Shown in pieces: positions 1 to 58,553 of a stretch of 58,553 nt of DNA (positions are counted from its first letter, which is position 1; the number at the start of each line of letters is the position of its first letter). The notes beneath the pieces are model-generated. The model was not told where the DNA came from, did no database searches, and saw only the letters and a program-made list of their open reading frames with translations. Location of the stretch: positions 1 to 58,553 of IMG/VR virus record IMGVR_UViG_3300025000_000115. One strand, written 5' to 3'. This stretch comes from a virus. The translations under genes and the position numbers were made by a program.

Positions 1-161
1 AAGCACCAACAGCAGACCGATTACCAGTGATTTCATTTTAGACCTCGTTTATGATTAAAATTATTGTAACGACTGTGAGCATGATTACTCCAATAACGGT
101 AGACGTCATCTCAGACCTCCACGTAGGCTATTGTTCCGCAGGTTTTAATTCTAGCGACCTC
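1..161. repeat. Terminal direct repeat, first copy (circular closure)
   Basis: The first 161 bases are found again at 58393-58553 in the same orientation. The only difference I see is T at 50 versus C at 58442. This is what a circular or terminally redundant genome assembled as one contig looks like. The gene at 58027-58428 reads across this join into the genes at 38-109 and 111-1343, so the late operon is continuous over the ends. A true short terminal repeat cannot be excluded without read-coverage data. Confidence 0.95.
38..109 (-). CDS. 23-residue membrane microprotein
   Basis: This reading frame is too short for usual gene callers. It starts with ATG at 109, with GGAGGT seven bases upstream inside the end of the glycosyltransferase-methyltransferase gene, and stops with TAA at 40-38. 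Almost the whole peptide is one hydrophobic helix (VIGVIMLTVVTIILIM) with a short polar end, so it should insert in the inner membrane. Its stop is one base from the ATG of the exported 133 aa protein in circular coordinates, so the two are probably coupled. The terminal-repeat mismatch at position 50 changes one residue (Ile here, Met in the 58430-58501 copy). The function is unknown. Confidence 0.55.
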   Translation of the reverse strand: MTSTVIGVIMLTVVTIILIINEV

Positions 162-1343
162 GTACATTTCGTTAAACGCCTGCATGACACCGGGCCAAGA
201 AGCCGTGTAGTCATGAACAGCAACAATTTTACGGGCTTTGGGTGCCCATGCTTCCAGGTCGGCTTTACAGCCTTCGTAGGTATGCTCGGCGTCGATAAAC
301 ACCATGTCGAATTGCTCGCCGGTGATGCCGTTACCAATTTCAGCAGACTGACCTCTGACGACCATCAGATTATCATAAGCAGCAGTATTCCGACGGAAGG
401 TGTCGTACACATCTTCGGTTGCGGCGATATCTTCGAGAATACCATTACTTGACGGGTCGTGACCTAACCAGTTATCCACTGCTGTCACGTAGCCATTGCA
501 TCCTTCTAGCAGTGCCGTGGTGCTTCTACCCTTCCAGCTTCCTACCTCCGCGATGCTGTTCATACGCTGAGCTGTCTCGTACAGCCAAGCCAGTTCTTCC
601 TCAGACATGAAACCGTCAATCTGTAACGCTTTCATTATTGCTTCCGGTCGTGGTCGAGTCAGAAACGTGTGGAAGTTACCTTTATAGTCTTTACTGCCTG
701 AATGAGTGAACGTAATATTCGGCAGGCACCAGAGTTGACCGCCCGTCTTTTCCCATAGGTGGCAGAACCCGTAGTCATCATAAAACATGCGACCGTCGAT
801 CATGAACTCACCGAAAAAATTGTATGTCGGCTGGTTGCTGATCCCGTCATTATAAAGCAGTTCGGGGTACGCTTCCTGTAATGTGATGATTGCTTCACGG
901 CTGATTTTCATGAATCCTGTAGCTAACCCCTCGGCCAGCAGGACACCGTTATTAAAGATTACACCGCCGTCATCACCCTTCTTCAGACGAACAGCATACT
1001 CTTCAGAATCTTGTTTTTTCGGGTACGCACCACCTATCACATCCTCCTTGCTGATAATCAGGTCGTGAAAGATACCGGGCGCAAAACCAATATCCGAGTC
1101 GATAAAAACCATGTGACTACAGTCAGACGCCATGAATTTTCTCACCAGATTGTTACGCGCCATACTGATGTAAGGCAGGCCGACTTCGTAGCAGAAACTG
1201 AACGGGATATTACAGGCGAGCATAACCTGTAAGGCGTTCATTAATGCTTGATGACAATTACAGAAAATCTTTTTGTCAATGCACGGCACCGCAACAAAGA
1301 TTTTCAGACCGGTGTACTGCTCATTTAGTGGTTGTTCGCTCAT
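111..1343 (-). CDS. Glycosyltransferase-methyltransferase fusion protein
   Basis: This 410 aa protein has two parts. The N-terminal half looks like a GT-A glycosyltransferase: a beta-strand start (KIFVAVP), a conserved MARN segment near residue 61, and the metal-binding DSD at 82-84 (VFIDSDIGF), followed by IGGAYPKK. The C-terminal part, from about residue 255, is a class I SAM methyltransferase with motif I (AEVGSWKGRST), an acidic residue ending strand 2 (AVDNW) and FDMVFIDAEHTYE, as in the Methyltransf_24 family. The start has GGGAGGGTGAGG upstream. It follows the decoration-protein gene and a terminator/promoter pair. Modification of a virion or host-surface glycan is a guess, and the target is unknown. 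Confidence 0.85.
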   Translation of the reverse strand: MSEQPLNEQYTGLKIFVAVPCIDKKIFCNCHQALMNALQVMLACNIPFSFCYEVGLPYISMARNNLVRKFMASDCSHMVFIDSDIGFAPGIFHDLIISKEDVIGGAYPKKQDSEEYAVRLKKGDDGGVIFNNGVLLAEGLATGFMKISREAIITLQEAYPELLYNDGISNQPTYNFFGEFMIDGRMFYDDYGFCHLWEKTGGQLWCLPNITFTHSGSKDYKGNFHTFLTRPRPEAIMKALQIDGFMSEEELAWLYETAQRMNSIAEVGSWKGRSTTALLEGCNGYVTAVDNWLGHDPSSNGILEDIAATEDVYDTFRRNTAAYDNLMVVRGQSAEIGNGITGEQFDMVFIDAEHTYEGCKADLEAWAPKARKIVAVHDYTASWPGVMQAFNEMYEVARIKTCGTIAYVEV

Positions 1344-1523
1344 GTGTCCTCACCCTCCCCAGGTGTTTGATATATGTCTGTCTCTCCAGACTGTCACGCT
1401 GGGTTCATCGGTTGCCAGTTTGGTACAGCGTTCACCTGCTTGATTCACCCCGAATCGGTGTTCCGTCATTCTCCCTATCTGCCGGACGTTCCCTACTATG
1501 TTACCAGGGGGAAGATGTGTAAC

Positions 1524-1552
1524 GGTATACCGTACAACGAACCGTCTGTCAA
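1524..1552 (-). promoter_or_regulatory. Late promoter with palindromic -10 region
   Basis: On the minus strand there is TTGACA (1552-1547), a 17 bp spacer and TATACC (1529-1524). It sits just past the terminator of the gene at 1590-3335 and upstream of the glycosyltransferase fusion, so it could restart late transcription. The -10 lies in a perfect 12 bp palindrome, ACGGTATACCGT (1522-1533), which would suit a dimeric regulator. Confidence 0.5.
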
Positions 1553-1583
1553 TAAAAAAGCGGCAGGCTGTTACACCTGCCGC
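1553..1583 (-). terminator. Rho-independent terminator
   Basis: A GC-rich inverted repeat GCGGCAGG/CCTGCCGC with a short loop is followed, on the minus strand, by six T residues. It lies seven bases after the stop codon of the 581 aa repeat protein. Nearly the same stem occurs at 33470-33495. Confidence 0.85.
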
Positions 1584-1589
1584 GTGCTA

Positions 1590-3335
1590 TTACGCAGCGC
1601 CTTTCAGAGCACCGATGCCTGCATTACACAGACCCTGCTGGAACTCGTTGTTCAGGTTAAGGGTCTGACCGTCGCCTGTGCGGGCACAGAGGGCTACCCA
1701 CGAGCCAGGAGCACCACCGCCAGGACCAACAGCATTGAACACGCCGACAGTGTACTGCTCGGCTACCGGAGTGATTGCGGAAGCTGTCAGGTTGATGTAT
1801 GTAATTGCCAGAGTGTTGGCAGCAGAAACCCTGCATCCGGCAACAGCCAAACCAGCAGTCGCCGATGGCTTGTTGACGAATACCGTTGACGGGCTGGAGT
1901 TGATGAACGGCAGCGGGGTGACAGTGAACGTCTGTTCGGCTGTGGTATTGGCAGCCACACTCACGGGAGTCAGTGTCGGGGTGAGCACCGTGAACGGTAT
2001 TAACGGAGTCTGAGTCAGCACTGTGACACCATAAATTTCGGTCGCCGATGGCGTAACCGCTGCTGCTGACGCGTTGATGAACGGAACCTGAAGAGTATTG
2101 GCCGCGCTGACCCGACCAGTACCTGCCATAAGTCCTGCCGATACAGTCGGCTTGCTGACGCCGATAACAATGTCAGTAGCCAGCAGACCATTGACGGTCA
2201 GTGCTTGCTCGGCTGACGTAATGGACGCCACGGAAACCAGACCAGTACCGACAACGCCGTAGCTGGCTACGTGGTTGCAAGGAGGCAAGGTCATCAGACC
2301 GGCGATTCTGTACGCCTCAGAAGTGGGTGTAATTGCCACACTGGTTGCGTTGGCATAGGTGATTGCTATGCGGTTATTAGACACCACACGGGCGTTGGTT
2401 ACTGCAAGGCCAGCATCGGTAGTCGGTTTGTTGACGGCAATAGCCATACCAACCGAAATGTTGTTACCACCCAGGAAGGCAACAGTCGTGCTGCCGGAAG
2501 TGTAACCGGAGCCGGGGTTAGTAACCTGTACACCGATAACAGTGCCGGTGGAAGACATAATCGGCAGAGCCGTCGCACCTTTACCGGGACCAGGGTTAAT
2601 ACTAGGATTGCCGGTAAGCTGTGGGTTGACACCGTTGACTCCAGACAAACTCGGTGCATACTGAGTGTTTGACCCGGCAGCAATTGCGGCACCGGCGATC
2701 GTAGTATCCGTAAACACGATGGTCGGCGGCACGGTGTAGTTCGATCCAGCAGCAGTCAGCGTGACACCAGTAACCTGACCGGCGTTATTGACGGTAACAG
2801 TGCCGGTTGCGCTTACGGGTGTCAGGGCAAACTCCTGCTCGGCGACTGTGCCGATACCGGCAACACCGGAGCCAGGTACAGCGGCGGGTGTCAGGATCTG
2901 GCTGTGAACCGGCATACCGCGAAGCAGGGTTACGTTGTAAATCTGCCCTGCTGTAGGTGTCACGGCGGCGGCTGTTGCGTTCGACAGCACGAACTGAAGT
3001 GTGTTGGCGGCACTGATTCGCCCACCGTGGAAACCTGCACCGGCATTGGCTGTCGGTTTGTTGATCGCAGCAATGAAGTCGGTTGTGAGTGGGCCGTTAC
3101 CAGCGGTAGTGCCGACAGTCAGTGCCTGTTCAGCAGCGGTATTGGCAGCGATTGACGCTACGGTAAGTGTTTCCTGATAGGTGACGATCTGTGCGCCGAC
3201 GGTCGGAACTACCGGACCCTGCATACCACTGGCGCGTTGCGGTACTGGACCATTGCCGTAAAGCGAAACGGGATCGGTTGCATCTTTACCGAGAGTGATA
3301 CCGTCAATTGCGTCACCTGTGTAAGTTCTCTTCAT
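1590..3335 (-). CDS. Repeat-rich head decoration or fibre protein
   Basis: This 581 aa protein follows the coat gene and starts after AAGGAG. It has about five imperfect repeats of roughly 60-80 residues with the recurring words AEQALTV, KPTANAG, VSAANTL and AAAVTP, ending in a Tyr-Val strand. Between repeats lie glycine-rich GSNYT/GSGYT segments like those in the gp10-like protein at 54200-56596. It contains almost no Cys and is rich in Ala, Thr, Val and Asn, typical of all-beta virion surface proteins. Its place beside coat and scaffold suggests a capsid decoration or head-fibre protein. No enzymatic motif is seen. Placement in the virion is inferred. Confidence 0.7.
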   Translation of the reverse strand: MKRTYTGDAIDGITLGKDATDPVSLYGNGPVPQRASGMQGPVVPTVGAQIVTYQETLTVASIAANTAAEQALTVGTTAGNGPLTTDFIAAINKPTANAGAGFHGGRISAANTLQFVLSNATAAAVTPTAGQIYNVTLLRGMPVHSQILTPAAVPGSGVAGIGTVAEQEFALTPVSATGTVTVNNAGQVTGVTLTAAGSNYTVPPTIVFTDTTIAGAAIAAGSNTQYAPSLSGVNGVNPQLTGNPSINPGPGKGATALPIMSSTGTVIGVQVTNPGSGYTSGSTTVAFLGGNNISVGMAIAVNKPTTDAGLAVTNARVVSNNRIAITYANATSVAITPTSEAYRIAGLMTLPPCNHVASYGVVGTGLVSVASITSAEQALTVNGLLATDIVIGVSKPTVSAGLMAGTGRVSAANTLQVPFINASAAAVTPSATEIYGVTVLTQTPLIPFTVLTPTLTPVSVAANTTAEQTFTVTPLPFINSSPSTVFVNKPSATAGLAVAGCRVSAANTLAITYINLTASAITPVAEQYTVGVFNAVGPGGGAPGSWVALCARTGDGQTLNLNNEFQQGLCNAGIGALKGAA

Positions 3336-3393
3336 GATTTTTCTCCTTACCCGCCGACTTAACCGCCGACGGGTGGTTGATGTTGGTTGACGG

Positions 3394-4659
3394 TTATCTT
3401 GTGATCCTGACAGCTAATTGCGCCCGCGTAGTCAGGTAGCCCATCAGAACGTCGAAACGACTGATATACAGGCGGTTGATTATGTCGAAACCACGGATGA
3501 AGGACAGGCTGATGCCGTCAACTGCTTCACGGTAAGCTATATCCATACCTTTGGGAAGGTCGAGGTCGGCAGTGACGAAGGTGAAAGCGTCCTTGTGGTA
3601 AGCGATGTTCTGACCATAGGTGGTGCTTGCTGCGCCGGTCAGGAAGGTAAGTGCTCCACCGTTGGTCGGTGATGCGCTAACATTCTGATAAGCACCGCTC
3701 GTGATGATCTGAGGATTAACCACGATGGGGATCAGGCCGTTGGCGTCTGCGGTATAGAAACCCTGTGTTACCAGCACGCCGTTGGTGAACACTGCCGGTG
3801 TGTAGTAAGCACTGGAGCCGACAGCAACAGCGAACTGCTGGAGCGCACCGTAATTGGTCTTGGCTTCGGGGTGAACTTTGTTGCAACCAGCAGCGGTAAA
3901 CACGGTGCCGACGGTGATGGTCGCACCAGGAGTCCAGCCGGAAGTATTCAGAATGGAGCCTGTCTGATTCAGGCCATTGACGACAACATTGGCGGAACCG
4001 AGCATTGTGCCGTTGGTATGGGTCGGGACCAGCTCGTTCTCGAAGAAGTCGAAGCCTGACAGATGCCCCATTTCACCGTCCAGATACTGACTGGAGATGT
4101 TTTTCGAGGGGTTAAAGTTGTTCTGCAAGCCGTTGACCAAACCTGCTGACGTAACGCTATCAAGCTGAACGAAACGGCTGTTGCCCTTGGGTGCGAGACT
4201 CTGGTTAAGCAGAGTTTTAGCATTCAGGAACGGCAGGATTGTTGCCGGGGTGACGCCCGCTGTGCCAACGAACTGATACACGTCAGAATACAGGCGACTG
4301 AGCACTTCAGACTCGATACTGGCGGAAATGATCGCCATACAGGGGTCGAGGAACCGCTCGCCGAAATCATCGATGTTCATGGTCAGGTCGATACTGTTAA
4401 TGTCAAGATCAGCACCGACTACAGTACTGACAACCAGTGTTTCAGACTGCTCGTTGGTTGCCTGGGGTGAGGCGACAAGGCCGCGACGGGCGACATACTG
4501 GTTGGGCAGGCGGATACGCAAAGACTGACCGATTCTAGCACCGGAGTTGGCAAACTGGTCATCATACTGCCTGGACACAGTGCCGATGAAAGCCGGTTTC
4601 GAGTGTAATATTGCTAATGCCTTGCGCGTTACCTTGATGTCTGTTAAGAAGGTACTCAT
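3394..4659 (-). CDS. Major capsid protein, P22 coat-like
   Basis: This 421 aa protein is close to the length of P22 gp5 (430 aa). I recognise the P22-type coat start (VTRKALAILHSKPAFIG, then RQYDDQFANSGARIGQSLRI) and the end (DIINRLYISRFDVLMGY). A beta-rich middle segment (about residues 220-330) would correspond to the inserted I-domain of P22 coat. It forms the HK97-fold shell. It lies three bases downstream of the scaffold gene and upstream of the decoration-like gene, the usual portal-scaffold-coat order. The family call rests on recognised sequence words and order, not an alignment. Confidence 0.92.
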   Translation of the reverse strand: MSTFLTDIKVTRKALAILHSKPAFIGTVSRQYDDQFANSGARIGQSLRIRLPNQYVARRGLVASPQATNEQSETLVVSTVVGADLDINSIDLTMNIDDFGERFLDPCMAIISASIESEVLSRLYSDVYQFVGTAGVTPATILPFLNAKTLLNQSLAPKGNSRFVQLDSVTSAGLVNGLQNNFNPSKNISSQYLDGEMGHLSGFDFFENELVPTHTNGTMLGSANVVVNGLNQTGSILNTSGWTPGATITVGTVFTAAGCNKVHPEAKTNYGALQQFAVAVGSSAYYTPAVFTNGVLVTQGFYTADANGLIPIVVNPQIITSGAYQNVSASPTNGGALTFLTGAASTTYGQNIAYHKDAFTFVTADLDLPKGMDIAYREAVDGISLSFIRGFDIINRLYISRFDVLMGYLTTRAQLAVRITR

Positions 4660-4662
4660 TGT

Positions 4663-5598
4663 TTAGCTCCTTTTTCGTCGCTCCGCTTGCCGCGCCTTTT
4701 CCCTGGCAAGATACTCGGCCATCGGTATTTTGTCGTCATCTGCATCGACGTTACCGCCGCTATTGAGTGGCTTGATCGGGTCGGGAGCGGCTGACACATG
4801 CTTCACGACTGGTTGTGGTTTATTTATGATACTGGCTTCAATTCGCCCAATTTCCCTCAGTTGTGTGACCGGGCTGAGTGAAGCCAGTCGCAATACTTCG
4901 GGTTTGTTATTTGCAAAATATCTGAGTAGCTTTGGACCGACATCCGATTCGCGTATAGCTTCCTGCATCGGGTCGGTCAGCGGCAGGTGATTTGGTCCCG
5001 GCAGATGAAAAGTATCTGCAATGGTTTTGATATCGGGATCAAGTGCCGCTTCTTCATTCAGCCGTTTTTGAAAACTGGCTGTAATCTGTGCATCGGTCTG
5101 TTGACGTTGGTGTTGCTGTGCCTGAGTGCCAAACTCCTGACGCGCCTCGTATCTCGCCAAATCGACGATATACTTACGGTCAGCTTGTCTGAACGCCGCG
5201 TCAGCAGCCTCGAAATCAGAGTATTCTTCAAACTGATTAGGTAACGGCTGTACGGGTGGCTCTGGTGGACCGGCGGGTTTGGCGACCGGTGTAGGTGCTG
5301 CTGGTGTAGCCACAGTGGGTCGCTCGGCAATTCCACGGTAGTAAGCCGCTTCCTCGCGGGCTGTCTGTGCGGCAGCTTCAGCAGCTTGACGCTTGACGCG
5401 TTCCGCTTTAGCGGCAGCACGTAACCCAGCTTCAGGTGTGCCGGCAGCGGGTTCGTTGCTGTCGGGTGGGTCCGGTGTTACTGGATCGGGTGTAACCGGG
5501 TCCGGTGTTACTGGATCGGGTGTAACCGGGTCCGGCGTGTTGCCTCCACCATTCAACTCAGGATTGTCAAAGACCAGATGTACGAATTTTCTACGCAT
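4663..5598 (-). CDS. Scaffolding protein
   Basis: This 311 aa, charged, helix-prone protein lies between portal and coat, the position of P22 gp8. It begins with an acidic proline linker holding four DPVTP repeats (DNA repeats at about 5466-5536), then an Ala/Glu/Arg-rich coiled-coil-like segment. The C-terminus is basic (LAREKARQAERRKRS), as expected for coat binding by scaffolds. No protease motif is present. The call rests on composition, size, charge pattern and gene order. Confidence 0.8.
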   Translation of the reverse strand: MRRKFVHLVFDNPELNGGGNTPDPVTPDPVTPDPVTPDPVTPDPPDSNEPAAGTPEAGLRAAAKAERVKRQAAEAAAQTAREEAAYYRGIAERPTVATPAAPTPVAKPAGPPEPPVQPLPNQFEEYSDFEAADAAFRQADRKYIVDLARYEARQEFGTQAQQHQRQQTDAQITASFQKRLNEEAALDPDIKTIADTFHLPGPNHLPLTDPMQEAIRESDVGPKLLRYFANNKPEVLRLASLSPVTQLREIGRIEASIINKPQPVVKHVSAAPDPIKPLNSGGNVDADDDKIPMAEYLAREKARQAERRKRS

Positions 5599-5670
5599 GA
5601 TTCACTCCCTCTGCCCGTAAGTCGGCATCACTTTATTGTGCTACTTGCCCGATAACCCGGCACCGGCTTG

Positions 5671-5892
5671 TTATTTACTCTTCAACAAAGTTTTAGCATG
5701 ACGCATTGCCTCATTTTCTGACTTTGCAATCATTATCTTTTCACCTTTTGGACCGTAAGTACTCACCGTCAGTCCATTATCAGCCTCAGTAATACGGACA
5801 CACCTTTTTTCGCGGTACTGTTGTACAGTTGGTTCTGGCACCGGTGAGTTACCACCGTGCTTACGCCCCTTACCCTTGTCCTTCATTGCCAT
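5671..5892 (-). CDS. Small basic protein between portal and scaffold
   Basis: This 73 aa lysine-rich protein is polar throughout, with a strongly basic start (KDKGKGRKHGG) and end. Its start overlaps the 3' end of the portal gene by 23 bases, so translation is probably coupled. There is no membrane segment or known motif. Its position suggests a role in head assembly, but I do not recognise it. Confidence 0.65.
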   Translation of the reverse strand: MAMKDKGKGRKHGGNSPVPEPTVQQYREKRCVRITEADNGLTVSTYGPKGEKIMIAKSENEAMRHAKTLLKSK

Positions 5893-8116
5893 TTTGTCCT
5901 CCCATTAATTGCTGGTCCGCTGGATGAGCACCCGGTGCCGCGTGAAGCTCACTGAGGATACCCAATACGGCTGACCGCACCTCTTTGATTTGTTCGTCCT
6001 TAGACTCGGCCATTTCTTTTGCCAGTTTGACGAGTGCGACTTTCTGCTCAATCAGACCTTTTTGCTGGCGCACCTCTTCCGTGCGCGACTTCTGGTGCAT
6101 CAACATGACCTGTGGCGGTGGCGGTGGTTGATACGGCTTCTCGCCCTCGTGTAATGCAACCAGACCTGGAGGCATGGTCTTACGTATCCTGGCAGCAAGT
6201 TTTTCACCCTGCTGATTGTCCATGATACCTTCGATAATCAGATCGCCACCAAGTTTACCAATGGACGGTACGCTGTTAATCAGCGACATCATCTGCTGAG
6301 ATGCTTCCTGGCGAGCGGTCGCGTAAGACGGGCCGACTGTGACCACAACTTCATACTTGCCCTCGGCAATGTCATTCAGCTTTGCCATATCGTCGCCGCG
6401 CTGATACATCTCAACGAGTTTCGCCGGATTCATACCGCGATAAGTGGTCGGGAAGCGTTGCAACTTCTCGATTGCCGCTCTGACGGTGGTGTTAATCGGC
6501 ACGACAGTCTCGGTGTCGTCGATGTTACGAATACGAACGTCCCGCTCCGTGTCATACAGGGTCGGAATCATGGAGTTCATAATCTTGGCGCTGTGCTCGA
6601 TACCGCGATTCAGTTTGTAAGCGTATACGTAGCTACCGACATCTGACGGCTTCTGCTTGGCATACACGGCTGCACCGGTTCGTTCAGGACCACCCTCGCC
6701 GATATCGCCGCCGAAAATACCAATAACCCGCCTCAAGTTATCCACGGCTCTTGCTGCCTGGTTGAACAATGCAATAGGTGGGTCGCCGGGTCGAGTGCGT
6801 ATTGGCGGTGGTGCCGGAACGCCTGACTCCACGTCCATGTTATAAAGCAGGAACGGATTGTTCTTGACGTTGGCGTTCTTATAGTCTTCCTCAAATCCTT
6901 CGACTTGCCGCGGTGTCAGCATGTATGGTGCCTTGGGCGACATGGCAATTGCCTCGGCAAGTGCCGTTTCACTGTAGTTCACCATTTTCTGCTGGTCGCG
7001 GGCGTCTTTGATAAGACCCTTGACGTACTGCTTGCCCTCGATATTCTGCGTGACACCGAGGATCTGAACGATGGGTACATACTCGCCGGGGAAATCCTCA
7101 CCATCCAGCAGCTTCTGAGTATGCTCCTTGTCGGTCATGTTCTTCGACTTTGCCGGTCCAAGAATCGCCGTGGCAGTCAGTGTGTAGTATTTAACTTTTT
7201 TAACGTATGTCGCTTTCTCTTTGACTATGGTGGGGGGCAGCAGCCGCCGATGCTGCGGTGCTGCACCAGGTAATACAGGCAAAGGAGCGGGTAACGCCGT
7301 AGGGGAGGGGGCCACGGGTGTTACACCACTCGACTTTGCCTGACTCTCAGCCATCAACTCGTCTGCTTCCTCGCGGGTAATTACTGTGCCGTCTTCCATC
7401 TGGCACATCATTATCTTTTCGGATTTGACGACGAAGTATTCGGCCAGCGTTATGAAATCCTTATCGAAATACAGTTCGTCCTTCATGCCAAGACCGGTTT
7501 TAATTATCTCGGACGGCCAATCGGCATCAGGCCACTCGTCCTCAAATTGATCGCGGGAGTACTTGGTCAGGATGAAACCGAACTTGGCGTCGGCACCGGC
7601 CTCGTCCTTGCGTGTCGGGTCCAGGTAGACGTTGAATGGATTGGGGATCGCTTCAAGGTACATCTCTTGGATAAACGGGTTTTCTTCGGTGTAGCGGGTG
7701 TTGATACGCCACGCGCCATAACCACATGCCACCTGGCTCTTACCGGCAGTCATGTAGATGTCTTCGCCGTTGGAGCGGTATTCGGTATTGGATATGATGC
7801 CGGAACGAATCTTGGCTATGTGCTGAGAGGATTTGTAGTCGCCGGGCTTGACTTTAGCTCGTGCGCGGTTGTGCAGCATTTCGCCGACAACCTGATTGAC
7901 GAAGACAGGGAACAGCGGGACGTTCAGGCAGGGGCGACCTTCCAACTTGCGACGCTTGACTTCCTCGTCATCCCACATGTTATCGCCGTTGAGCATCTTC
8001 AGACAGTTAACGGCGATTTTACGGTTATGATCGTCGGAGTCGATACACTTCTTCAGCTGCTTCTTGGCTTTATCAAGAAACTTCTGGAGTTTTTCGTCGG
8101 CAGTATTTTTAGCCAT
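5870..8116 (-). CDS. Portal protein, P22 gp1-like
   Basis: This 748 aa protein is in the range of P22-type portals (about 725 aa). Recognisable features are the start region with DMWDDEEVKRRKLEGRP-like spacing (NGDNMWDDEEVKRR), LYNMDVESG, FGGDIGEGGPERTG and a long helical C-terminus with PPPPPQ. It should form the dodecameric ring through which DNA is packaged and ejected. Its ATG is followed upstream by a gap of about 100 bases and then the small regulatory gene at 8225-8524. The downstream order scaffold-coat matches P22-like phages. Confidence 0.9.
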   Translation of the reverse strand: MAKNTADEKLQKFLDKAKKQLKKCIDSDDHNRKIAVNCLKMLNGDNMWDDEEVKRRKLEGRPCLNVPLFPVFVNQVVGEMLHNRARAKVKPGDYKSSQHIAKIRSGIISNTEYRSNGEDIYMTAGKSQVACGYGAWRINTRYTEENPFIQEMYLEAIPNPFNVYLDPTRKDEAGADAKFGFILTKYSRDQFEDEWPDADWPSEIIKTGLGMKDELYFDKDFITLAEYFVVKSEKIMMCQMEDGTVITREEADELMAESQAKSSGVTPVAPSPTALPAPLPVLPGAAPQHRRLLPPTIVKEKATYVKKVKYYTLTATAILGPAKSKNMTDKEHTQKLLDGEDFPGEYVPIVQILGVTQNIEGKQYVKGLIKDARDQQKMVNYSETALAEAIAMSPKAPYMLTPRQVEGFEEDYKNANVKNNPFLLYNMDVESGVPAPPPIRTRPGDPPIALFNQAARAVDNLRRVIGIFGGDIGEGGPERTGAAVYAKQKPSDVGSYVYAYKLNRGIEHSAKIMNSMIPTLYDTERDVRIRNIDDTETVVPINTTVRAAIEKLQRFPTTYRGMNPAKLVEMYQRGDDMAKLNDIAEGKYEVVVTVGPSYATARQEASQQMMSLINSVPSIGKLGGDLIIEGIMDNQQGEKLAARIRKTMPPGLVALHEGEKPYQPPPPPQVMLMHQKSRTEEVRQQKGLIEQKVALVKLAKEMAESKDEQIKEVRSAVLGILSELHAAPGAHPADQQLMGGQNGNEGQG

Positions 8117-8224
8117 GATGCTGGTCTGCTCCTGTTTGAGTACCAGTCTTGTCGTGCCACCCCCATTGGGCTACACGTTTTGCCAAATATCCTTACGCTA
8201 ATGTAAACAGTTGTCAAGATAATT

Positions 8225-8524
8225 TTATGCGGTGTCCCACTCCGCTAAATTAGGCACACCGAGCGGATTTTCCTTTGCCAGGCGTGCGTCAACTCTTGCC
8301 GGTAGTTCGGCTATGAACGTTTCGTTGATCTGCAACAACTCCTGCGCTGCCCGCTGAACGGCTGGCGGCGGTTCGGCAGAACCGTCCTCGTATCGTTGAT
8401 AGGTAGACTTCGGGATACCAAGACACAGTGCGATATCGGTCATACTGAAGCCGATTTTATGTCGTAATTCTTTCAGATTCATGCGTACAGTTTCCGTATC
8501 GTTTGTGCGATTCTGACCCATCAC
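8225..8524 (-). CDS. XRE-type helix-turn-helix protein
   Basis: This 99 aa protein has a lambda-repressor-like HTH at residues 15-52: MNLKELRHKIGFSMTDIALCLGIP then STYQRYEDG. It probably binds DNA. The GTG start overlaps the TGA of the upstream gene (GTGA), with an ATG as the next codon as an alternative. It is unusual to find such a regulator inside the head-gene operon just before portal. It could control late genes locally or be an anti-host regulator. Confidence 0.8.
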   Translation of the reverse strand: MMGQNRTNDTETVRMNLKELRHKIGFSMTDIALCLGIPKSTYQRYEDGSAEPPPAVQRAAQELLQINETFIAELPARVDARLAKENPLGVPNLAEWDTA

Positions 8525-8766
8525 TTCTTCCTCCCATCCGTATGCAATCTGCCGATCAGACCAATCAGCAGTCGTTCCATGGGCGTGTTACGACACTGCT
8601 CAACATCAATCCATGGACAGAAAAATATGTTTTTAAGAGTGACAGTAACCTCGTGAATACCACATTCTTCCTCAATTACCTGTACGGCAGCAGCCAACCG
8701 CTGAAACTTCTCCAAGCTTTTAATCTGGATACCTTCAAGCATTATTTCCGGTCGGCGTATGTTCAC
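8521..8766 (-). CDS. Hypothetical 81 aa protein
   Basis: This small mixed alpha/beta protein has two Cys (ECGIHE and FFCPW) and no recognisable family. Its start overlaps the stop of the upstream gene (ATGA at 8763-8766), and its stop overlaps the start of the HTH gene, so it is embedded in a tightly coupled operon between the co-chaperonin and the portal. Function unknown. Confidence 0.65.
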   Translation of the reverse strand: MNIRRPEIMLEGIQIKSLEKFQRLAAAVQVIEEECGIHEVTVTLKNIFFCPWIDVEQCRNTPMERLLIGLIGRLHTDGRKK

Positions 8767-8963
8767 TCCCCGACTTCCTGCTCCATCTCGTTCTGCCAGA
8801 TAGCCACCAGTGCTTCCGGCGCGATGTCCATTTTTAAACGGAGTGCTTTGGAAGACAAGTCGTACCGTTCGGTGATGTGGGTGGCAAACAGCGTGATGAC
8901 TTCTCGCACGTCTTCAGTGGTATACGTTGCGACTGGCTGGTTACGTGTACGCTTACTGCCCAT
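8763..8963 (-). CDS. Hypothetical 66 aa protein
   Basis: I chose the ATG at 8963 because GGAGGTGTTTC lies directly upstream. A longer frame to 9026 would sit wholly inside the co-chaperonin gene. The protein has a basic start (GSKRTRNQP) and a helical middle (TTEDVREVITLFATHITERY) and is soluble. It overlaps the 3' end of the GroES-like gene by 11 bases. I do not recognise a family. Confidence 0.65.
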   Translation of the reverse strand: MGSKRTRNQPVATYTTEDVREVITLFATHITERYDLSSKALRLKMDIAPEALVAIWQNEMEQEVGE

Positions 8964-9330
8964 GAAACACCTCCACACTGGTGCCACTCGCAGCACCATC
9001 ATGCGGATATTCAGACCACACCCCATGCGACAGTCTCATTGCGGGTGGCTGGTCTACCACACACGCCACGTCTTCTTCGTGCATGATCCGTACGTCATCG
9101 TCACCTGGTATCCTGAACTCACCAGCACCGGCTTCATAGACGACTCGATCACCGACCTGCATATCAGTCACTCGTGGGCCGATTGCCTCAACGATACCAT
9201 GCAGGACAGGCGTGCAGCGGTTCAGGTCGGCACCGGGTAAGATGACACCGGGCAGCACGACGGGCAACTCCCTGACGAAACAGAAGTCGCGTACAGGCTT
9301 CCAGTTGAGCTGCGAATAGTCAGTTAGCAT
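8953..9330 (-). CDS. GroES-like co-chaperonin (Cpn10)
   Basis: This 125 aa protein carries the Cpn10 pattern. KPVRDFCFVRE matches the first strand, GVILPG the start of the mobile-loop region, HGIVEAIGP the next strand, and VGDRVVYEAGAGEFR then DVRIMHEEDVACVV the C-terminal strands. It has about 30 extra C-terminal residues beyond a typical 97 aa GroES. The ATG at 9330 overlaps the stop of the upstream gene. Phage co-chaperonins such as T4 gp31 replace GroES during coat folding. Its place in the head operon supports the same job here, as an inference. Confidence 0.85.
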   Translation of the reverse strand: MLTDYSQLNWKPVRDFCFVRELPVVLPGVILPGADLNRCTPVLHGIVEAIGPRVTDMQVGDRVVYEAGAGEFRIPGDDDVRIMHEEDVACVVDQPPAMRLSHGVWSEYPHDGAASGTSVEVFHGQ

Positions 9331-9508
9331 GACAGTCCTCGATTGCTCTTGCAAACGTGATTAACTTACGAGCAAAAGCAGTCAAGTCTTTTGATTTCTT
9401 CAGACTGATCGTGCCATCACCGTTGTCAACCGGTTGCAAAGAGCCGTGTAAATATAGTGAAAACCCGTGTTCCGATGCCAATTGAATAATCTCTTCATCA
9501 GTTAGCAT
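9320..9508 (-). CDS. Hypothetical 62 aa protein
   Basis: This short acidic protein starts with a helix (LTDEEIIQLASEHGFSLYL) and ends with another (LTAFARKLITFARAIED). It overlaps the neighbouring genes at both ends by about ten bases, so it is translated as part of the operon. The same general pattern is seen in small proteins of other tailed phages, but no function is known to me. Confidence 0.65.
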   Translation of the reverse strand: MLTDEEIIQLASEHGFSLYLHGSLQPVDNGDGTISLKKSKDLTAFARKLITFARAIEDCHAN

Positions 9509-9696
9509 GACTCGTTAATCTCCGTGACCAGCTCGACAAGCAGTTGCTCAGGCTGATCGGAATACAGCACCTCGATGTGGTTGCCTTGCTGATTCCAGGT
9601 TGACATTATGACGCTGACGACGTGCTCTTCAGCGACTGCTCCTTGGACTGCTTGCGGGTTAATCCATTTTCCGTTTGGTAGTTGTATCAGCATCAC
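9502..9696 (-). CDS. Hypothetical 64 aa protein
   Basis: This small beta-rich protein begins MMLIQLPNGKWINPQAV, the pattern of short phage proteins that start with a strand and a turn holding PNG.W. The remainder is acidic. It overlaps the next gene and lies four bases from the preceding one. No catalytic residues or membrane segments are visible. Confidence 0.6.
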   Translation of the reverse strand: MMLIQLPNGKWINPQAVQGAVAEEHVVSVIMSTWNQQGNHIEVLYSDQPEQLLVELVTEINESC

Positions 9697-9912
9697 TCAC
9701 ACCTCCATGTAAGGTCCGTTTGGTGTCATCTGATCCATATCAGTTATGTCCATTCGGTTGTAAAAAATCTGGCAGATTGCTGTTTTAGTGGCGTGCAGTC
9801 GGTCAGGTGACTGCTGACGTTTACGTCGCATGAACGATTCCGCTGCATACTGATACGCGTCAAGTCGGTCTGCGTCTTCCTGCCGCTTCCGCTGGTTCTC
9901 CCTGTAACCCAC
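9697..9912 (-). CDS. Hypothetical basic 71 aa protein
   Basis: I take the GTG at 9912 as the start because GGGGGAGG lies five bases upstream. A longer frame reaching 10008 would overlap the better-supported membrane peptide at 9915-10001. The protein is strongly basic (RENQRKRQEDADR, FMRRKRQQSPDR), predicted helical, and ends in an acidic/Met-rich tail. It may bind nucleic acid, but there is no recognisable domain. Confidence 0.55.
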   Translation of the reverse strand: MGYRENQRKRQEDADRLDAYQYAAESFMRRKRQQSPDRLHATKTAICQIFYNRMDITDMDQMTPNGPYMEV

Positions 9913-9914
9913 AC

Positions 9915-10001
9915 TCACCTCCCCCACTTTCCGATTAATATTCCGGTAAAAAGACCGATAAAAAACACGACTATACTCAATACAATAGCAGCCTCGTGCA
10001 T
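9915..10001 (-). CDS. 28-residue membrane microprotein
   Basis: ATG at 10001 has GGAGG eight bases upstream, inside the end of the nucleotidyltransferase-like gene. The peptide is one hydrophobic helix (AAIVLSIVVFFIGLFTGIL) followed by a basic tail (GKWGR). It ends in TGA just before the GTG start of the next gene, consistent with coupling. It would be a single-pass inner-membrane peptide. The function is unknown. Confidence 0.6.
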   Translation of the reverse strand: MHEAAIVLSIVVFFIGLFTGILIGKWGR

Positions 10002-10004
10002 CAC

Positions 10005-10688
10005 TCACACCTCCTGTAGTGTTTCATGTTCGTCTATCAGGTCAACACCGTCAACGACTGTCAGTGGGTCAACTTCTCGAAGCAGACCGACAAGTATTTT
10101 ACTCACCGCTTTCTCGTCTGTCAGGCTGACATCTTTCAAACGACTCACCAGACGACTTATGACTCCTGCCATACTCTCTGCCTGTATGCTGTATCCTCGT
10201 TGAATAAACTTTTTCATCCTAATCATTGACCCACCTGCGTCTTCATCTCGCTGTGGGTAAGTATAGACTAATCGACGTGCTGCCAAATCAAAATAAAACC
10301 CCTCACTGACCACTGAAAACCATTTACCGCCATCAAACCAGATTGCAGCTTGACAGACTGTAAAATCAAATGACTCGATACATGTTACTGGGTCAGCGAA
10401 TAACCATCGTTTGACAAACTGCACAGGCAGGCGTGGGGGTGACAAAACTGTGGTAGCGTTTTTAGTTTTAAACAATCGCCCTTTACGTTCTTGTGACAAC
10501 TCCAGTGCGGCTAGATCTAGTATGTTTTCAGCAGTACCAAAAACATCAATATCAGAAACCTTACCGCAAGCAATGGTTTCCCGAATAAACCCTCCCGCAA
10601 CAATCAGTCGATGTTTTTTAATCAGACCAACCAAGTCTTTTGGAAGTCTGGCAACCACAAATCGTAAATCCCCTCGCGTCAGCTCCAT
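10005..10688 (-). CDS. Nucleotidyltransferase-fold protein
   Basis: This 227 aa protein has the head motif of the pol-beta/CCA-adding nucleotidyltransferase fold near its start: AGGFIRETIACGKVSDIDVFG (GG, then D-x-D at about residues 44-46). A third carboxylate may be supplied later (SFDFTV). Related phage proteins occur next to the terminase and are of unknown substrate. The gene directly follows the large terminase with three bases between them, which suggests a packaging-related or late role. The nucleotidyltransferase assignment is by motif only. Confidence 0.65.
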   Translation of the reverse strand: MELTRGDLRFVVARLPKDLVGLIKKHRLIVAGGFIRETIACGKVSDIDVFGTAENILDLAALELSQERKGRLFKTKNATTVLSPPRLPVQFVKRWLFADPVTCIESFDFTVCQAAIWFDGGKWFSVVSEGFYFDLAARRLVYTYPQRDEDAGGSMIRMKKFIQRGYSIQAESMAGVISRLVSRLKDVSLTDEKAVSKILVGLLREVDPLTVVDGVDLIDEHETLQEV

Positions 10689-10691
10689 CCG

Positions 10692-12389
10692 TTACCTCCC
10701 CCATTCGTTTCGTATTGGTCCTGCCGCCATGATTTGACTCACTGACTGAACAACTCGTGGTCGATGTCGCTCAAACTTAAAAGCTGCAAACAGATCGTAA
10801 GCATACGCCAACATATTCAGAATATCCGTGTGATAGACCGGAAAATTCTTCATTTCTTCAATCATCTTATCGCGGTAAACCGGGCTTATCGCGGTGCTGT
10901 ACCACAGTTTGCTGTTATTTAAGGGCCACTGTAGGGCTGACTTGACGCGTTGCTCCAATGACCTGTTAGCGGGACGCAATAACACCAGATTACCGTTCTC
11001 CACTGATAGTTTTCTGCCTTTCTTCTTCAGTGCCTCGGCAACGTGAATCTCGGTGGTGCTCAGACCGACCTTCTCAACGCCGAACTGCATTATCATACCG
11101 TTTCGCATGTACATTCGGATAATTGTCTCAATCGCCTCACTATGGGTCATCTGGTCGGCTATCAGGTCTTCCAGATACACGTCGCTGATACCCAAGTCGT
11201 CCTCGTCAAGTTCCAAATTGTTGGTGGCAGGCAGGATGCTGACTACTCCTATTGACCACATGTCACCCTGACCTTTACTGATGTTTGTGTCGTCACCGCC
11301 TGCCTGGTCAACTACGAAAAACTTAAAACGACCTTTCGGTAAGAACTCCGGTTCGATTGGTTGGAACATAACATAATCAAGTATCACATCGCCCTCCGGC
11401 GTGGGATTGCAGAGCTGCTGGCTATTTACGTGGCGAGTCACTTTAATACGTTGCCACGTTTCGGGGTCAAGCAGAACAGGCGTGCCGGTTATTGTGCCGT
11501 CATGAGTGGCAGGAATGACCCTTAATTTCCACATCGGCTTGCCTGGTATTACATTACCTTGCTCATCTTTGGTGTCGTCAAACTTCATGTCGCCAATACG
11601 TTTGATTGGTCCGACATGGTTGTAATACGTGCCAATGACCCGCCGTTTGTCTTTATCGCTGCCGGTGCCAAGATTGAAAATAGCCATCTCAAACTTGCTA
11701 AAAACATCAGTGAGCATCTTCGGACTCTTGGCAATATCTTCAGTCTCGGCGTCGTCCACGACAAGACGTTCAAAGTGTCTGCCTGTCGGTTGTCCTTCAG
11801 TTAGCCCGTAGGCCTCTATGGTGCTCTCGCCGCGTGATGCTGACTTGCGTTTGAAGACTAGCCCGTCGTCCTCACTCCATTTTGGCGACTCGACAGTGGG
11901 GTTCTCCCATAGAACGTCAGGAAAACCTTTTTTCAGGGTGACGGATTGCTCACACAGATTCTTGATTGACCGTAAGAATTTCTTGGCGGCAGGTCTGGCG
12001 TAAGCCAGTATACCGGTGCATTCCTCAGGATATTTCAGGTGATATTGCAGAGTTTCGGCAACTGTGATGATCGCACTTTTCCAATGAAACCTGGCCCACA
12101 CGTCCAGCGTGTCAGATTGCGGGCCGTCCTGAACCATATGACACTGGCCGACGACGAAGGGGTGATTGGCTTTCTCGATTCCCTGGATGAACAGCAGGAT
12201 GAAGAACAGGTCGTTGAGTACTAACTTGCGCAATATCGACTTGGCAAACGACTCTTTAGTCGCTGCCGGTTGGCGTGCTATGTCGGCAAATATCTTCTCG
12301 TAATCGTACCGATACCAAGTGAGGTGGATCGCCGGGTCGAAGAGCGACTTCCTGACGGCAATCTGTGGATGCGGGACGAAGGTGATCAC
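10692..12389 (-). CDS. Terminase large subunit
   Basis: This is the packaging motor ATPase-nuclease (565 aa). I take GTG at 12389 as the start because it overlaps the TGA of the upstream gene (GTGA). The frame is open further upstream, but that part reads in the neighbour. A degenerate Walker A lies at residues 99-106 (ARFHWKSA, like R-x-H-x-K-S in other terminases), Walker B in RLVVDDAET, and nuclease carboxylates in FFVVDQAGGDD, FGVEKVG and YHTDILNMLAYAYD. The canonical GKS glycine is replaced by Trp. The gene order downstream (nucleotidyltransferase to portal) fits a packaging operon. Confidence 0.92.
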   Translation of the reverse strand: MITFVPHPQIAVRKSLFDPAIHLTWYRYDYEKIFADIARQPAATKESFAKSILRKLVLNDLFFILLFIQGIEKANHPFVVGQCHMVQDGPQSDTLDVWARFHWKSAIITVAETLQYHLKYPEECTGILAYARPAAKKFLRSIKNLCEQSVTLKKGFPDVLWENPTVESPKWSEDDGLVFKRKSASRGESTIEAYGLTEGQPTGRHFERLVVDDAETEDIAKSPKMLTDVFSKFEMAIFNLGTGSDKDKRRVIGTYYNHVGPIKRIGDMKFDDTKDEQGNVIPGKPMWKLRVIPATHDGTITGTPVLLDPETWQRIKVTRHVNSQQLCNPTPEGDVILDYVMFQPIEPEFLPKGRFKFFVVDQAGGDDTNISKGQGDMWSIGVVSILPATNNLELDEDDLGISDVYLEDLIADQMTHSEAIETIIRMYMRNGMIMQFGVEKVGLSTTEIHVAEALKKKGRKLSVENGNLVLLRPANRSLEQRVKSALQWPLNNSKLWYSTAISPVYRDKMIEEMKNFPVYHTDILNMLAYAYDLFAAFKFERHRPRVVQSVSQIMAAGPIRNEWGR

Positions 12390-12574
12390 GCGGGTCGCTC
12401 TGGTGTGGTGCCTGCCAGCGCCTGTGCCACCACATCTCGTAGCCACACTCCCAGGTCCTTCCCTGCTGCTGCGGCGTGGCGGCGTGCTAGTGTGGCCTGG
12501 TCGCTGCTGACCTTGCAACAAATAGTGACGTTGTAGGCTTCTTGGCTGTTCTTCTGCTGTCTGAGTCGTGTCAC
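12386..12574 (-). CDS. Ribbon-helix-helix-like small protein
   Basis: This is a 62 aa protein starting with GTG at 12574, which overlaps the upstream TGA. The pattern NVTICCKVSSDQATLARRHAAAAGKDLGVW-LRDVV resembles ribbon-helix-helix DNA-binding proteins, with a short strand followed by two helices. A role in recognising phage DNA or regulating the terminase operon is possible. The GTGA overlap with the large terminase implies coupled expression. Confidence 0.55.
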   Translation of the reverse strand: MTRLRQQKNSQEAYNVTICCKVSSDQATLARRHAAAAGKDLGVWLRDVVAQALAGTTPERPA

Positions 12575-12795
12575 GTCCGATACCTCTCTGCTATTTGCTG
12601 AATGCACTCGTCTATTTGGTCACATAGTTCCTTGCTGCCGGGTAGCCAGAGGATTTCTCGTTCGGGTAGTGTGCTGCCAGGGGTGACTGTCCACCTGACG
12701 GGCTGACAGGCCATTATCTTTGCCTTCATTTTAACCCACGGGTCTATCTCTTCCAGATAATCGCGGCGGCGCTGGTACGCCTTGTCGGGTGTCAC
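12571..12795 (-). CDS. Hypothetical 74 aa protein
   Basis: The GTG at 12795 overlaps the TGA of the zinc-ribbon gene. The protein has a charged helical start (AYQRRRDYLEEIDPW) and an acidic helical end with CDQIDECIQQIAERY. It is probably a soluble helical protein. No known domain is recognised. It lies in the coupled series leading into the large terminase. Confidence 0.55.
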   Translation of the reverse strand: MTPDKAYQRRRDYLEEIDPWVKMKAKIMACQPVRWTVTPGSTLPEREILWLPGSKELCDQIDECIQQIAERYRT

Positions 12796-13076
12796 TCTGC
12801 CTCCCAACCGTACTGGTAGTCGCCGCAATTATAGCAAATCACACCTCCAGGCGACAGCATAAAAATATGGCACCCGCATCCACACGCCCAGGCGACAGTC
12901 GGTTCACACGGATACCGAAGTAGTGCTTTATCAGTGCCGCATTCGGGGCAAGTCAGGTGGATGGTTCCTACGGGTGCAACTGCTACAAACTCGTGCTCAC
13001 ACTGAGTACAAAACGCCTCGCCTGCCAGATGAGGCCCACGTTCAATTGCTGTTGGAAAATGCATTAACTCGCCCAT
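12792..13076 (-). CDS. Zinc-ribbon protein
   Basis: This 94 aa protein starts with ATG at 13076 after GGAGGCACACAG. It holds three CxxC-type pairs (CTQCEHEF, CPECG, CYNCG) plus a CGCGC cluster, so it probably binds one or two zinc ions as zinc ribbons. It may contact nucleic acid or protein. It lies between the resolvase and the terminase cluster. The exact family is not identified. Confidence 0.65.
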   Translation of the reverse strand: MGELMHFPTAIERGPHLAGEAFCTQCEHEFVAVAPVGTIHLTCPECGTDKALLRYPCEPTVAWACGCGCHIFMLSPGGVICYNCGDYQYGWEAE

Positions 13077-13120
13077 CTGTGTGCCTCCACCGTGTGCATA
13101 CCTTACTGCCTGATGGTGTG

Positions 13121-13702
13121 TCAAGGGGTTTTATTGGTGACGGCTGCCGCTCGCTTACATATCCGATAGACTGTCGCCACACCAATGCCCAGGTCATCAG
13201 CTATATCCTTGTGAGGGATACCCTGCCGCCGCAGTGCCAGTACCTGTGGGGTCGCTGCGTCCCTGATTACTGGTGCTTTGCCTTTATACACGCCAGCTGC
13301 TTGTGCTCGCTTGATACCCTCACCTTGTCGCTCCAGCATAATCTCTCGCTCGAATGTAGCGACTGCCCCCAGGATGGTGAGCATCAGTTTGCCGGTCGGG
13401 GTGGCGGTATCCAGATTGATGTTGAGGATGCGGAAGGCCACACCTTTCTTTTCCAGTATGTCCACGATTTGTAGTAGGTGTTTAGTACTGCGGGCGATAC
13501 GATCCAGTTTACAGACGGTGAGCGTATCGCCTTTTTGACAGTACGCCAGTGCTCGTGCCAACTCAGTTCGTGAGTCGTCTGCGCCTGATGCTTTTTCTTG
13601 GTACACTTGATCACACCCTGCGAACTGTAGCTGTTGCAATTGAATGTCTAGTGATTGGTCGTTACTGCTAACTCTTGCGTATCCTACTGATTTGACGCTC
13701 AT
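13121..13702 (-). CDS. Serine recombinase, resolvase/invertase type
   Basis: This 193 aa protein matches Tn3-resolvase/Hin-type serine recombinases. The nucleophile is Ser12 in GYARVSS, the Arg/Asp motif is KLDRIARST, followed by LTILGAVATFEREIMLERQ-like E helix residues, and a C-terminal HTH (GIPHKDIADDLGIGVATVYR). Start ATG is preceded by AGGGGG. Enzymes of this length resolve dimers or invert segments, and large serine integrases are far longer. No inverted pair of crossover sites was recognised. Its own promoter lies at 13733-13761. Confidence 0.93.
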   Translation of the reverse strand: MSVKSVGYARVSSNDQSLDIQLQQLQFAGCDQVYQEKASGADDSRTELARALAYCQKGDTLTVCKLDRIARSTKHLLQIVDILEKKGVAFRILNINLDTATPTGKLMLTILGAVATFEREIMLERQGEGIKRAQAAGVYKGKAPVIRDAATPQVLALRRQGIPHKDIADDLGIGVATVYRICKRAAAVTNKTP

Positions 13703-13732
13703 GGTAGACCCCCTGTGATTTATCTGTCTCAG

Positions 13733-13761
13733 AGTCTAGTTTATCATTCAAAGCATGTCAA
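13733..13761 (-). promoter_or_regulatory. Promoter of the resolvase gene
   Basis: On the minus strand TTGACA (13761-13756), 17 bp, TAGACT (13738-13733), placed about 30 bases before the resolvase ATG. The -35 is perfect and the -10 matches four of six. Confidence 0.55.
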
Positions 13762-14023
13762 GTGATAATGTAGCCTGTTTGTAAAAAATGTGTCGCAGCG
13801 GGAGGGTGGGGCGGCGGGCGCTGCGGCGGCGATAAAAAAATGGGCCGTACGCCGGTCCCCTGGCTCATTAGAATATTATCATTAGAGTCTACTCATTAGA
13901 CAGACATTAACCGACAAACCTTAACAATACTATATAGTTAGACCCCCACCCCCTACTGATAGACAATCCTTTGGGGATACCTCATTGATAATTGATGACG
14001 CAGGGGGGTCTGTTTATTCTCCT
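13762..14023. other. Intergenic region with GC-rich and poly-C/G tracts
   Basis: There is no supported gene between the resolvase promoter and the heptamer repeat. The stretch holds a GC-rich block (about 13796-13830) and a repeated cattaga motif at about 13866, 13883 and 13895. A CCCCC tract (GACCCCCACCCCC near 13945) could pair with a GGGGGGTC tract near 14003. This could be a long RNA stem or simply the leader of the resolvase operon. Confidence 0.4.
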
Positions 14024-14112
14024 GGCCGCCTGCCGCCTGCCGCCTGGCCGCCTGCCGCCTGCCGCCTGCCGCCTGCCGCCTGCCGCCTGCCTGTCCTCCC
14101 GCCTGCCGCCTG
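14024..14112. repeat. GC-rich 7 bp tandem repeat (GCCGCCT)
   Basis: About twelve copies of the heptamer GCCGCCT, two of them interrupted (GGCCGCC and CTGTCCTCCC variants), lie in non-coding DNA immediately downstream of the gene at 14119-14607. The period is seven, so it is not codon-phased. A second, different GC-rich heptamer block lies at 18777-18846. Confidence 0.9.
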
Positions 14113-14118
14113 GAGCTG

Positions 14119-14607
14119 TCACTCGTAATCATCCAGCCTAACCGGCATAAAATCTTTCAGATCACCGTTCAGGTTGACGTTCTGTCTGACAACTGGCTCC
14201 GCTCGATCAAATACCATTGCAGCCGCCTGAAGCTTATTAGTGTGGGTCGGTGCAATTGTCTCAACGATTTCAATTACTTTACCATCCCTATGCAATTTTT
14301 GCGTAGTTATCTTGTCTGCCTTGCCGGATAATGTATCCTTAACAACTTTATGGGCTAATTTGACCATGGAAGGCCGCTGGAGACTGTACCGGGCCGCCTT
14401 CTGTCGTATCTCCATCACTGCTGTCCGTCCTGGTGACGGGTTCCCAGTAGCTAATTTTAGGGCTTCTTTCGGATCAACTCCATGATTTACAATGAGTTGG
14501 CAGGCTCGTTCTGTTTTCTTATACATACGTGGCGAATTTCCGCCACTAGGTGGCGAATTTCCGCCACTAGCAAACAATCCATCAGGGTCAAACGAGTTAT
14601 CATCCAT
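14119..14607 (-). CDS. Possible terminase small subunit / DNA-binding protein
   Basis: This 162 aa protein has a Gly/Asn/Pro-rich N-terminal tail, then a helical DNA-binding-like segment (TERACQLIVNHGVDPKEALKLA and RPSMVKLAHKVVKDTL), and a C-terminal part with THTNKLQAAAMVFDRAEP then VNLNGDL. This pattern resembles small terminase or related DNA-recognition proteins of other tailed phages, from memory and without alignment. It lies upstream of the recombinase-terminase block and has a strong promoter. Two 21 bp tandem DNA repeats in its start (14529-14570) encode a doubled GGNSPP segment. Confidence 0.5.
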   Translation of the reverse strand: MDDNSFDPDGLFASGGNSPPSGGNSPRMYKKTERACQLIVNHGVDPKEALKLATGNPSPGRTAVMEIRQKAARYSLQRPSMVKLAHKVVKDTLSGKADKITTQKLHRDGKVIEIVETIAPTHTNKLQAAAMVFDRAEPVVRQNVNLNGDLKDFMPVRLDDYE

Positions 14608-14637
14608 TTTAGTTGCCTCCTGGCGATATGATCACAG

Positions 14638-14666
14638 TATATACCGCTGTCGGGTGTCGGTGTCAA
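14638..14666 (-). promoter_or_regulatory. Strong leftward sigma70 promoter
   Basis: Minus strand TTGACA (14666-14661), 17 bp spacer, TATATA (14643-14638), 30 bases before the ATG at 14607. Both hexamers are near consensus, making this one of the strongest promoters in the window. It could start the packaging/late transcript. Confidence 0.65.
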
Positions 14667-15107
14667 GGGCGCTGTGGGATACCCGGAAGGTGTACAAATG
14701 TAAACACCTGTAATAATTGATTTACCCAATTACCTGAAAAGTCAGGGGTATTGTAAACACCTGTAATAATTGATTTACCCAATTACCCCAATACCCTGAA
14801 CGGTGTCCAATACCCCCTCTATAACTGAATATTGTATGTAATAGTAGTAGCTATATGTATAATACTCTCTCTCTCTCTTTATAATTCAAGTAAAGGGTAA
14901 TAAAGGGTATCGGGGTAAGTGAATAAATACAATAAGTTAGAAAAATGGTAATTGGGGTATTTTTGAGGTAATAACGGGTATTTTTAACAGTGTAGGGCTG
15001 CTGGCTGCTGGCTGCATACTATTATTGACATTAACCATAAAAGTATATATCCTTAAAAGTGTAATATCCTTATCACCCTCCGGTGTTTACGTGTTACAAT
15101 TGCCGGG
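14667..15107. other. AT-rich non-coding region, candidate replication origin
   Basis: This stretch of roughly 440 bases has no supported gene. It contains the two 36 bp direct repeats listed separately and several GGGTA/TACCC-type words on both strands (14740-14990). It also holds a very AT-rich core with a CT run at 14865-14880, and a GGTGTTTAC word at 15082 that is the inverse of GTAAACACC in the repeats. Iterons beside an AT-rich core are a common origin layout, so this is my best candidate for the origin, unproven. A plus-strand TTGACA-17-TATCCT lies at 15025-15053. Confidence 0.4.
14699..14787. repeat. Two 36 bp direct repeats (iteron-like)
   Basis: The same 36 bases occur at 14699-14734 and 14752-14787 (spacing 53 bp), beginning TGTAAACACCTG and ending CCAATTACC. 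No mismatch was seen. They lie upstream of a strong leftward promoter and could be iterons or regulator sites. Confidence 0.9.
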
Positions 15108-15269
15108 ATGCTGGTTTTCCTGGTGGCTGTCCTCGGTGTGGTAGGGTTGGCGGGCTATAAGGCAGGATGCCGGGCGGCTGTGGTGTCGCCCGGCATTGTG
15201 TGTGGTGGGTTTATGGGGTGGGGCGTGTGGGTCGGTGTGGCTGTCAGGCGTCGGTGTATACTAAAATAG
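15108..15269 (+). CDS. Possible rightward 53 aa membrane protein
   Basis: This is the only candidate gene on the plus strand in this half of the genome. ATG at 15108 opens a 53-codon frame ending TAG at 15269. The peptide has two hydrophobic, glycine-rich helices (MLVFLVAVLGVVGLAG; GIVCGGFMGWGVWVGVAV) and a basic tail. A promoter-like TTGACA-17-TATCCT at 15025-15053 precedes it. The ribosome site is weak (GCCGGG). It converges with the minus gene at 15244-15450, overlapping by 26 bases. It may be real or chance. Confidence 0.35.
   Translation: MLVFLVAVLGVVGLAGYKAGCRAAVVSPGIVCGGFMGWGVWVGVAVRRRCILK
15167..15196. repeat. Perfect 10 bp GC-rich inverted repeat
   Basis: ATGCCGGGCG and CGCCCGGCAT flank a 10-base loop. 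There is no T tract on either side, so it is not a classical terminator. It lies beyond the stop of the minus gene at 15244 and inside the possible plus-strand gene. Confidence 0.8.
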
Positions 15270-15450
15270 TTCCTTTGCTTTCTAATATTCTCGCGTCATA
15301 TTCTGAACTGTATTCCAGCAACCATCTTTCCCCATCTGCTGGCGTTATAGAATCAAAGAATAATTTAGCCTCTGTATAATCGTCGAATCGTGAAACATTA
15401 TCGTAAAATGGATCATTATTAACCACTATTTCTCTTTCTACGTGTAACAT
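15244..15450 (-). CDS. Hypothetical acidic 68 aa protein
   Basis: ATG at 15450 has GGAGG upstream in the leader it shares with the next gene. A longer frame to 15588 lacks a ribosome site and overlaps the neighbour. The protein is acidic (NNDPFYDNVSRFDDYTEAKLFFDS, split across two turns) and ends in a Tyr-rich segment. No family is recognised. It is the last gene before the 14.6-15.2 kb non-coding stretch. Confidence 0.6.
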   Translation of the reverse strand: MLHVEREIVVNNDPFYDNVSRFDDYTEAKLFFDSITPADGERWLLEYSSEYDARILESKGTILVYTDA

Positions 15451-15497
15451 CCCCTGTGCCCTCCTGTCGTGTAGCGTGTGGTTACCAGGCGTCGTGC
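15448..15497. repeat. Duplicated gene-leader block, copy 1 (copy 2 at 15683-15734)
   Basis: The first 30 bases from the start codon outward (15448-15477) are identical to 15683-15712, and a further GGCGTCGTGCT is shared after a short divergent stretch. The block carries start codon, GGAGG site and the end of the preceding gene. Tandem duplication of a gene junction is the likely origin. Confidence 0.8.
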
Positions 15498-15685
15498 TCC
15501 TGGTCCTGGGTGCCGATGTGTTCTCTATAAATCTCCCCGTTTTTAAACCATGTGACTGATTCTCCTGCTGCTCTGCCATAATTAGCAATAGACTGTTTTT
15601 TATACTCTCCGTATGTCTGCATTGCCTCTTTAAGCAGATTGCCTCTGTAAACCGTTCCTATGTTTCCAACTATTATTTCATTCAT
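15482..15685 (-). CDS. Hypothetical 67 aa protein
   Basis: ATG at 15685 overlaps the upstream stop (ATGA) and has a strong GGAGG in the duplicated leader. The sequence shows a beta start (NEIIVGNIGTVYRG) and a helical middle. There is no membrane segment or Cys. The longer frame starting at 15787 is less likely because it lies inside the neighbour. No family is recognised. Confidence 0.6.
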   Translation of the reverse strand: MNEIIVGNIGTVYRGNLLKEAMQTYGEYKKQSIANYGRAAGESVTWFKNGEIYREHIGTQDQEHDAW

Positions 15686-15933
15686 CCCCTGTGCCCTCCT
15701 GTCGTGTAGCGTATAGTTGCGTGGGCGTCGTGCTTTGCCCGGTTCCAGAGAATCCTGGCGGTGCTCAGGTCTGGTAACTCCGACCAATAAGCGGCGAACG
15801 TTTTAACCTGCTGCATGAATAAATGACTGATGAGCTGGCGGCGTGCCGGTGGGCTGTGTCGATATGCAGGCGGCGGACTGCCGCCTTGCCAGCTTATGGG
15901 CTGCGGTGGTATGTAGGTGTCGGGTAATTTCAT
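15682..15933 (-). CDS. Hypothetical proline-rich 83 aa protein
   Basis: The first 30 residues are Pro-rich (PPQPISWQGGSPPPAY), followed by a helical segment with Trp (FAAYWSELP, RILWNRAKHDAH). It overlaps both neighbours by four bases, so the start at 15933 is coupled to the stop of the gene at 15930. Nothing here points to a function. Confidence 0.55.
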   Translation of the reverse strand: MKLPDTYIPPQPISWQGGSPPPAYRHSPPARRQLISHLFMQQVKTFAAYWSELPDLSTARILWNRAKHDAHATIRYTTGGHRG

Positions 15934-16427
15934 GGTGTGTCACCGTGCAAGCAAGATTCATCCCCGCTGTCAATCTCGTCTAAACAATACGGACCTGGTT
16001 CGCTGTCGTTAATTGACCACGATGCACCACAAGCGTTACAGGTGGCAAAGTGCTGCCCGTGCTCGTAAAATACTGTTACTGCCTCGTGGTTGTGTGTCTC
16101 TCCCGAGTCCTTTAACCAGTCGGAAATATCATCAGTTGCTTCTGGGTCTTCCGTGCTCGGTGGTATATCATACATCTCTCTGCATTCGCGGGCGGCTTCT
16201 TCCTCGGTGTCATAAGGTCCGCTCCAATCTGTGCAATCAAGATAGCCTGGTTCTGACAATCTACTGAACCATCCGAAAACGGTTTCAACGTCTTCCGGTT
16301 CTACTCCGTAGGCTTCTGCCGCCTCTTCGTTGCCTGGATACTCGGTATACTCTTCAGGGGTTAATATATCGCCTTCAGGGGTGTTATTGATCCTCTGAAA
16401 ATGTCCGTGATATGTTTGCACTTGCAT
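15930..16427 (-). CDS. Hypothetical acidic 165 aa protein
   Basis: This very acidic protein has many Glu/Asp (TPEEYTEYPGNEEAAEAYG; EPEDVETVFGW). Near the C-terminus is a CxxC (FATCNACGASW) with a further pair of Cys and a His, so a small zinc site is likely. The charge pattern resembles DNA-mimic or anti-host proteins, but that is only suggestive. The start has CAGGAGGC upstream. Confidence 0.6.
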   Translation of the reverse strand: MQVQTYHGHFQRINNTPEGDILTPEEYTEYPGNEEAAEAYGVEPEDVETVFGWFSRLSEPGYLDCTDWSGPYDTEEEAARECREMYDIPPSTEDPEATDDISDWLKDSGETHNHEAVTVFYEHGQHFATCNACGASWSINDSEPGPYCLDEIDSGDESCLHGDTP

Positions 16428-16453
16428 GGTGTTGCCTCCTGGGCTGTTGTGGT

Positions 16454-16510
16454 CTATCCTCTATGCCATATAATGGCGGCAATGATCAGTACTATAATTA
16501 ACTCTGGCAT
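16454..16510 (-). CDS. 18-residue hydrophobic microprotein
   Basis: ATG at 16510 overlaps the end of the upstream gene, and GGAG lies nine bases before it. The 18 residues (MPELIIVLIIAAIIWHRG) form one membrane-spanning helix with a basic end. It is at the lower limit of what can be called a gene. The matching arrangement of other tiny membrane peptides in this genome raises its credibility. Confidence 0.35.
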   Translation of the reverse strand: MPELIIVLIIAAIIWHRG

Positions 16511-16908
16511 GGCGGTTGCTCCGTTCGGACATGGATCACAGCAACGTCAATCAGTCGCTTGTCCGGTAACTCGAATAGAATCGAACTGGTGAAGCAGCTC
16601 CGGCGCTTGCCTGCTATGGATACCCAGCCTTCCAGACAATAACCTGATTGTCTAGGCGCTGTTATGGTTCGATCACCGTGCAGCGTGTACGTGTTTACAT
16701 AGTCATAACCTGCTGCGCCTGGCTTCCATGTGGCTGTGGTGGCAAGTGCTTTATAGCTTCTGATAATTGACCACGGGCCGGTGGTTACAATCTCGCCTCG
16801 GCGTTCTCCTGCTGCTATTGCTTCGGAGCCGAATAATGAGAGTGCGTCGGCGTCGCTGATTGGTGTTGCGCCTGGCTGCGCTTTTAATGTTAGTGGTTGC
16901 TGTCTCAT
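16498..16908 (-). CDS. Hypothetical 136 aa protein
   Basis: The protein has a Gln/Pro-rich start (MRQQPLTLKAQPGATP) and a mostly beta-strand body with Tyr-rich strands (YDYVNTYTLHGDRTI) and two Cys. The ribosome site is CAGGAGGCC. No motifs for catalysis or membrane insertion are seen. It is one of a run of accessory early genes of unknown function. Confidence 0.6.
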   Translation of the reverse strand: MRQQPLTLKAQPGATPISDADALSLFGSEAIAAGERRGEIVTTGPWSIIRSYKALATTATWKPGAAGYDYVNTYTLHGDRTITAPRQSGYCLEGWVSIAGKRRSCFTSSILFELPDKRLIDVAVIHVRTEQPPCQS

Positions 16909-16930
16909 GGTATGTGGCCTCCTGGTGCTG

Positions 16931-17419
16931 TTACGATTGTATTATTTTAACTTTTTTATGGCCTAATATGTCTCGGCAAATATCAGTCAGTGCGTCTTCC
17001 ATTGCTCGGCTACCGCATCCGCCTATACGCGCTTTTCGTTTATAATCAATAGGTGTTACTTCCGTTTTTCCTGTCGTTCCGTTCCAGTGGCTTTCTGTTC
17101 GCTGCTTGCCTGATTTGTATGGTGTGCCGAATAATTCGATACCTGCTGATGTAATGGCTTCCTGTAATGCTGCTGATTCTTTGTGATATCCCCAGCCTCC
17201 TGCATTGCCTTTACCTGATGCACCATTATTACCGTGTAGCCACAGGCAACAATACACCACGCTGGCGTTACTGGATCGGGACATGTAAAACCGGGTAACG
17301 GCAAGTTCTTTTATCTCCCCTTTTATCACTGTCAAGGCTGTCAATGTATTAATTACTTCTTTGCTGTTAGCGGGCTGCTGTGCGTTAAACTGGTTGGCTT
17401 TGGTTCGGATAGCTTTCAT
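16931..17419 (-). CDS. Hypothetical 162 aa protein
   Basis: The sequence is rich in short beta strands: TRFYMSRSSNASVVYCCLWLHG, in two turns, then a Gly-rich loop (GASGKGNAGGWGYHKESAA) and a basic helical C-terminus. The GKGNAGGWGYHK loop resembles conserved segments in phage proteins of unknown function seen elsewhere. The start has AAGGAG upstream. No role can be assigned. Confidence 0.65.
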   Translation of the reverse strand: MKAIRTKANQFNAQQPANSKEVINTLTALTVIKGEIKELAVTRFYMSRSSNASVVYCCLWLHGNNGASGKGNAGGWGYHKESAALQEAITSAGIELFGTPYKSGKQRTESHWNGTTGKTEVTPIDYKRKARIGGCGSRAMEDALTDICRDILGHKKVKIIQS

Positions 17420-17438
17420 TGTGTAGGCTCCTTGTCTG

Positions 17439-17690
17439 TTAGAATGGAAAATATTTAGCTGTTAAGCGGTCGCGCCACTGGTTAAAAGTCAAGCTGTCTA
17501 TTGTTCGCAGATATGTTGCGTATAAAGTTGGACCGATGCGGGCCGTATATTCTGCACCTTCCTTGTAAATGTTAAAACCCGACATATTGCAGGCGTACCA
17601 TAAATAAAATAACAGTTCTGCCCTGGTCTTTGGGTAACGCTCCCCGGTGCGTTCTATCTGCTCGGCTGCCCAGTGTGTACGGCGTGTCAT
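17439..17690 (-). CDS. Hypothetical 83 aa protein
   Basis: I chose ATG at 17690, preceded by AAGGAGCC. The longer frame to 17939 overlaps the gene at 17773-18240 and the membrane peptide. The protein has a helical start (THWAAEQIERTGERYPKTRAE) and an aromatic-rich middle (LLFYLWYACNMSGFNIY). No family is recognised. Confidence 0.6.
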   Translation of the reverse strand: MTRRTHWAAEQIERTGERYPKTRAELLFYLWYACNMSGFNIYKEGAEYTARIGPTLYATYLRTIDSLTFNQWRDRLTAKYFPF

Positions 17691-17704
17691 GGTATGTTGG
17701 CTCC

Positions 17705-17785
17705 TTATAGTAAGATAATAACGGCGATAACGTAAAATATAACGGCTGCGAGTGCTGCCTGTAGTATTATGTTCACAGTTCCCAT
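17705..17785 (-). CDS. 26-residue membrane microprotein
   Basis: ATG at 17785 has GGGAGG eleven bases upstream inside the preceding gene. The peptide GTVNIILQAALAAVIFYVIA plus VIILL is a single hydrophobic helix with no charged residue. The end lies 15 bases before the next start. It resembles the other tiny membrane peptides of this phage in size, place between genes, and coupling. Confidence 0.55.
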   Translation of the reverse strand: MGTVNIILQAALAAVIFYVIAVIILL

Positions 17786-18240
17786 ATTCTACCGTCCTCC
17801 CATCCGAATGAATACCGGCGAAAAGTTTGCAGCTCTTTAAAATGGTTATCTCTGCGGGCCTCAATATTTGCGAAAGATAAACCGGTATCCTCTTCCACGA
17901 TATAACATGATCGGGCTTTATAGTGCCGCTCGTTGCCACTGTTAAAATAATTAAAGCTGTTTTGCGGGCTAATTTTATAACCGAGTTGGTGCAGGCGGTT
18001 TGTCACTTCCTCGGTTGTCAATAGTTGCATTCCTGCATGGATCATAACGAATGCTTCCAGCTCTGTTTCGTCGTTATATGGTCCCCTGATATGTGCAGCG
18101 TGTGTGTCGCCTTCTGCTATACATATAATCCGGTGTTCTTCCTGGGCGTCGGGAAGCGTCGTTTTGCAGGCTATAATGTGCCGAGGGTCAACTGGTTTGC
18201 CAAAATTCAGCGGTTTAGTTATCAGGTATATTGCATTCAT
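17773..18240 (-). CDS. Hypothetical 155 aa protein
   Basis: This mixed alpha/beta protein begins with strands (AIYLITKPLNFGKP), followed by CKTTLPDAQEEHRIICIAEG. A helical region then carries MIHAGMQLLTTEEVTNRLHQ, and the C-terminal tail is aromatic and acidic. Its start overlaps the upstream stop by four bases. No catalytic motif is recognised. Confidence 0.6.
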   Translation of the reverse strand: MNAIYLITKPLNFGKPVDPRHIIACKTTLPDAQEEHRIICIAEGDTHAAHIRGPYNDETELEAFVMIHAGMQLLTTEEVTNRLHQLGYKISPQNSFNYFNSGNERHYKARSCYIVEEDTGLSFANIEARRDNHFKELQTFRRYSFGWEDGRIWEL

Positions 18241-18428
18241 ACTGTCCTCCTCATGGCGTGTGCGTGTCTGATGGTCTGCGGGTGTCTGCCTGTCTCCAGT
18301 GCTGTCCAGATATGATTCATGGCGGCGTCAAGGGTTGCTTTCATTGCCTGGAGTCCTCCCCGGTTATACGCTCTGTCTGCGAGTCGGTTTAATATGCGGG
18401 CCTGGTATTGGGTGTCAGTGTAACGCAT
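18237..18428 (-). CDS. Hypothetical helical 63 aa protein
   Basis: This small basic protein is predicted to be all-helical (YQARILNRLADRAYNRG; AMKATLDAAMNHIWTALE). The start has CAGGAGGCACACACC upstream, the leader type shared by several genes in this block. It may be a small regulator or inhibitor. There is no direct evidence. Confidence 0.6.
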   Translation of the reverse strand: MRYTDTQYQARILNRLADRAYNRGGLQAMKATLDAAMNHIWTALETGRHPQTIRHAHAMRRTV

Positions 18429-18461
18429 GGTGTGTGCCTCCTGGTGGTGTGTGGCGTGTGG

Positions 18462-18659
18462 TTATGCAGCGTGATTATTGATTGCGTCTGCAATTATTTC
18501 GGCGCTTAGTTTATTTTTTGCAGGGATATCAGAAAAATAATCATTCATATCAAGAAACCTTACGTTATAAACAATACTATTGTCAGTAAGTCTTACTTCA
18601 ACAACTTCCGCGACATTATGACTTGTTACTCTAATCGACTGGTGATTTGTCTTTGCCAT
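18462..18659 (-). CDS. Hypothetical 65 aa protein, first gene of an early transcript
   Basis: The protein has a beta-rich first half (SIRVTSHNVAEVVEVRL) and a helical end (KLSAEIIADAINNHAA). It is the first gene after the strong promoter at 18702-18729, with GGAGGG as ribosome site. Genes in this place are often expressed early and act on the host. The function is unknown. Confidence 0.6.
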   Translation of the reverse strand: MAKTNHQSIRVTSHNVAEVVEVRLTDNSIVYNVRFLDMNDYFSDIPAKNKLSAEIIADAINNHAA

Positions 18660-18701
18660 TTGCTGCCCTCCTGTTTGTATTTATTCCCGTCTATGATTAC
18701 C

Positions 18702-18729
18702 AGCATACAGTAATTTGATTATATGTCAA
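18702..18729 (-). promoter_or_regulatory. Early promoter, copy 2 of a repeated promoter
   Basis: Minus strand TTGACA (18729-18724), 16 bp, TATGCT (18707-18702). The whole stretch, including the spacer, is nearly identical to 22516-22543. It lies about 45 bases before the gene at 18462-18659. Confidence 0.7.
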
Positions 18730-18776
18730 CAAAATAATCTAAATTATTTTAGCGGGTGGATCGGCTCCAGCCTGGG

Positions 18777-18846
18777 GGCTCCTGGCTCCTGGCTCCTGGC
18801 TCCTGGCTCCTGGCTCCTGGCTCCTGGCTCCTGGCTTTTGGCTCCT
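18777..18846. repeat. 7 bp tandem repeat (GGCTCCT)
   Basis: Ten consecutive heptamers GGCTCCT, one altered to GGCTTTT, lie in non-coding DNA upstream of the promoter at 18702-18729. They are followed by GCTCCTGGGGGCG-type words to about 18887. The block has the same period as the one at 14024-14112 but a different unit. Confidence 0.9.
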
Positions 18847-18887
18847 GCTCCTGGGGGCGGGCCTGGGGGCTCCTGCTCCTGGGGGCG

Positions 18888-18972
18888 ATCAGTCTTAATG
18901 AGAGAATTTTAATTAGAATAGGCTGTTCACAGCGCCCTGGGTGCATATACGGGCGGCAAACAGATTAAATCG
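18888..18972. other. Gap without a recognised gene
   Basis: Between the heptamer block and the 46 bp repeats I see no gene or clear signal. The sequence is unremarkable and AT-rich to 18920. Confidence 0.4.
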
Positions 18973-19064
18973 TTTGGTCGGATTTTTATAAAATGTGTCA
19001 GGACAATTGGTGAGGGGCTTTGGTCGGATTTTTATAAAATACTGCTGGACAATTGGCGAGTCGG
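18973..19064. repeat. 46 bp tandem duplication
   Basis: Two adjacent copies (18973-19018 and 19019-19064) share a 22 bp first part, from TTTGGTCGG to ATAAAAT, and a second word GGACAATTGG, with a few differences between. Each copy has an AT-rich core next to a conserved GGTCGG. They may be binding sites for a regulator or for recombination. They lie just past the last gene after the cassette array. Confidence 0.85.
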
Positions 19065-19089
19065 AGTGCTGTCTATCGGGCAGCACTCC
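19063..19089 (-). terminator. Possible terminator hairpin without T tract
   Basis: GGAGTGCTG and CAGCACTCC form a perfect 9 bp stem with a 9-base loop, 45 bases past the stop of the gene at 19134-19448. No run of T follows, so it may be a Rho-dependent end, an RNA-stabilising stem or an operator. Confidence 0.5.
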
Positions 19090-19133
19090 TTAGTCCCGTC
19101 AAATGTTTTACATCAGAGCATAGGCATCACCTC

Positions 19134-19448
19134 CTAATCATAGACATATAACGGAGTACGTTTACATGATTTCCTGATTTTCTCCATTGCTGTGCTGAAT
19201 CCGCATTCCTGCCAAAATTGTCCGTCTACGTCGATTTTAAATCGGCCACGCCTGCTTCCTGGATGGAAGAGCAATACATGAGTTTGACCGGAAATCAGAT
19301 TGTCAACTGTGATTCTAATGCAGTCATTCGGGAGTTCAGGTGGATATGTTCGTGGGTTTTCGTCGTGATATTGTTGCCAACGCGCTTCTGCACCACGCCT
19401 GCCACGTTCTGAATTTTTCACCCTGCGTTGTTCACGAGTTAGTATCAT
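19134..19448 (-). CDS. Hypothetical 104 aa protein
   Basis: The N-terminus is strongly basic and helical (LTREQRRVKNSERGRRGAEA). It is followed by a beta-rich part with the segment FHPGSRRGRFKIDVDGQFW. This organisation suggests a small nucleic-acid-binding protein. It is the last gene before the 46 bp repeats. No family is recognised. Confidence 0.55.
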   Translation of the reverse strand: MILTREQRRVKNSERGRRGAEARWQQYHDENPRTYPPELPNDCIRITVDNLISGQTHVLLFHPGSRRGRFKIDVDGQFWQECGFSTAMEKIRKSCKRTPLYVYD

Positions 19449-19498
19449 TTTACTATCCGCGCTTCCTTACATAATTAGGTTAATAGCTGGTTATGCGA

Positions 19499-19882
19499 CT
19501 ATACTCGTTTGCCGCCGCGCTTAAATTCCCTGTGCCGGTTCTTCTCGACTTTCGCCAGAATTGCAGCTTTGAGGTCGATCCCCATGCCATGAGAAAGACC
19601 GATCAACCGAATGCCCACGTCTGCAAGTTCTTCATCAAAATTGACACGATCTCCCTTGCGGAACGCTTCCAGTGCTTCGGCTACCTCGGAAACTATCAGC
19701 ATCAGAACAGCAGGGATTTCGTGCTTATCCTCCCAATCCTCAGACGTGGTTACTTTCCAGCCATGCAGGAGCTTGTTGGAATGTATTTCAGCACCAACAT
19801 CGCTTAACCAGTCGCCGCACACAGTCGGGCGGTCACTGGCTCTGATCGAATCTTCTATACCTTCATCCCATGTTGTACTCAT
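19499..19882 (-). CDS. MazG-like nucleotide pyrophosphohydrolase
   Basis: This 127 aa protein has the all-alpha NTP-pyrophosphatase signature. SEVAEALEAFRKGD supplies the first acidic pair and FDEELADVGIRLIGL the second (EExxE...ExxD type, metal-binding). The end KVEKNRHREFKRGG is typical of MazG-like proteins. Such enzymes hydrolyse (d)NTPs or (p)ppGpp-related nucleotides, and phage copies are thought to tune host nucleotide pools. The gene abuts the cassette array, and its start is 36 bases from a half attC-like site, so it may itself have entered with the array. Confidence 0.88.
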   Translation of the reverse strand: MSTTWDEGIEDSIRASDRPTVCGDWLSDVGAEIHSNKLLHGWKVTTSEDWEDKHEIPAVLMLIVSEVAEALEAFRKGDRVNFDEELADVGIRLIGLSHGMGIDLKAAILAKVEKNRHREFKRGGKRV

Positions 19883-19894
19883 TTCCTTATCCTT

Positions 19895-19924
19895 TCCGCC
19901 CGCTGGTGGGCTTGATCGTTATAT
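19895..19924 (+). other. Half attC-like site at the left end of the cassette array
   Basis: Only the right half is present: a short inverted repeat GCCC/GGGC (19899-19912), then CTTGATC and the core GTTATAT (19918-19924). The stop codon of the methyltransferase gene (TAA, read on the minus strand) lies inside this core. No matching AAC core is found to the left; the MazG-like gene begins there instead. I read it as a truncated attC or the boundary of the array. Confidence 0.5.
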
Positions 19925-20419
19925 TTTCAGAAACGCCACCCAATGAGTTTGGGCTTTTTTACCGCTACGGTGGCCGTATAGCGGCTGATGTGGTGTAAGC
20001 GCCAGAATGTCCCGCAGAGGTATTTCAGCATCACACCATTTAAAAATGAGCGTCCCCATCGGTTTCAGCACTCTGAAGCATTCAGCGAAACCGCCTGAAA
20101 TCATTGCTTGCCATCCGTCACCAAGTTTTCCATATTTCTTTTCCAGAATACCGGTACCAGTGCCGCCCAATCGCTTTCCGGTGTGGTGTGGCGGATCAAA
20201 AACAACGTGGAAAAACGAATCATCGTCAAAGGGTAGCGCCGTAAAATCAGCCTCAATGTCCGGCTTCACAGTTAGAATAGCGCCGTTTTTGTATGCCCTT
20301 CCCGGCTCCACGATAATATCCTCAGTTCTGCAATCTACGAACATGGCTCTTGCGTCCTTTTTATCCATCCACATCATTTTGCAGCTGCAACATGCGTCTA
20401 AAACAGGTGGTAATTGCAA
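19919..20419 (-). CDS. SAM-dependent methyltransferase in a cassette
   Basis: This 166 aa protein has FVDCRTEDIIVEPG-type start motifs and the active-site-like motif FDPPHHTG (DPPx, as in amino-methylating DNA/RNA enzymes), followed by FRVLKPMGTLIFKW. Related small phage and cassette-borne proteins are called SAM-dependent or DNA methyltransferases. The substrate is unknown. The start is probably TTG at 20419 after AAGGAGACG. The gene fills one cassette, with its stop codon inside the GTTATAT core at 19918 and its start 16 bases from the attC-like site at 20436-20493. Confidence 0.8.
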   Translation of the reverse strand: MQLPPVLDACCSCKMMWMDKKDARAMFVDCRTEDIIVEPGRAYKNGAILTVKPDIEADFTALPFDDDSFFHVVFDPPHHTGKRLGGTGTGILEKKYGKLGDGWQAMISGGFAECFRVLKPMGTLIFKWCDAEIPLRDILALTPHQPLYGHRSGKKAQTHWVAFLKI

Positions 20420-20435
20420 TTTCGTCTCCTTGAAA

Positions 20436-20493
20436 ATATAACAAAACGCTCGAAGCCGACCGCTTCGCGGCGGTTCATCTCAAGCCGTTATAG
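20436..20493 (+). other. attC-like recombination site B (58 bp)
   Basis: The left core is ATATAAC (20436-20442) and the right core GTTATAG (20487-20493). The arms CCG-A-CCGC and GCGGCGG around a TTC loop pair with one extra A on the left. The sequence closely follows the aadA1 integron attC as I remember it, in the same polarity: AAGCCGAC, CCGCTTCGCGGCG and CTCAAG are all shared. The stop codon of the upstream gene (20488) is inside the right core. Orientation is given by the extra base and by TAACAA on the left. Confidence 0.85.
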
Positions 20494-20733
20494 CGAACGC
20501 GATGGCTCGCATTTATCGCTGAATGAATCGGCAAGTTTTTCCAACGTGTCCAAGTCGCTGAACATGATTTTGCGGGATTTCTGATCGTCACCTGACCGAC
20601 AATGATCAACGATTATGCCGTAGAATTTGCCGCTATCTACACCCTGATAGGCATGAACTCGTATCATTGGAGTACAGATATTGCCTAATGTGCCGATTTC
20701 AACCACCTTCAAATCTTCAATTTTCTGAATCAT
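20488..20733 (-). CDS. Hypothetical 81 aa cassette protein
   Basis: AGGGGG lies six bases before the ATG at 20733 (a second ATG three bases earlier is possible). The frame extends to 20802, but that part would run through the attC-like site. The protein is mixed alpha/beta: IEDLKVVEIGTLGNI at the start, then GKFYGIIVDHCRSGDD, and an acidic helical end (DLDTLEKLADSFSDK). No known domain is recognised. TAA at 20490-20488 lies in the site's core. Confidence 0.65.
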   Translation of the reverse strand: MIQKIEDLKVVEIGTLGNICTPMIRVHAYQGVDSGKFYGIIVDHCRSGDDQKSRKIMFSDLDTLEKLADSFSDKCEPSRSL

Positions 20734-20752
20734 CATTGTCCCCCTGAAATCG

Positions 20753-20815
20753 CTATAACCAGTGCTCGGACGCCGCCCGATAAGGCACGGCGGGTCAAGC
20801 ACATGGTCGTTATAA
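20753..20815 (+). other. attC-like recombination site C (63 bp)
   Basis: The left core is CTATAAC (20753-20759) and the right core GTTATAA (20809-20815). The outer arms GTGCT/AGCAC and inner arms GAC-G-CCGCC/GGCGG-GTC pair, with one unpaired G on the left arm, as in integron attC sites. The loop is CGATAAGGCAC. The cassette gene to the right stops 16 bases beyond the right core. Confidence 0.85.
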
Positions 20816-20830
20816 TTCTTGCCGTAATTG

Positions 20831-21277
20831 TTACACCGAAGTGTCTAACGCTTCCACATCCCAAATTATTTCATGGGTGTCCTCTGGAAATCTCTCCCTC
20901 ACAATTCGCTGGGCAAACTCCAGAGCAAACTTAGGATCAGTAAACCCCAACTTCAGAGCGTCGTAATCTGCTGTCTCTGCGATCTCCTCGTATGGGATCG
21001 TATCATCCCAGTTCAAGCGGAAACCCTTATGCTCTTTTGGGTGATCCCATAGCACAACCTCTCTGAATCCATCCTCCTCTTGAATGAGTAGAGGAATGTC
21101 TTCAGCGGTGAATGAAACATAGTAATGGGTAGCGTTTTCATCTTCGTTTACCCATGTCGTTGCTTTAATAACCACCTTACGTTTGTATGCAGGAAACATT
21201 GCAGAGCGAAGTAAATGCGCCCAGTTGGGATAATTTTTTAAGTTGCCACCGAAAGATGAACCACACGATTTATACAT
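20831..21277 (-). CDS. Hypothetical 148 aa cassette protein
   Basis: Start ATG at 21277 is chosen for AAGGAGGT three bases upstream; the longer frame to 21310 has none. The protein begins with a Cys (YKSCGSSFGGNL), has a beta-rich middle (KVVIKATTWVNEDENA) and an acidic helical C-terminal third (EFAQRIVRERFPED). It is soluble and unrecognised. Small proteins of this kind are common in integron cassettes. Confidence 0.7.
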   Translation of the reverse strand: MYKSCGSSFGGNLKNYPNWAHLLRSAMFPAYKRKVVIKATTWVNEDENATHYYVSFTAEDIPLLIQEEDGFREVVLWDHPKEHKGFRLNWDDTIPYEEIAETADYDALKLGFTDPKFALEFAQRIVRERFPEDTHEIIWDVEALDTSV

Positions 21278-21314
21278 AATACCTCCTTGTCCTTTGTTCT
21301 GTTGCACCACCGAA

Positions 21315-21375
21315 TTATAACAATTGGCAGGGCGACGACGCGCTTCGCTTGCGTGTCAGCCGAAGCCCGTTATAG
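21315..21375 (+). other. attC-like recombination site D (61 bp)
   Basis: The left core is TTATAAC followed by AATT (21315-21321), and the right core is GTTATAG (21369-21375). The arms GAC-G-ACGC and GCGT-GTC pair with an extra G on the left. The central loop is GCTTCGCTT. TAACAATT at the left end is the commonest integron attC beginning. The stop of the 84 aa gene overlaps the right core. Confidence 0.88.
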
Positions 21376-21624
21376 TGCTCTCTGATTCCATGCAGCGATT
21401 GCATTGTTCGCTATTGCAAAAGTCCCTTGCAATTTAGGCTGTACCGGACAGACTCCAAATGTCTCGCAGTTGACACTATGGACGCCAAAATGTTTTCTCA
21501 ACGTCGGTACTAATCCGCACCAGGGACAGGGGAGCAATTCAGCCAAAACAGGAGTGTCTGTTTTTGTGTCTGGACATTCTTCAGAGTGGTCAATATTGCA
21601 GTCGCAACAACTGATTTTCGCCAT
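21370..21624 (-). CDS. Cys-rich 84 aa cassette protein
   Basis: The protein is rich in Cys: SCCDCNIDHSEECPD at the start and ELLPCPWCGLVP near the middle, then CETFGVCP. The LLPCPWCG segment is the zinc-ribbon start seen in Lar-type restriction-alleviation and related small phage proteins (typically KPCPFCG with a HxxxC or CxxC partner). That similarity is from memory. It fills one cassette with GGAGGG as ribosome site, and its stop codon is inside the attC-like core. Confidence 0.7.
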   Translation of the reverse strand: MAKISCCDCNIDHSEECPDTKTDTPVLAELLPCPWCGLVPTLRKHFGVHSVNCETFGVCPVQPKLQGTFAIANNAIAAWNQRAL

Positions 21625-21654
21625 TGAGTTTCCCTCCTTCGTGGCAACCCCGCA

Positions 21655-21716
21655 AGATAACCAGCGGCAGGTGCTTATTTCGCTGCGCTCAAAAGCACAG
21701 CCTTATGACGTTAAAT
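21655..21716 (+). other. attC-like recombination site E (62 bp)
   Basis: The left core is AGATAAC (21655-21661) and the right core GTTAAAT (21710-21716), which matches the GTTRRRY consensus exactly. Arms GGC-AG-GTGCTT and AAGCAC-A-GCC pair, with one more unpaired base on the left than on the right. The loop is about 16 bases. The stop codon of the 54 aa gene (TAA) is inside the right core. Confidence 0.82.
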
Positions 21717-21875
21717 TGACACTGGATTTCTGACCTCGTTAATACGGTCAAACGCCCACTTGTTTTCCGGCATGTCATGTAATCGAACAAACCCAACTCC
21801 AAAATCACACTGAACAAATTTTCCATCAGTGGATTCTTGTATCAACATTGCAAATTCTTTTTCTGAGATGTTCAT
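21711..21875 (-). CDS. 54 aa cassette protein
   Basis: This frame is too short for usual callers. It starts with ATG at 21875 after AAGGGG and ends in TAA inside the right core of site E. The protein is helical at first (NISEKEFAMLIQEST), then beta-rich (FVQCDFGVGFVRLHD). No family is known. It has its own start, ribosome site and stop inside one cassette, as its neighbours do. Confidence 0.65.
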   Translation of the reverse strand: MNISEKEFAMLIQESTDGKFVQCDFGVGFVRLHDMPENKWAFDRINEVRNPVSI

Positions 21876-21891
21876 GATTACCCCTTTCACA

Positions 21892-21954
21892 ATTTAACCA
21901 GATAAATGCACTCTGGCTGCGATTCGCTTGCAGGTGATTTACAAGCCGTTATGT
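21892..21954 (+). other. attC-like recombination site F (63 bp), right end of the array
   Basis: The left core ATTTAAC (21892-21898) matches RYYYAAC exactly, and the right core is GTTATGT (21948-21954). Arms TAAAT-G-CAC and GTG-ATTTA pair with an unpaired G on the left, with an inner CTGC/GCAG stem. The stop of the 56 aa gene to the right overlaps the right core, so the array ends against ordinary phage genes here. Confidence 0.85.
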
Positions 21955-29594: not shown

Positions 29595-29774
29595 ATGAAA
29601 GAAGGACTGAGAAAAATCAGCGACAAATTAGCAACGGCAACAGTAGAGGCAGAGAAGTTTGAAGGCGGCAACAAATCTGCCGGTGTCAGACTCAGGGGTC
29701 TGATGCAGGATATCAAAACGCTGGCAACCGAAGTGCGAGGAGTCGTACTGGCTGCTACTAAAGGGGGTAAGTAA
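29595..29774 (+). CDS. Histone H1-like (Hc1-type) protein
   Basis: This is a 59 aa protein with AGGAGG eight bases before its ATG, missed by longer-ORF searches. The core EAEKFEGGNKSAGVRLRG then LMQDIKTLATEVR follows the pattern of bacterial histone H1-like Hc1 proteins (GNKAAxxRxR...KLxKxAKxxR), which bind DNA and resemble eukaryotic linker histones. The N-terminus is a short basic helix (KEGLRKISDKLATATV). It would bind phage or host DNA and perhaps organise it. The likeness is judged by eye. Confidence 0.65.
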   Translation: MKEGLRKISDKLATATVEAEKFEGGNKSAGVRLRGLMQDIKTLATEVRGVVLAATKGGK

Positions 29775-29777
29775 CCG

Positions 29778-30833
29778 ATGAGCATCACACTGACAATACC
29801 TGATGACAAGCGGCACATCACTGCTGCTGCTAAATTTTTCGCAGACTTGGCTGACATCGGGCTAATTATCCCGACGTTTGATGGTCAATTTGTAATTACA
29901 CCTGCCGACGTGGAAAAATGTAGCACAATTGCTGGCAAAACAGCAGACGTTATGATTTTTGATGACGTTGAGCACACAGCATCGCCCGTTGACGTTAGTT
30001 CGGCATTCATGGCAACCACAGTGGTCGCGCAGCATCCAACAACCGAATCTCTGCTTACCGGCAACGGAATACCAGAATACGACGGTGTGCCTTTTGACGT
30101 GACGCCACCCACACCAGTACCACCTGCGCCACCCACACCAGTACCACCTGCGCCACCCACACCAGTACCACCTGCGCCACCCGTAACACCACAACCGTTT
30201 GTACCACCCGAACCAACTCGTAATGTCCCTGGTCCCATCGTCAGCGGTGTCAAACTGGATGCAGAAGGCCTGCCGTGGGATCGACGTATTCACGCAAGCA
30301 CCAAGACCCTCCGTCAGTCAGATAACACCTGGAAGCTGATACGCGGTGTGCAGGAAGGATTGGTTGCTAAGGTTAAAGACGAGTTACGAACCGCTATGGG
30401 TCAGGCGGCTCCGGTCGGATCTAACGGCGGTGTAATGGTGCCGACAGAACAATTTAACGCCGGTACGATTCCGCAACATGTAGTCAACCAGATAATCACA
30501 CCGCCAGCACCGCCCACCGGTTTGCCGAATCTCGACAATGACAGTAGTTGGCCTGCACCTCCATCAGTCGTTGAGGACGCCGCACTCGTCACCCCACCGC
30601 CACCAGTGCTTGCTCTCGTCCAGCCACCCGCACCACCTGCTCCACCTGCTGCCGATCCGTTTCCTGAGTTCGTACAATTCTGCACCAGCAATCAGCAATC
30701 TGGCAGACTGGAGTACACAGCCATCGTAAGCACTTGCCAGAAATACGGCATTACTCAACTTCCAATGCTCAACGCTCGTCACGACCTGATACCGACCATT
30801 CGTACTGAGTTGGAGGCTTTATGCAAGTCATAA
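29778..30833 (+). CDS. Proline-rich protein of unknown function
   Basis: This 351 aa protein has an N-terminal folded part (SITLTIPDDKRHITAAAKFF), then proline-rich linkers with three TPVPPAPP repeats near residue 110. A central motif DAEGLPWDRRIHASTKTLRQ, in two turns, also occurs in other phage proteins with no known function, and the C-terminal 60 residues are helical. It is the first large protein of the rightward block and probably works with the DNA-metabolism genes downstream. Confidence 0.7.
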   Translation: MSITLTIPDDKRHITAAAKFFADLADIGLIIPTFDGQFVITPADVEKCSTIAGKTADVMIFDDVEHTASPVDVSSAFMATTVVAQHPTTESLLTGNGIPEYDGVPFDVTPPTPVPPAPPTPVPPAPPTPVPPAPPVTPQPFVPPEPTRNVPGPIVSGVKLDAEGLPWDRRIHASTKTLRQSDNTWKLIRGVQEGLVAKVKDELRTAMGQAAPVGSNGGVMVPTEQFNAGTIPQHVVNQIITPPAPPTGLPNLDNDSSWPAPPSVVEDAALVTPPPPVLALVQPPAPPAPPAADPFPEFVQFCTSNQQSGRLEYTAIVSTCQKYGITQLPMLNARHDLIPTIRTELEALCKS

Positions 30834-31204
30834 TGGGTAACATAACGACACAATTAGACGTTCACCGATCAAAAAGTATTATCATTACCGGGGGGAAGGG
30901 GACTGGTAAAACCATACTCGCTACACAGCTGGCTAAGTTTATCGGCGGACCATATATATTTGTCAGCGAACAGGATGTTAAAAAAGATAAATTTATTTTT
31001 GCGAGTAAACCGAGCACTGTTATTATTGAGGATTGCAAGAATTTAGACGTTCTTTACGGGCTGACCTGTAGTGAGACTGTGATGTGTCATCGTAAGGGTA
31101 AAGAACCAAAAGAAATGATCACGCCACATATTATATGCACGAGTGAGCTCCGTACAATGAACAGCAGTCCTCGGTTTATTGTTATTGATTTGGGGGGTTA
31201 TTAA
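30821..31204 (+). CDS. P-loop ATPase-like small protein
   Basis: This 127 aa protein has a clear Walker A (IIITGGKGTGKTILATQ, GxxGxGKT) at about residues 21-37, a strand ending in an acidic pair (TVIIEDCKNL, Walker B-like) and further strands (HIICTSELR; FIVIDLG). It is too short for a full helicase and looks like a compact ATPase or kinase-fold protein. It overlaps the preceding gene by 13 bases and ends at the start of the DUF2800 gene. Confidence 0.75.
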   Translation: MQVIMGNITTQLDVHRSKSIIITGGKGTGKTILATQLAKFIGGPYIFVSEQDVKKDKFIFASKPSTVIIEDCKNLDVLYGLTCSETVMCHRKGKEPKEMITPHIICTSELRTMNSSPRFIVIDLGGY

Positions 31205-32385
31205 TGACTTCACCAGCACCTGTGACGGACAGACCGATATCACCTCCAGCGCCCGCACCAGCACACGCTCGGCTCAGTCCATCAGCCGCGTCACGGTGGG
31301 TCAAGTGTCCCGGTAGTGTTCCGCTTGCTGCCAGATTTCCTGAAACCGGTTGTTCTGACGCGGCTGAAGAGGGAACAGCAAGCCATTGGATCGGCAGCGA
31401 GACTCTGAGCGGTCGCGGCAAGGCTGTCGGTGCCTGGGTGGGTGTCAAAGCGCCGAACGGCATTGTGATTGACATGGAAATGGTTGACGGTGCGTATGTT
31501 TATGTCGAAGCCGTCAAACAGGCAGCAGGCGTACAGCAGGTGTTGACGGTCGAGCAACCTGTGACCTGCATGCCGGTTCATCCTGAATGTTGGGGAACAC
31601 CCGACCTGTTCTACTGGTCAGCAGGCGGTAAAGAGCTACATGTTTGGGATTATAAATACGGTTACGGAATAGTCGAGCCGTATGAAAACTGGCAGTTGAT
31701 TTGCTATGCTGCCGGAATAATGACCGGTCTTACCGGCGATCAGGACCGGCAAACGACTGTCTGTCTGCACATTGTCCAGCCGCGACCGTTCCACCGTGAT
31801 GGTGCTGTCAGGGAATGGCGAATAAACGGGGCCGACCTGCGTGGTTACATCAATCGTCTGTCGCTTGCTGCTCACCAGGCAGTCTCAGCAACACCTTGCA
31901 CGGCGTCCGGTGCTCATTGCCGGTACTGTGCTGCACGTCACGCCTGTCCGACACTTGCTCTGTCGTGTTACGCTGCAATCGATTATATTGGTCAGGCGCA
32001 ACCGGAAGAGTTGACAGTCGAAGCAATGGCAATGGAATACAAGGTGCTGGAGCGTATCAGTGTGCTGATTAAATCCCGATTGTCGGCTCACGAGTCGCGT
32101 ATGATCGGCATGATTAAAGCGGGTGGCTCGGTGCCTGGTTACACAATCGATTACGGAACCGGCCACGCTAAGTGGACTAAACCGGTAGCTGAAATAATCG
32201 CTCTCGGCAAGATGATGGGTCTGGAACTTGCCGCCGAACCACAGGCGGTCACACCTGCAAAGGCGATTAAAGCAGGATTGGACGAAGTATTGGTCAAGGC
32301 GTACAGTGAGCGACCGCAAACAGGCATGAAATTGCTGGCTGTCGGTAACTCGCTGGCTAACAGAGTATTTGGGGTGAGCGTATGA
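31204..32385 (+). CDS. DUF2800 Cas4/RecB-like nuclease
   Basis: This 393 aa protein starts RLSPSAASRWVKCPGS with the first Cys. It has the catalytic motifs CWGTPDLF and HVWDYKYGYG (D and D-x-K of the PD-(D/E)XK fold). Near residue 236 a CTASGAHCRYCAARHACP cluster, with three further Cys, could hold an iron-sulfur cluster as in Cas4/AddB. It is the standard partner of DUF2815 in phage replication modules. The overlap with the preceding stop is one base. Confidence 0.93.
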   Translation: MTSPAPVTDRPISPPAPAPAHARLSPSAASRWVKCPGSVPLAARFPETGCSDAAEEGTASHWIGSETLSGRGKAVGAWVGVKAPNGIVIDMEMVDGAYVYVEAVKQAAGVQQVLTVEQPVTCMPVHPECWGTPDLFYWSAGGKELHVWDYKYGYGIVEPYENWQLICYAAGIMTGLTGDQDRQTTVCLHIVQPRPFHRDGAVREWRINGADLRGYINRLSLAAHQAVSATPCTASGAHCRYCAARHACPTLALSCYAAIDYIGQAQPEELTVEAMAMEYKVLERISVLIKSRLSAHESRMIGMIKAGGSVPGYTIDYGTGHAKWTKPVAEIIALGKMMGLELAAEPQAVTPAKAIKAGLDEVLVKAYSERPQTGMKLLAVGNSLANRVFGVSV

Positions 32386-32618
32386 GAGCAACAAGCACCA
32401 CCACTGTGATTTTGGAGATGTCAGAAAATGAAGCGGCATGGTTAATAGGTCAGTTGGAACAGGCGGCAATTGATTCGCCACCAAGCGTGCTACATCATGA
32501 TTTAGCTGAACAGCTCAAATATGTACTACCTAATTCAGCCAAATCATCTGTTGCACCAGCCTGTGCACCTGCAAGCCGCATTAACCGGTCAACCCGGTCA
32601 GGAGGAACACAATTATGA
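32382..32618 (+). CDS. Hypothetical 78 aa protein
   Basis: The protein has a helical segment (MSENEAAWLIGQLEQAAIDS) and a Ser/Pro/Ala-rich end. The start overlaps the stop of the DUF2800 gene and its stop overlaps the start of the ssDNA-binding protein. No family is recognised. Confidence 0.6.
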   Translation: MRATSTTTVILEMSENEAAWLIGQLEQAAIDSPPSVLHHDLAEQLKYVLPNSAKSSVAPACAPASRINRSTRSGGTQL

Positions 32619-33463
32619 TGCACGGAACAGACCATGTAATAACCGGTAATGCTATTGTCGTATGGGACGGCATTACCAAACCGGAAACCATGAAGAACGG
32701 TCAGCCGCTGGCTAAGCCTCAGTACAGCTTGAAACTGGCACTTCGAGCGAACGACCCTTGTCTTGCCGAAATTGACGCAATAGCTAAATCAGCACTTCAG
32801 GCGTCCAAGTGGAAAGGTGTCATGCCTCATGGCGGTTCCTGGCCCCTTGCAAACGCTAACCCGCAGATTGCCGATGGTGCGCTTAACGGTATGATAACCA
32901 TTAACCCGAAAACCAGTCAGCAGGACATTACGCAGAAAGTCTATGATGCAAACGGTCAGCCGCTTAACCCGATGGCGTATGCGAGGATGCTTTACCCTGG
33001 AGCCGTGGTCCAGGTAATTATTCACGCGTTTGACTTCGATAACGTGCAGAAGGGTATTTCACTCGGTCTGGACGGTATCAGGATCGTTGACGCCGCAGCA
33101 CCTGCTCTGAATATTGGCGCGTCAATGCCTGCCAGTGAGGTTGCATCGGCGTTCGGCGCTGCTCCGGTAGCCGCACCTCAACCACCGGTATTCACGCCGC
33201 CTGTCGGTCAGCCCCCAGTGTACCAGCAGCCACCTGTCGGGTATTCAGCACCGCAGCCACCGGTATTCACGCCGCCGGTGTACCAGCAGCCCACTGCTCC
33301 TGCACCTCCGATGCCGCCGATTACGCCTGCACCTGACTTCTTGGCACCCCCAATACCACCTGCTCACCAGATGACCGCTGCTGCAAATGGTGCGAGCTAC
33401 GAACAGCTTGTGGCTATTGGCTGGACTGACGCGACACTCAGACAGCACGGCATGATGATTTAA
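32615..33463 (+). CDS. DUF2815 ssDNA-binding protein
   Basis: This 282 aa protein has the family's start (ITGNAIVVWDGITKPETMKNG, in two turns) and body with OB-fold strands (GAVVQVIIHAFDFDNV; KGISLGLDGIRIVD). A Pro/Gln-rich linker with PPVFTPP repeats follows, and a short C-terminal motif LVAIGWTDATLRQHGMMI ends it. DUF2815 proteins are T7 gp2.5-like ssDNA-binding proteins. The long linker separates the core from the interaction tip. Confidence 0.9.
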   Translation: MMHGTDHVITGNAIVVWDGITKPETMKNGQPLAKPQYSLKLALRANDPCLAEIDAIAKSALQASKWKGVMPHGGSWPLANANPQIADGALNGMITINPKTSQQDITQKVYDANGQPLNPMAYARMLYPGAVVQVIIHAFDFDNVQKGISLGLDGIRIVDAAAPALNIGASMPASEVASAFGAAPVAAPQPPVFTPPVGQPPVYQQPPVGYSAPQPPVFTPPVYQQPTAPAPPMPPITPAPDFLAPPIPPAHQMTAAANGASYEQLVAIGWTDATLRQHGMMI

Positions 33464-33469
33464 TTACAC

Positions 33470-33495
33470 AGCGGCAGGTTGTCACACCTGCCGCT
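33470..33495 (+). terminator. Hairpin after the ssDNA-binding gene (weak terminator)
   Basis: A 10 bp perfect stem AGCGGCAGGT/ACCTGCCGCT with a six-base loop begins six bases after the stop codon. There is no T tract, so it may attenuate or protect the 3' end. The stem is almost the same as the terminator at 1553-1583. Confidence 0.5.
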
Positions 33496-33515
33496 AATTA
33501 CCTGGAGGTAACAGC

Positions 33516-33668
33516 ATGACACTCGAAGAAGCAAAACGATACGACGCGCACGGACAGGCGCACACCAGCTACGTGGATCGATGGTTTGAGGAACGGCTAC
33601 GGGACTGTCGTAAACGTGGTGCTGCTGCACGCTTACGGGCTAGTCGTCTGGTGGGAGGTGGGGAGTGA
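33516..33668 (+). CDS. Hypothetical basic 50 aa protein
   Basis: ATG at 33516 follows TGGAGG. The protein is helical and Arg-rich (DRWFEERLRDCRKRGAAARL). Its TGA overlaps the GTG start of the next gene, so the two are coupled. It is too short for the usual cut-off but well placed. The function is unknown. Confidence 0.6.
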   Translation: MTLEEAKRYDAHGQAHTSYVDRWFEERLRDCRKRGAAARLRASRLVGGGE

Positions 33669-34054
33669 ACGCCGACACATTTAATGAGCTGTTGGAACGC
33701 AAATTAGCTGACAGCCGCACCGTGCTTGCAAGTAAGGCGACTGAATACAGTCACGGCGGCGACCGTCTGAGTAACTTCAAACGTGCCGCCGGAATGCTCA
33801 ATTGTGAACCGGAAGCTGCCCTGCTTGCCTTCGTGACTAAACACATCACTGCTCTATATGACTTTGTAGCTACTCTGCCAGACGGTAATATTACGCTGGA
33901 ACAGTGGGCTGAGAAGACCGGCGACATCCGTAATTACATGATTCTGCTGGACGGTCTGATTGAAGAGCGGATGGTGTGCGTTGATCGGTCGTCCTGTGGG
34001 TGGTACAACGGCCAGAAAATACTAAACAAGGAGGTTACAGATGCAACTGATTAA
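33665..34054 (+). CDS. MazG-like/DUF nucleotide-modification-associated protein
   Basis: This is a 129 aa helical protein starting with GTG. It carries TEYSHGGDRLSNFKRA then CEPEAALLAFVTKHITALYDF and GDIRNYMILLDGLI. This pattern, with aspartates spaced along helices, is that of small phage proteins related to all-alpha NTP pyrophosphohydrolases. It could act on nucleotides, as suggested by the neighbouring ThyX and polymerase. The assignment is by general pattern and is moderate at best. Confidence 0.55.
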   Translation: MNADTFNELLERKLADSRTVLASKATEYSHGGDRLSNFKRAAGMLNCEPEAALLAFVTKHITALYDFVATLPDGNITLEQWAEKTGDIRNYMILLDGLIEERMVCVDRSSCGWYNGQKILNKEVTDATD

Positions 34055-34685
34055 ACCGTCTATCAAATTGGAGTTCGTTACTCCCGATGCTCTGCGACTT
34101 ATAGAGACTGCTGGTCGCACCTGTTACAAGTCAGAAGATAAAATAACATCTGGTTCTGCCATTGATTTTGTGCAGATGATTCTAAAACGCGGTCACGATT
34201 CGGTATTGGAACACTGTAACGCAACCGTTCGATTCATTTGTGATCGTGGCGTGTCACATGAGATTGTGCGCCACCGAATAGCCAGTTTTAGTCAGGAGAG
34301 CACGAGGTATTGCGACTATGAAAGTGGGCATGTTGCTTTTATAATTCCGCCCTGGGTAACAATACCTGCTGGCATATATGTCCCTGGGGAATGCCCATCC
34401 AGTAACAACGAAGATTACGAATGGTTTAATGCTATGTGGGACGCTCGTTGTCGTTACAAGACTCTCCGCGAACACGGCTGGAAACCAGAACAGGCACGCA
34501 GTGTGTTGCCGAACAGCCTCAAAACTGAAATTGTGATGACGGGAAATTTCCGCGAGTGGCGGCACTTTTTTAGACTGCGTTCGTCGGCAATATCATTGGC
34601 AGCACATCCACAAATGCGCGAGGTTGCTGATTTGGCACTTGCCGAAATGCGTCAACAAGTGCGTGTTGTCTTTAGTGACCTATGA
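34041..34685 (+). CDS. thyX: Flavin-dependent thymidylate synthase ThyX
   Basis: This 214 aa enzyme makes dTMP from dUMP using methylene-tetrahydrofolate and FAD. The ThyX signature RHRIASFSQESTRY is at 77-90, HDSVLEHCNATVRF supplies the FAD/dUMP-binding histidine region, and the C-terminal SLAAHPQMREVADL matches the family. The flavin signature is complete. It overlaps the preceding gene by 14 bases and directly precedes the polymerase, feeding dTTP to phage replication. Confidence 0.96.
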   Translation: MQLIKPSIKLEFVTPDALRLIETAGRTCYKSEDKITSGSAIDFVQMILKRGHDSVLEHCNATVRFICDRGVSHEIVRHRIASFSQESTRYCDYESGHVAFIIPPWVTIPAGIYVPGECPSSNNEDYEWFNAMWDARCRYKTLREHGWKPEQARSVLPNSLKTEIVMTGNFREWRHFFRLRSSAISLAAHPQMREVADLALAEMRQQVRVVFSDL

Positions 34686-36703
34686 CAACACCTGCCGACT
34701 ACATATACGACATCGAGTCTTACTGTAACATCTTCACGCTCGCCATCAAACAGGCGGGTGCCGACCACCGCTGGCTATTTGAGATAAGCGACCGGCGCAA
34801 CGACGTACAGGCTCTCTGCGCGTTTATGCAGACGCTCCGCACCTGGAACAGCAGGATGGTCGGATTCAATAACCTTGGATTTGACTATCCTGTACTCCAC
34901 TCGATCCTGATGCGACCTGACCAGGCGACTGCTTACTCCATCAACCAGACCGTACAGTACATAATCAATAAACCTCACGAAGATCGGTTTGGTCATATCA
35001 TTTACGACCGCGACCAGATCGTGCCGCAACTCGACCTGTTTAAGATTCACCATTTCGACAATAAATCAAAATATACCAGTCTGAAGATACTTGAATTTAA
35101 TATGCGGTCTGATAGCATCCAGGATTTACCGTATAAACCCGGCAGCACACTGACCAGCGAACAAATGGAATTGCTGATCCAGTACAACTGGCACGATGTC
35201 GAACAGACTGAAGCGTTCTACTGGTACAGCATCGACGCCATACGGTTCAGAGAGGAACTGTCGGCTAAATACGGTCGGTCTTTCATTAACCACAACGACA
35301 CGAAGATCGGCAAAGATTATTTTATCATGCGTCTGGAAGAGGCGTCACCGGGGGCGTGTTATGACAGCTCCAGCGGCTCCCGGCGTCCACGCCAGACTAT
35401 CAGGCAGCAGATACGGCTTGCTGACGTGGTGCTGCCTTACGTGCAGTTTCAGCGACCGGAGTTCACCGCTGTAGCAAACTGGTTTAAAGCACAGGTGATC
35501 GGCGGCAAACAGGTCGAAGAACTGGACAAAGAAGCGACAGACGACCTGAAGATTAAGGGTATTTTCACAAAGATATCTGAAAATGAATTGGGAGAACTGG
35601 CACAATATTCACAATTTGAAAAGCACAAGGTCGGTGGTAGTAGGCGGGTTAAAACACTTAATTGTGTTGTTGACGGATTTCAATTTAACTTCGGTGCCGG
35701 TGGGCTGCACGGCAGTGTGACCAGTCAGACGGTCAGCAGTGATGACACACATATAATCTTGGATTTGGATGTTGCAAGCTACTACCCGAATATTGCCATA
35801 GCAAACGACTTCTATCCTCAACATTATAGTCAGTTATTTTGCCGTATTTACAAAGACGTGTACGAACAGCGGAAAACTTACAAGAAGGGCACACCGGAAA
35901 ACGCCATGCTGAAGCTGGCATTGAATGGTGTTTATGGCGACTCGAATAACAAATATTCAGTCTTCCTCGACACGCAGTACACCATGCTCATAACGATTAA
36001 CGGCCAATTGTTACTCTGCATGTTGGCCGAACAGTTAATGCGTGTACCCGGTCTGCAAATGATTCAAGCCAACACTGACGGTCTGACGGTACGCGTCCCA
36101 CGTTCTGCTCACGAACACGTTGGCACTGTCTGCAAGTGGTGGGAAGGATTCACTCGATTACAGCTGGAAGAAGTTGTTTACGAGCATGTCCATATCAGGG
36201 ACTGTAATGGTTATCTCGGTAGATATGCCGACGGCAAGATCAAACGCAAGGGACCGTACCGCAGCGTGTTTAATCCACCGGCAATTAATATCAGTGTCGG
36301 CGATCTTGAATGGCACCAGGACCACTCGGCGCTGGTTGTACCAATGGCCGTTGAGTCGGCACTGATTCACGGTGAGCCGGTGCGGTCGTTCATCTACAAC
36401 CACGACAATATTCACGACTTCATGCTGAGAACCAAAGTACCACGTAGCAGTCGGTTGGAACTGGACGGTCGAATCGTGCAGAACATAACTCGCTATTACG
36501 TATCTCGGTCGGGTGACCCGTTAGTTAAAATAATGCCACCCTTGGCTAAGAAGCCTGGAGTCGAACGCCGAATAGGTATTTGCGTGGGGCGGAACGTCAG
36601 CGAGTGCAACGACATCCAGCAAGCAGTCGGAACGGATATTGACTTCGAGTATTACATCAGTGAGGCGGAAAAGCTGTTAAAACCATTACAGGGAGGGGTT
36701 TAG
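34682..36703 (+). CDS. Family B DNA polymerase
   Basis: This 673 aa protein has the exonuclease-I motif IYDIES (residues 8-13), polymerase motif A DLDVASYYPNI (about 358-370, DxxSxYP), motif B LKLALNGVYGDSNN (about 409-420) and motif C with NTDGL in place of DTDSL (about 462-470). The altered motif C still has one of the two aspartates. It replicates the phage DNA with the prim-pol and helicases of the leftward block. It overlaps the ThyX stop by four bases. Small size and motif C suggest a divergent phage group. Confidence 0.94.
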   Translation: MTTPADYIYDIESYCNIFTLAIKQAGADHRWLFEISDRRNDVQALCAFMQTLRTWNSRMVGFNNLGFDYPVLHSILMRPDQATAYSINQTVQYIINKPHEDRFGHIIYDRDQIVPQLDLFKIHHFDNKSKYTSLKILEFNMRSDSIQDLPYKPGSTLTSEQMELLIQYNWHDVEQTEAFYWYSIDAIRFREELSAKYGRSFINHNDTKIGKDYFIMRLEEASPGACYDSSSGSRRPRQTIRQQIRLADVVLPYVQFQRPEFTAVANWFKAQVIGGKQVEELDKEATDDLKIKGIFTKISENELGELAQYSQFEKHKVGGSRRVKTLNCVVDGFQFNFGAGGLHGSVTSQTVSSDDTHIILDLDVASYYPNIAIANDFYPQHYSQLFCRIYKDVYEQRKTYKKGTPENAMLKLALNGVYGDSNNKYSVFLDTQYTMLITINGQLLLCMLAEQLMRVPGLQMIQANTDGLTVRVPRSAHEHVGTVCKWWEGFTRLQLEEVVYEHVHIRDCNGYLGRYADGKIKRKGPYRSVFNPPAINISVGDLEWHQDHSALVVPMAVESALIHGEPVRSFIYNHDNIHDFMLRTKVPRSSRLELDGRIVQNITRYYVSRSGDPLVKIMPPLAKKPGVERRIGICVGRNVSECNDIQQAVGTDIDFEYYISEAEKLLKPLQGGV

Positions 36704-36704
36704 T

Positions 36705-37022
36705 ATGAGTCATAGAGATGTCTGTCTAGTAACCACCGTAGAGGAAGCGACACAGTGGTTGGAAATGTATCGTCACACGTTGGGATTTGACGCACAGGCG
36801 TTGCGGGTGATTGAGATATTGGAGTCAGCACTGGACAACGATGTGCCGAAACTGGAAGGTCAGGTGGAAGAGCTGAACGATCAGATAACCGAGCTGAACG
36901 AACAGATAACCGAGCTGAACGAACGCATCGAAACAATCAAGTCAGCAGCATCTGACTGGACTGAATACGTTATTGAAGACAACGCGCCACACAGTCTGAC
37001 TAAACATCTGGAAGATTTGTAA
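36705..37022 (+). CDS. Coiled-coil protein
   Basis: This 105 aa acidic protein is mostly helical. A heptad stretch (LNDQITELNEQITELNER) contains three near-identical 7-residue repeats also visible in the DNA. No enzyme motif is seen. It is the last gene of the rightward block, ending just before the terminator hairpin. Confidence 0.7.
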   Translation: MSHRDVCLVTTVEEATQWLEMYRHTLGFDAQALRVIEILESALDNDVPKLEGQVEELNDQITELNEQITELNERIETIKSAASDWTEYVIEDNAPHSLTKHLEDL

Positions 37023-37064
37023 AAAAGCGGCGATACGTCAAGGAGGTACTGCCCGTATCGCCGC
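37021..37064 (-). terminator. Strong terminator between convergent operons
   Basis: A perfect 11 bp stem GCGGCGATACG/CGTATCGCCGC (37027-37037 and 37054-37064) with a 16-base loop is followed by six T on the minus strand and preceded by TAAAAAA on the plus. It ends the late leftward operon and probably also the rightward one. Confidence 0.88.
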
Positions 37065-37073
37065 ACCACAATT

Positions 37074-37253
37074 TTACGGCATTGCTGATATCGGGACCGT
37101 GTTACCATCCGCCTGAATCGGCATGGTGTCAACGGTCTTGTCCAGCACGATGTTGATAGTCAAGTCGCCTGTGCCGCATTTAAAAACTTCTACTGGTACG
37201 GTCATGCAGCCGCCAAACATTGTGAGCATTAAAACAAGCATTAAGTATTTCAT
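37074..37253 (-). CDS. 59 aa lipoprotein, last gene of the late operon
   Basis: ATG at 37253 after GGAGG begins a signal peptide (KYLMLVLMLTMFGG) with the lipobox FGGC, so Cys16 would be lipidated and the protein anchored in a membrane. The mature part is about 43 residues. It is placed after the lysis genes, where Rz1-type spanin lipoproteins are often found, but no Rz partner is visible. Too short for the usual cut-off. Confidence 0.65.
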   Translation of the reverse strand: MKYLMLVLMLTMFGGCMTVPVEVFKCGTGDLTINIVLDKTVDTMPIQADGNTVPISAMP

Positions 37254-37263
37254 GGTGCCTCCT

Positions 37264-37629
37264 TCAGTAGTTGCTGCCTACTCCAAGCCACGCGCCTATC
37301 CTGACTCCGATATATCCGATTTGCTTTGTAATCCACCAGCTCGTTGTTCCAACGTCCTCCCTGAATTGTTCATCTGCGAACTTTCTTTCTTCATCGTTCC
37401 GGGCTTTCCCGCAACGGTAATCATGCAGGCAACTTGCTATCGGATGGTTGTGGCGCGGGAAGATTGGGCGCACTAAAAACGGTGTCGAGTTGCCATCCCA
37501 CTCGAAATCAACAGGGACTATATCTATTGAACCGTCGGGCATGAGGCATGGCATAGGATAGTCGAGAGCGCGGCCGTCATCGGTGCCGGGGATATTTCTC
37601 ATATGGATTATTTGCCCTGTCGTCATCAC
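37264..37629 (-). CDS. DUF1353 family protein
   Basis: This 121 aa protein has the DUF1353 pattern VDFEWDGNSTPF then PIFPRHNHPIASCLHDYRCGKA and a helical RNDEERKFADEQF. The C-terminus has a hydrophobic segment (WWITKQIGYIGVRIGAWLG). Its function is unknown; phage members often neighbour lysis genes, as here. It overlaps the upstream gene by four bases (ATG at 37629 or 37626). Confidence 0.82.
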   Translation of the reverse strand: MMTTGQIIHMRNIPGTDDGRALDYPMPCLMPDGSIDIVPVDFEWDGNSTPFLVRPIFPRHNHPIASCLHDYRCGKARNDEERKFADEQFREDVGTTSWWITKQIGYIGVRIGAWLGVGSNY

Positions 37630-39185
37630 CTACACCCACGCGGCCACGGATAACTCGCGCAGCCGGTCGTATGGTTGCCAGCTGCGTCACTGGCATCCCA
37701 GCAGGCTGTTTGCCCTGGGTAGACGGTGAACGGGGCTGCGTAGGTTAAGGCAGGCGTGCAGGTTGTTGCACCTGTGCAATAAAACTGACTGGCAATCCCT
37801 ACGTTGTCGGATGCTGTGAGAGTCAGGGCGAATTTTGCGCTGATTGCGGTGCCGGATGATTTGGAGGATGAGACAGATGGGCCTGTGGTGTCTGGCTGAC
37901 CGTTGTCGATTGTGATGGGGTCACTTGCCGCTGATACTGTGCCAGCACCGTCAATAACATAGATATATGCTGTCGAGCCGTTGACAAACGAACCGGCATT
38001 ATACGTGCTGGTGACGGCACCATCAGCCCAAGCGGTTGCTGGTTGTATTTCACAATGCGTCCTATTTGCCCATGTTGCGTTATCACAAATTACAACCCTC
38101 GCCCAAGAGTTATCAATGTAAATATCCCCATATTGAAGATTTGTGGAAATTTCATAGCCATACGGGGCAGCTTCCCAGTAAGTTCCGGTTGTAGGAGTTT
38201 GTGCCGGATCGTGGGTTAAAATGCATCTGTAATAAGTCCCACCGTATGAAACTGTATACCCTGATAAGTAACCACCCGCTTTATCTGCATTGTATGCAGG
38301 GGGTGCCGGTATATTGCCAATGTAATTATGCATATTTACAGCATCGTAATAATCATTCCCTTTCGCATTTGTCGCATTAATAAGTGAAAAGTTAGTTTTG
38401 GTATTAGATACAACAGCCCCGCTAAAATTTAGCCGTGACGATGTAAATGTAATAGAAGCATCGCCAGCCCCTACACTGGAATCCATTTGCCCCTGTATCT
38501 CTATGTTATACCACCCTGCCGACACCATAGGCGTGACAGGTGTTTCCAAATACATACTGGCAATATTAACGGCTGGATAGCCTCTCATATCGACATAGTT
38601 TGTGGCTGTCGAAACTCCACTATGGCGGAAATTCTGAGAGTCCACAAAAACAGATGGGTAATCATCACCGTTAAAACCCCCGTCAACAGGGTTGTCCGTA
38701 AGCAATCGTAATGATTTAATCTGCCAATAGGGTGTACCTACTGAATCAGGGAATCCCACTGGCATTGTCCCAGGATCAAAATAATACCAATAATTAAGAT
38801 AGAATTTCTTTGTGGTTTTAAAGCCTACGTCATTAACAAAAGCCATGCCGCCAGCAATAAACGGATATGTTGGTGAACCGCTGCCAGATGTACTGGCTGT
38901 AAGCGAATTAACGCTTTTACCGTTTGTTACCCTGGGGTTTGCATCGGTAACTGTGAGTGGTTGTAACCCATTTGACCACCAGCCCCCTGTTGCTGTAGAC
39001 ATATCTACGTCAACTATCGAATTGGAAAAATCGTCATACCGTATAGGTGCTGGCGTTGTTTTTGCCCCAAATCCAGTACCAGTTAAGACCAGCGACACGC
39101 CTGATATATTGCTGAACGTGATAGACGGAGCAGCATGAGACATGAGCGGAGTCAATAAAATAAACGCGGTCAATAAATATTTCAT
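37626..39185 (-). CDS. Secreted beta-rich protein
   Basis: This is a 519 aa protein with an N-terminal Sec signal peptide (MKYLLTAFILLTPLMSHAA), followed by an IPT-like start (ISGVSLVLTGTGFGAKTTPAPIR) and a long beta-rich body. The end, with ARTDP-like and SDNVG repeats and a Cys-containing tail, resembles Ig-like or LamG-like modules. An exported product encoded in a phage late operon is unusual. It could be a host-surface or extracellular protein. The catalytic role is unknown. Confidence 0.7.
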   Translation of the reverse strand: MKYLLTAFILLTPLMSHAAPSITFSNISGVSLVLTGTGFGAKTTPAPIRYDDFSNSIVDVDMSTATGGWWSNGLQPLTVTDANPRVTNGKSVNSLTASTSGSGSPTYPFIAGGMAFVNDVGFKTTKKFYLNYWYYFDPGTMPVGFPDSVGTPYWQIKSLRLLTDNPVDGGFNGDDYPSVFVDSQNFRHSGVSTATNYVDMRGYPAVNIASMYLETPVTPMVSAGWYNIEIQGQMDSSVGAGDASITFTSSRLNFSGAVVSNTKTNFSLINATNAKGNDYYDAVNMHNYIGNIPAPPAYNADKAGGYLSGYTVSYGGTYYRCILTHDPAQTPTTGTYWEAAPYGYEISTNLQYGDIYIDNSWARVVICDNATWANRTHCEIQPATAWADGAVTSTYNAGSFVNGSTAYIYVIDGAGTVSAASDPITIDNGQPDTTGPSVSSSKSSGTAISAKFALTLTASDNVGIASQFYCTGATTCTPALTYAAPFTVYPGQTACWDASDAAGNHTTGCASYPWPRGCR

Positions 39186-40114
39186 GGAGACACCGCCACA
39201 AAATCGTCGAATCTAGAGTAGGTGCTGTTGCTCCCCTGCCTGATACCTGGATAACCATCTGCAATATTAGTATCGACAACACTATTTGTCTCTACGCCGT
39301 TTTTGTAGGTTTTTATCGTTGTTCCGTTGGCACATATTTTGCCAACGTCATTGTTTGCAAATGCCGTGTCTGCTTCCAATGTAGCGGCAGTACCGTTTAG
39401 ATACCGCACTAATGCGCCCGTTTCCATATTTAGCAGATAAAACGTAGCTGCCGCAGAATCAGACATTCTGACCACCGGCCCTGATGTGCTACCTCTGGAA
39501 TCTAACGCCTTGATTTCCGCACACTGATTTGCCCCATTTGCCCAATCGGAACGGTAGGCCATACCGGGGAACGTATTTTGAACAACTTGATTGCTCAATA
39601 TTTTACTTGTCCCGCCATAACTAGGTTGCACCCAATTTGCGTTGTAATCTGATAGTGCCTGATTTGCACCCGTGAAACTGTCTGTGATACTAATCGTAGC
39701 TGACACCCCCGTCCCACTAACCGCCACCCTCACAGGTGGGAACTGGTCGGAACTAAACAGCACCGCATTGGTAAAAGCCCCTGTCGCAGTTGGGGCGAAT
39801 TCTACTTTTGCGGTCATCGGTGCAGTAGTACCGCTTGACGAGTACACGCGGAAAGGCCCCGCGCTGGACATCTGCGCTTGGATGCCTGTTATCGTTCCTT
39901 TACCTGTGTTCGACACTGAGAACAGTTGTGAAATTGTTGTTCCTGTCGTTCTATTGCCAAAGGCTTTAGAAGTAGGCAATACAGCCATGATTGGGATTTG
40001 ATCTTCTTGTGCGCACTGGTTGCGACCAAAGTCAAACCCGAAATCAAACCCGAAAGCACAGGCCAAACTTGCGCTCATCACCAGCAGTGCCATTATGGTT
40101 AATTTGATCTTCAT
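39182..40114 (-). CDS. Secreted beta-sandwich protein (Ig-like module)
   Basis: This is a 310 aa protein starting at ATG 40114 after AAGGGGG. It has a Sec signal (MKIKLTIMALLVMSASLACA) and a Phe/Gly-rich segment. Residues 40-140 resemble the ASPM/SPD-2/Hydin or choice-of-anchor-type Ig repeats (FGNRTTGTTISQLFSVSN; GKGTITGIQAQ; AKVEFAPTATGAF). The rest is a beta-rich domain (SITDSFTGANQ). The longer frame to 40147 lies inside the peptidase gene and lacks a site. Confidence 0.75.
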   Translation of the reverse strand: MKIKLTIMALLVMSASLACAFGFDFGFDFGRNQCAQEDQIPIMAVLPTSKAFGNRTTGTTISQLFSVSNTGKGTITGIQAQMSSAGPFRVYSSSGTTAPMTAKVEFAPTATGAFTNAVLFSSDQFPPVRVAVSGTGVSATISITDSFTGANQALSDYNANWVQPSYGGTSKILSNQVVQNTFPGMAYRSDWANGANQCAEIKALDSRGSTSGPVVRMSDSAAATFYLLNMETGALVRYLNGTAATLEADTAFANNDVGKICANGTTIKTYKNGVETNSVVDTNIADGYPGIRQGSNSTYSRFDDFVAVSP

Positions 40115-40767
40115 CTCGCCCCCTTGATACGGACAACCGGGATGCACGCCTCACCCTGCTGTTTCAACAGCAGCGCCATATCTTTGCGGGAGATGAAGCA
40201 TTCGCCATTGATACCCCATGCAATACCCCATGAGTTATGCAGCCTGTAAAGGTCGGTGCGCACATTCAGCCCGTTGACAAGGGTGCAGTGGTCGCCTTGA
40301 ATCCGACCAGTAGGCCGAATTATTCCGTTCTTGTCGGGGTCTGACATCCCTTCATACCAGTGCACGCCAATGACGGCCGGTCCTTTGTAGCTCACTGCAA
40401 GGGCTAACTCTGGCTCAGAAAAACACCATCGGTACTCTTTGTACCATCCGCGTTCTTGACCGGCTTTCATTGCGGCGAGAACTGAGCTACCATCGTAATC
40501 CTCCCCCGGCCATTCGTCTATCTGCCGGGCGCGGTAGTATACCTGTTTCGCTATGGCATTGGTGATATCAGGGACAACAACAGGTCTTGCAGCCGCCTCC
40601 TGAGATACCGCAAAGCCCGTGCAAGCACCCTCGCTCCCTTGGTCAAGGTTGATGGGGCAGCGCCATGTATACGAGCGGGGAACGGTGGCAGTAATTAGCG
40701 CCCTGATCGGATAATTGCGGCTGCGCTCGTCAAAGCGCGGTATGCGGTCAAAAACTCTTGTTGTCAT
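40111..40767 (-). CDS. Papain-like cysteine peptidase (C1 fold)
   Basis: This 218 aa protein has the papain active-site order. Gln43 and Cys49 are in DQGSEGACTGFAVS, His160 in GDHCTLVNG and Asn178 in HNSWGIAWG, with NGECFI as in the C1 end. There is no prodomain or signal peptide. Phage C1 peptidases are rare. Its place between lysozyme and secreted genes suggests action on cell wall-associated or host proteins during lysis or invasion; the target is unknown. Confidence 0.88.
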   Translation of the reverse strand: MTTRVFDRIPRFDERSRNYPIRALITATVPRSYTWRCPINLDQGSEGACTGFAVSQEAAARPVVVPDITNAIAKQVYYRARQIDEWPGEDYDGSSVLAAMKAGQERGWYKEYRWCFSEPELALAVSYKGPAVIGVHWYEGMSDPDKNGIIRPTGRIQGDHCTLVNGLNVRTDLYRLHNSWGIAWGINGECFISRKDMALLLKQQGEACIPVVRIKGAR

Positions 40768-40943
40768 ACGCTCTCTCCCGGCGTGATTTCGTCGTAATTT
40801 TTCTTATGATCTACAAACCATAGCCTGTGCCGCTCTATCAGGTCCAGTGTCGTTCTCATATCACAGTGTAACTCTCCCGGCTTGCAGCGGGTAATCCCGT
40901 GGTCCCGCCGACGGGGGCATATGCCTTCATGACGGCAGTACAT
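40764..40943 (-). CDS. Hypothetical 59 aa protein with Cys pairs
   Basis: The frame is open from 40988; I choose ATG at 40943 because the segment before it reads like the neighbouring frame. The protein carries YCRHEGICPRRRDHGITRCK and later ELHCDMR, so it may bind a metal. The end is acidic. It overlaps the cysteine-rich 49 aa frame by 17 bases. The start is uncertain. Confidence 0.5.
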   Translation of the reverse strand: MYCRHEGICPRRRDHGITRCKPGELHCDMRTTLDLIERHRLWFVDHKKNYDEITPGESV

Positions 40944-41076
40944 TCTTGCAGCCATACTGCTGACAGCCGTACTGCTGACAGGCATCATCCCATGGCTTGA
41001 CCGGGCAGTTCGTCAGCTTGTAGCAGTTGGAATGTATATTGAAATTTAGGCATTTCCTGTGAACCTTCGCGGTCAT
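40927..41076 (-). CDS. Cys-rich 49 aa protein, partly overprinted
   Basis: ATG at 41076 follows GGGAGG. The peptide has five Cys and two tandem CQQYG repeats (CQQYGCQQYGCKN) in its C-terminal half. It shares about 17 bases with the next frame. A Cys-rich small protein without a signal peptide is probably a metal-binding protein. It may be one of several tiny genes between lysozyme and peptidase. Confidence 0.45.
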   Translation of the reverse strand: MTAKVHRKCLNFNIHSNCYKLTNCPVKPWDDACQQYGCQQYGCKNVLPS

Positions 41077-41094
41077 CGATGCACCTCCCGCAGA

Positions 41095-41550
41095 TTATGC
41101 AGTAGCCGTGGCATTCCATAGTTTAATCTCTTTTTCTCGCCTGTTGATAAGACCCTTGCTGACAACGAGCTTGCCTTTTCTAGTCTCCTTGTTCCACAAC
41201 CTCATGCGAGCTGGTACGGCGGAGTAATCCCCGCTGTTAAGGACCGATAAAGCAGAGCTCCCTTGAAAACCCGCAACACCAATATTAAACGCGAATATCA
41301 CCAGCGCGTCATATTGATTTTGGGTTAGTGGAACTTTTACCCTATTATTGACTGCTGCCTCAAAACGTTCCATGTCGTCCGCCAGGAGGTCTTGCGCCTG
41401 TTCGGTCGTCAACCCCTTGCTGAAATCCTCTCCCGGTTGGACGAGATGACCGACACCAATGCTCAGTTTACCGGCAGAATCATGGTAAGCGGTCAACCTT
41501 ACCTCTTCCCACTCCATCAGCTTCTTCAGCCCGTTCGCGCTCATTCGCAT
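41095..41550 (-). CDS. Endolysin, GH24 lysozyme
   Basis: This 151 aa muramidase has the T4/P22-lysozyme start GLKKLMEWEEVRLTAYHD then GKLSIGVGH. In the E-8-D-5-T triad the Thr is Ser (E15, D24, S30). The following LTTEQAQDLLADDMERFEA and TQNQYDALVIFAFNIGVAGF match the family. It cuts peptidoglycan for release. There is no signal peptide, so a holin is needed; the membrane protein at 43559-43903 is a candidate. Confidence 0.95.
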   Translation of the reverse strand: MRMSANGLKKLMEWEEVRLTAYHDSAGKLSIGVGHLVQPGEDFSKGLTTEQAQDLLADDMERFEAAVNNRVKVPLTQNQYDALVIFAFNIGVAGFQGSSALSVLNSGDYSAVPARMRLWNKETRKGKLVVSKGLINRREKEIKLWNATATA

Positions 41551-41559
41551 AAGTCACCC

Positions 41560-43557
41560 CTACAGATTCGCGTCATTAACCCACGTCCCGGGCGTCCCCG
41601 TAACAGTGCAATAGCCACCCTTCGGATTGCCAACTGATGGACTTGCCTGAATCCATCTATCACCAGTGTAATGTTTCCCACCTGCTGGTGCAGCGAGCAG
41701 ATATTCTGTGCTTCGCCATACAACCTCTGATCCACTTGGCCCGGTGTATATGGCATTGTATAGCCGCTTTGCCACGGAATCGTACCAGACACCGCCTACT
41801 GTGCTGACGATAACCTGGTCTATTGGACTGCCCGCTGTTTTAGACCGATGGTTAATGTCAAACACCCCGGTAGTTTGTGCCGTGCCGCTTGTGTAAATAT
41901 CACCTGTAACCGCGCCTGTTATGTTGTTGCCACTTACCATCACATTGCTAAATTGCTGACCGTTAAATTTTATCCCATAATCCATATCGTCAGCAGTACC
42001 GAAATGGCCTGCTATGATGGTATTGCTGCTAACTGTTAAATCGGTGGTAACTCCAACCGTGTTGAGAGATGCCAGAAAAACGCCATTATTGCGACCAGCA
42101 GCAGAAGTAAATCCGCACGAGGATACGATATTGTTATCGATTAAAACCCCGTTATGGTACTTACCTGAAGCCCCCTCAAGCCGTATCCCCTCACCCTTCA
42201 GCCCTGAAATATTGTTACCCTTAATAATCAGTCCGTTTATAGGCGAAGGGTTTATGCCCACTATCTGCCAAGCAAAAGCACCTGTGTAATGGTTCGCTGC
42301 GGTAATAACATTGTCTGATATCGTCCAGTTTGACGAGGTTTCCGTTGACGTATCATAACCGACAGACAAGATACCCCCGCCTGGAGGATACACCCCGGCC
42401 TCTTCATTATCGTAAACGCTGATTCGATTGCCAGAAATAACCAGATCATTTACTGTGTACGCAGATTGCGCCCATATAACCACACCGCGAGTGACAAAGT
42501 TCATGACATTGCCGGTGATGGTAATACCGCTGGACGTCTCCTGGTCGCCAGCAACATTTATTCCATGGCTGTATTTGGCAATGGTGTTGCCAGCACAGGT
42601 TATGTTGCCCCCGTGGATTTCAATAGCTGTAGCTACCTCATCCTGACCGGAGTTCGTAAACTGATTGTTGGTAATCACTAGACCGTTACTATCTGCGTAT
42701 ATTGAAGAATGGTCAGTGACCTCATTTCCAGCTATGCTTTGGCCGCATTCAGAGAAGATGTTGTTCGTGATATTGACGTTAGTAAAACCACCGTCGAACC
42801 ATAAAGAATGGTGCCCCCCAGCGTTTTTAAAAGTCATACCGGAAACATTAATGTTGCTACCGCCAGCACTAGCCCCCATCCTGTTCACGTTGGCGCTGAT
42901 ACCGTAGCCGGTGACAAACAGATTGTTTGCGCCGTTAAAATCGACGGTAAAATTTGAGTAGGTAACGTCGCTAATCGGCTCTGTGTGGTTGTACAGAACG
43001 GCGACCCCTGTTGAAGTCGTGCGTATACCATCACCAACCCTGATGATTGACGACGCACCTTCACCTATTACGGATGCCCCTGATTTGCTCTTGACAAGGT
43101 AGTATGTGCCCTCCTGGATCGAGTCCAGCAGATAAGTACCTGCTGACAGGCGTAAAGTCCCACCACCAGCGACGGCAATAATCGCCTTTGTCATACCAGG
43201 GGCGCAATCTGTTGAGCCATCGGGGAGTGCCCCAAACCATTCGGGCCGCGCTTCTTTCAGGCCGGTGAATTTGGTTGTCGGGTTTATGCTGCCGCCTGTT
43301 TTAACATCTAATGTTCTATCAGAAGGCCACGAATGAACAGTGGCACTACTGATATTTGACTGAATGGCCGTCAACGCCGTTGTAACCACGATGGTTTTAC
43401 CAGCGTTAGCTGGGTCAGTAGCAGCAGCCGAAAGCGTCTGCGTCTGTGGTAACGAGTATGTACCGTTTGGGTTGAATACTAATATGGCGGCAGGAGAAGG
43501 TGAACCACACCCAGTGATTACCAGTACCGACAATAACGCGACAATAAGACGATTCAT
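41560..43557 (-). CDS. Tailspike-like beta-helix protein with lipoprotein signal
   Basis: This 665 aa protein has a first strand (AILVFNPNGTYSLPQTQT) and the tailspike words ARPEWFGALPDGSTDC. Right-handed beta-helix repeats of pectate-lyase type (NITNNIFS; NVMVSGNNITG) follow. It probably binds and cuts a host glycan. It starts (ATG at 43557) with a signal peptide and lipobox ITGC, so Cys17 would be lipidated. That is odd for a tailspike, and it may instead be an exported enzyme of the host surface. Confidence 0.8.
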   Translation of the reverse strand: MNRLIVALLSVLVITGCGSPSPAAILVFNPNGTYSLPQTQTLSAAATDPANAGKTIVVTTALTAIQSNISSATVHSWPSDRTLDVKTGGSINPTTKFTGLKEARPEWFGALPDGSTDCAPGMTKAIIAVAGGGTLRLSAGTYLLDSIQEGTYYLVKSKSGASVIGEGASSIIRVGDGIRTTSTGVAVLYNHTEPISDVTYSNFTVDFNGANNLFVTGYGISANVNRMGASAGGSNINVSGMTFKNAGGHHSLWFDGGFTNVNITNNIFSECGQSIAGNEVTDHSSIYADSNGLVITNNQFTNSGQDEVATAIEIHGGNITCAGNTIAKYSHGINVAGDQETSSGITITGNVMNFVTRGVVIWAQSAYTVNDLVISGNRISVYDNEEAGVYPPGGGILSVGYDTSTETSSNWTISDNVITAANHYTGAFAWQIVGINPSPINGLIIKGNNISGLKGEGIRLEGASGKYHNGVLIDNNIVSSCGFTSAAGRNNGVFLASLNTVGVTTDLTVSSNTIIAGHFGTADDMDYGIKFNGQQFSNVMVSGNNITGAVTGDIYTSGTAQTTGVFDINHRSKTAGSPIDQVIVSTVGGVWYDSVAKRLYNAIYTGPSGSEVVWRSTEYLLAAPAGGKHYTGDRWIQASPSVGNPKGGYCTVTGTPGTWVNDANL

Positions 43558-43558
43558 T

Positions 43559-43903
43559 TTAATGACCCCCATTGGTTTTAATCCAGCTAATTATTGCTGT
43601 TTTTACCATGTAGACAATACCTGACAGGATACCGGCAACAATACCCGTGATAACCAACCCTGACGCTATTTTTTGAGTGCGGTTGATGTTTTTTGCAACA
43701 TTTGACAAAGTTTCCCGTTCTTCATCAACAAACGGGCAAGTATGAGGTATGTTTGCTACCTTGGCTATTCGATAAATAAGCAGTACGTCGCCTTTAGTCA
43801 GACTATATTCACGTCGCTCATTACCAGCATGATCAGCCGCGTCAGGCAGAGACTCCATTATGTCCCGTAGTTTGTCTACTTCATTTTCCTGGCTGTCGGT
43901 CAT
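43559..43903 (-). CDS. Membrane protein with C-terminal helix, holin-like
   Basis: This 114 aa protein has an acidic, charged N-terminus and one hydrophobic helix near the end (ASGLVITGIVAGILSGIVYMV) with a short basic tail. It is placed next to the tailspike and lysozyme, like a holin or a membrane anchor of a tail protein. It has only one membrane segment, so I do not call it a holin with confidence. Confidence 0.6.
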   Translation of the reverse strand: MTDSQENEVDKLRDIMESLPDAADHAGNERREYSLTKGDVLLIYRIAKVANIPHTCPFVDEERETLSNVAKNINRTQKIASGLVITGIVAGILSGIVYMVKTAIISWIKTNGGH

Positions 43904-43916
43904 TGGTAGACTCCCA

Positions 43917-44897
43917 TTACTTTGTCGTTATTTGTCTGCTGCCCACAGTATCAGCTTCAGCGTGTATACCAATCTGAGTTATGAAAGTATTATCGGCATA
44001 CTCGGTGCCACCCGTGGCAGCAATACGCTTGACCGCAATCTTTACCTGAGTGCCGATGGTCAGCCCTGTCATATCGACTGATCCTAGATCAAGTTTAAAG
44101 TGATTGAGTGCTGCCGTAGTATCTGGAATGGTTAATTCAGCCGTCACGCTGGTTTCTGTCCATACAGTGTCAATCCCGGCGTATGCAAAATATACGGTGA
44201 ACTTGGCGAACCTATCAGCACCAGACGTGTTCGCAGTCTTGTTGGCAACATGCATGTGAACATGGGCGGCTGTACCTTCCTTCCACCAATGCGCCATTTC
44301 ATTCGCACCAAGGGCAATATGATCGTCCACTGTGAAGGAGTATTCTGAGGTGTTTGTAGTGAATGCTTCCCATGTAGGGAAGTTTGCTGCCGGGACTTTA
44401 CCGGTACTAATCTGAAATTGAATGTCATCCCATACAGTGGCATCACCGTTAAATTTAAGTGTGCCATCCGACTCTATTTCAGTATTGTTACCGGCGTTGT
44501 CACCTATCTGAGCCGTACCGACCATAGTAAACGGTCCGGTGGCTGATGGGGCGTCTACTGGTAGATAGTCTGTATTTGCTGTTGCTGCTGTTACGTCTGT
44601 CCCATCACCTTTAAGAATGCCTGTTGCTGCTGTCTTGTCTTTTGTACTTGCTGGCATTGCATGACGATGATCTTCGCGGGAATATGTGGTGAGTGTGCCT
44701 ACTACAGCAGCGTTACCATACGCTTCATCAGTTACTGTAGTAGCTGCTTGGGGTATCTTATTGTTCACGCTTTCAATATTGGCGTCGTTGGCGCTTATCA
44801 GATTCTGAAACCATATTCGCCACACTGACGAGGTTACAACCGTCTTCAGGTCGCCTTCCACAAGCGGTGCAACTATTGGTGGTGGCTGGATAATCAT
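43917..44897 (-). CDS. Tail fibre-like structural protein
   Basis: This is a 326 aa protein; the ATG at 44897 overlaps the stop of the preceding gene. The N-terminus (IIQPPPIVAPLVEGDLKTV) is like phage tail-fibre proteins, followed by a linker with DHRHAMPAS (collar-type) and a beta-rich C-terminal module (HMHVANKT; VYFAYAGIDTVW). It probably forms part of the tail tip or a fibre. No catalytic motif is seen. Confidence 0.72.
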   Translation of the reverse strand: MIIQPPPIVAPLVEGDLKTVVTSSVWRIWFQNLISANDANIESVNNKIPQAATTVTDEAYGNAAVVGTLTTYSREDHRHAMPASTKDKTAATGILKGDGTDVTAATANTDYLPVDAPSATGPFTMVGTAQIGDNAGNNTEIESDGTLKFNGDATVWDDIQFQISTGKVPAANFPTWEAFTTNTSEYSFTVDDHIALGANEMAHWWKEGTAAHVHMHVANKTANTSGADRFAKFTVYFAYAGIDTVWTETSVTAELTIPDTTAALNHFKLDLGSVDMTGLTIGTQVKIAVKRIAATGGTEYADNTFITQIGIHAEADTVGSRQITTK

Positions 44898-45436
44898 TAC
44901 GCTTTCTTCCAATCGTTGAGTGCTGCGTGAGGTACTAGACGTACCGACTCGTTCTGTGTAGTCAAACTGTAATCTGCCTGACCGAGTATTGTACCAGTGG
45001 TCGGTGTAATCACGACTTCATTGGCACTGGTGTCGGTTTTAATAAACAACATCTCTTCAGCTGCTGGATCGTTTGCAGATAATATCGTTTCGTTCACAGT
45101 GGCGAACGACGCGTCGGCGAACGACGTGCTACTTGTGCCGCTACCAGACCCACCGACGTTATCCTGAGACTCCACCAGCACGCCTGCCGCGTCGTAAATG
45201 GCAATGCTGTAACCGGCATCCAGCCAGATAGACGCCTTACCACTGCCGTCGAGTATAACCGGATTGGTGTTTGCCACGGTGCCGGTGCTGTCGGTGTATG
45301 TCGCTTTGGGGTATGACTGTCCTGGACCGGCAACAGTTCCTGGCTGAGCTGTATAGACTTTACCGCCGACAAGCGGTGCACCTGTGGGGTTGAAGACGGA
45401 GAAATTAATCATCGGTGCGAGGAAGAGGATGGGCAT
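44897..45436 (-). CDS. Tail fibre head-binding-like protein
   Basis: This 179 aa protein resembles the N-terminal domain of podovirus tail proteins: FSVFNPTGAPLVGGKVYT then QPGT, TYTDSTGTVANTNPVILDG and ASIWLDAGYSIAIYDAAG. This motif attaches fibres to the tail. The C-terminal part is Ser/Thr-rich. It seems to be the anchor of a two-protein fibre with the next gene. Confidence 0.82.
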   Translation of the reverse strand: MPILFLAPMINFSVFNPTGAPLVGGKVYTAQPGTVAGPGQSYPKATYTDSTGTVANTNPVILDGSGKASIWLDAGYSIAIYDAAGVLVESQDNVGGSGSGTSSTSFADASFATVNETILSANDPAAEEMLFIKTDTSANEVVITPTTGTILGQADYSLTTQNESVRLVPHAALNDWKKA

Positions 45437-45437
45437 G

Positions 45438-45809
45438 TCAGACTCCTATCGGCGTGTGCGAATAGACTTCAGCGAACGAACGACCGTCTTGCTGTGCAAT
45501 CAGGTATTCGACAGCCATTGACAGCAGATGTTCGGCGTGGTATGGGGCGTCAGGCAGTAAGCCGGGGTCTGGATGATCAGCGTGGTCAAGGTCGAACTGG
45601 TCTATGTCAGCGAACGGCACGCCGCGTTCAGCACAGCGCCATGCTTCGAGTAGTTCGTGGATTGCTATATTGCGGGCGTCACGAGGATCGGCAAATTCTG
45701 ACACGCGGATTTGCAGGGAGCCATTGGGGTCTATAAAATAATCGCCATATTGCGACTGGTCGCGCATATCGCCGTGTGGAATAATCTGTATGTTGATGCG
45801 AGTGAACAC
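45438..45809 (-). CDS. HExxE-containing small protein, possible metallopeptidase
   Basis: This is a 123 aa protein with the helix ARNIAIHELLEAWRCAERGV, in which His-Glu-x-x-Glu is followed by DIDQFDLDHADHPDPG, then APYHAEHLLSMAVEY with further His. This pattern (HELxEA..C...G....D.FD..H) recurs in small proteins of phages and bacteria, in my memory, and looks like a minimal zinc-binding site. HExxE is not a classical HExxH. Proteolysis is not shown. The gene directly precedes the fibre genes. Confidence 0.6.
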   Translation of the reverse strand: MFTRINIQIIPHGDMRDQSQYGDYFIDPNGSLQIRVSEFADPRDARNIAIHELLEAWRCAERGVPFADIDQFDLDHADHPDPGLLPDAPYHAEHLLSMAVEYLIAQQDGRSFAEVYSHTPIGV

Positions 45810-47461
45810 TAGAACTCTATCCCGATTTTACTCATGGCGTCGATTCCTTTAGTCGCTTTCTCCATCACATCGCCTTCGTACTTAACGTCCTCACCTTGTA
45901 CCATCTCGGCGTACTTAACGGCCATCTCACAGGCTTCTTCAGCAGTCTTACCGAATCCGATAGCACCGCCGAAAAATCCGCCGTTTCCGTTTGGCACTAT
46001 ATAGTATTTTCCGTCTTTAATGCAATGGTTTTTCAGCCGAATATATCGTGCCGCTTCAGCAGGAAATTCAATCGGCAACCAGTGATCATCTTCCAACCAA
46101 CCGCTTGTCAGAATTATCTCGGCGCAATACGTGTGATGCGGTGTGAGTACCGGCATTCTGCCATTTGCCAAGTCCCATAACGCCTGTGCATAGCAGTGCA
46201 TCTCATAAACCTCCACCATCAGCTCACCGGGTGGGCTAGGAACTCGCATTGTCGGGTCGATGTAATGACCCTCCGTCTTATTGACGCACCGCACCTCAGT
46301 CGAATAGTGGCCTGCCAGACCGAGTTTTGCCAGTATCGGTTCCATCGCTTCGTTCACATGTTGGAGGATTTCGGGCTGTACGGGAAACACCTTACCGAGA
46401 TATCCGGCATCCTTCATCTCTAAGCCACAGAGTGAATTATCAGGCACCTTACCGGCAAGACTCAGGGTATCAGTTCCTATCTCTCCTACCGAGTCAATAC
46501 GATGCTGCACAATGAATACCTGCGAATCGGTATGTCGTCCTAATCTGCATTCCAAGTCGTGCAACCAGACTGACGACAGGAAGCTACCGAGCCATTTTTT
46601 CGTTTCCATCAGACCACGATGATGGGATATTTTAATAAAACACTCGCCAGACGGCTTGTCTGCGAGGTATTTACTCAGTGCCTTGGTGCCGACCAGTCGT
46701 TCAGTCTTGGCGACCGGCAGACCAGCAGCTTTCAGTTCCTGCTGGAAGAACCACTTATCCAGCTCCAAACGGTCGGCATCACCTGACCCGCAGACTTTAA
46801 AGCCGTCAGCACGAAGCTGTGACTGCATACCGCTGAAACCGACATCAGGGAAGAAGAATAAGGTTTTAAGCGGGTCGGGTTTATCGTCCAGAAACTGTTT
46901 GAACGTCGCTCTACCTTCGTCCTCCACGCTCCATGAACTATAAATCCGTTCGACGCCGGGTAGTCCGGTACCGATACAGTCGCGGTCAGTATTCGGGTAT
47001 GCTTCGATATTCGGCACGAGTAGCAGAACACGCTCAAACGATTCGGTTAGCTTCTCGGCTATGGATATATTCAACCCATGATCGATCATCACAAGAGTAA
47101 TCTGACTGAGTGGCGTTTCCTCGGTGACGTCCTGTGGCGTGAGTCCCTGCTTTCGTTCCTCCGCCGTTATACGCATAACAATACCCTTTGCAGCCGCGTA
47201 GATATGCGAGTGCAGACCTTCAGCAGGAACCTTACGATGAACTTTCGCGTAAATGTCAGGTTCAAACCGTCTGAGCCACGACATCGCCTGGGAGCGGGAC
47301 AACCACATGCGCTCGTTGTCGGATGGTATAAAGCCGTGAGCGTTATCATTACGGACGTGTAGGCCGTGACGAGTCTTGATATGGTCGTGGTTTTCGTCGA
47401 TAGCCCCAGGATAAATTCGAGTACCTACTCGAACCGCTGGTTTAAGGTGTGCTGCTGGCAT
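45809..47461 (-). CDS. ATP-grasp ligase-like protein
   Basis: This 550 aa protein has an N-terminal domain of unknown type, then an ATP-grasp-like part: LFFFPDVGFSGMQSQLRADGF, in two turns, KWFFQQELKAAGLPVAKTER, and KPSGECFIKISHH as the ATP-binding lysine strand. YSTEVRCVNKTEGHYIDPTMRV resembles the metal-binding strand of phosphoribosylamine-glycine ligases. ATP-grasp enzymes join a carboxylate to an amine. The substrate is unknown. It overlaps the last 20 bases of the ejection gene, an odd place for a ligase. Confidence 0.75.
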   Translation of the reverse strand: MPAAHLKPAVRVGTRIYPGAIDENHDHIKTRHGLHVRNDNAHGFIPSDNERMWLSRSQAMSWLRRFEPDIYAKVHRKVPAEGLHSHIYAAAKGIVMRITAEERKQGLTPQDVTEETPLSQITLVMIDHGLNISIAEKLTESFERVLLLVPNIEAYPNTDRDCIGTGLPGVERIYSSWSVEDEGRATFKQFLDDKPDPLKTLFFFPDVGFSGMQSQLRADGFKVCGSGDADRLELDKWFFQQELKAAGLPVAKTERLVGTKALSKYLADKPSGECFIKISHHRGLMETKKWLGSFLSSVWLHDLECRLGRHTDSQVFIVQHRIDSVGEIGTDTLSLAGKVPDNSLCGLEMKDAGYLGKVFPVQPEILQHVNEAMEPILAKLGLAGHYSTEVRCVNKTEGHYIDPTMRVPSPPGELMVEVYEMHCYAQALWDLANGRMPVLTPHHTYCAEIILTSGWLEDDHWLPIEFPAEAARYIRLKNHCIKDGKYYIVPNGNGGFFGGAIGFGKTAEEACEMAVKYAEMVQGEDVKYEGDVMEKATKGIDAMSKIGIEF

Positions 47462-50066
47462 CAGACTGCTCCTGTGGTGGTTGAGTAGCTGTTACGGCAA
47501 GCTGACGGATAAACGGTGTGAGATATTTCTGAGCGGCAGCACCTACATTGGCAGGTTTCGCTTTGGCTACTTTCATGAGTGCTTCACGAGCGTCCTTATT
47601 GAATACTGCCTCACGTAACAGCGCATCAATCTGTGCTCTCTGTACTGCTAACCTGCCTTTGAACAGACTTCCTATAAGACCCTCTGTTGCGCTATAAGTC
47701 CAACCGTGACCACTCATAACGGAGAGTAGCTGGACTAATTTCTTGCCGACACCCACTGCTGTGTCGCCGGTTGCTTTTTCCATAGTCGTCGAACCACCAA
47801 CTGCTGAAACATTTTTATTGCGACCAATAATACGCAGCGCCTCGGCGTAATCCTTTAGACCTTGCATCGCCTCAGAGTTCAAGCCGTAGGTTTCTCTCAT
47901 CGCTGGTGCCATTTTACGCATTAACTTGTACGCCTGAATGGCTGTCATTTCAGGCGTACCAAGAGCGTCAAACTTGCCAGTTGCTTCCAGAGCATTTTCG
48001 ATAGAACGCGGAATCTGGTCTTTGATCACCTGTTTGACTGAACTGGTAAGACCTAATTCATGCAACACATCAGCATTTTGTCTTAGGAACGCCCTGGCTC
48101 CTGGTATATTCATAATACCCGTGTTGGTATCTACAATACCGGGTGAACTAATCATCTTTTCGATTACAGCAGGCATTGCTTGTCTGGCAGCTTTCTGTCT
48201 ACCAACCAACATACGCTCGGGTAAATTCATCACATCGCCTGTAACCGGGTCAAGAGTACCTTTAGGTGGTATAAGTGACCGGTACAGGTCTTTAGCACCT
48301 GTTCTCGTAGTCAAGAAGCGGGGCGCAACGCTTTCATTAATCACGCGCCTTCCGCTGGCTTGATTACCTTGTGCGAGAACGTCCTGCACTGCCCCACGGT
48401 AATATTTCTTAAACACTTCTTCATGACTGTATTTCTTAGCTGCTGAGTAGGCTTTTGCCACGTCGTCTGCTGGTTCGGCAGCGTCAAGCTGTTGCTGGAG
48501 GGCAGTGTGCCGTGTGGTTAGACCTTCCAGTTTGGGGTCAGCGACACCCCCACCCACCATCGGCACCGGTTCGTCAGGATAGAATTTCTTAAACTCAGTG
48601 GTCAGCTTCTCCAGATGCGCTTTATCCGTCATGCCTGTAGACGGCATGAATGACCCTTGTTTCGCTTGTACGGCTTTCATCAGAGCCATTTTATCCGGTG
48701 TGCCGCCGCTTGCCTGCTGTGCTGCAATCTGCTCGTCGATCATAGCTATGTCGGCCTTCAGCCGTGACGGTATGATAACCTTACCGCCTGACACCATTAT
48801 GTCGCCACGATCTGCTGCCTCACCAATGGCGTTAAAGTCATCTCTCACTGCTTTGCGTAGGGTTTCCAAGTGACCTGCTGTCTCGGCGTCGTTGGCCCCA
48901 TGCGCTTTTTTAATAGCCTTACCCAATGACCGTTCGACGCTCTGTAAGCCTTGTGTGTTATTATTCTTACTTAGTTCTTCGTTGATATAATCCTGCATAC
49001 TGTCTACAACTTTACGAGAGTCAGCAGGCATTGCTTTACCTCTTACTTCTCGCCCAACACGTGAGAGATTTTCAGCAGGTATCGGGTAGTCAGGCACTTT
49101 CGCCCATACTGCTTTTTGAGCAGCCTTAGCCGCTGTTTTCTGATCGCTGATTGCCTTGACGATGTTTGACCCGGTTATGTCTCGTGACTGTACTGACGGT
49201 AACGGTGCACCAGGACCTAACTTATTTTTAAGGTTACTTGTGGCGTCTTTTCGTATCACGGCGTCATTGTCGATCAGCAATTCACCAAATGACGGTTCGT
49301 TACCGACTGAAACATCTTTCGACGCTCTTGCTTGCTCAAATTTACGAGCGTTGAAGTTATCGGTTGTCTGACCGGGTGTCGGCTGTGCTTTTGTGCCAAT
49401 CCGATTCATAACTGCTTCGGTTTCCGCTTGTCTGAGTTTGTTCTTTTCAGCAGACTTTGCACTTGGTGTATACACTTGGTCGTATTCTTCTGCCGCCCTA
49501 AGTCGAGTACGCTTGGCACGTAGCGGCATACCTTTTCGACTTGCATCAACCAGACCATTTACCACACGACCAGCAACCTTACCGGCAATCTGTCCACCCA
49601 TCTCTATTTCGGCACCGGTCTTCAACTTATTGACTACATTGCCGACTTCCTCACCGGCTGTGCGTGGTCGGTATTTCGGATTGGATAATTCACCGGGTAT
49701 AAACGGCTGACGGACCTGAGTGGCTGACGGACCTTCTATTATGTCGGTTGCCTGGCTACCCATACCGTAACCGAGTGCTGAACCAGCGACAGTACCGGCA
49801 GCCGTACCGAGTACAGGCACCGCGCTACCACCGGCTGCACCGATAATGCCACCGGCAACCATACCAGCACCTTCGAGTATCGGTCGGGCGTATCTAGCGA
49901 CTGTCTTGCGGGAGGGTAACGCTTCCTTGACTCGCTGCATGACACCTTTGGGCGGTAGAACACGTTTGCCGCGTGAATGCGACGACATGGTGTTGAGCAC
50001 CGGTTCGTCAGGCTCCCATCCGGCAATTGCTGGTTTATCAGGTTCCCAACCAGGGATAGTAGCCAC
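47442..50066 (-). CDS. Large ejection (pilot) protein
   Basis: This 874 aa protein is mostly helical and charged. A glycine-zipper, hydrophobic segment near residues 65-105 (GAGMVAGGIIGAAGGSAVP; VAGSALGYGMGSQ) could insert in membrane. The remainder contains long helices and basic loops. It is the largest of three proteins next to the neck and tail genes, like P22 gp16/gp20, which are expelled with DNA. No lytic transglycosylase motif is found. Confidence 0.75.
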   Translation of the reverse strand: MATIPGWEPDKPAIAGWEPDEPVLNTMSSHSRGKRVLPPKGVMQRVKEALPSRKTVARYARPILEGAGMVAGGIIGAAGGSAVPVLGTAAGTVAGSALGYGMGSQATDIIEGPSATQVRQPFIPGELSNPKYRPRTAGEEVGNVVNKLKTGAEIEMGGQIAGKVAGRVVNGLVDASRKGMPLRAKRTRLRAAEEYDQVYTPSAKSAEKNKLRQAETEAVMNRIGTKAQPTPGQTTDNFNARKFEQARASKDVSVGNEPSFGELLIDNDAVIRKDATSNLKNKLGPGAPLPSVQSRDITGSNIVKAISDQKTAAKAAQKAVWAKVPDYPIPAENLSRVGREVRGKAMPADSRKVVDSMQDYINEELSKNNNTQGLQSVERSLGKAIKKAHGANDAETAGHLETLRKAVRDDFNAIGEAADRGDIMVSGGKVIIPSRLKADIAMIDEQIAAQQASGGTPDKMALMKAVQAKQGSFMPSTGMTDKAHLEKLTTEFKKFYPDEPVPMVGGGVADPKLEGLTTRHTALQQQLDAAEPADDVAKAYSAAKKYSHEEVFKKYYRGAVQDVLAQGNQASGRRVINESVAPRFLTTRTGAKDLYRSLIPPKGTLDPVTGDVMNLPERMLVGRQKAARQAMPAVIEKMISSPGIVDTNTGIMNIPGARAFLRQNADVLHELGLTSSVKQVIKDQIPRSIENALEATGKFDALGTPEMTAIQAYKLMRKMAPAMRETYGLNSEAMQGLKDYAEALRIIGRNKNVSAVGGSTTMEKATGDTAVGVGKKLVQLLSVMSGHGWTYSATEGLIGSLFKGRLAVQRAQIDALLREAVFNKDAREALMKVAKAKPANVGAAAQKYLTPFIRQLAVTATQPPQEQSDASSTP

Positions 50067-51899
50067 TTATAGCCTCCTGCCCGTTGCCTGTGAGAAGAAC
50101 GATTTGCCACCGTCAGTTGTGTAAGCCGGTTCACCGTGATACTTACCGGTCTGTGCGCCTGCCGGTATTTTACTGCCTGTGGGTTTGGGTGCAGGTGACG
50201 CCTGTGGTGCAGCAACACCCTTTCCGAGATGCTGCCTCATCTCCTCATACACTTCTTTTTGCGAATTGAGAGAGTCTTTCATCAAACCACGGAACTGCGT
50301 AAACTTCTGATCGATCATTGCAGGGTTATCTTTGAGTACGCTGATCAGGTCGTTTGTGTTCTTCATGGCCGAATCTGTAGGAGCCGCGCCGGTCGTCTGC
50401 CGTGTGACCACACGGGTATATTCGATCATTGTCTCGTAAGCTACTGCCTCGGCGGTTCCTGGTGCTGGCGCGCCCATACCCTTTTTCATCCGATTGACTA
50501 CACCGTTTAACATTGGCACAGTGCCATTACCGAGCTGCTTGAATAATCCGTGTAGCCGGGTAAGGTTCTTCTGTGCTTGTAGTTCGCTGCCTTCCAGATT
50601 CGCTATCAGGCCTTTCTGCTTGCTCATTGCTGCTACATTGGCTTTCACGTCGGCTCCGGCAGCAAATAGCTCCGGCAGCGTCATACCGGCGTCCCTGGCT
50701 ATTTCAGACACGCGGGCGAACGCCTTTTCTCTAACGTTATCGCCACCCTTACTGCGACCCATGCCAGGAGGTAATTTACCGTAAAATGCTAGATACTGAG
50801 CGGCGAACTCTACAGCGTCACTCGGTTTGCCCTTATTCAGAGCACCCATCACCTTACCTTCAGACGGTATTCCTGCTGACGATCCGCCACCGTTTTTCAC
50901 ACTTGGCTTGACATCTCGTCCGTGGTAAGGCTGACCGTCTACGAACTTTTCGCCTCTTTTATTGGTGAAGATCATCTTACCGCCGGGTGTAATCATACCT
51001 GATCGGGTAAGCTCGTTGAGTTTCGCGTCTTCTTTGGTGGCCGTCAGTTTTTGTTCCTCTAACGCCTTAAATGTATCAGCCATACTGTACGCCAACAACG
51101 GACTAAACCGTTTAGGCGCTGTTTCGGCAGCTTTTGCAAGTCCCGGTATCTGACCCATATCCTGGATCATCTGCGAGTACATCGGCTGAAGAGTCTCGAT
51201 TGCCTGCTGTTCCGGTATGCCTGACGCCACCATTGCCTCGTATTTCTGAGTCAACGGGGTCTGTGCTCTGGCAATTGGTTCAATCATGGAAGTAAGCTCT
51301 AACTGCTGTTCTTTGTTGAGTTTACCCTGTTCCACGGCAACTTTCAGCATACCGAGCTGTTCTGTAGACCGCTTGATTTTTATGCCGTCGCTCTGTGCCA
51401 TTGCACCAGTCATAAGTCTGCTGTACTCGGCGTCGTCAATCTTGCCACTCTCACGGAGGCCTTTATACGACTGCATTTGTGTCTGAAGCATCTGCTCGTC
51501 GGTGGGTGGTTGTGGTTGCGCGGCAGGCGTTCCCATAGGCTGAGCGCCTGCTGGAGGTGTAGTTGCCATATTAGCAACCTGACCGTACATTCCGCCAGGG
51601 ACAGGCGGTGGTACGAGGTTATTCTGTATGGGTGCTGGCTGTGGTTGGGTGGGTGCTGGTTGTGGTTGAGTGGCAACGGGCTGCTGCGGCTGCTGTTGAA
51701 CGAGTAGATTACGTCCCACGTCACTGTCGATCATTTTATTGACTTCCAGCATACGCAAAGCGTCTTGATTTTTCATATACGCCAGACGATTTTGAGTCGC
51801 ATAGACAGGCATTTCTGAGGCAAAAATCTGCCTGCGTTCACCTTCCTGCTGACCGGCAACTCCACCCTGAAGTACGTTCCAAGAAGTCATTTCAGACAT
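50067..51899 (-). CDS. Ejection (pilot) protein
   Basis: This 610 aa protein has a Gln/Pro-rich first 150 residues (QQPQQPVATQPQPAPTQ), then helical segments and a basic Pro-rich tail. It is placed between the gp7-like and the 874 aa protein, the position of P22 gp20/gp16. It should form part of the injected conduit. No enzyme motif is seen. Confidence 0.72.
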   Translation of the reverse strand: MSEMTSWNVLQGGVAGQQEGERRQIFASEMPVYATQNRLAYMKNQDALRMLEVNKMIDSDVGRNLLVQQQPQQPVATQPQPAPTQPQPAPIQNNLVPPPVPGGMYGQVANMATTPPAGAQPMGTPAAQPQPPTDEQMLQTQMQSYKGLRESGKIDDAEYSRLMTGAMAQSDGIKIKRSTEQLGMLKVAVEQGKLNKEQQLELTSMIEPIARAQTPLTQKYEAMVASGIPEQQAIETLQPMYSQMIQDMGQIPGLAKAAETAPKRFSPLLAYSMADTFKALEEQKLTATKEDAKLNELTRSGMITPGGKMIFTNKRGEKFVDGQPYHGRDVKPSVKNGGGSSAGIPSEGKVMGALNKGKPSDAVEFAAQYLAFYGKLPPGMGRSKGGDNVREKAFARVSEIARDAGMTLPELFAAGADVKANVAAMSKQKGLIANLEGSELQAQKNLTRLHGLFKQLGNGTVPMLNGVVNRMKKGMGAPAPGTAEAVAYETMIEYTRVVTRQTTGAAPTDSAMKNTNDLISVLKDNPAMIDQKFTQFRGLMKDSLNSQKEVYEEMRQHLGKGVAAPQASPAPKPTGSKIPAGAQTGKYHGEPAYTTDGGKSFFSQATGRRL

Positions 51900-51911
51900 T
51901 GTGTCACCTCT

Positions 51912-52805
51912 TTAGTACAAGTCGCCAGCGTACATGTCGGTGCCAGCATACGAACCACCTGTGACACCACCATACCCATTGCTGTTGGAATACGCATCGC
52001 CGAAACCGTAATTATTTGCCTGTTGCTGTTGTAACGCATTATTATAGTTATAAGTCTTCAACCCACTCATGAGCTGATTGTTGACGCTGTTACTTGCGTT
52101 ACTGAACCCCGACTGTATGTTGTTCCCGATCTGTGTAGCGGCGTTTGTTCCCATAATACCTGAGTTTACAGCAGAACTCAGTAAGTTATTACCCATGTTC
52201 GTTGCTGTCGCCAGACCATAGGAACCCAACTGGTTACTGGCTGTCTGACCTGTGCCAGCGATACCTGACAGGCGGTTGAATATAGTGTTTTGATTATTGA
52301 GTTGCGAGTTATACTCATCGAGTTGTTGCTGATATATGCGGTTGTATGCAGCACCGTACTCCTGACTACCTGCCTGTTGGCCGTAATTAACCAGTGCCGT
52401 GCCAAGATTGCCTGAACCAAGATTACCAGCGGCAGAACCAGCAGCGGTAAGCGCGTTCACGCCTTGCTGTGTTCGGAATGCGTAGCCGGGGTCTTGCTGC
52501 ACTTGTGCTGGATTAAATTGAAACGTCGGCACGGTGGAAAACTGACCGCCTTGTGACATACCGGAAGACAATTGATTAACCGCACTCGTGCCAGCAGCAA
52601 CCCACGGAGCCTGTGCTTCTCTCTGCAAGTCGAGTTCTCGCTGCTGTAAAGCGTTGGCATTGGTGGCAGCAAGTGTATTGGCATTGGTGGCCTTGTCTGA
52701 CGCTGCTCGCGATTCTTTTGCCGACGCTATGGCACCGATCCACGAGACATCACCCATCATAACCCAAAACGGAGCCAGCAATATTCGTCGTATCCAGTTT
52801 TTCAT
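51912..52805 (-). CDS. DNA transfer protein, P22 gp7-like
   Basis: This is a 297 aa protein with a hydrophobic N-terminus (RRILLAPFWVMMGDVSW), then a helical repeat (ANTLAATNANALQQREL) and a Gln/Asn/Gly-rich body with short LGSGNLG and NYGQQAG words typical of gp7-like ejection proteins. Its AAGGAG ribosome site supports the first ATG. P22 gp7 is cleaved and ejected with the DNA; here the first residues may be removed. Confidence 0.8.
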   Translation of the reverse strand: MKNWIRRILLAPFWVMMGDVSWIGAIASAKESRAASDKATNANTLAATNANALQQRELDLQREAQAPWVAAGTSAVNQLSSGMSQGGQFSTVPTFQFNPAQVQQDPGYAFRTQQGVNALTAAGSAAGNLGSGNLGTALVNYGQQAGSQEYGAAYNRIYQQQLDEYNSQLNNQNTIFNRLSGIAGTGQTASNQLGSYGLATATNMGNNLLSSAVNSGIMGTNAATQIGNNIQSGFSNASNSVNNQLMSGLKTYNYNNALQQQQANNYGFGDAYSNSNGYGGVTGGSYAGTDMYAGDLY

Positions 52806-52806
52806 A

Positions 52807-53268
52807 TCACAACTCCTTGTGCCACTGTAACCCGGTTGCTGTGTAACCCTGTTTTTCCAGCAGACGACCTGTTGCCCCGGCTTTTAATCGTGTTCCCATT
52901 GCCGAAAGAATTGCCCCCTTTTCTCTCAGGTGTTTATCCGCAAGTGCTACCAGTTCCGACATTATCTTTATCCGGCGAAATGGACTCAGCTCAGGGTCCG
53001 TATGGAGAATTATCTCCTGTGCGACCGCAATTTTACGCTGATAAAATGTGGTTCGCAATATAATTGCGTAAATCACTCCAATTATTTTACCATGCGCCTG
53101 TGTGACTATCAGTACACTGTCTGGTCCGTTACAGGCAGCAAGCATGTCGGCGGCATGTTCTTCCTCGAATATGCCCACCAGTGGGCCGAATGCTATTTCA
53201 TCGTAATACGCCCGACTGACGGCAGCTATCCGTGGTATGTCTGTCTCGCGGGCGAGTCTGGTTATCAT
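52807..53268 (-). CDS. GNAT acetyltransferase
   Basis: This 153 aa protein has the GNAT fold order: ITRLARETDIPRIAAVSRAY at the start, IIGVIYAIILRTTFYQRKIAVAQEIIL strands in two turns, EIILHTDPELSP (motif A), and KQGYTATGLQW at the end. Such phage GNATs near ejection genes acetylate unknown targets. It overlaps the radical SAM gene by four bases, so the two are coupled. Confidence 0.85.
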   Translation of the reverse strand: MITRLARETDIPRIAAVSRAYYDEIAFGPLVGIFEEEHAADMLAACNGPDSVLIVTQAHGKIIGVIYAIILRTTFYQRKIAVAQEIILHTDPELSPFRRIKIMSELVALADKHLREKGAILSAMGTRLKAGATGRLLEKQGYTATGLQWHKEL

Positions 53269-54200
53269 ATCGACTCATTAACTATCATCGCTTTCACGAA
53301 ATCCATTATGCGCCCATCCTTCGTCGTGTAGGTCGGTGGCATGTCTACGTCGTTCAAGTCAATATTGTCGATGTTATACCACTTGATTATTGCATATCGT
53401 ACACCGTTAAACGTCAGACGGTAATACGATATCTTGCCTGACGGTGCAAGTACCAGCTCACCTGGATGATTGCCGAACCACTTGATGACATCCGATACGA
53501 AGATGTCGGCGTTATTGCGCTCGTTCCACACTTTAGATGCTATTTTGATTCGCACCACACTGAACAACTCGTGATAATCTTCAGCAAGGGTGACGACAGC
53601 AGGCAGTTCTTCAAGACTGTCAATCACGAAGAAAATAGTGTCGAACTTGACGCGGTGTGACACTATATTAGCGATTACTGCCGGAAACCAGCGAGCTTCC
53701 TTATGATACGACAAACCGATCTGTACGACGCCGGTATGGTCGGTAAGGCGGTTAAGATACTCTCTGAATCCTAACCCGCTGTCTTCCAGACCGTAACCGT
53801 TGGTCAGCATGTACGCAGGGCCGATCTGCTGCACTCGATCAATTATCGCGAATATTTCAGGATGCAGCGTCGGCTCGCCGCCGGTCAGGATATACGGTCC
53901 AGGTGCCTGACGGCAATTTTCCAGTATGGTTTCCACCGGTATGTCTGACTGACCTCTCTCATAAAAGCAGTATTTGCAGTTAATGTTGCATCGGGTCGTC
54001 ACATCGACCAGGTGTCCAGCGTAAATCTGGTCAGGGTTTTGTTCACAGTGCTGGAAAAACGACGAGTCGGACTCCAGCAGACCGACAGTCATGCCGTGGT
54101 CAGGACAACTCTTTGCAATTATCGCCTGCCCTCCATCGCTACAAACGACCGCCTGAACCTCCTTGTAACAGGTGTTACATAGACTTCTGGTCACTCTCAT
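53265..54200 (-). CDS. Radical SAM enzyme with N-terminal Cys cluster
   Basis: This 311 aa protein has the radical SAM cluster Cys71-x3-Cys75-x2-Cys78 (TRCNINCKYCFYERG), the SAM-binding GGE at ILTGGEPTLHPE, and NGYG and IGLSYHKEAR strands. The N-terminus SLCNTCYKEVQAVVC, SCPDHGMTVG recalls the Cys-rich start (SLCPxC...CPxHG) of MJ0619-type radical SAM proteins, which include lipid-modifying enzymes. The substrate is unknown. It lies between the neck protein and the acetyltransferase in the late operon. Confidence 0.9.
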   Translation of the reverse strand: MRVTRSLCNTCYKEVQAVVCSDGGQAIIAKSCPDHGMTVGLLESDSSFFQHCEQNPDQIYAGHLVDVTTRCNINCKYCFYERGQSDIPVETILENCRQAPGPYILTGGEPTLHPEIFAIIDRVQQIGPAYMLTNGYGLEDSGLGFREYLNRLTDHTGVVQIGLSYHKEARWFPAVIANIVSHRVKFDTIFFVIDSLEELPAVVTLAEDYHELFSVVRIKIASKVWNERNNADIFVSDVIKWFGNHPGELVLAPSGKISYYRLTFNGVRYAIIKWYNIDNIDLNDVDMPPTYTTKDGRIMDFVKAMIVNESI

Positions 54201-56596
54201 TACTTACTCCCCTCGACGTACCACCCCATTATAATCCGTTTAACCGGACTACTGATACGTAGTTTGAACACCACATCTTTGCTTCGCCCCACCGATCTCC
54301 AGAGAACTCGCTTGCGGTACTCCCCTATTTTGCCCATTGAGCGGGTAGATTCTGGACCCCACGTCTTGCCACCGTCTTTACTGCGCGATAATCCGGCGAC
54401 TGGCTCGATTTCCTGTATGGCGAAAATAACTTTCGGCGCTGTCGTGTAGCCTGACCCGGCATTGGTTATGGTTATGCTGAATATTGAACCATGCAACACA
54501 CCGGCAACTGCTGCTGCTCCTGACCCGTTACCATCTACTGCTTGAAAAATAATAGCCGGGGCAGTCGTGTAGTCAGCACCCGCGTAAGTTAAATTAATAC
54601 CAGTGACACCGCCACCAGCAATTGCCGAATAAGCTGTTGCTGGTGAAATTACGTCACTTCGACCAACACCCGACTCAATATCTATCTGTAGTTCGTCAAT
54701 GAAAATATCGTCAAGTGACTCTCTGTCGTTCAGATGTTGTGTTGTCTGGATGCTCGTAATGGGCAAACCCGCGTCAGTATGGAACTTGCTGCTTAACTCA
54801 TAGATATTGCCAGTGTGAATGTCACCTACAAGATGCATGTTATTGAACCGCACGTAGCAATTAGCCCTGTCCCTGTGAACGTCATTGTCTATAAGGTTAT
54901 TGGTAGACCGCTCATGCCACATCTGACTTGTTGTGTCATATACAAAAGTCCAATCGTCTACAGGATTTGTTATCTGGTAGAAAGTATGTCCCTCATCGCT
55001 GTAACAGAAACCGAAACACTGCGTCAGGTCGGTTGATTGCGACATTTTGTAGACTATCGATTGCGGCGTAATTGGTGTCGGCGTATAACCGTTCAATTCC
55101 ACCACGCCGACGAAGCACGGGTTTTCGCCATCCCGCTCGTTTGCTAAGAAGAACGCCGAATTATTACCTCGTGCCACCGACCAGGGGGCGGGTGTACCAT
55201 AGTCAATTACTGCTCCCTGCATTCTGGAGAATGGGAAACCAAGAGCGGTTGGTGTAGCATTGTTATAAAATACTTCAGTTGTGTACTGTTTAATGAAGAA
55301 TAATTGTTCGTGCAGATTCAGCAGATTCGACACGCTATCGGATACTGCCTGAATGGGTGTTGTTGCAATGGCGTTCCACAGTAAACCATTATACAGTTCG
55401 GAAGCAAAAGCGTTCATCGTGCCATCAGTCACAATGAAATAGCCGTCGACATATTCGACATGTTGCGGCGTGAGAGTGAATGAGCTTCCTTCGGGTGTGC
55501 TAATCGTTACTGTAGGATTATCTGTATAATCAGGACTACCACCAGTAATAGTTATCGCCGTGACGACACCATCAACAGCGGTTGCGGTGGCTGTCGCATT
55601 ACCACCTGTTCCTGTTATTGTAACAATTGGTTGACTTATATAGCCGGAGCCACCGTTTATCAGATTGATTGCCGTAAGCGTTTTTACTGAAACTGCCGCC
55701 GTAGCCGTAGCCGTACCGCTGCTTATTACCACGAGTGGTGCTGTGTAATTTGACCCACCATTCGTAACGTCTATGCTGATAATCGAACCGGCAGTAGTGT
55801 CTAGACTGGCTGTCATGTCAGCCGTAGCATTTGTCACCGTGAGTACGGGCGCGGTGTATCCTGACCCAACAGCCGTAACGACAAACCCGACCAGAAGACC
55901 ACCGACCACTGTCGGGGTGATAACCGCACCAGTGCCTGTCGGGTCAGATATATTAACAACCGGAGTTCCTGTCAGAGCCTCGCTGTATGTACCAGCAACA
56001 ACAGGCGCAAGTGAATAACCTAAATTGACTTGTAGAACTGCACCTACTCCTGTCGCGTCGGTAATGGTCGCCGTCGGCGGTGTCGCAATATCGTATCCCG
56101 ATCCAGGGGCTGTTATTGTAATTGCCCCGACAGGTGATGTCGATATAGCGGGTAAAGCAGCAGCCTGCACTGCCGGTATATCAGCCTGCTGAGTGAACAC
56201 GCCTGTCAGAACGTTATAGATGTAACCGTGTGCACCATCCACAATCATTATCTGATTGCCGCCGATGCCGTTGGACAGCAGACCGTTCTCAGCCATACTC
56301 ACGCGGCCTGCTGACGTGGTGAGCGTTCCGAGTATCGTATGTACACCTGTTGTATCAATCGACACCAGTTTGTTGCTCTCGACAGCGTACAGTACGCCTG
56401 CAAGGGTAACGGCCCCACGGACAGGTGACGACAGACCTGATGAGAACAGGCGCTTGCCAGGAGCACCGATGAGCATCCCGACGCCTTTTTCGTTCGGCGC
56501 GGTGGCAAGTTCAGGATACAGATTTACGTATCGCTGAGACTCGAACGCGGTGGATCGGCCAGAATACGACGATGGAATAAACGGGAGTCTGCTCAT
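54200..56596 (-). CDS. Neck/plug protein, P22 gp10-like, with inserted repeats
   Basis: This 798 aa protein begins like P22 gp10 (RLPFIPSSYSGRSTAFESQR then YVNLYPELATAPNEKGVG) and ends with GKTWGPESTRSMGKIGEYRKR. P22 gp10 is 472 aa. Here about 270 residues (about 150-420) of GSGYxxPP repeats are inserted, and two more GSGYTTAPK-type repeats lie near the end. It should seal the packaged DNA below the portal. The repeats recur in the decoration-like protein at 1590-3335. Confidence 0.86.
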   Translation of the reverse strand: MSRLPFIPSSYSGRSTAFESQRYVNLYPELATAPNEKGVGMLIGAPGKRLFSSGLSSPVRGAVTLAGVLYAVESNKLVSIDTTGVHTILGTLTTSAGRVSMAENGLLSNGIGGNQIMIVDGAHGYIYNVLTGVFTQQADIPAVQAAALPAISTSPVGAITITAPGSGYDIATPPTATITDATGVGAVLQVNLGYSLAPVVAGTYSEALTGTPVVNISDPTGTGAVITPTVVGGLLVGFVVTAVGSGYTAPVLTVTNATADMTASLDTTAGSIISIDVTNGGSNYTAPLVVISSGTATATAAVSVKTLTAINLINGGSGYISQPIVTITGTGGNATATATAVDGVVTAITITGGSPDYTDNPTVTISTPEGSSFTLTPQHVEYVDGYFIVTDGTMNAFASELYNGLLWNAIATTPIQAVSDSVSNLLNLHEQLFFIKQYTTEVFYNNATPTALGFPFSRMQGAVIDYGTPAPWSVARGNNSAFFLANERDGENPCFVGVVELNGYTPTPITPQSIVYKMSQSTDLTQCFGFCYSDEGHTFYQITNPVDDWTFVYDTTSQMWHERSTNNLIDNDVHRDRANCYVRFNNMHLVGDIHTGNIYELSSKFHTDAGLPITSIQTTQHLNDRESLDDIFIDELQIDIESGVGRSDVISPATAYSAIAGGGVTGINLTYAGADYTTAPAIIFQAVDGNGSGAAAVAGVLHGSIFSITITNAGSGYTTAPKVIFAIQEIEPVAGLSRSKDGGKTWGPESTRSMGKIGEYRKRVLWRSVGRSKDVVFKLRISSPVKRIIMGWYVEGSK

Positions 56597-57324
56597 TATG
56601 ACATCCAGTCGCCGGATAGAATATCGTTACCCGTCTGTTCGCCTGTACCTGGTATGTCGATACGGCACACCGGTATTTCGTGGTTGATATTTTCTACGGT
56701 CTGCATGGCAATACGTGCGTCTTTCAGCAAGTCGGCGGGTATTGGCCCCTTCCGACCCATGACACGCCAGATTTTGCACGCCAGATTTTGCACGATTGCA
56801 TCGTAGTAAATAGGCTGGAATGTTACAACATCGGTGAGATTGACAAATTGCGTCAGATATTTTTGACTGTTCAGGAACAGTGTATAAACAGCGTCAGGTA
56901 TTGGATAGCAGGAAATCTGACCGAGATGACTGGTTTGCTGAGTCAGACCGGGTGTGTAATAAATTGCGTCAGGTCTATCGGTTGAAATCATGTTGTCGGA
57001 AATCGAATCGTAAATATCTTCATCCAGTATGTATACTGGATAATTGACCAGTGCGCTGTCTCTGATAAACGCACTTTCAATTTTAATTGGCTTACCAGTG
57101 TTGAAATTACCACCTGTACCGATGGTGTAGACACGCTGATTGGCTACCAGCGGGAAGGCCTCTTGGATGGTCGCCGCCAACATCAGACGGCGACCAGACC
57201 AAGAATTAAGCATCAGATTACAATGTCGCATACATTTCTGTAGCTCTGACTGTTCCGGTGTCTCGTCAAGACTCGTTGCCCCTATGACTTCCATTGATGC
57301 TACGAAAATGTCTTGAACGAGCAT
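56596..57324 (-). CDS. Tail accessory factor, P22 gp4-like
   Basis: This is a 242 aa protein with the P22 gp4 layout: an N-terminal helix (VQDIFVASMEVIGATSLDET), then CMRHCNLMLNSWSGRRLML, QEAFPLVANQRVYTIGTGG and a C-terminal ARIAMQTVENIN. P22 gp4 is shorter (about 166 aa). It extends the portal to form the first part of the neck. There is no lysozyme-like motif. It overlaps the stop of the gp10-like start by one base. Confidence 0.85.
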   Translation of the reverse strand: MLVQDIFVASMEVIGATSLDETPEQSELQKCMRHCNLMLNSWSGRRLMLAATIQEAFPLVANQRVYTIGTGGNFNTGKPIKIESAFIRDSALVNYPVYILDEDIYDSISDNMISTDRPDAIYYTPGLTQQTSHLGQISCYPIPDAVYTLFLNSQKYLTQFVNLTDVVTFQPIYYDAIVQNLACKIWRVMGRKGPIPADLLKDARIAMQTVENINHEIPVCRIDIPGTGEQTGNDILSGDWMS

Positions 57325-57330
57325 GATATG

Positions 57331-57861
57331 TTACTCCTTAGCCGGAATAGAAGCCACCAACGCCAGCAACGACGCTTTATTGTCTCGTGGCGTGTGTTTA
57401 ATACCAGCAGCGTCGAGTTGATCACGCAGCTGCTGATTGGTCGGTCCTTCTGATGGCTGTATCCATGTGTCAGATGGGTCTTTGGGTGCAGGTGCAGGTG
57501 CAGGTGCAGGTGCGAGGGGCAGGCCGAAACCGGTGTCAGGCACCTCGTCACCCTTCAGCTTTGAGATAGATTCATTCAGACCGGCGATAACTTCCTCGAA
57601 ATCTGCCTGCATGTCGGCGATAACCTGATCTTTAGCTGCAAGTGCTTCAGTCAGGCTTTGAATCTCGGCGTTCGTGGCGTCTGGTACAGGCGCTTGCGGT
57701 GTGTCCAGCACATTATACGGTTTGGTCGGTGGAATGACAGGCGCATCACGAGTAAGGTCCTCTTCATTTTCCACCCATCCCTGATTCAAATGGAACTCCA
57801 GGGACTCTTTACTGGTTACTATGTATGGATCACAGTCCTTCTTGAACAGCGTTGTCTTCAT
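57331..57861 (-). CDS. Coiled-coil protein with HeH/LEM-like C-terminus
   Basis: This is a 176 aa protein with ATG at 57861 (AGGGAGG upstream; the frame is open to 57903 without a site). A coiled-coil segment near residues 65-100 (LTEALAAKDQVIADMQADF) is followed by an Ala/Pro linker (APAPAPAPAPK). A C-terminal helix-extended-helix motif (TNQQLRDQLDAAGIKHTPRD then NKASLLALV) is typical of HeH/LEM or SAP-type DNA-binding modules. It lies next to the neck genes. Confidence 0.7.
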   Translation of the reverse strand: MKTTLFKKDCDPYIVTSKESLEFHLNQGWVENEEDLTRDAPVIPPTKPYNVLDTPQAPVPDATNAEIQSLTEALAAKDQVIADMQADFEEVIAGLNESISKLKGDEVPDTGFGLPLAPAPAPAPAPKDPSDTWIQPSEGPTNQQLRDQLDAAGIKHTPRDNKASLLALVASIPAKE

Positions 57862-57874
57862 TATTCCTCCCTTT

Positions 57875-58003
57875 CTACATCCAGTTAGGTAATTTGCCGT
57901 CACCTTTGGGTTGCTTGGCGACGGCTTTCTTGATGGCAGGCTTCTTGGTTTTCTTCTTGACTTTAGGTTTTACCACCTTACCGGCTGTCAGTATGTTTTT
58001 CAT
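57875..58003 (-). CDS. Lysine-rich 42 aa protein
   Basis: ATG at 58003 has GAGG upstream. About a third of the residues are Lys (KVVKPKVKKKTKKPAIKKAV), with no acidic residue except one Asp. It probably binds DNA or RNA, or neutralises DNA inside the virion. It is too short for the usual cut-off but its codons and site are consistent. Confidence 0.6.
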   Translation of the reverse strand: MKNILTAGKVVKPKVKKKTKKPAIKKAVAKQPKGDGKLPNWM

Positions 58004-58026
58004 TTTATACCTCGCGTTTTAGTTAT

Positions 58027-58428
58027 TTACATCCCTTGAACGTAGTTGGCACCAGCACCAAAAACAACAGTCACCGATAGGACATTGGGTTGCGCCACGA
58101 AAATATCACAGAATAGAGTGGCAGGACAGATGAATGTTTTAGTGGTGTCCGAGTTGTAATAATACGTGGTATCTGCGACAGAATATAGGTGAATATTATA
58201 CCAACCGGCAATATTCACCTGACCAGTTGCACCGGCAACAGGAAAATAAAAAACCACCGTGCCGGTCATTGCTGATGTAACCTGGCTCTTTGCCGGGTCA
58301 GGCACAGTGCCCTGCACCATACTTATACCACCACCATTCGTGCCAGCAGAAGTCTGACCGCCTGGCAGACAGAACGCTTGTGAACATAACGTAAGCACCA
58401 ACAGCAGACCGATTACCAGTGATTTCAT
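58027..58428 (-). CDS. Secreted small protein
   Basis: This 133 aa protein has an N-terminal Sec signal peptide (MKSLVIGLLLVLTLCSQAFC), a Gly/Thr/Ser-rich linker and a beta-rich domain (GTVVFYFPVAGATGQVNIAG; YYNSDTTKTFICPATLFCD). It contains one likely disulfide pair in the C-terminal part. It sits before the neck genes in the late operon. Its 3' neighbour across the circular join is the 42 aa lysine-rich gene. Confidence 0.7.
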   Translation of the reverse strand: MKSLVIGLLLVLTLCSQAFCLPGGQTSAGTNGGGISMVQGTVPDPAKSQVTSAMTGTVVFYFPVAGATGQVNIAGWYNIHLYSVADTTYYYNSDTTKTFICPATLFCDIFVAQPNVLSVTVVFGAGANYVQGM

Positions 58429-58553
58429 TTTAGACCTCGTTCATGATTAAAATTATTGTAACGACTGTGAGCATGATTACTCCAATAACGGTAGACGTCA
58501 TCTCAGACCTCCACGTAGGCTATTGTTCCGCAGGTTTTAATTCTAGCGACCTC
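58393..58553. repeat. Terminal direct repeat, second copy
   Basis: These 161 bases repeat positions 1-161 with the C/T difference at 58442/50. The 5' part of the gene at 58027-58428 and the start of the gene at 111-1343 are both inside, so there is no gene of its own. Confidence 0.95.
58430..58501 (-). CDS. 23-residue membrane microprotein (second copy from terminal repeat)
   Basis: This is the same frame as 38-109, repeated because of the terminal overlap, with Met in place of Ile at residue 20 from the C at 58442. Count it once in the genome. Confidence 0.5.
   Translation of the reverse strand: MTSTVIGVIMLTVVTIILIMNEV

Follow-up and report, generated by a model that had tools for sequence, protein, structure and literature searches.

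The window, the whole stretch of 58,553 nucleotides of viral DNA analysed here, carries an open reading frame (ORF) whose 59 aa translation is MKEGLRKISDKLATATVEAEKFEGGNKSAGVRLRGLMQDIKTLATEVRGVVLAATKGGK. The ORF lies near the head of a replication/recombination operon and outside the virion gene block. The plus-strand block between 28.8 and 37.5 kb runs in the order Imm5-like SAAx-repeat protein, tRNA-like element, Hc1-family gene, proline-rich protein, P-loop protein, DUF2800 nuclease, Gp2.5-like single-strand DNA-binding protein (SSB), ThyX and DNA polymerase. Pfam and PHROG matches confirmed the DNA-metabolism neighbours that an earlier note on this DNA had named, and the tRNA-like element that it had placed beside the gene was likewise found. 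The following features are used below.

28804..29469, plus strand: Imm5-like protein containing a tract of SAAx repeats, upstream of the Hc1-family gene (Pfam PF21805, 30.7 bits)
29466..29560, plus strand: tRNA-like element between the SAAx-repeat gene and the Hc1-family gene (Rfam RF00005, 41.3 bits)
29583..29588, plus strand: Shine-Dalgarno-like AGGAGG of the Hc1-family gene, a strong ribosome-binding site as read from the sequence
29595-29774, plus strand: stand-alone Hc1-family (PF07432) protein, 59 aa, ORF from ATG to TAA with a Pfam match
29667..29696, plus strand: GNKSAGVRLR signature, codons 25-34, at the predicted hairpin turn and start of helix 2 (alignment of 31 members)
29778..30833, plus strand: proline-rich protein, 351 aa, phrog_11133, next in the operon and conserved beside the Hc1-family gene in the related locus L121
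30821..31204, plus strand: P-loop (AAA-like) protein, 127 aa, Pfam AAA at the cut-off
31204..32385, plus strand: DUF2800 / PD-(D/E)XK nuclease, operon member (Pfam)
32615..33463, plus strand: Gp2.5-like single-strand DNA-binding/annealing protein (phrog_112, E = 1.5e-17)
34682..36703, plus strand: phage DNA polymerase (phrog_1252, E = 1.8e-187)
57875-58003, minus strand: lysine-rich mini-protein, 42 aa, MKNILTAGKVVKPKVKKKTKKPAIKKAVAKQPKGDGKLPNWM, in the virion gene block

The same 161 bases stand as a direct repeat at both ends of the window (1-161 and 58393-58553, one mismatch), so the genome is probably complete, at about 58.4 kb, and circularly permuted; the record is classed as linear, perhaps on account of the single mismatch. 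The genome encodes a P22-type portal (phrog_156), whose top database matches are portals of P22-like podoviruses, a major head protein (phrog_283), a DNA-ejection protein (phrog_598) and a head-closure match (phrog_578). These markers support a short-tailed, P22-like phage, as the earlier note had supposed. The same phage recurs in other samples, since two contigs (L175 and L176) carry the major head protein of the window at 100% identity together with the same 42 aa mini-protein. Two minus-strand ORFs among the virion genes (53265-54200 and 52807-53268) encode a radical SAM protein that bears an HMPTM zinc ribbon and a possibly acetyltransferase-like product, the latter judged from its first residues.

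The 59 aa ORF is a real gene under purifying selection. Six bases separate the end of AGGAGG from its ATG, the same ribosome-binding site is kept 5' of the homologue in L121, and the gap between the stop codon and the start of the next gene is 3 nt. The protein matched the Pfam family PF07432 (Hc1) with E = 3.6e-14 and 52.8 bits over model positions 2-56 of 57, the gathering cut-off being 23.5 bits; the Hc1 profile match on which the original proposal depended is thus present. PHROGs and NCBIfam profiles gave no match to the protein. Its nearest relative, on the IMG/VR contig G001 (loci L001/L121), is 76% identical and lies in a syntenic position, with a helicase gene on the opposite strand on one side and the proline-rich, DUF2800, SSB and polymerase genes on the other. 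The two homologues differ at 47 bases, 29 of them at third codon positions, with dN of 0.16, dS of 1.40 and dN/dS of about 0.12. A spurious ORF, to which the short length and the missing PHROG and NCBIfam matches might point, is practically out of the question given the Pfam E-value, the dN/dS and third-position changes, and the conserved place and ribosome-binding site. Truncation of the ORF by a missed frame or start was ruled out as well, the phage and bacterial relatives being equally long. The leader GCCRGTCAACCCGGC 5' of the ribosome-binding site did not occur above chance within the window at three mismatches.

The acceptor, D and T arms of the tRNA-like element are well formed, but the loop of its anticodon arm has four bases and its variable region holds an additional stem of some eight pairs; ARAGORN at default settings made no tRNA call on 29466-29560. 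No such element was detected in L121/G001, the relative that has retained the Hc1-family gene, and the idea that element and gene form one unit was rejected on this ground. Simple repeats lie 5' of the gene in both phages, as 12-base units coding SAAx in the window (28804-29469; x mostly Q, E, W or R) and as six-base GGTCGN-type repeats in L121 (5710-5940).

An AlphaFold model based on 31 aligned relatives predicts a two-helix hairpin with helices at residues 2-23 and 27-56, no strand and a mean pLDDT of 94.5. The globular domain of the eukaryotic linker histone H1 is a winged helix. This fold is absent from the model, and the long lysine/alanine/proline-rich tail of the H1 type is absent from the protein. 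The description as linker-histone-like is therefore not borne out: what is found is a core domain only, predicted to be a hairpin. The GNKxAxxRxR pattern that had been read from the sequence is present as GNKSAGVRLR, and in an alignment of 31 phage and bacterial members, which takes in the window protein itself, residues K21, G25, N26, K27, A29, R32, R34 and R48 are invariant (31/31). The term K-rich applies in so far as the protein is mildly basic, with 8 Lys and 4 Arg among 59 residues, a net charge of about +5 by residue count (+4.5 at pH 7) and a pI of about 10; the lysine-rich tail is absent.

The PF07432 model has a length of 57 positions, the core only, and presumably represents the N-terminal half of chlamydial Hc1. 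For Chlamydia trachomatis Hc1 (HctA), dimerisation is reported for the conserved N-terminal half and DNA binding for the lysine-rich C-terminal half, which is free of acidic residues (PMC2848022); the window protein has the core in common by profile but ends 11 residues past R48 and lacks the DNA-binding half. We read out 80 bacterial loci and 60 viral ones, the latter from 58 distinct contigs, and a lysine-rich tail beyond the core was found in none of them. Nearly all complete readings were 53-69 aa long, and the few longer or shorter ones differ at the N-terminal end, where the choice of start is uncertain. Since the tail is absent, bacterial members are near neutral and the winged helix is missing, a PF07432 profile match by itself does not imply DNA binding. 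Calling the 59 aa protein a histone is not justified, because only the helical pairing domain is kept. Hence, of the Hc1-type histone that had been proposed, membership of the Pfam family stands and the DNA-binding lysine-rich half is missing.

The mean net charge was +2.5 for 35 viral sequences and +0.8, near neutral, for 70 bacterial ones, and the window protein, with +5, is among the most basic members read. Helix 2 carries a basic stripe with seven-residue spacing, Lys or Arg standing at positions 27, 34, 41 and 48 in 100, 100, 65 and 100% of the aligned members, respectively. Its hydrophobic face lies about 140 degrees from this stripe, and acidic residues occupy positions 39, 46 and 53 in most members. 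Judged from the sequences, this charge pattern could be a nucleic-acid surface or a charge pairing (salt bridges) of a helical dimer, and the amphipathic helix would be compatible with dimerisation. Fold comparison with solved and viral structures gave generic helical hairpins only, many of them hairpin-shaped ribosomal proteins, and no E-value under 0.001; the matches to solved structures all had E above 0.4, typical of any two-helix hairpin. A sequence search of solved structures with the 59 aa protein returned nothing significant.

Phage genes of the Hc1 family are already known. The direct matches among annotated phages were the Synechococcus cyanophage S-SRM01, where the product is called 'histone H1', two single-cell marine viruses and three very large uncultured phages. 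The S-SRM01 protein, whose gene has no annotated baseplate neighbour, and the proteins of T4-like marine contigs are phage-encoded and tailless, as in the window. Jumbo moraphages, which are very large phages, were reported in 2025 with a protein of the same Pfam family (PMC12619734). In addition, a structure match led to Pseudomonas phages ZC03/ZC08 (Schitoviridae), short-tailed like the phage of the window, whose 60 aa protein (ZC08_014, phrog_31787) scores 33.2 bits with PF07432, above the cut-off. Its gene lies at the end of an operon for primase, Sak4 annealing protein, SSB and RusA and thus also in a replication context, but the protein lacks the GNK motif, and direct sequence comparison with the window protein showed no similarity within the limits of the search. 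With these cyanophage, moraphage and podovirus members on record, the claim that such a gene is unusual was overstated.

A single-sequence scan of genome contigs found no relative, and an alignment-based scan did. In the pattern-based scan of a bacterial/archaeal genome collection, where the pattern limits what can be seen, members came mostly from Planctomycetota (Phycisphaerae), with some from Bacteroidota (Algoriphagus), one from Chloroflexota and one labelled Actinomycetes; in the phylum of one planctomycete, 10 of 99 genomes had a match. The stand-alone proteins of Planctomycetota and Bacteroidota resemble the window protein in length, invariant residues and lack of a tail, whereas the latter has a higher net charge (+5; the bacterial mean is +0.8) and sits on a long branch. 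In about 45 of the 80 bacterial loci (Phycisphaerae / Planctomycetota, L041-L120) the gene is followed by one of a FabA-like family, an identity taken from Pfam in three tested cases. Among phages, the search for a PF07432 gene found none in G111, a contig of 57 kb with a major head protein 59% identical to that of the window, and none in four contigs encoding DUF2800 proteins of 34-40% identity; contigs may be fragments, and most of the other records searched for the gene were short. As it was not found in the near-size relative, the gene looks accessory.

The Hc1-family gene stands directly before a gp25-like baseplate wedge gene in 42 of the 58 distinct viral contigs; gp6 comes next after gp25 in 40 contigs and a gp5-like hub gene lies upstream in 34, these family assignments being confirmed on examples. 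T4-like marine phages with the gene before gp25 include contigs L137, L140, L141, L156, L158, L034 and others. In the tree, the baseplate-linked proteins form one clade (support 100/98). The window lineage lies apart from it, on a long branch grouped with the sequences of bacterial type; the tree was built on 59 columns, which resolve few forks and give no firm count of acquisitions. What is new here is the genomic context, namely replication genes in podoviruses, such as that of the window, versus the baseplate operon in T4-like contigs. No discussion of the baseplate location was found in the accessible part of the literature.

We tentatively favour the explanation that the gene encodes a dimeric basic hairpin helping to organise replicating or recombining phage DNA-protein complexes. 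The stand-alone PF07432 alpha-helical hairpin would probably dimerise and present the conserved basic stripe of the second helix (K27, R34, K41, R48) away from the hydrophobic face. Made together with the replication and recombination proteins, it would act as a small helper protein on phage DNA undergoing replication or recombination, where weak contacts made by the basic stripe along the dimer could hold DNA or DNA-protein complexes together; dimerisation, nucleic-acid contact and the role in replication are steps that we infer. Lacking the lysine-rich DNA-binding tail, it is not a linker histone of the genome-compacting kind. We place most weight on this explanation because two groups of short-tailed phages have the gene together with SSB and annealing/nuclease genes, and because few of the members read are as basic as the copy in the window. 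The full-model Pfam match, the purifying selection, the synteny in G001 with helicase, nuclease, SSB and polymerase, and the dimerisation reported for the N-terminal half of chlamydial Hc1 (PMC2848022) argue for it as well. A DNA-binding test of a tailless PF07432 member was not found in the literature. Most phage loci have the gene in a baseplate operon, the acidic residues at 39, 46 and 53 match the basic stripe, and solved structures give generic hairpins only, all of which count against a DNA-organising hairpin. Moreover, DNA binding driven by charge cannot be a general property of the family, because the tailless proteins of bacteria have almost no net charge.

A close rival, which we find plausible but favour less, is a pure protein-protein adaptor. 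The hairpin would then pair with a phage or host protein and make no DNA contact, and its operon position would be incidental. The part of chlamydial Hc1 retained in the window protein is reported to be the dimerisation half and the part missing the one that binds DNA (PMC2848022). The place before gp25 in most viral contigs would suit an assembly factor or a small structural part, and the FabA-like neighbour in Planctomycetota, the near-neutral charge of the bacterial members and the complementary acidic and basic positions of helix 2 point the same way. Set against this, both the window protein and the homologue in G001 are unusually basic, their genes stand with replication genes, as in ZC03/ZC08, and the baseplate-linked proteins form a clade separate from the window lineage.

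A histone-like compactor that coats and condenses DNA in the way of chlamydial Hc1 in E. coli, either the phage's for packaging or the host's for shut-off, is improbable. The family name, the net positive charge and the pI of about 10 speak for it, and such a role was suggested for the jumbo moraphage homologues (PMC12619734), but lysine-rich tail and winged helix are both absent and the gene lies with replication genes, outside the virion block. That block encodes a different and far more tail-like protein, the 42 aa lysine-rich mini-protein, which is kept in relatives: G001 and L177 have similar lysine-rich counterparts at the same place, beside the homologue of g82, and L180/G111 and other contigs have basic mini-proteins close to their head genes. 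The mini-protein is the most histone-tail-like protein of the phage, ahead of the Hc1 ORF, and the better candidate for a packaged DNA-binding or DNA-condensing protein. We also considered a 'split Hc1', with the core at 29595-29774 and the mini-protein as its separated tail. This idea is weakened by the near-size relative G111, which has a similar basic mini-protein and in which no PF07432 gene was found; in that case, therefore, mini-protein and core are not coupled. Less probable still is an RNA-binding hairpin acting on phage or host RNA, as the structural matches to ribosomal proteins that suggest it are of the kind given by any two-helix hairpin (E above 0.4) and the tRNA-like element directly upstream was not detected in the gene-keeping relative.

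A broader reading is one that we regard as possible but on balance unlikely: the stand-alone PF07432 hairpin would be no histone but a reusable pairing module, recruited more than once by phages, into podovirus replication operons and into the T4-like marine baseplate operon, perhaps as an unrecognised baseplate or assembly part, and the chlamydial lysine tail would be a later addition. PF07432 proteins carry the label 'histone H1' in genome and phage annotation, and annotations of a 'phage histone' may often mislead, since the label rests on a domain that, in the single case studied, is the dimerisation half and not the half that binds DNA. The fixed place before gp25 in marine T4-like phages makes membership of the baseplate concretely testable, and with the podovirus copies, which are small and easy to express, one can ask whether the tailless domain binds DNA. 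If the pairing-module reading is true, it would be the lysine tail that turned the module into a DNA compactor in chlamydial Hc1.
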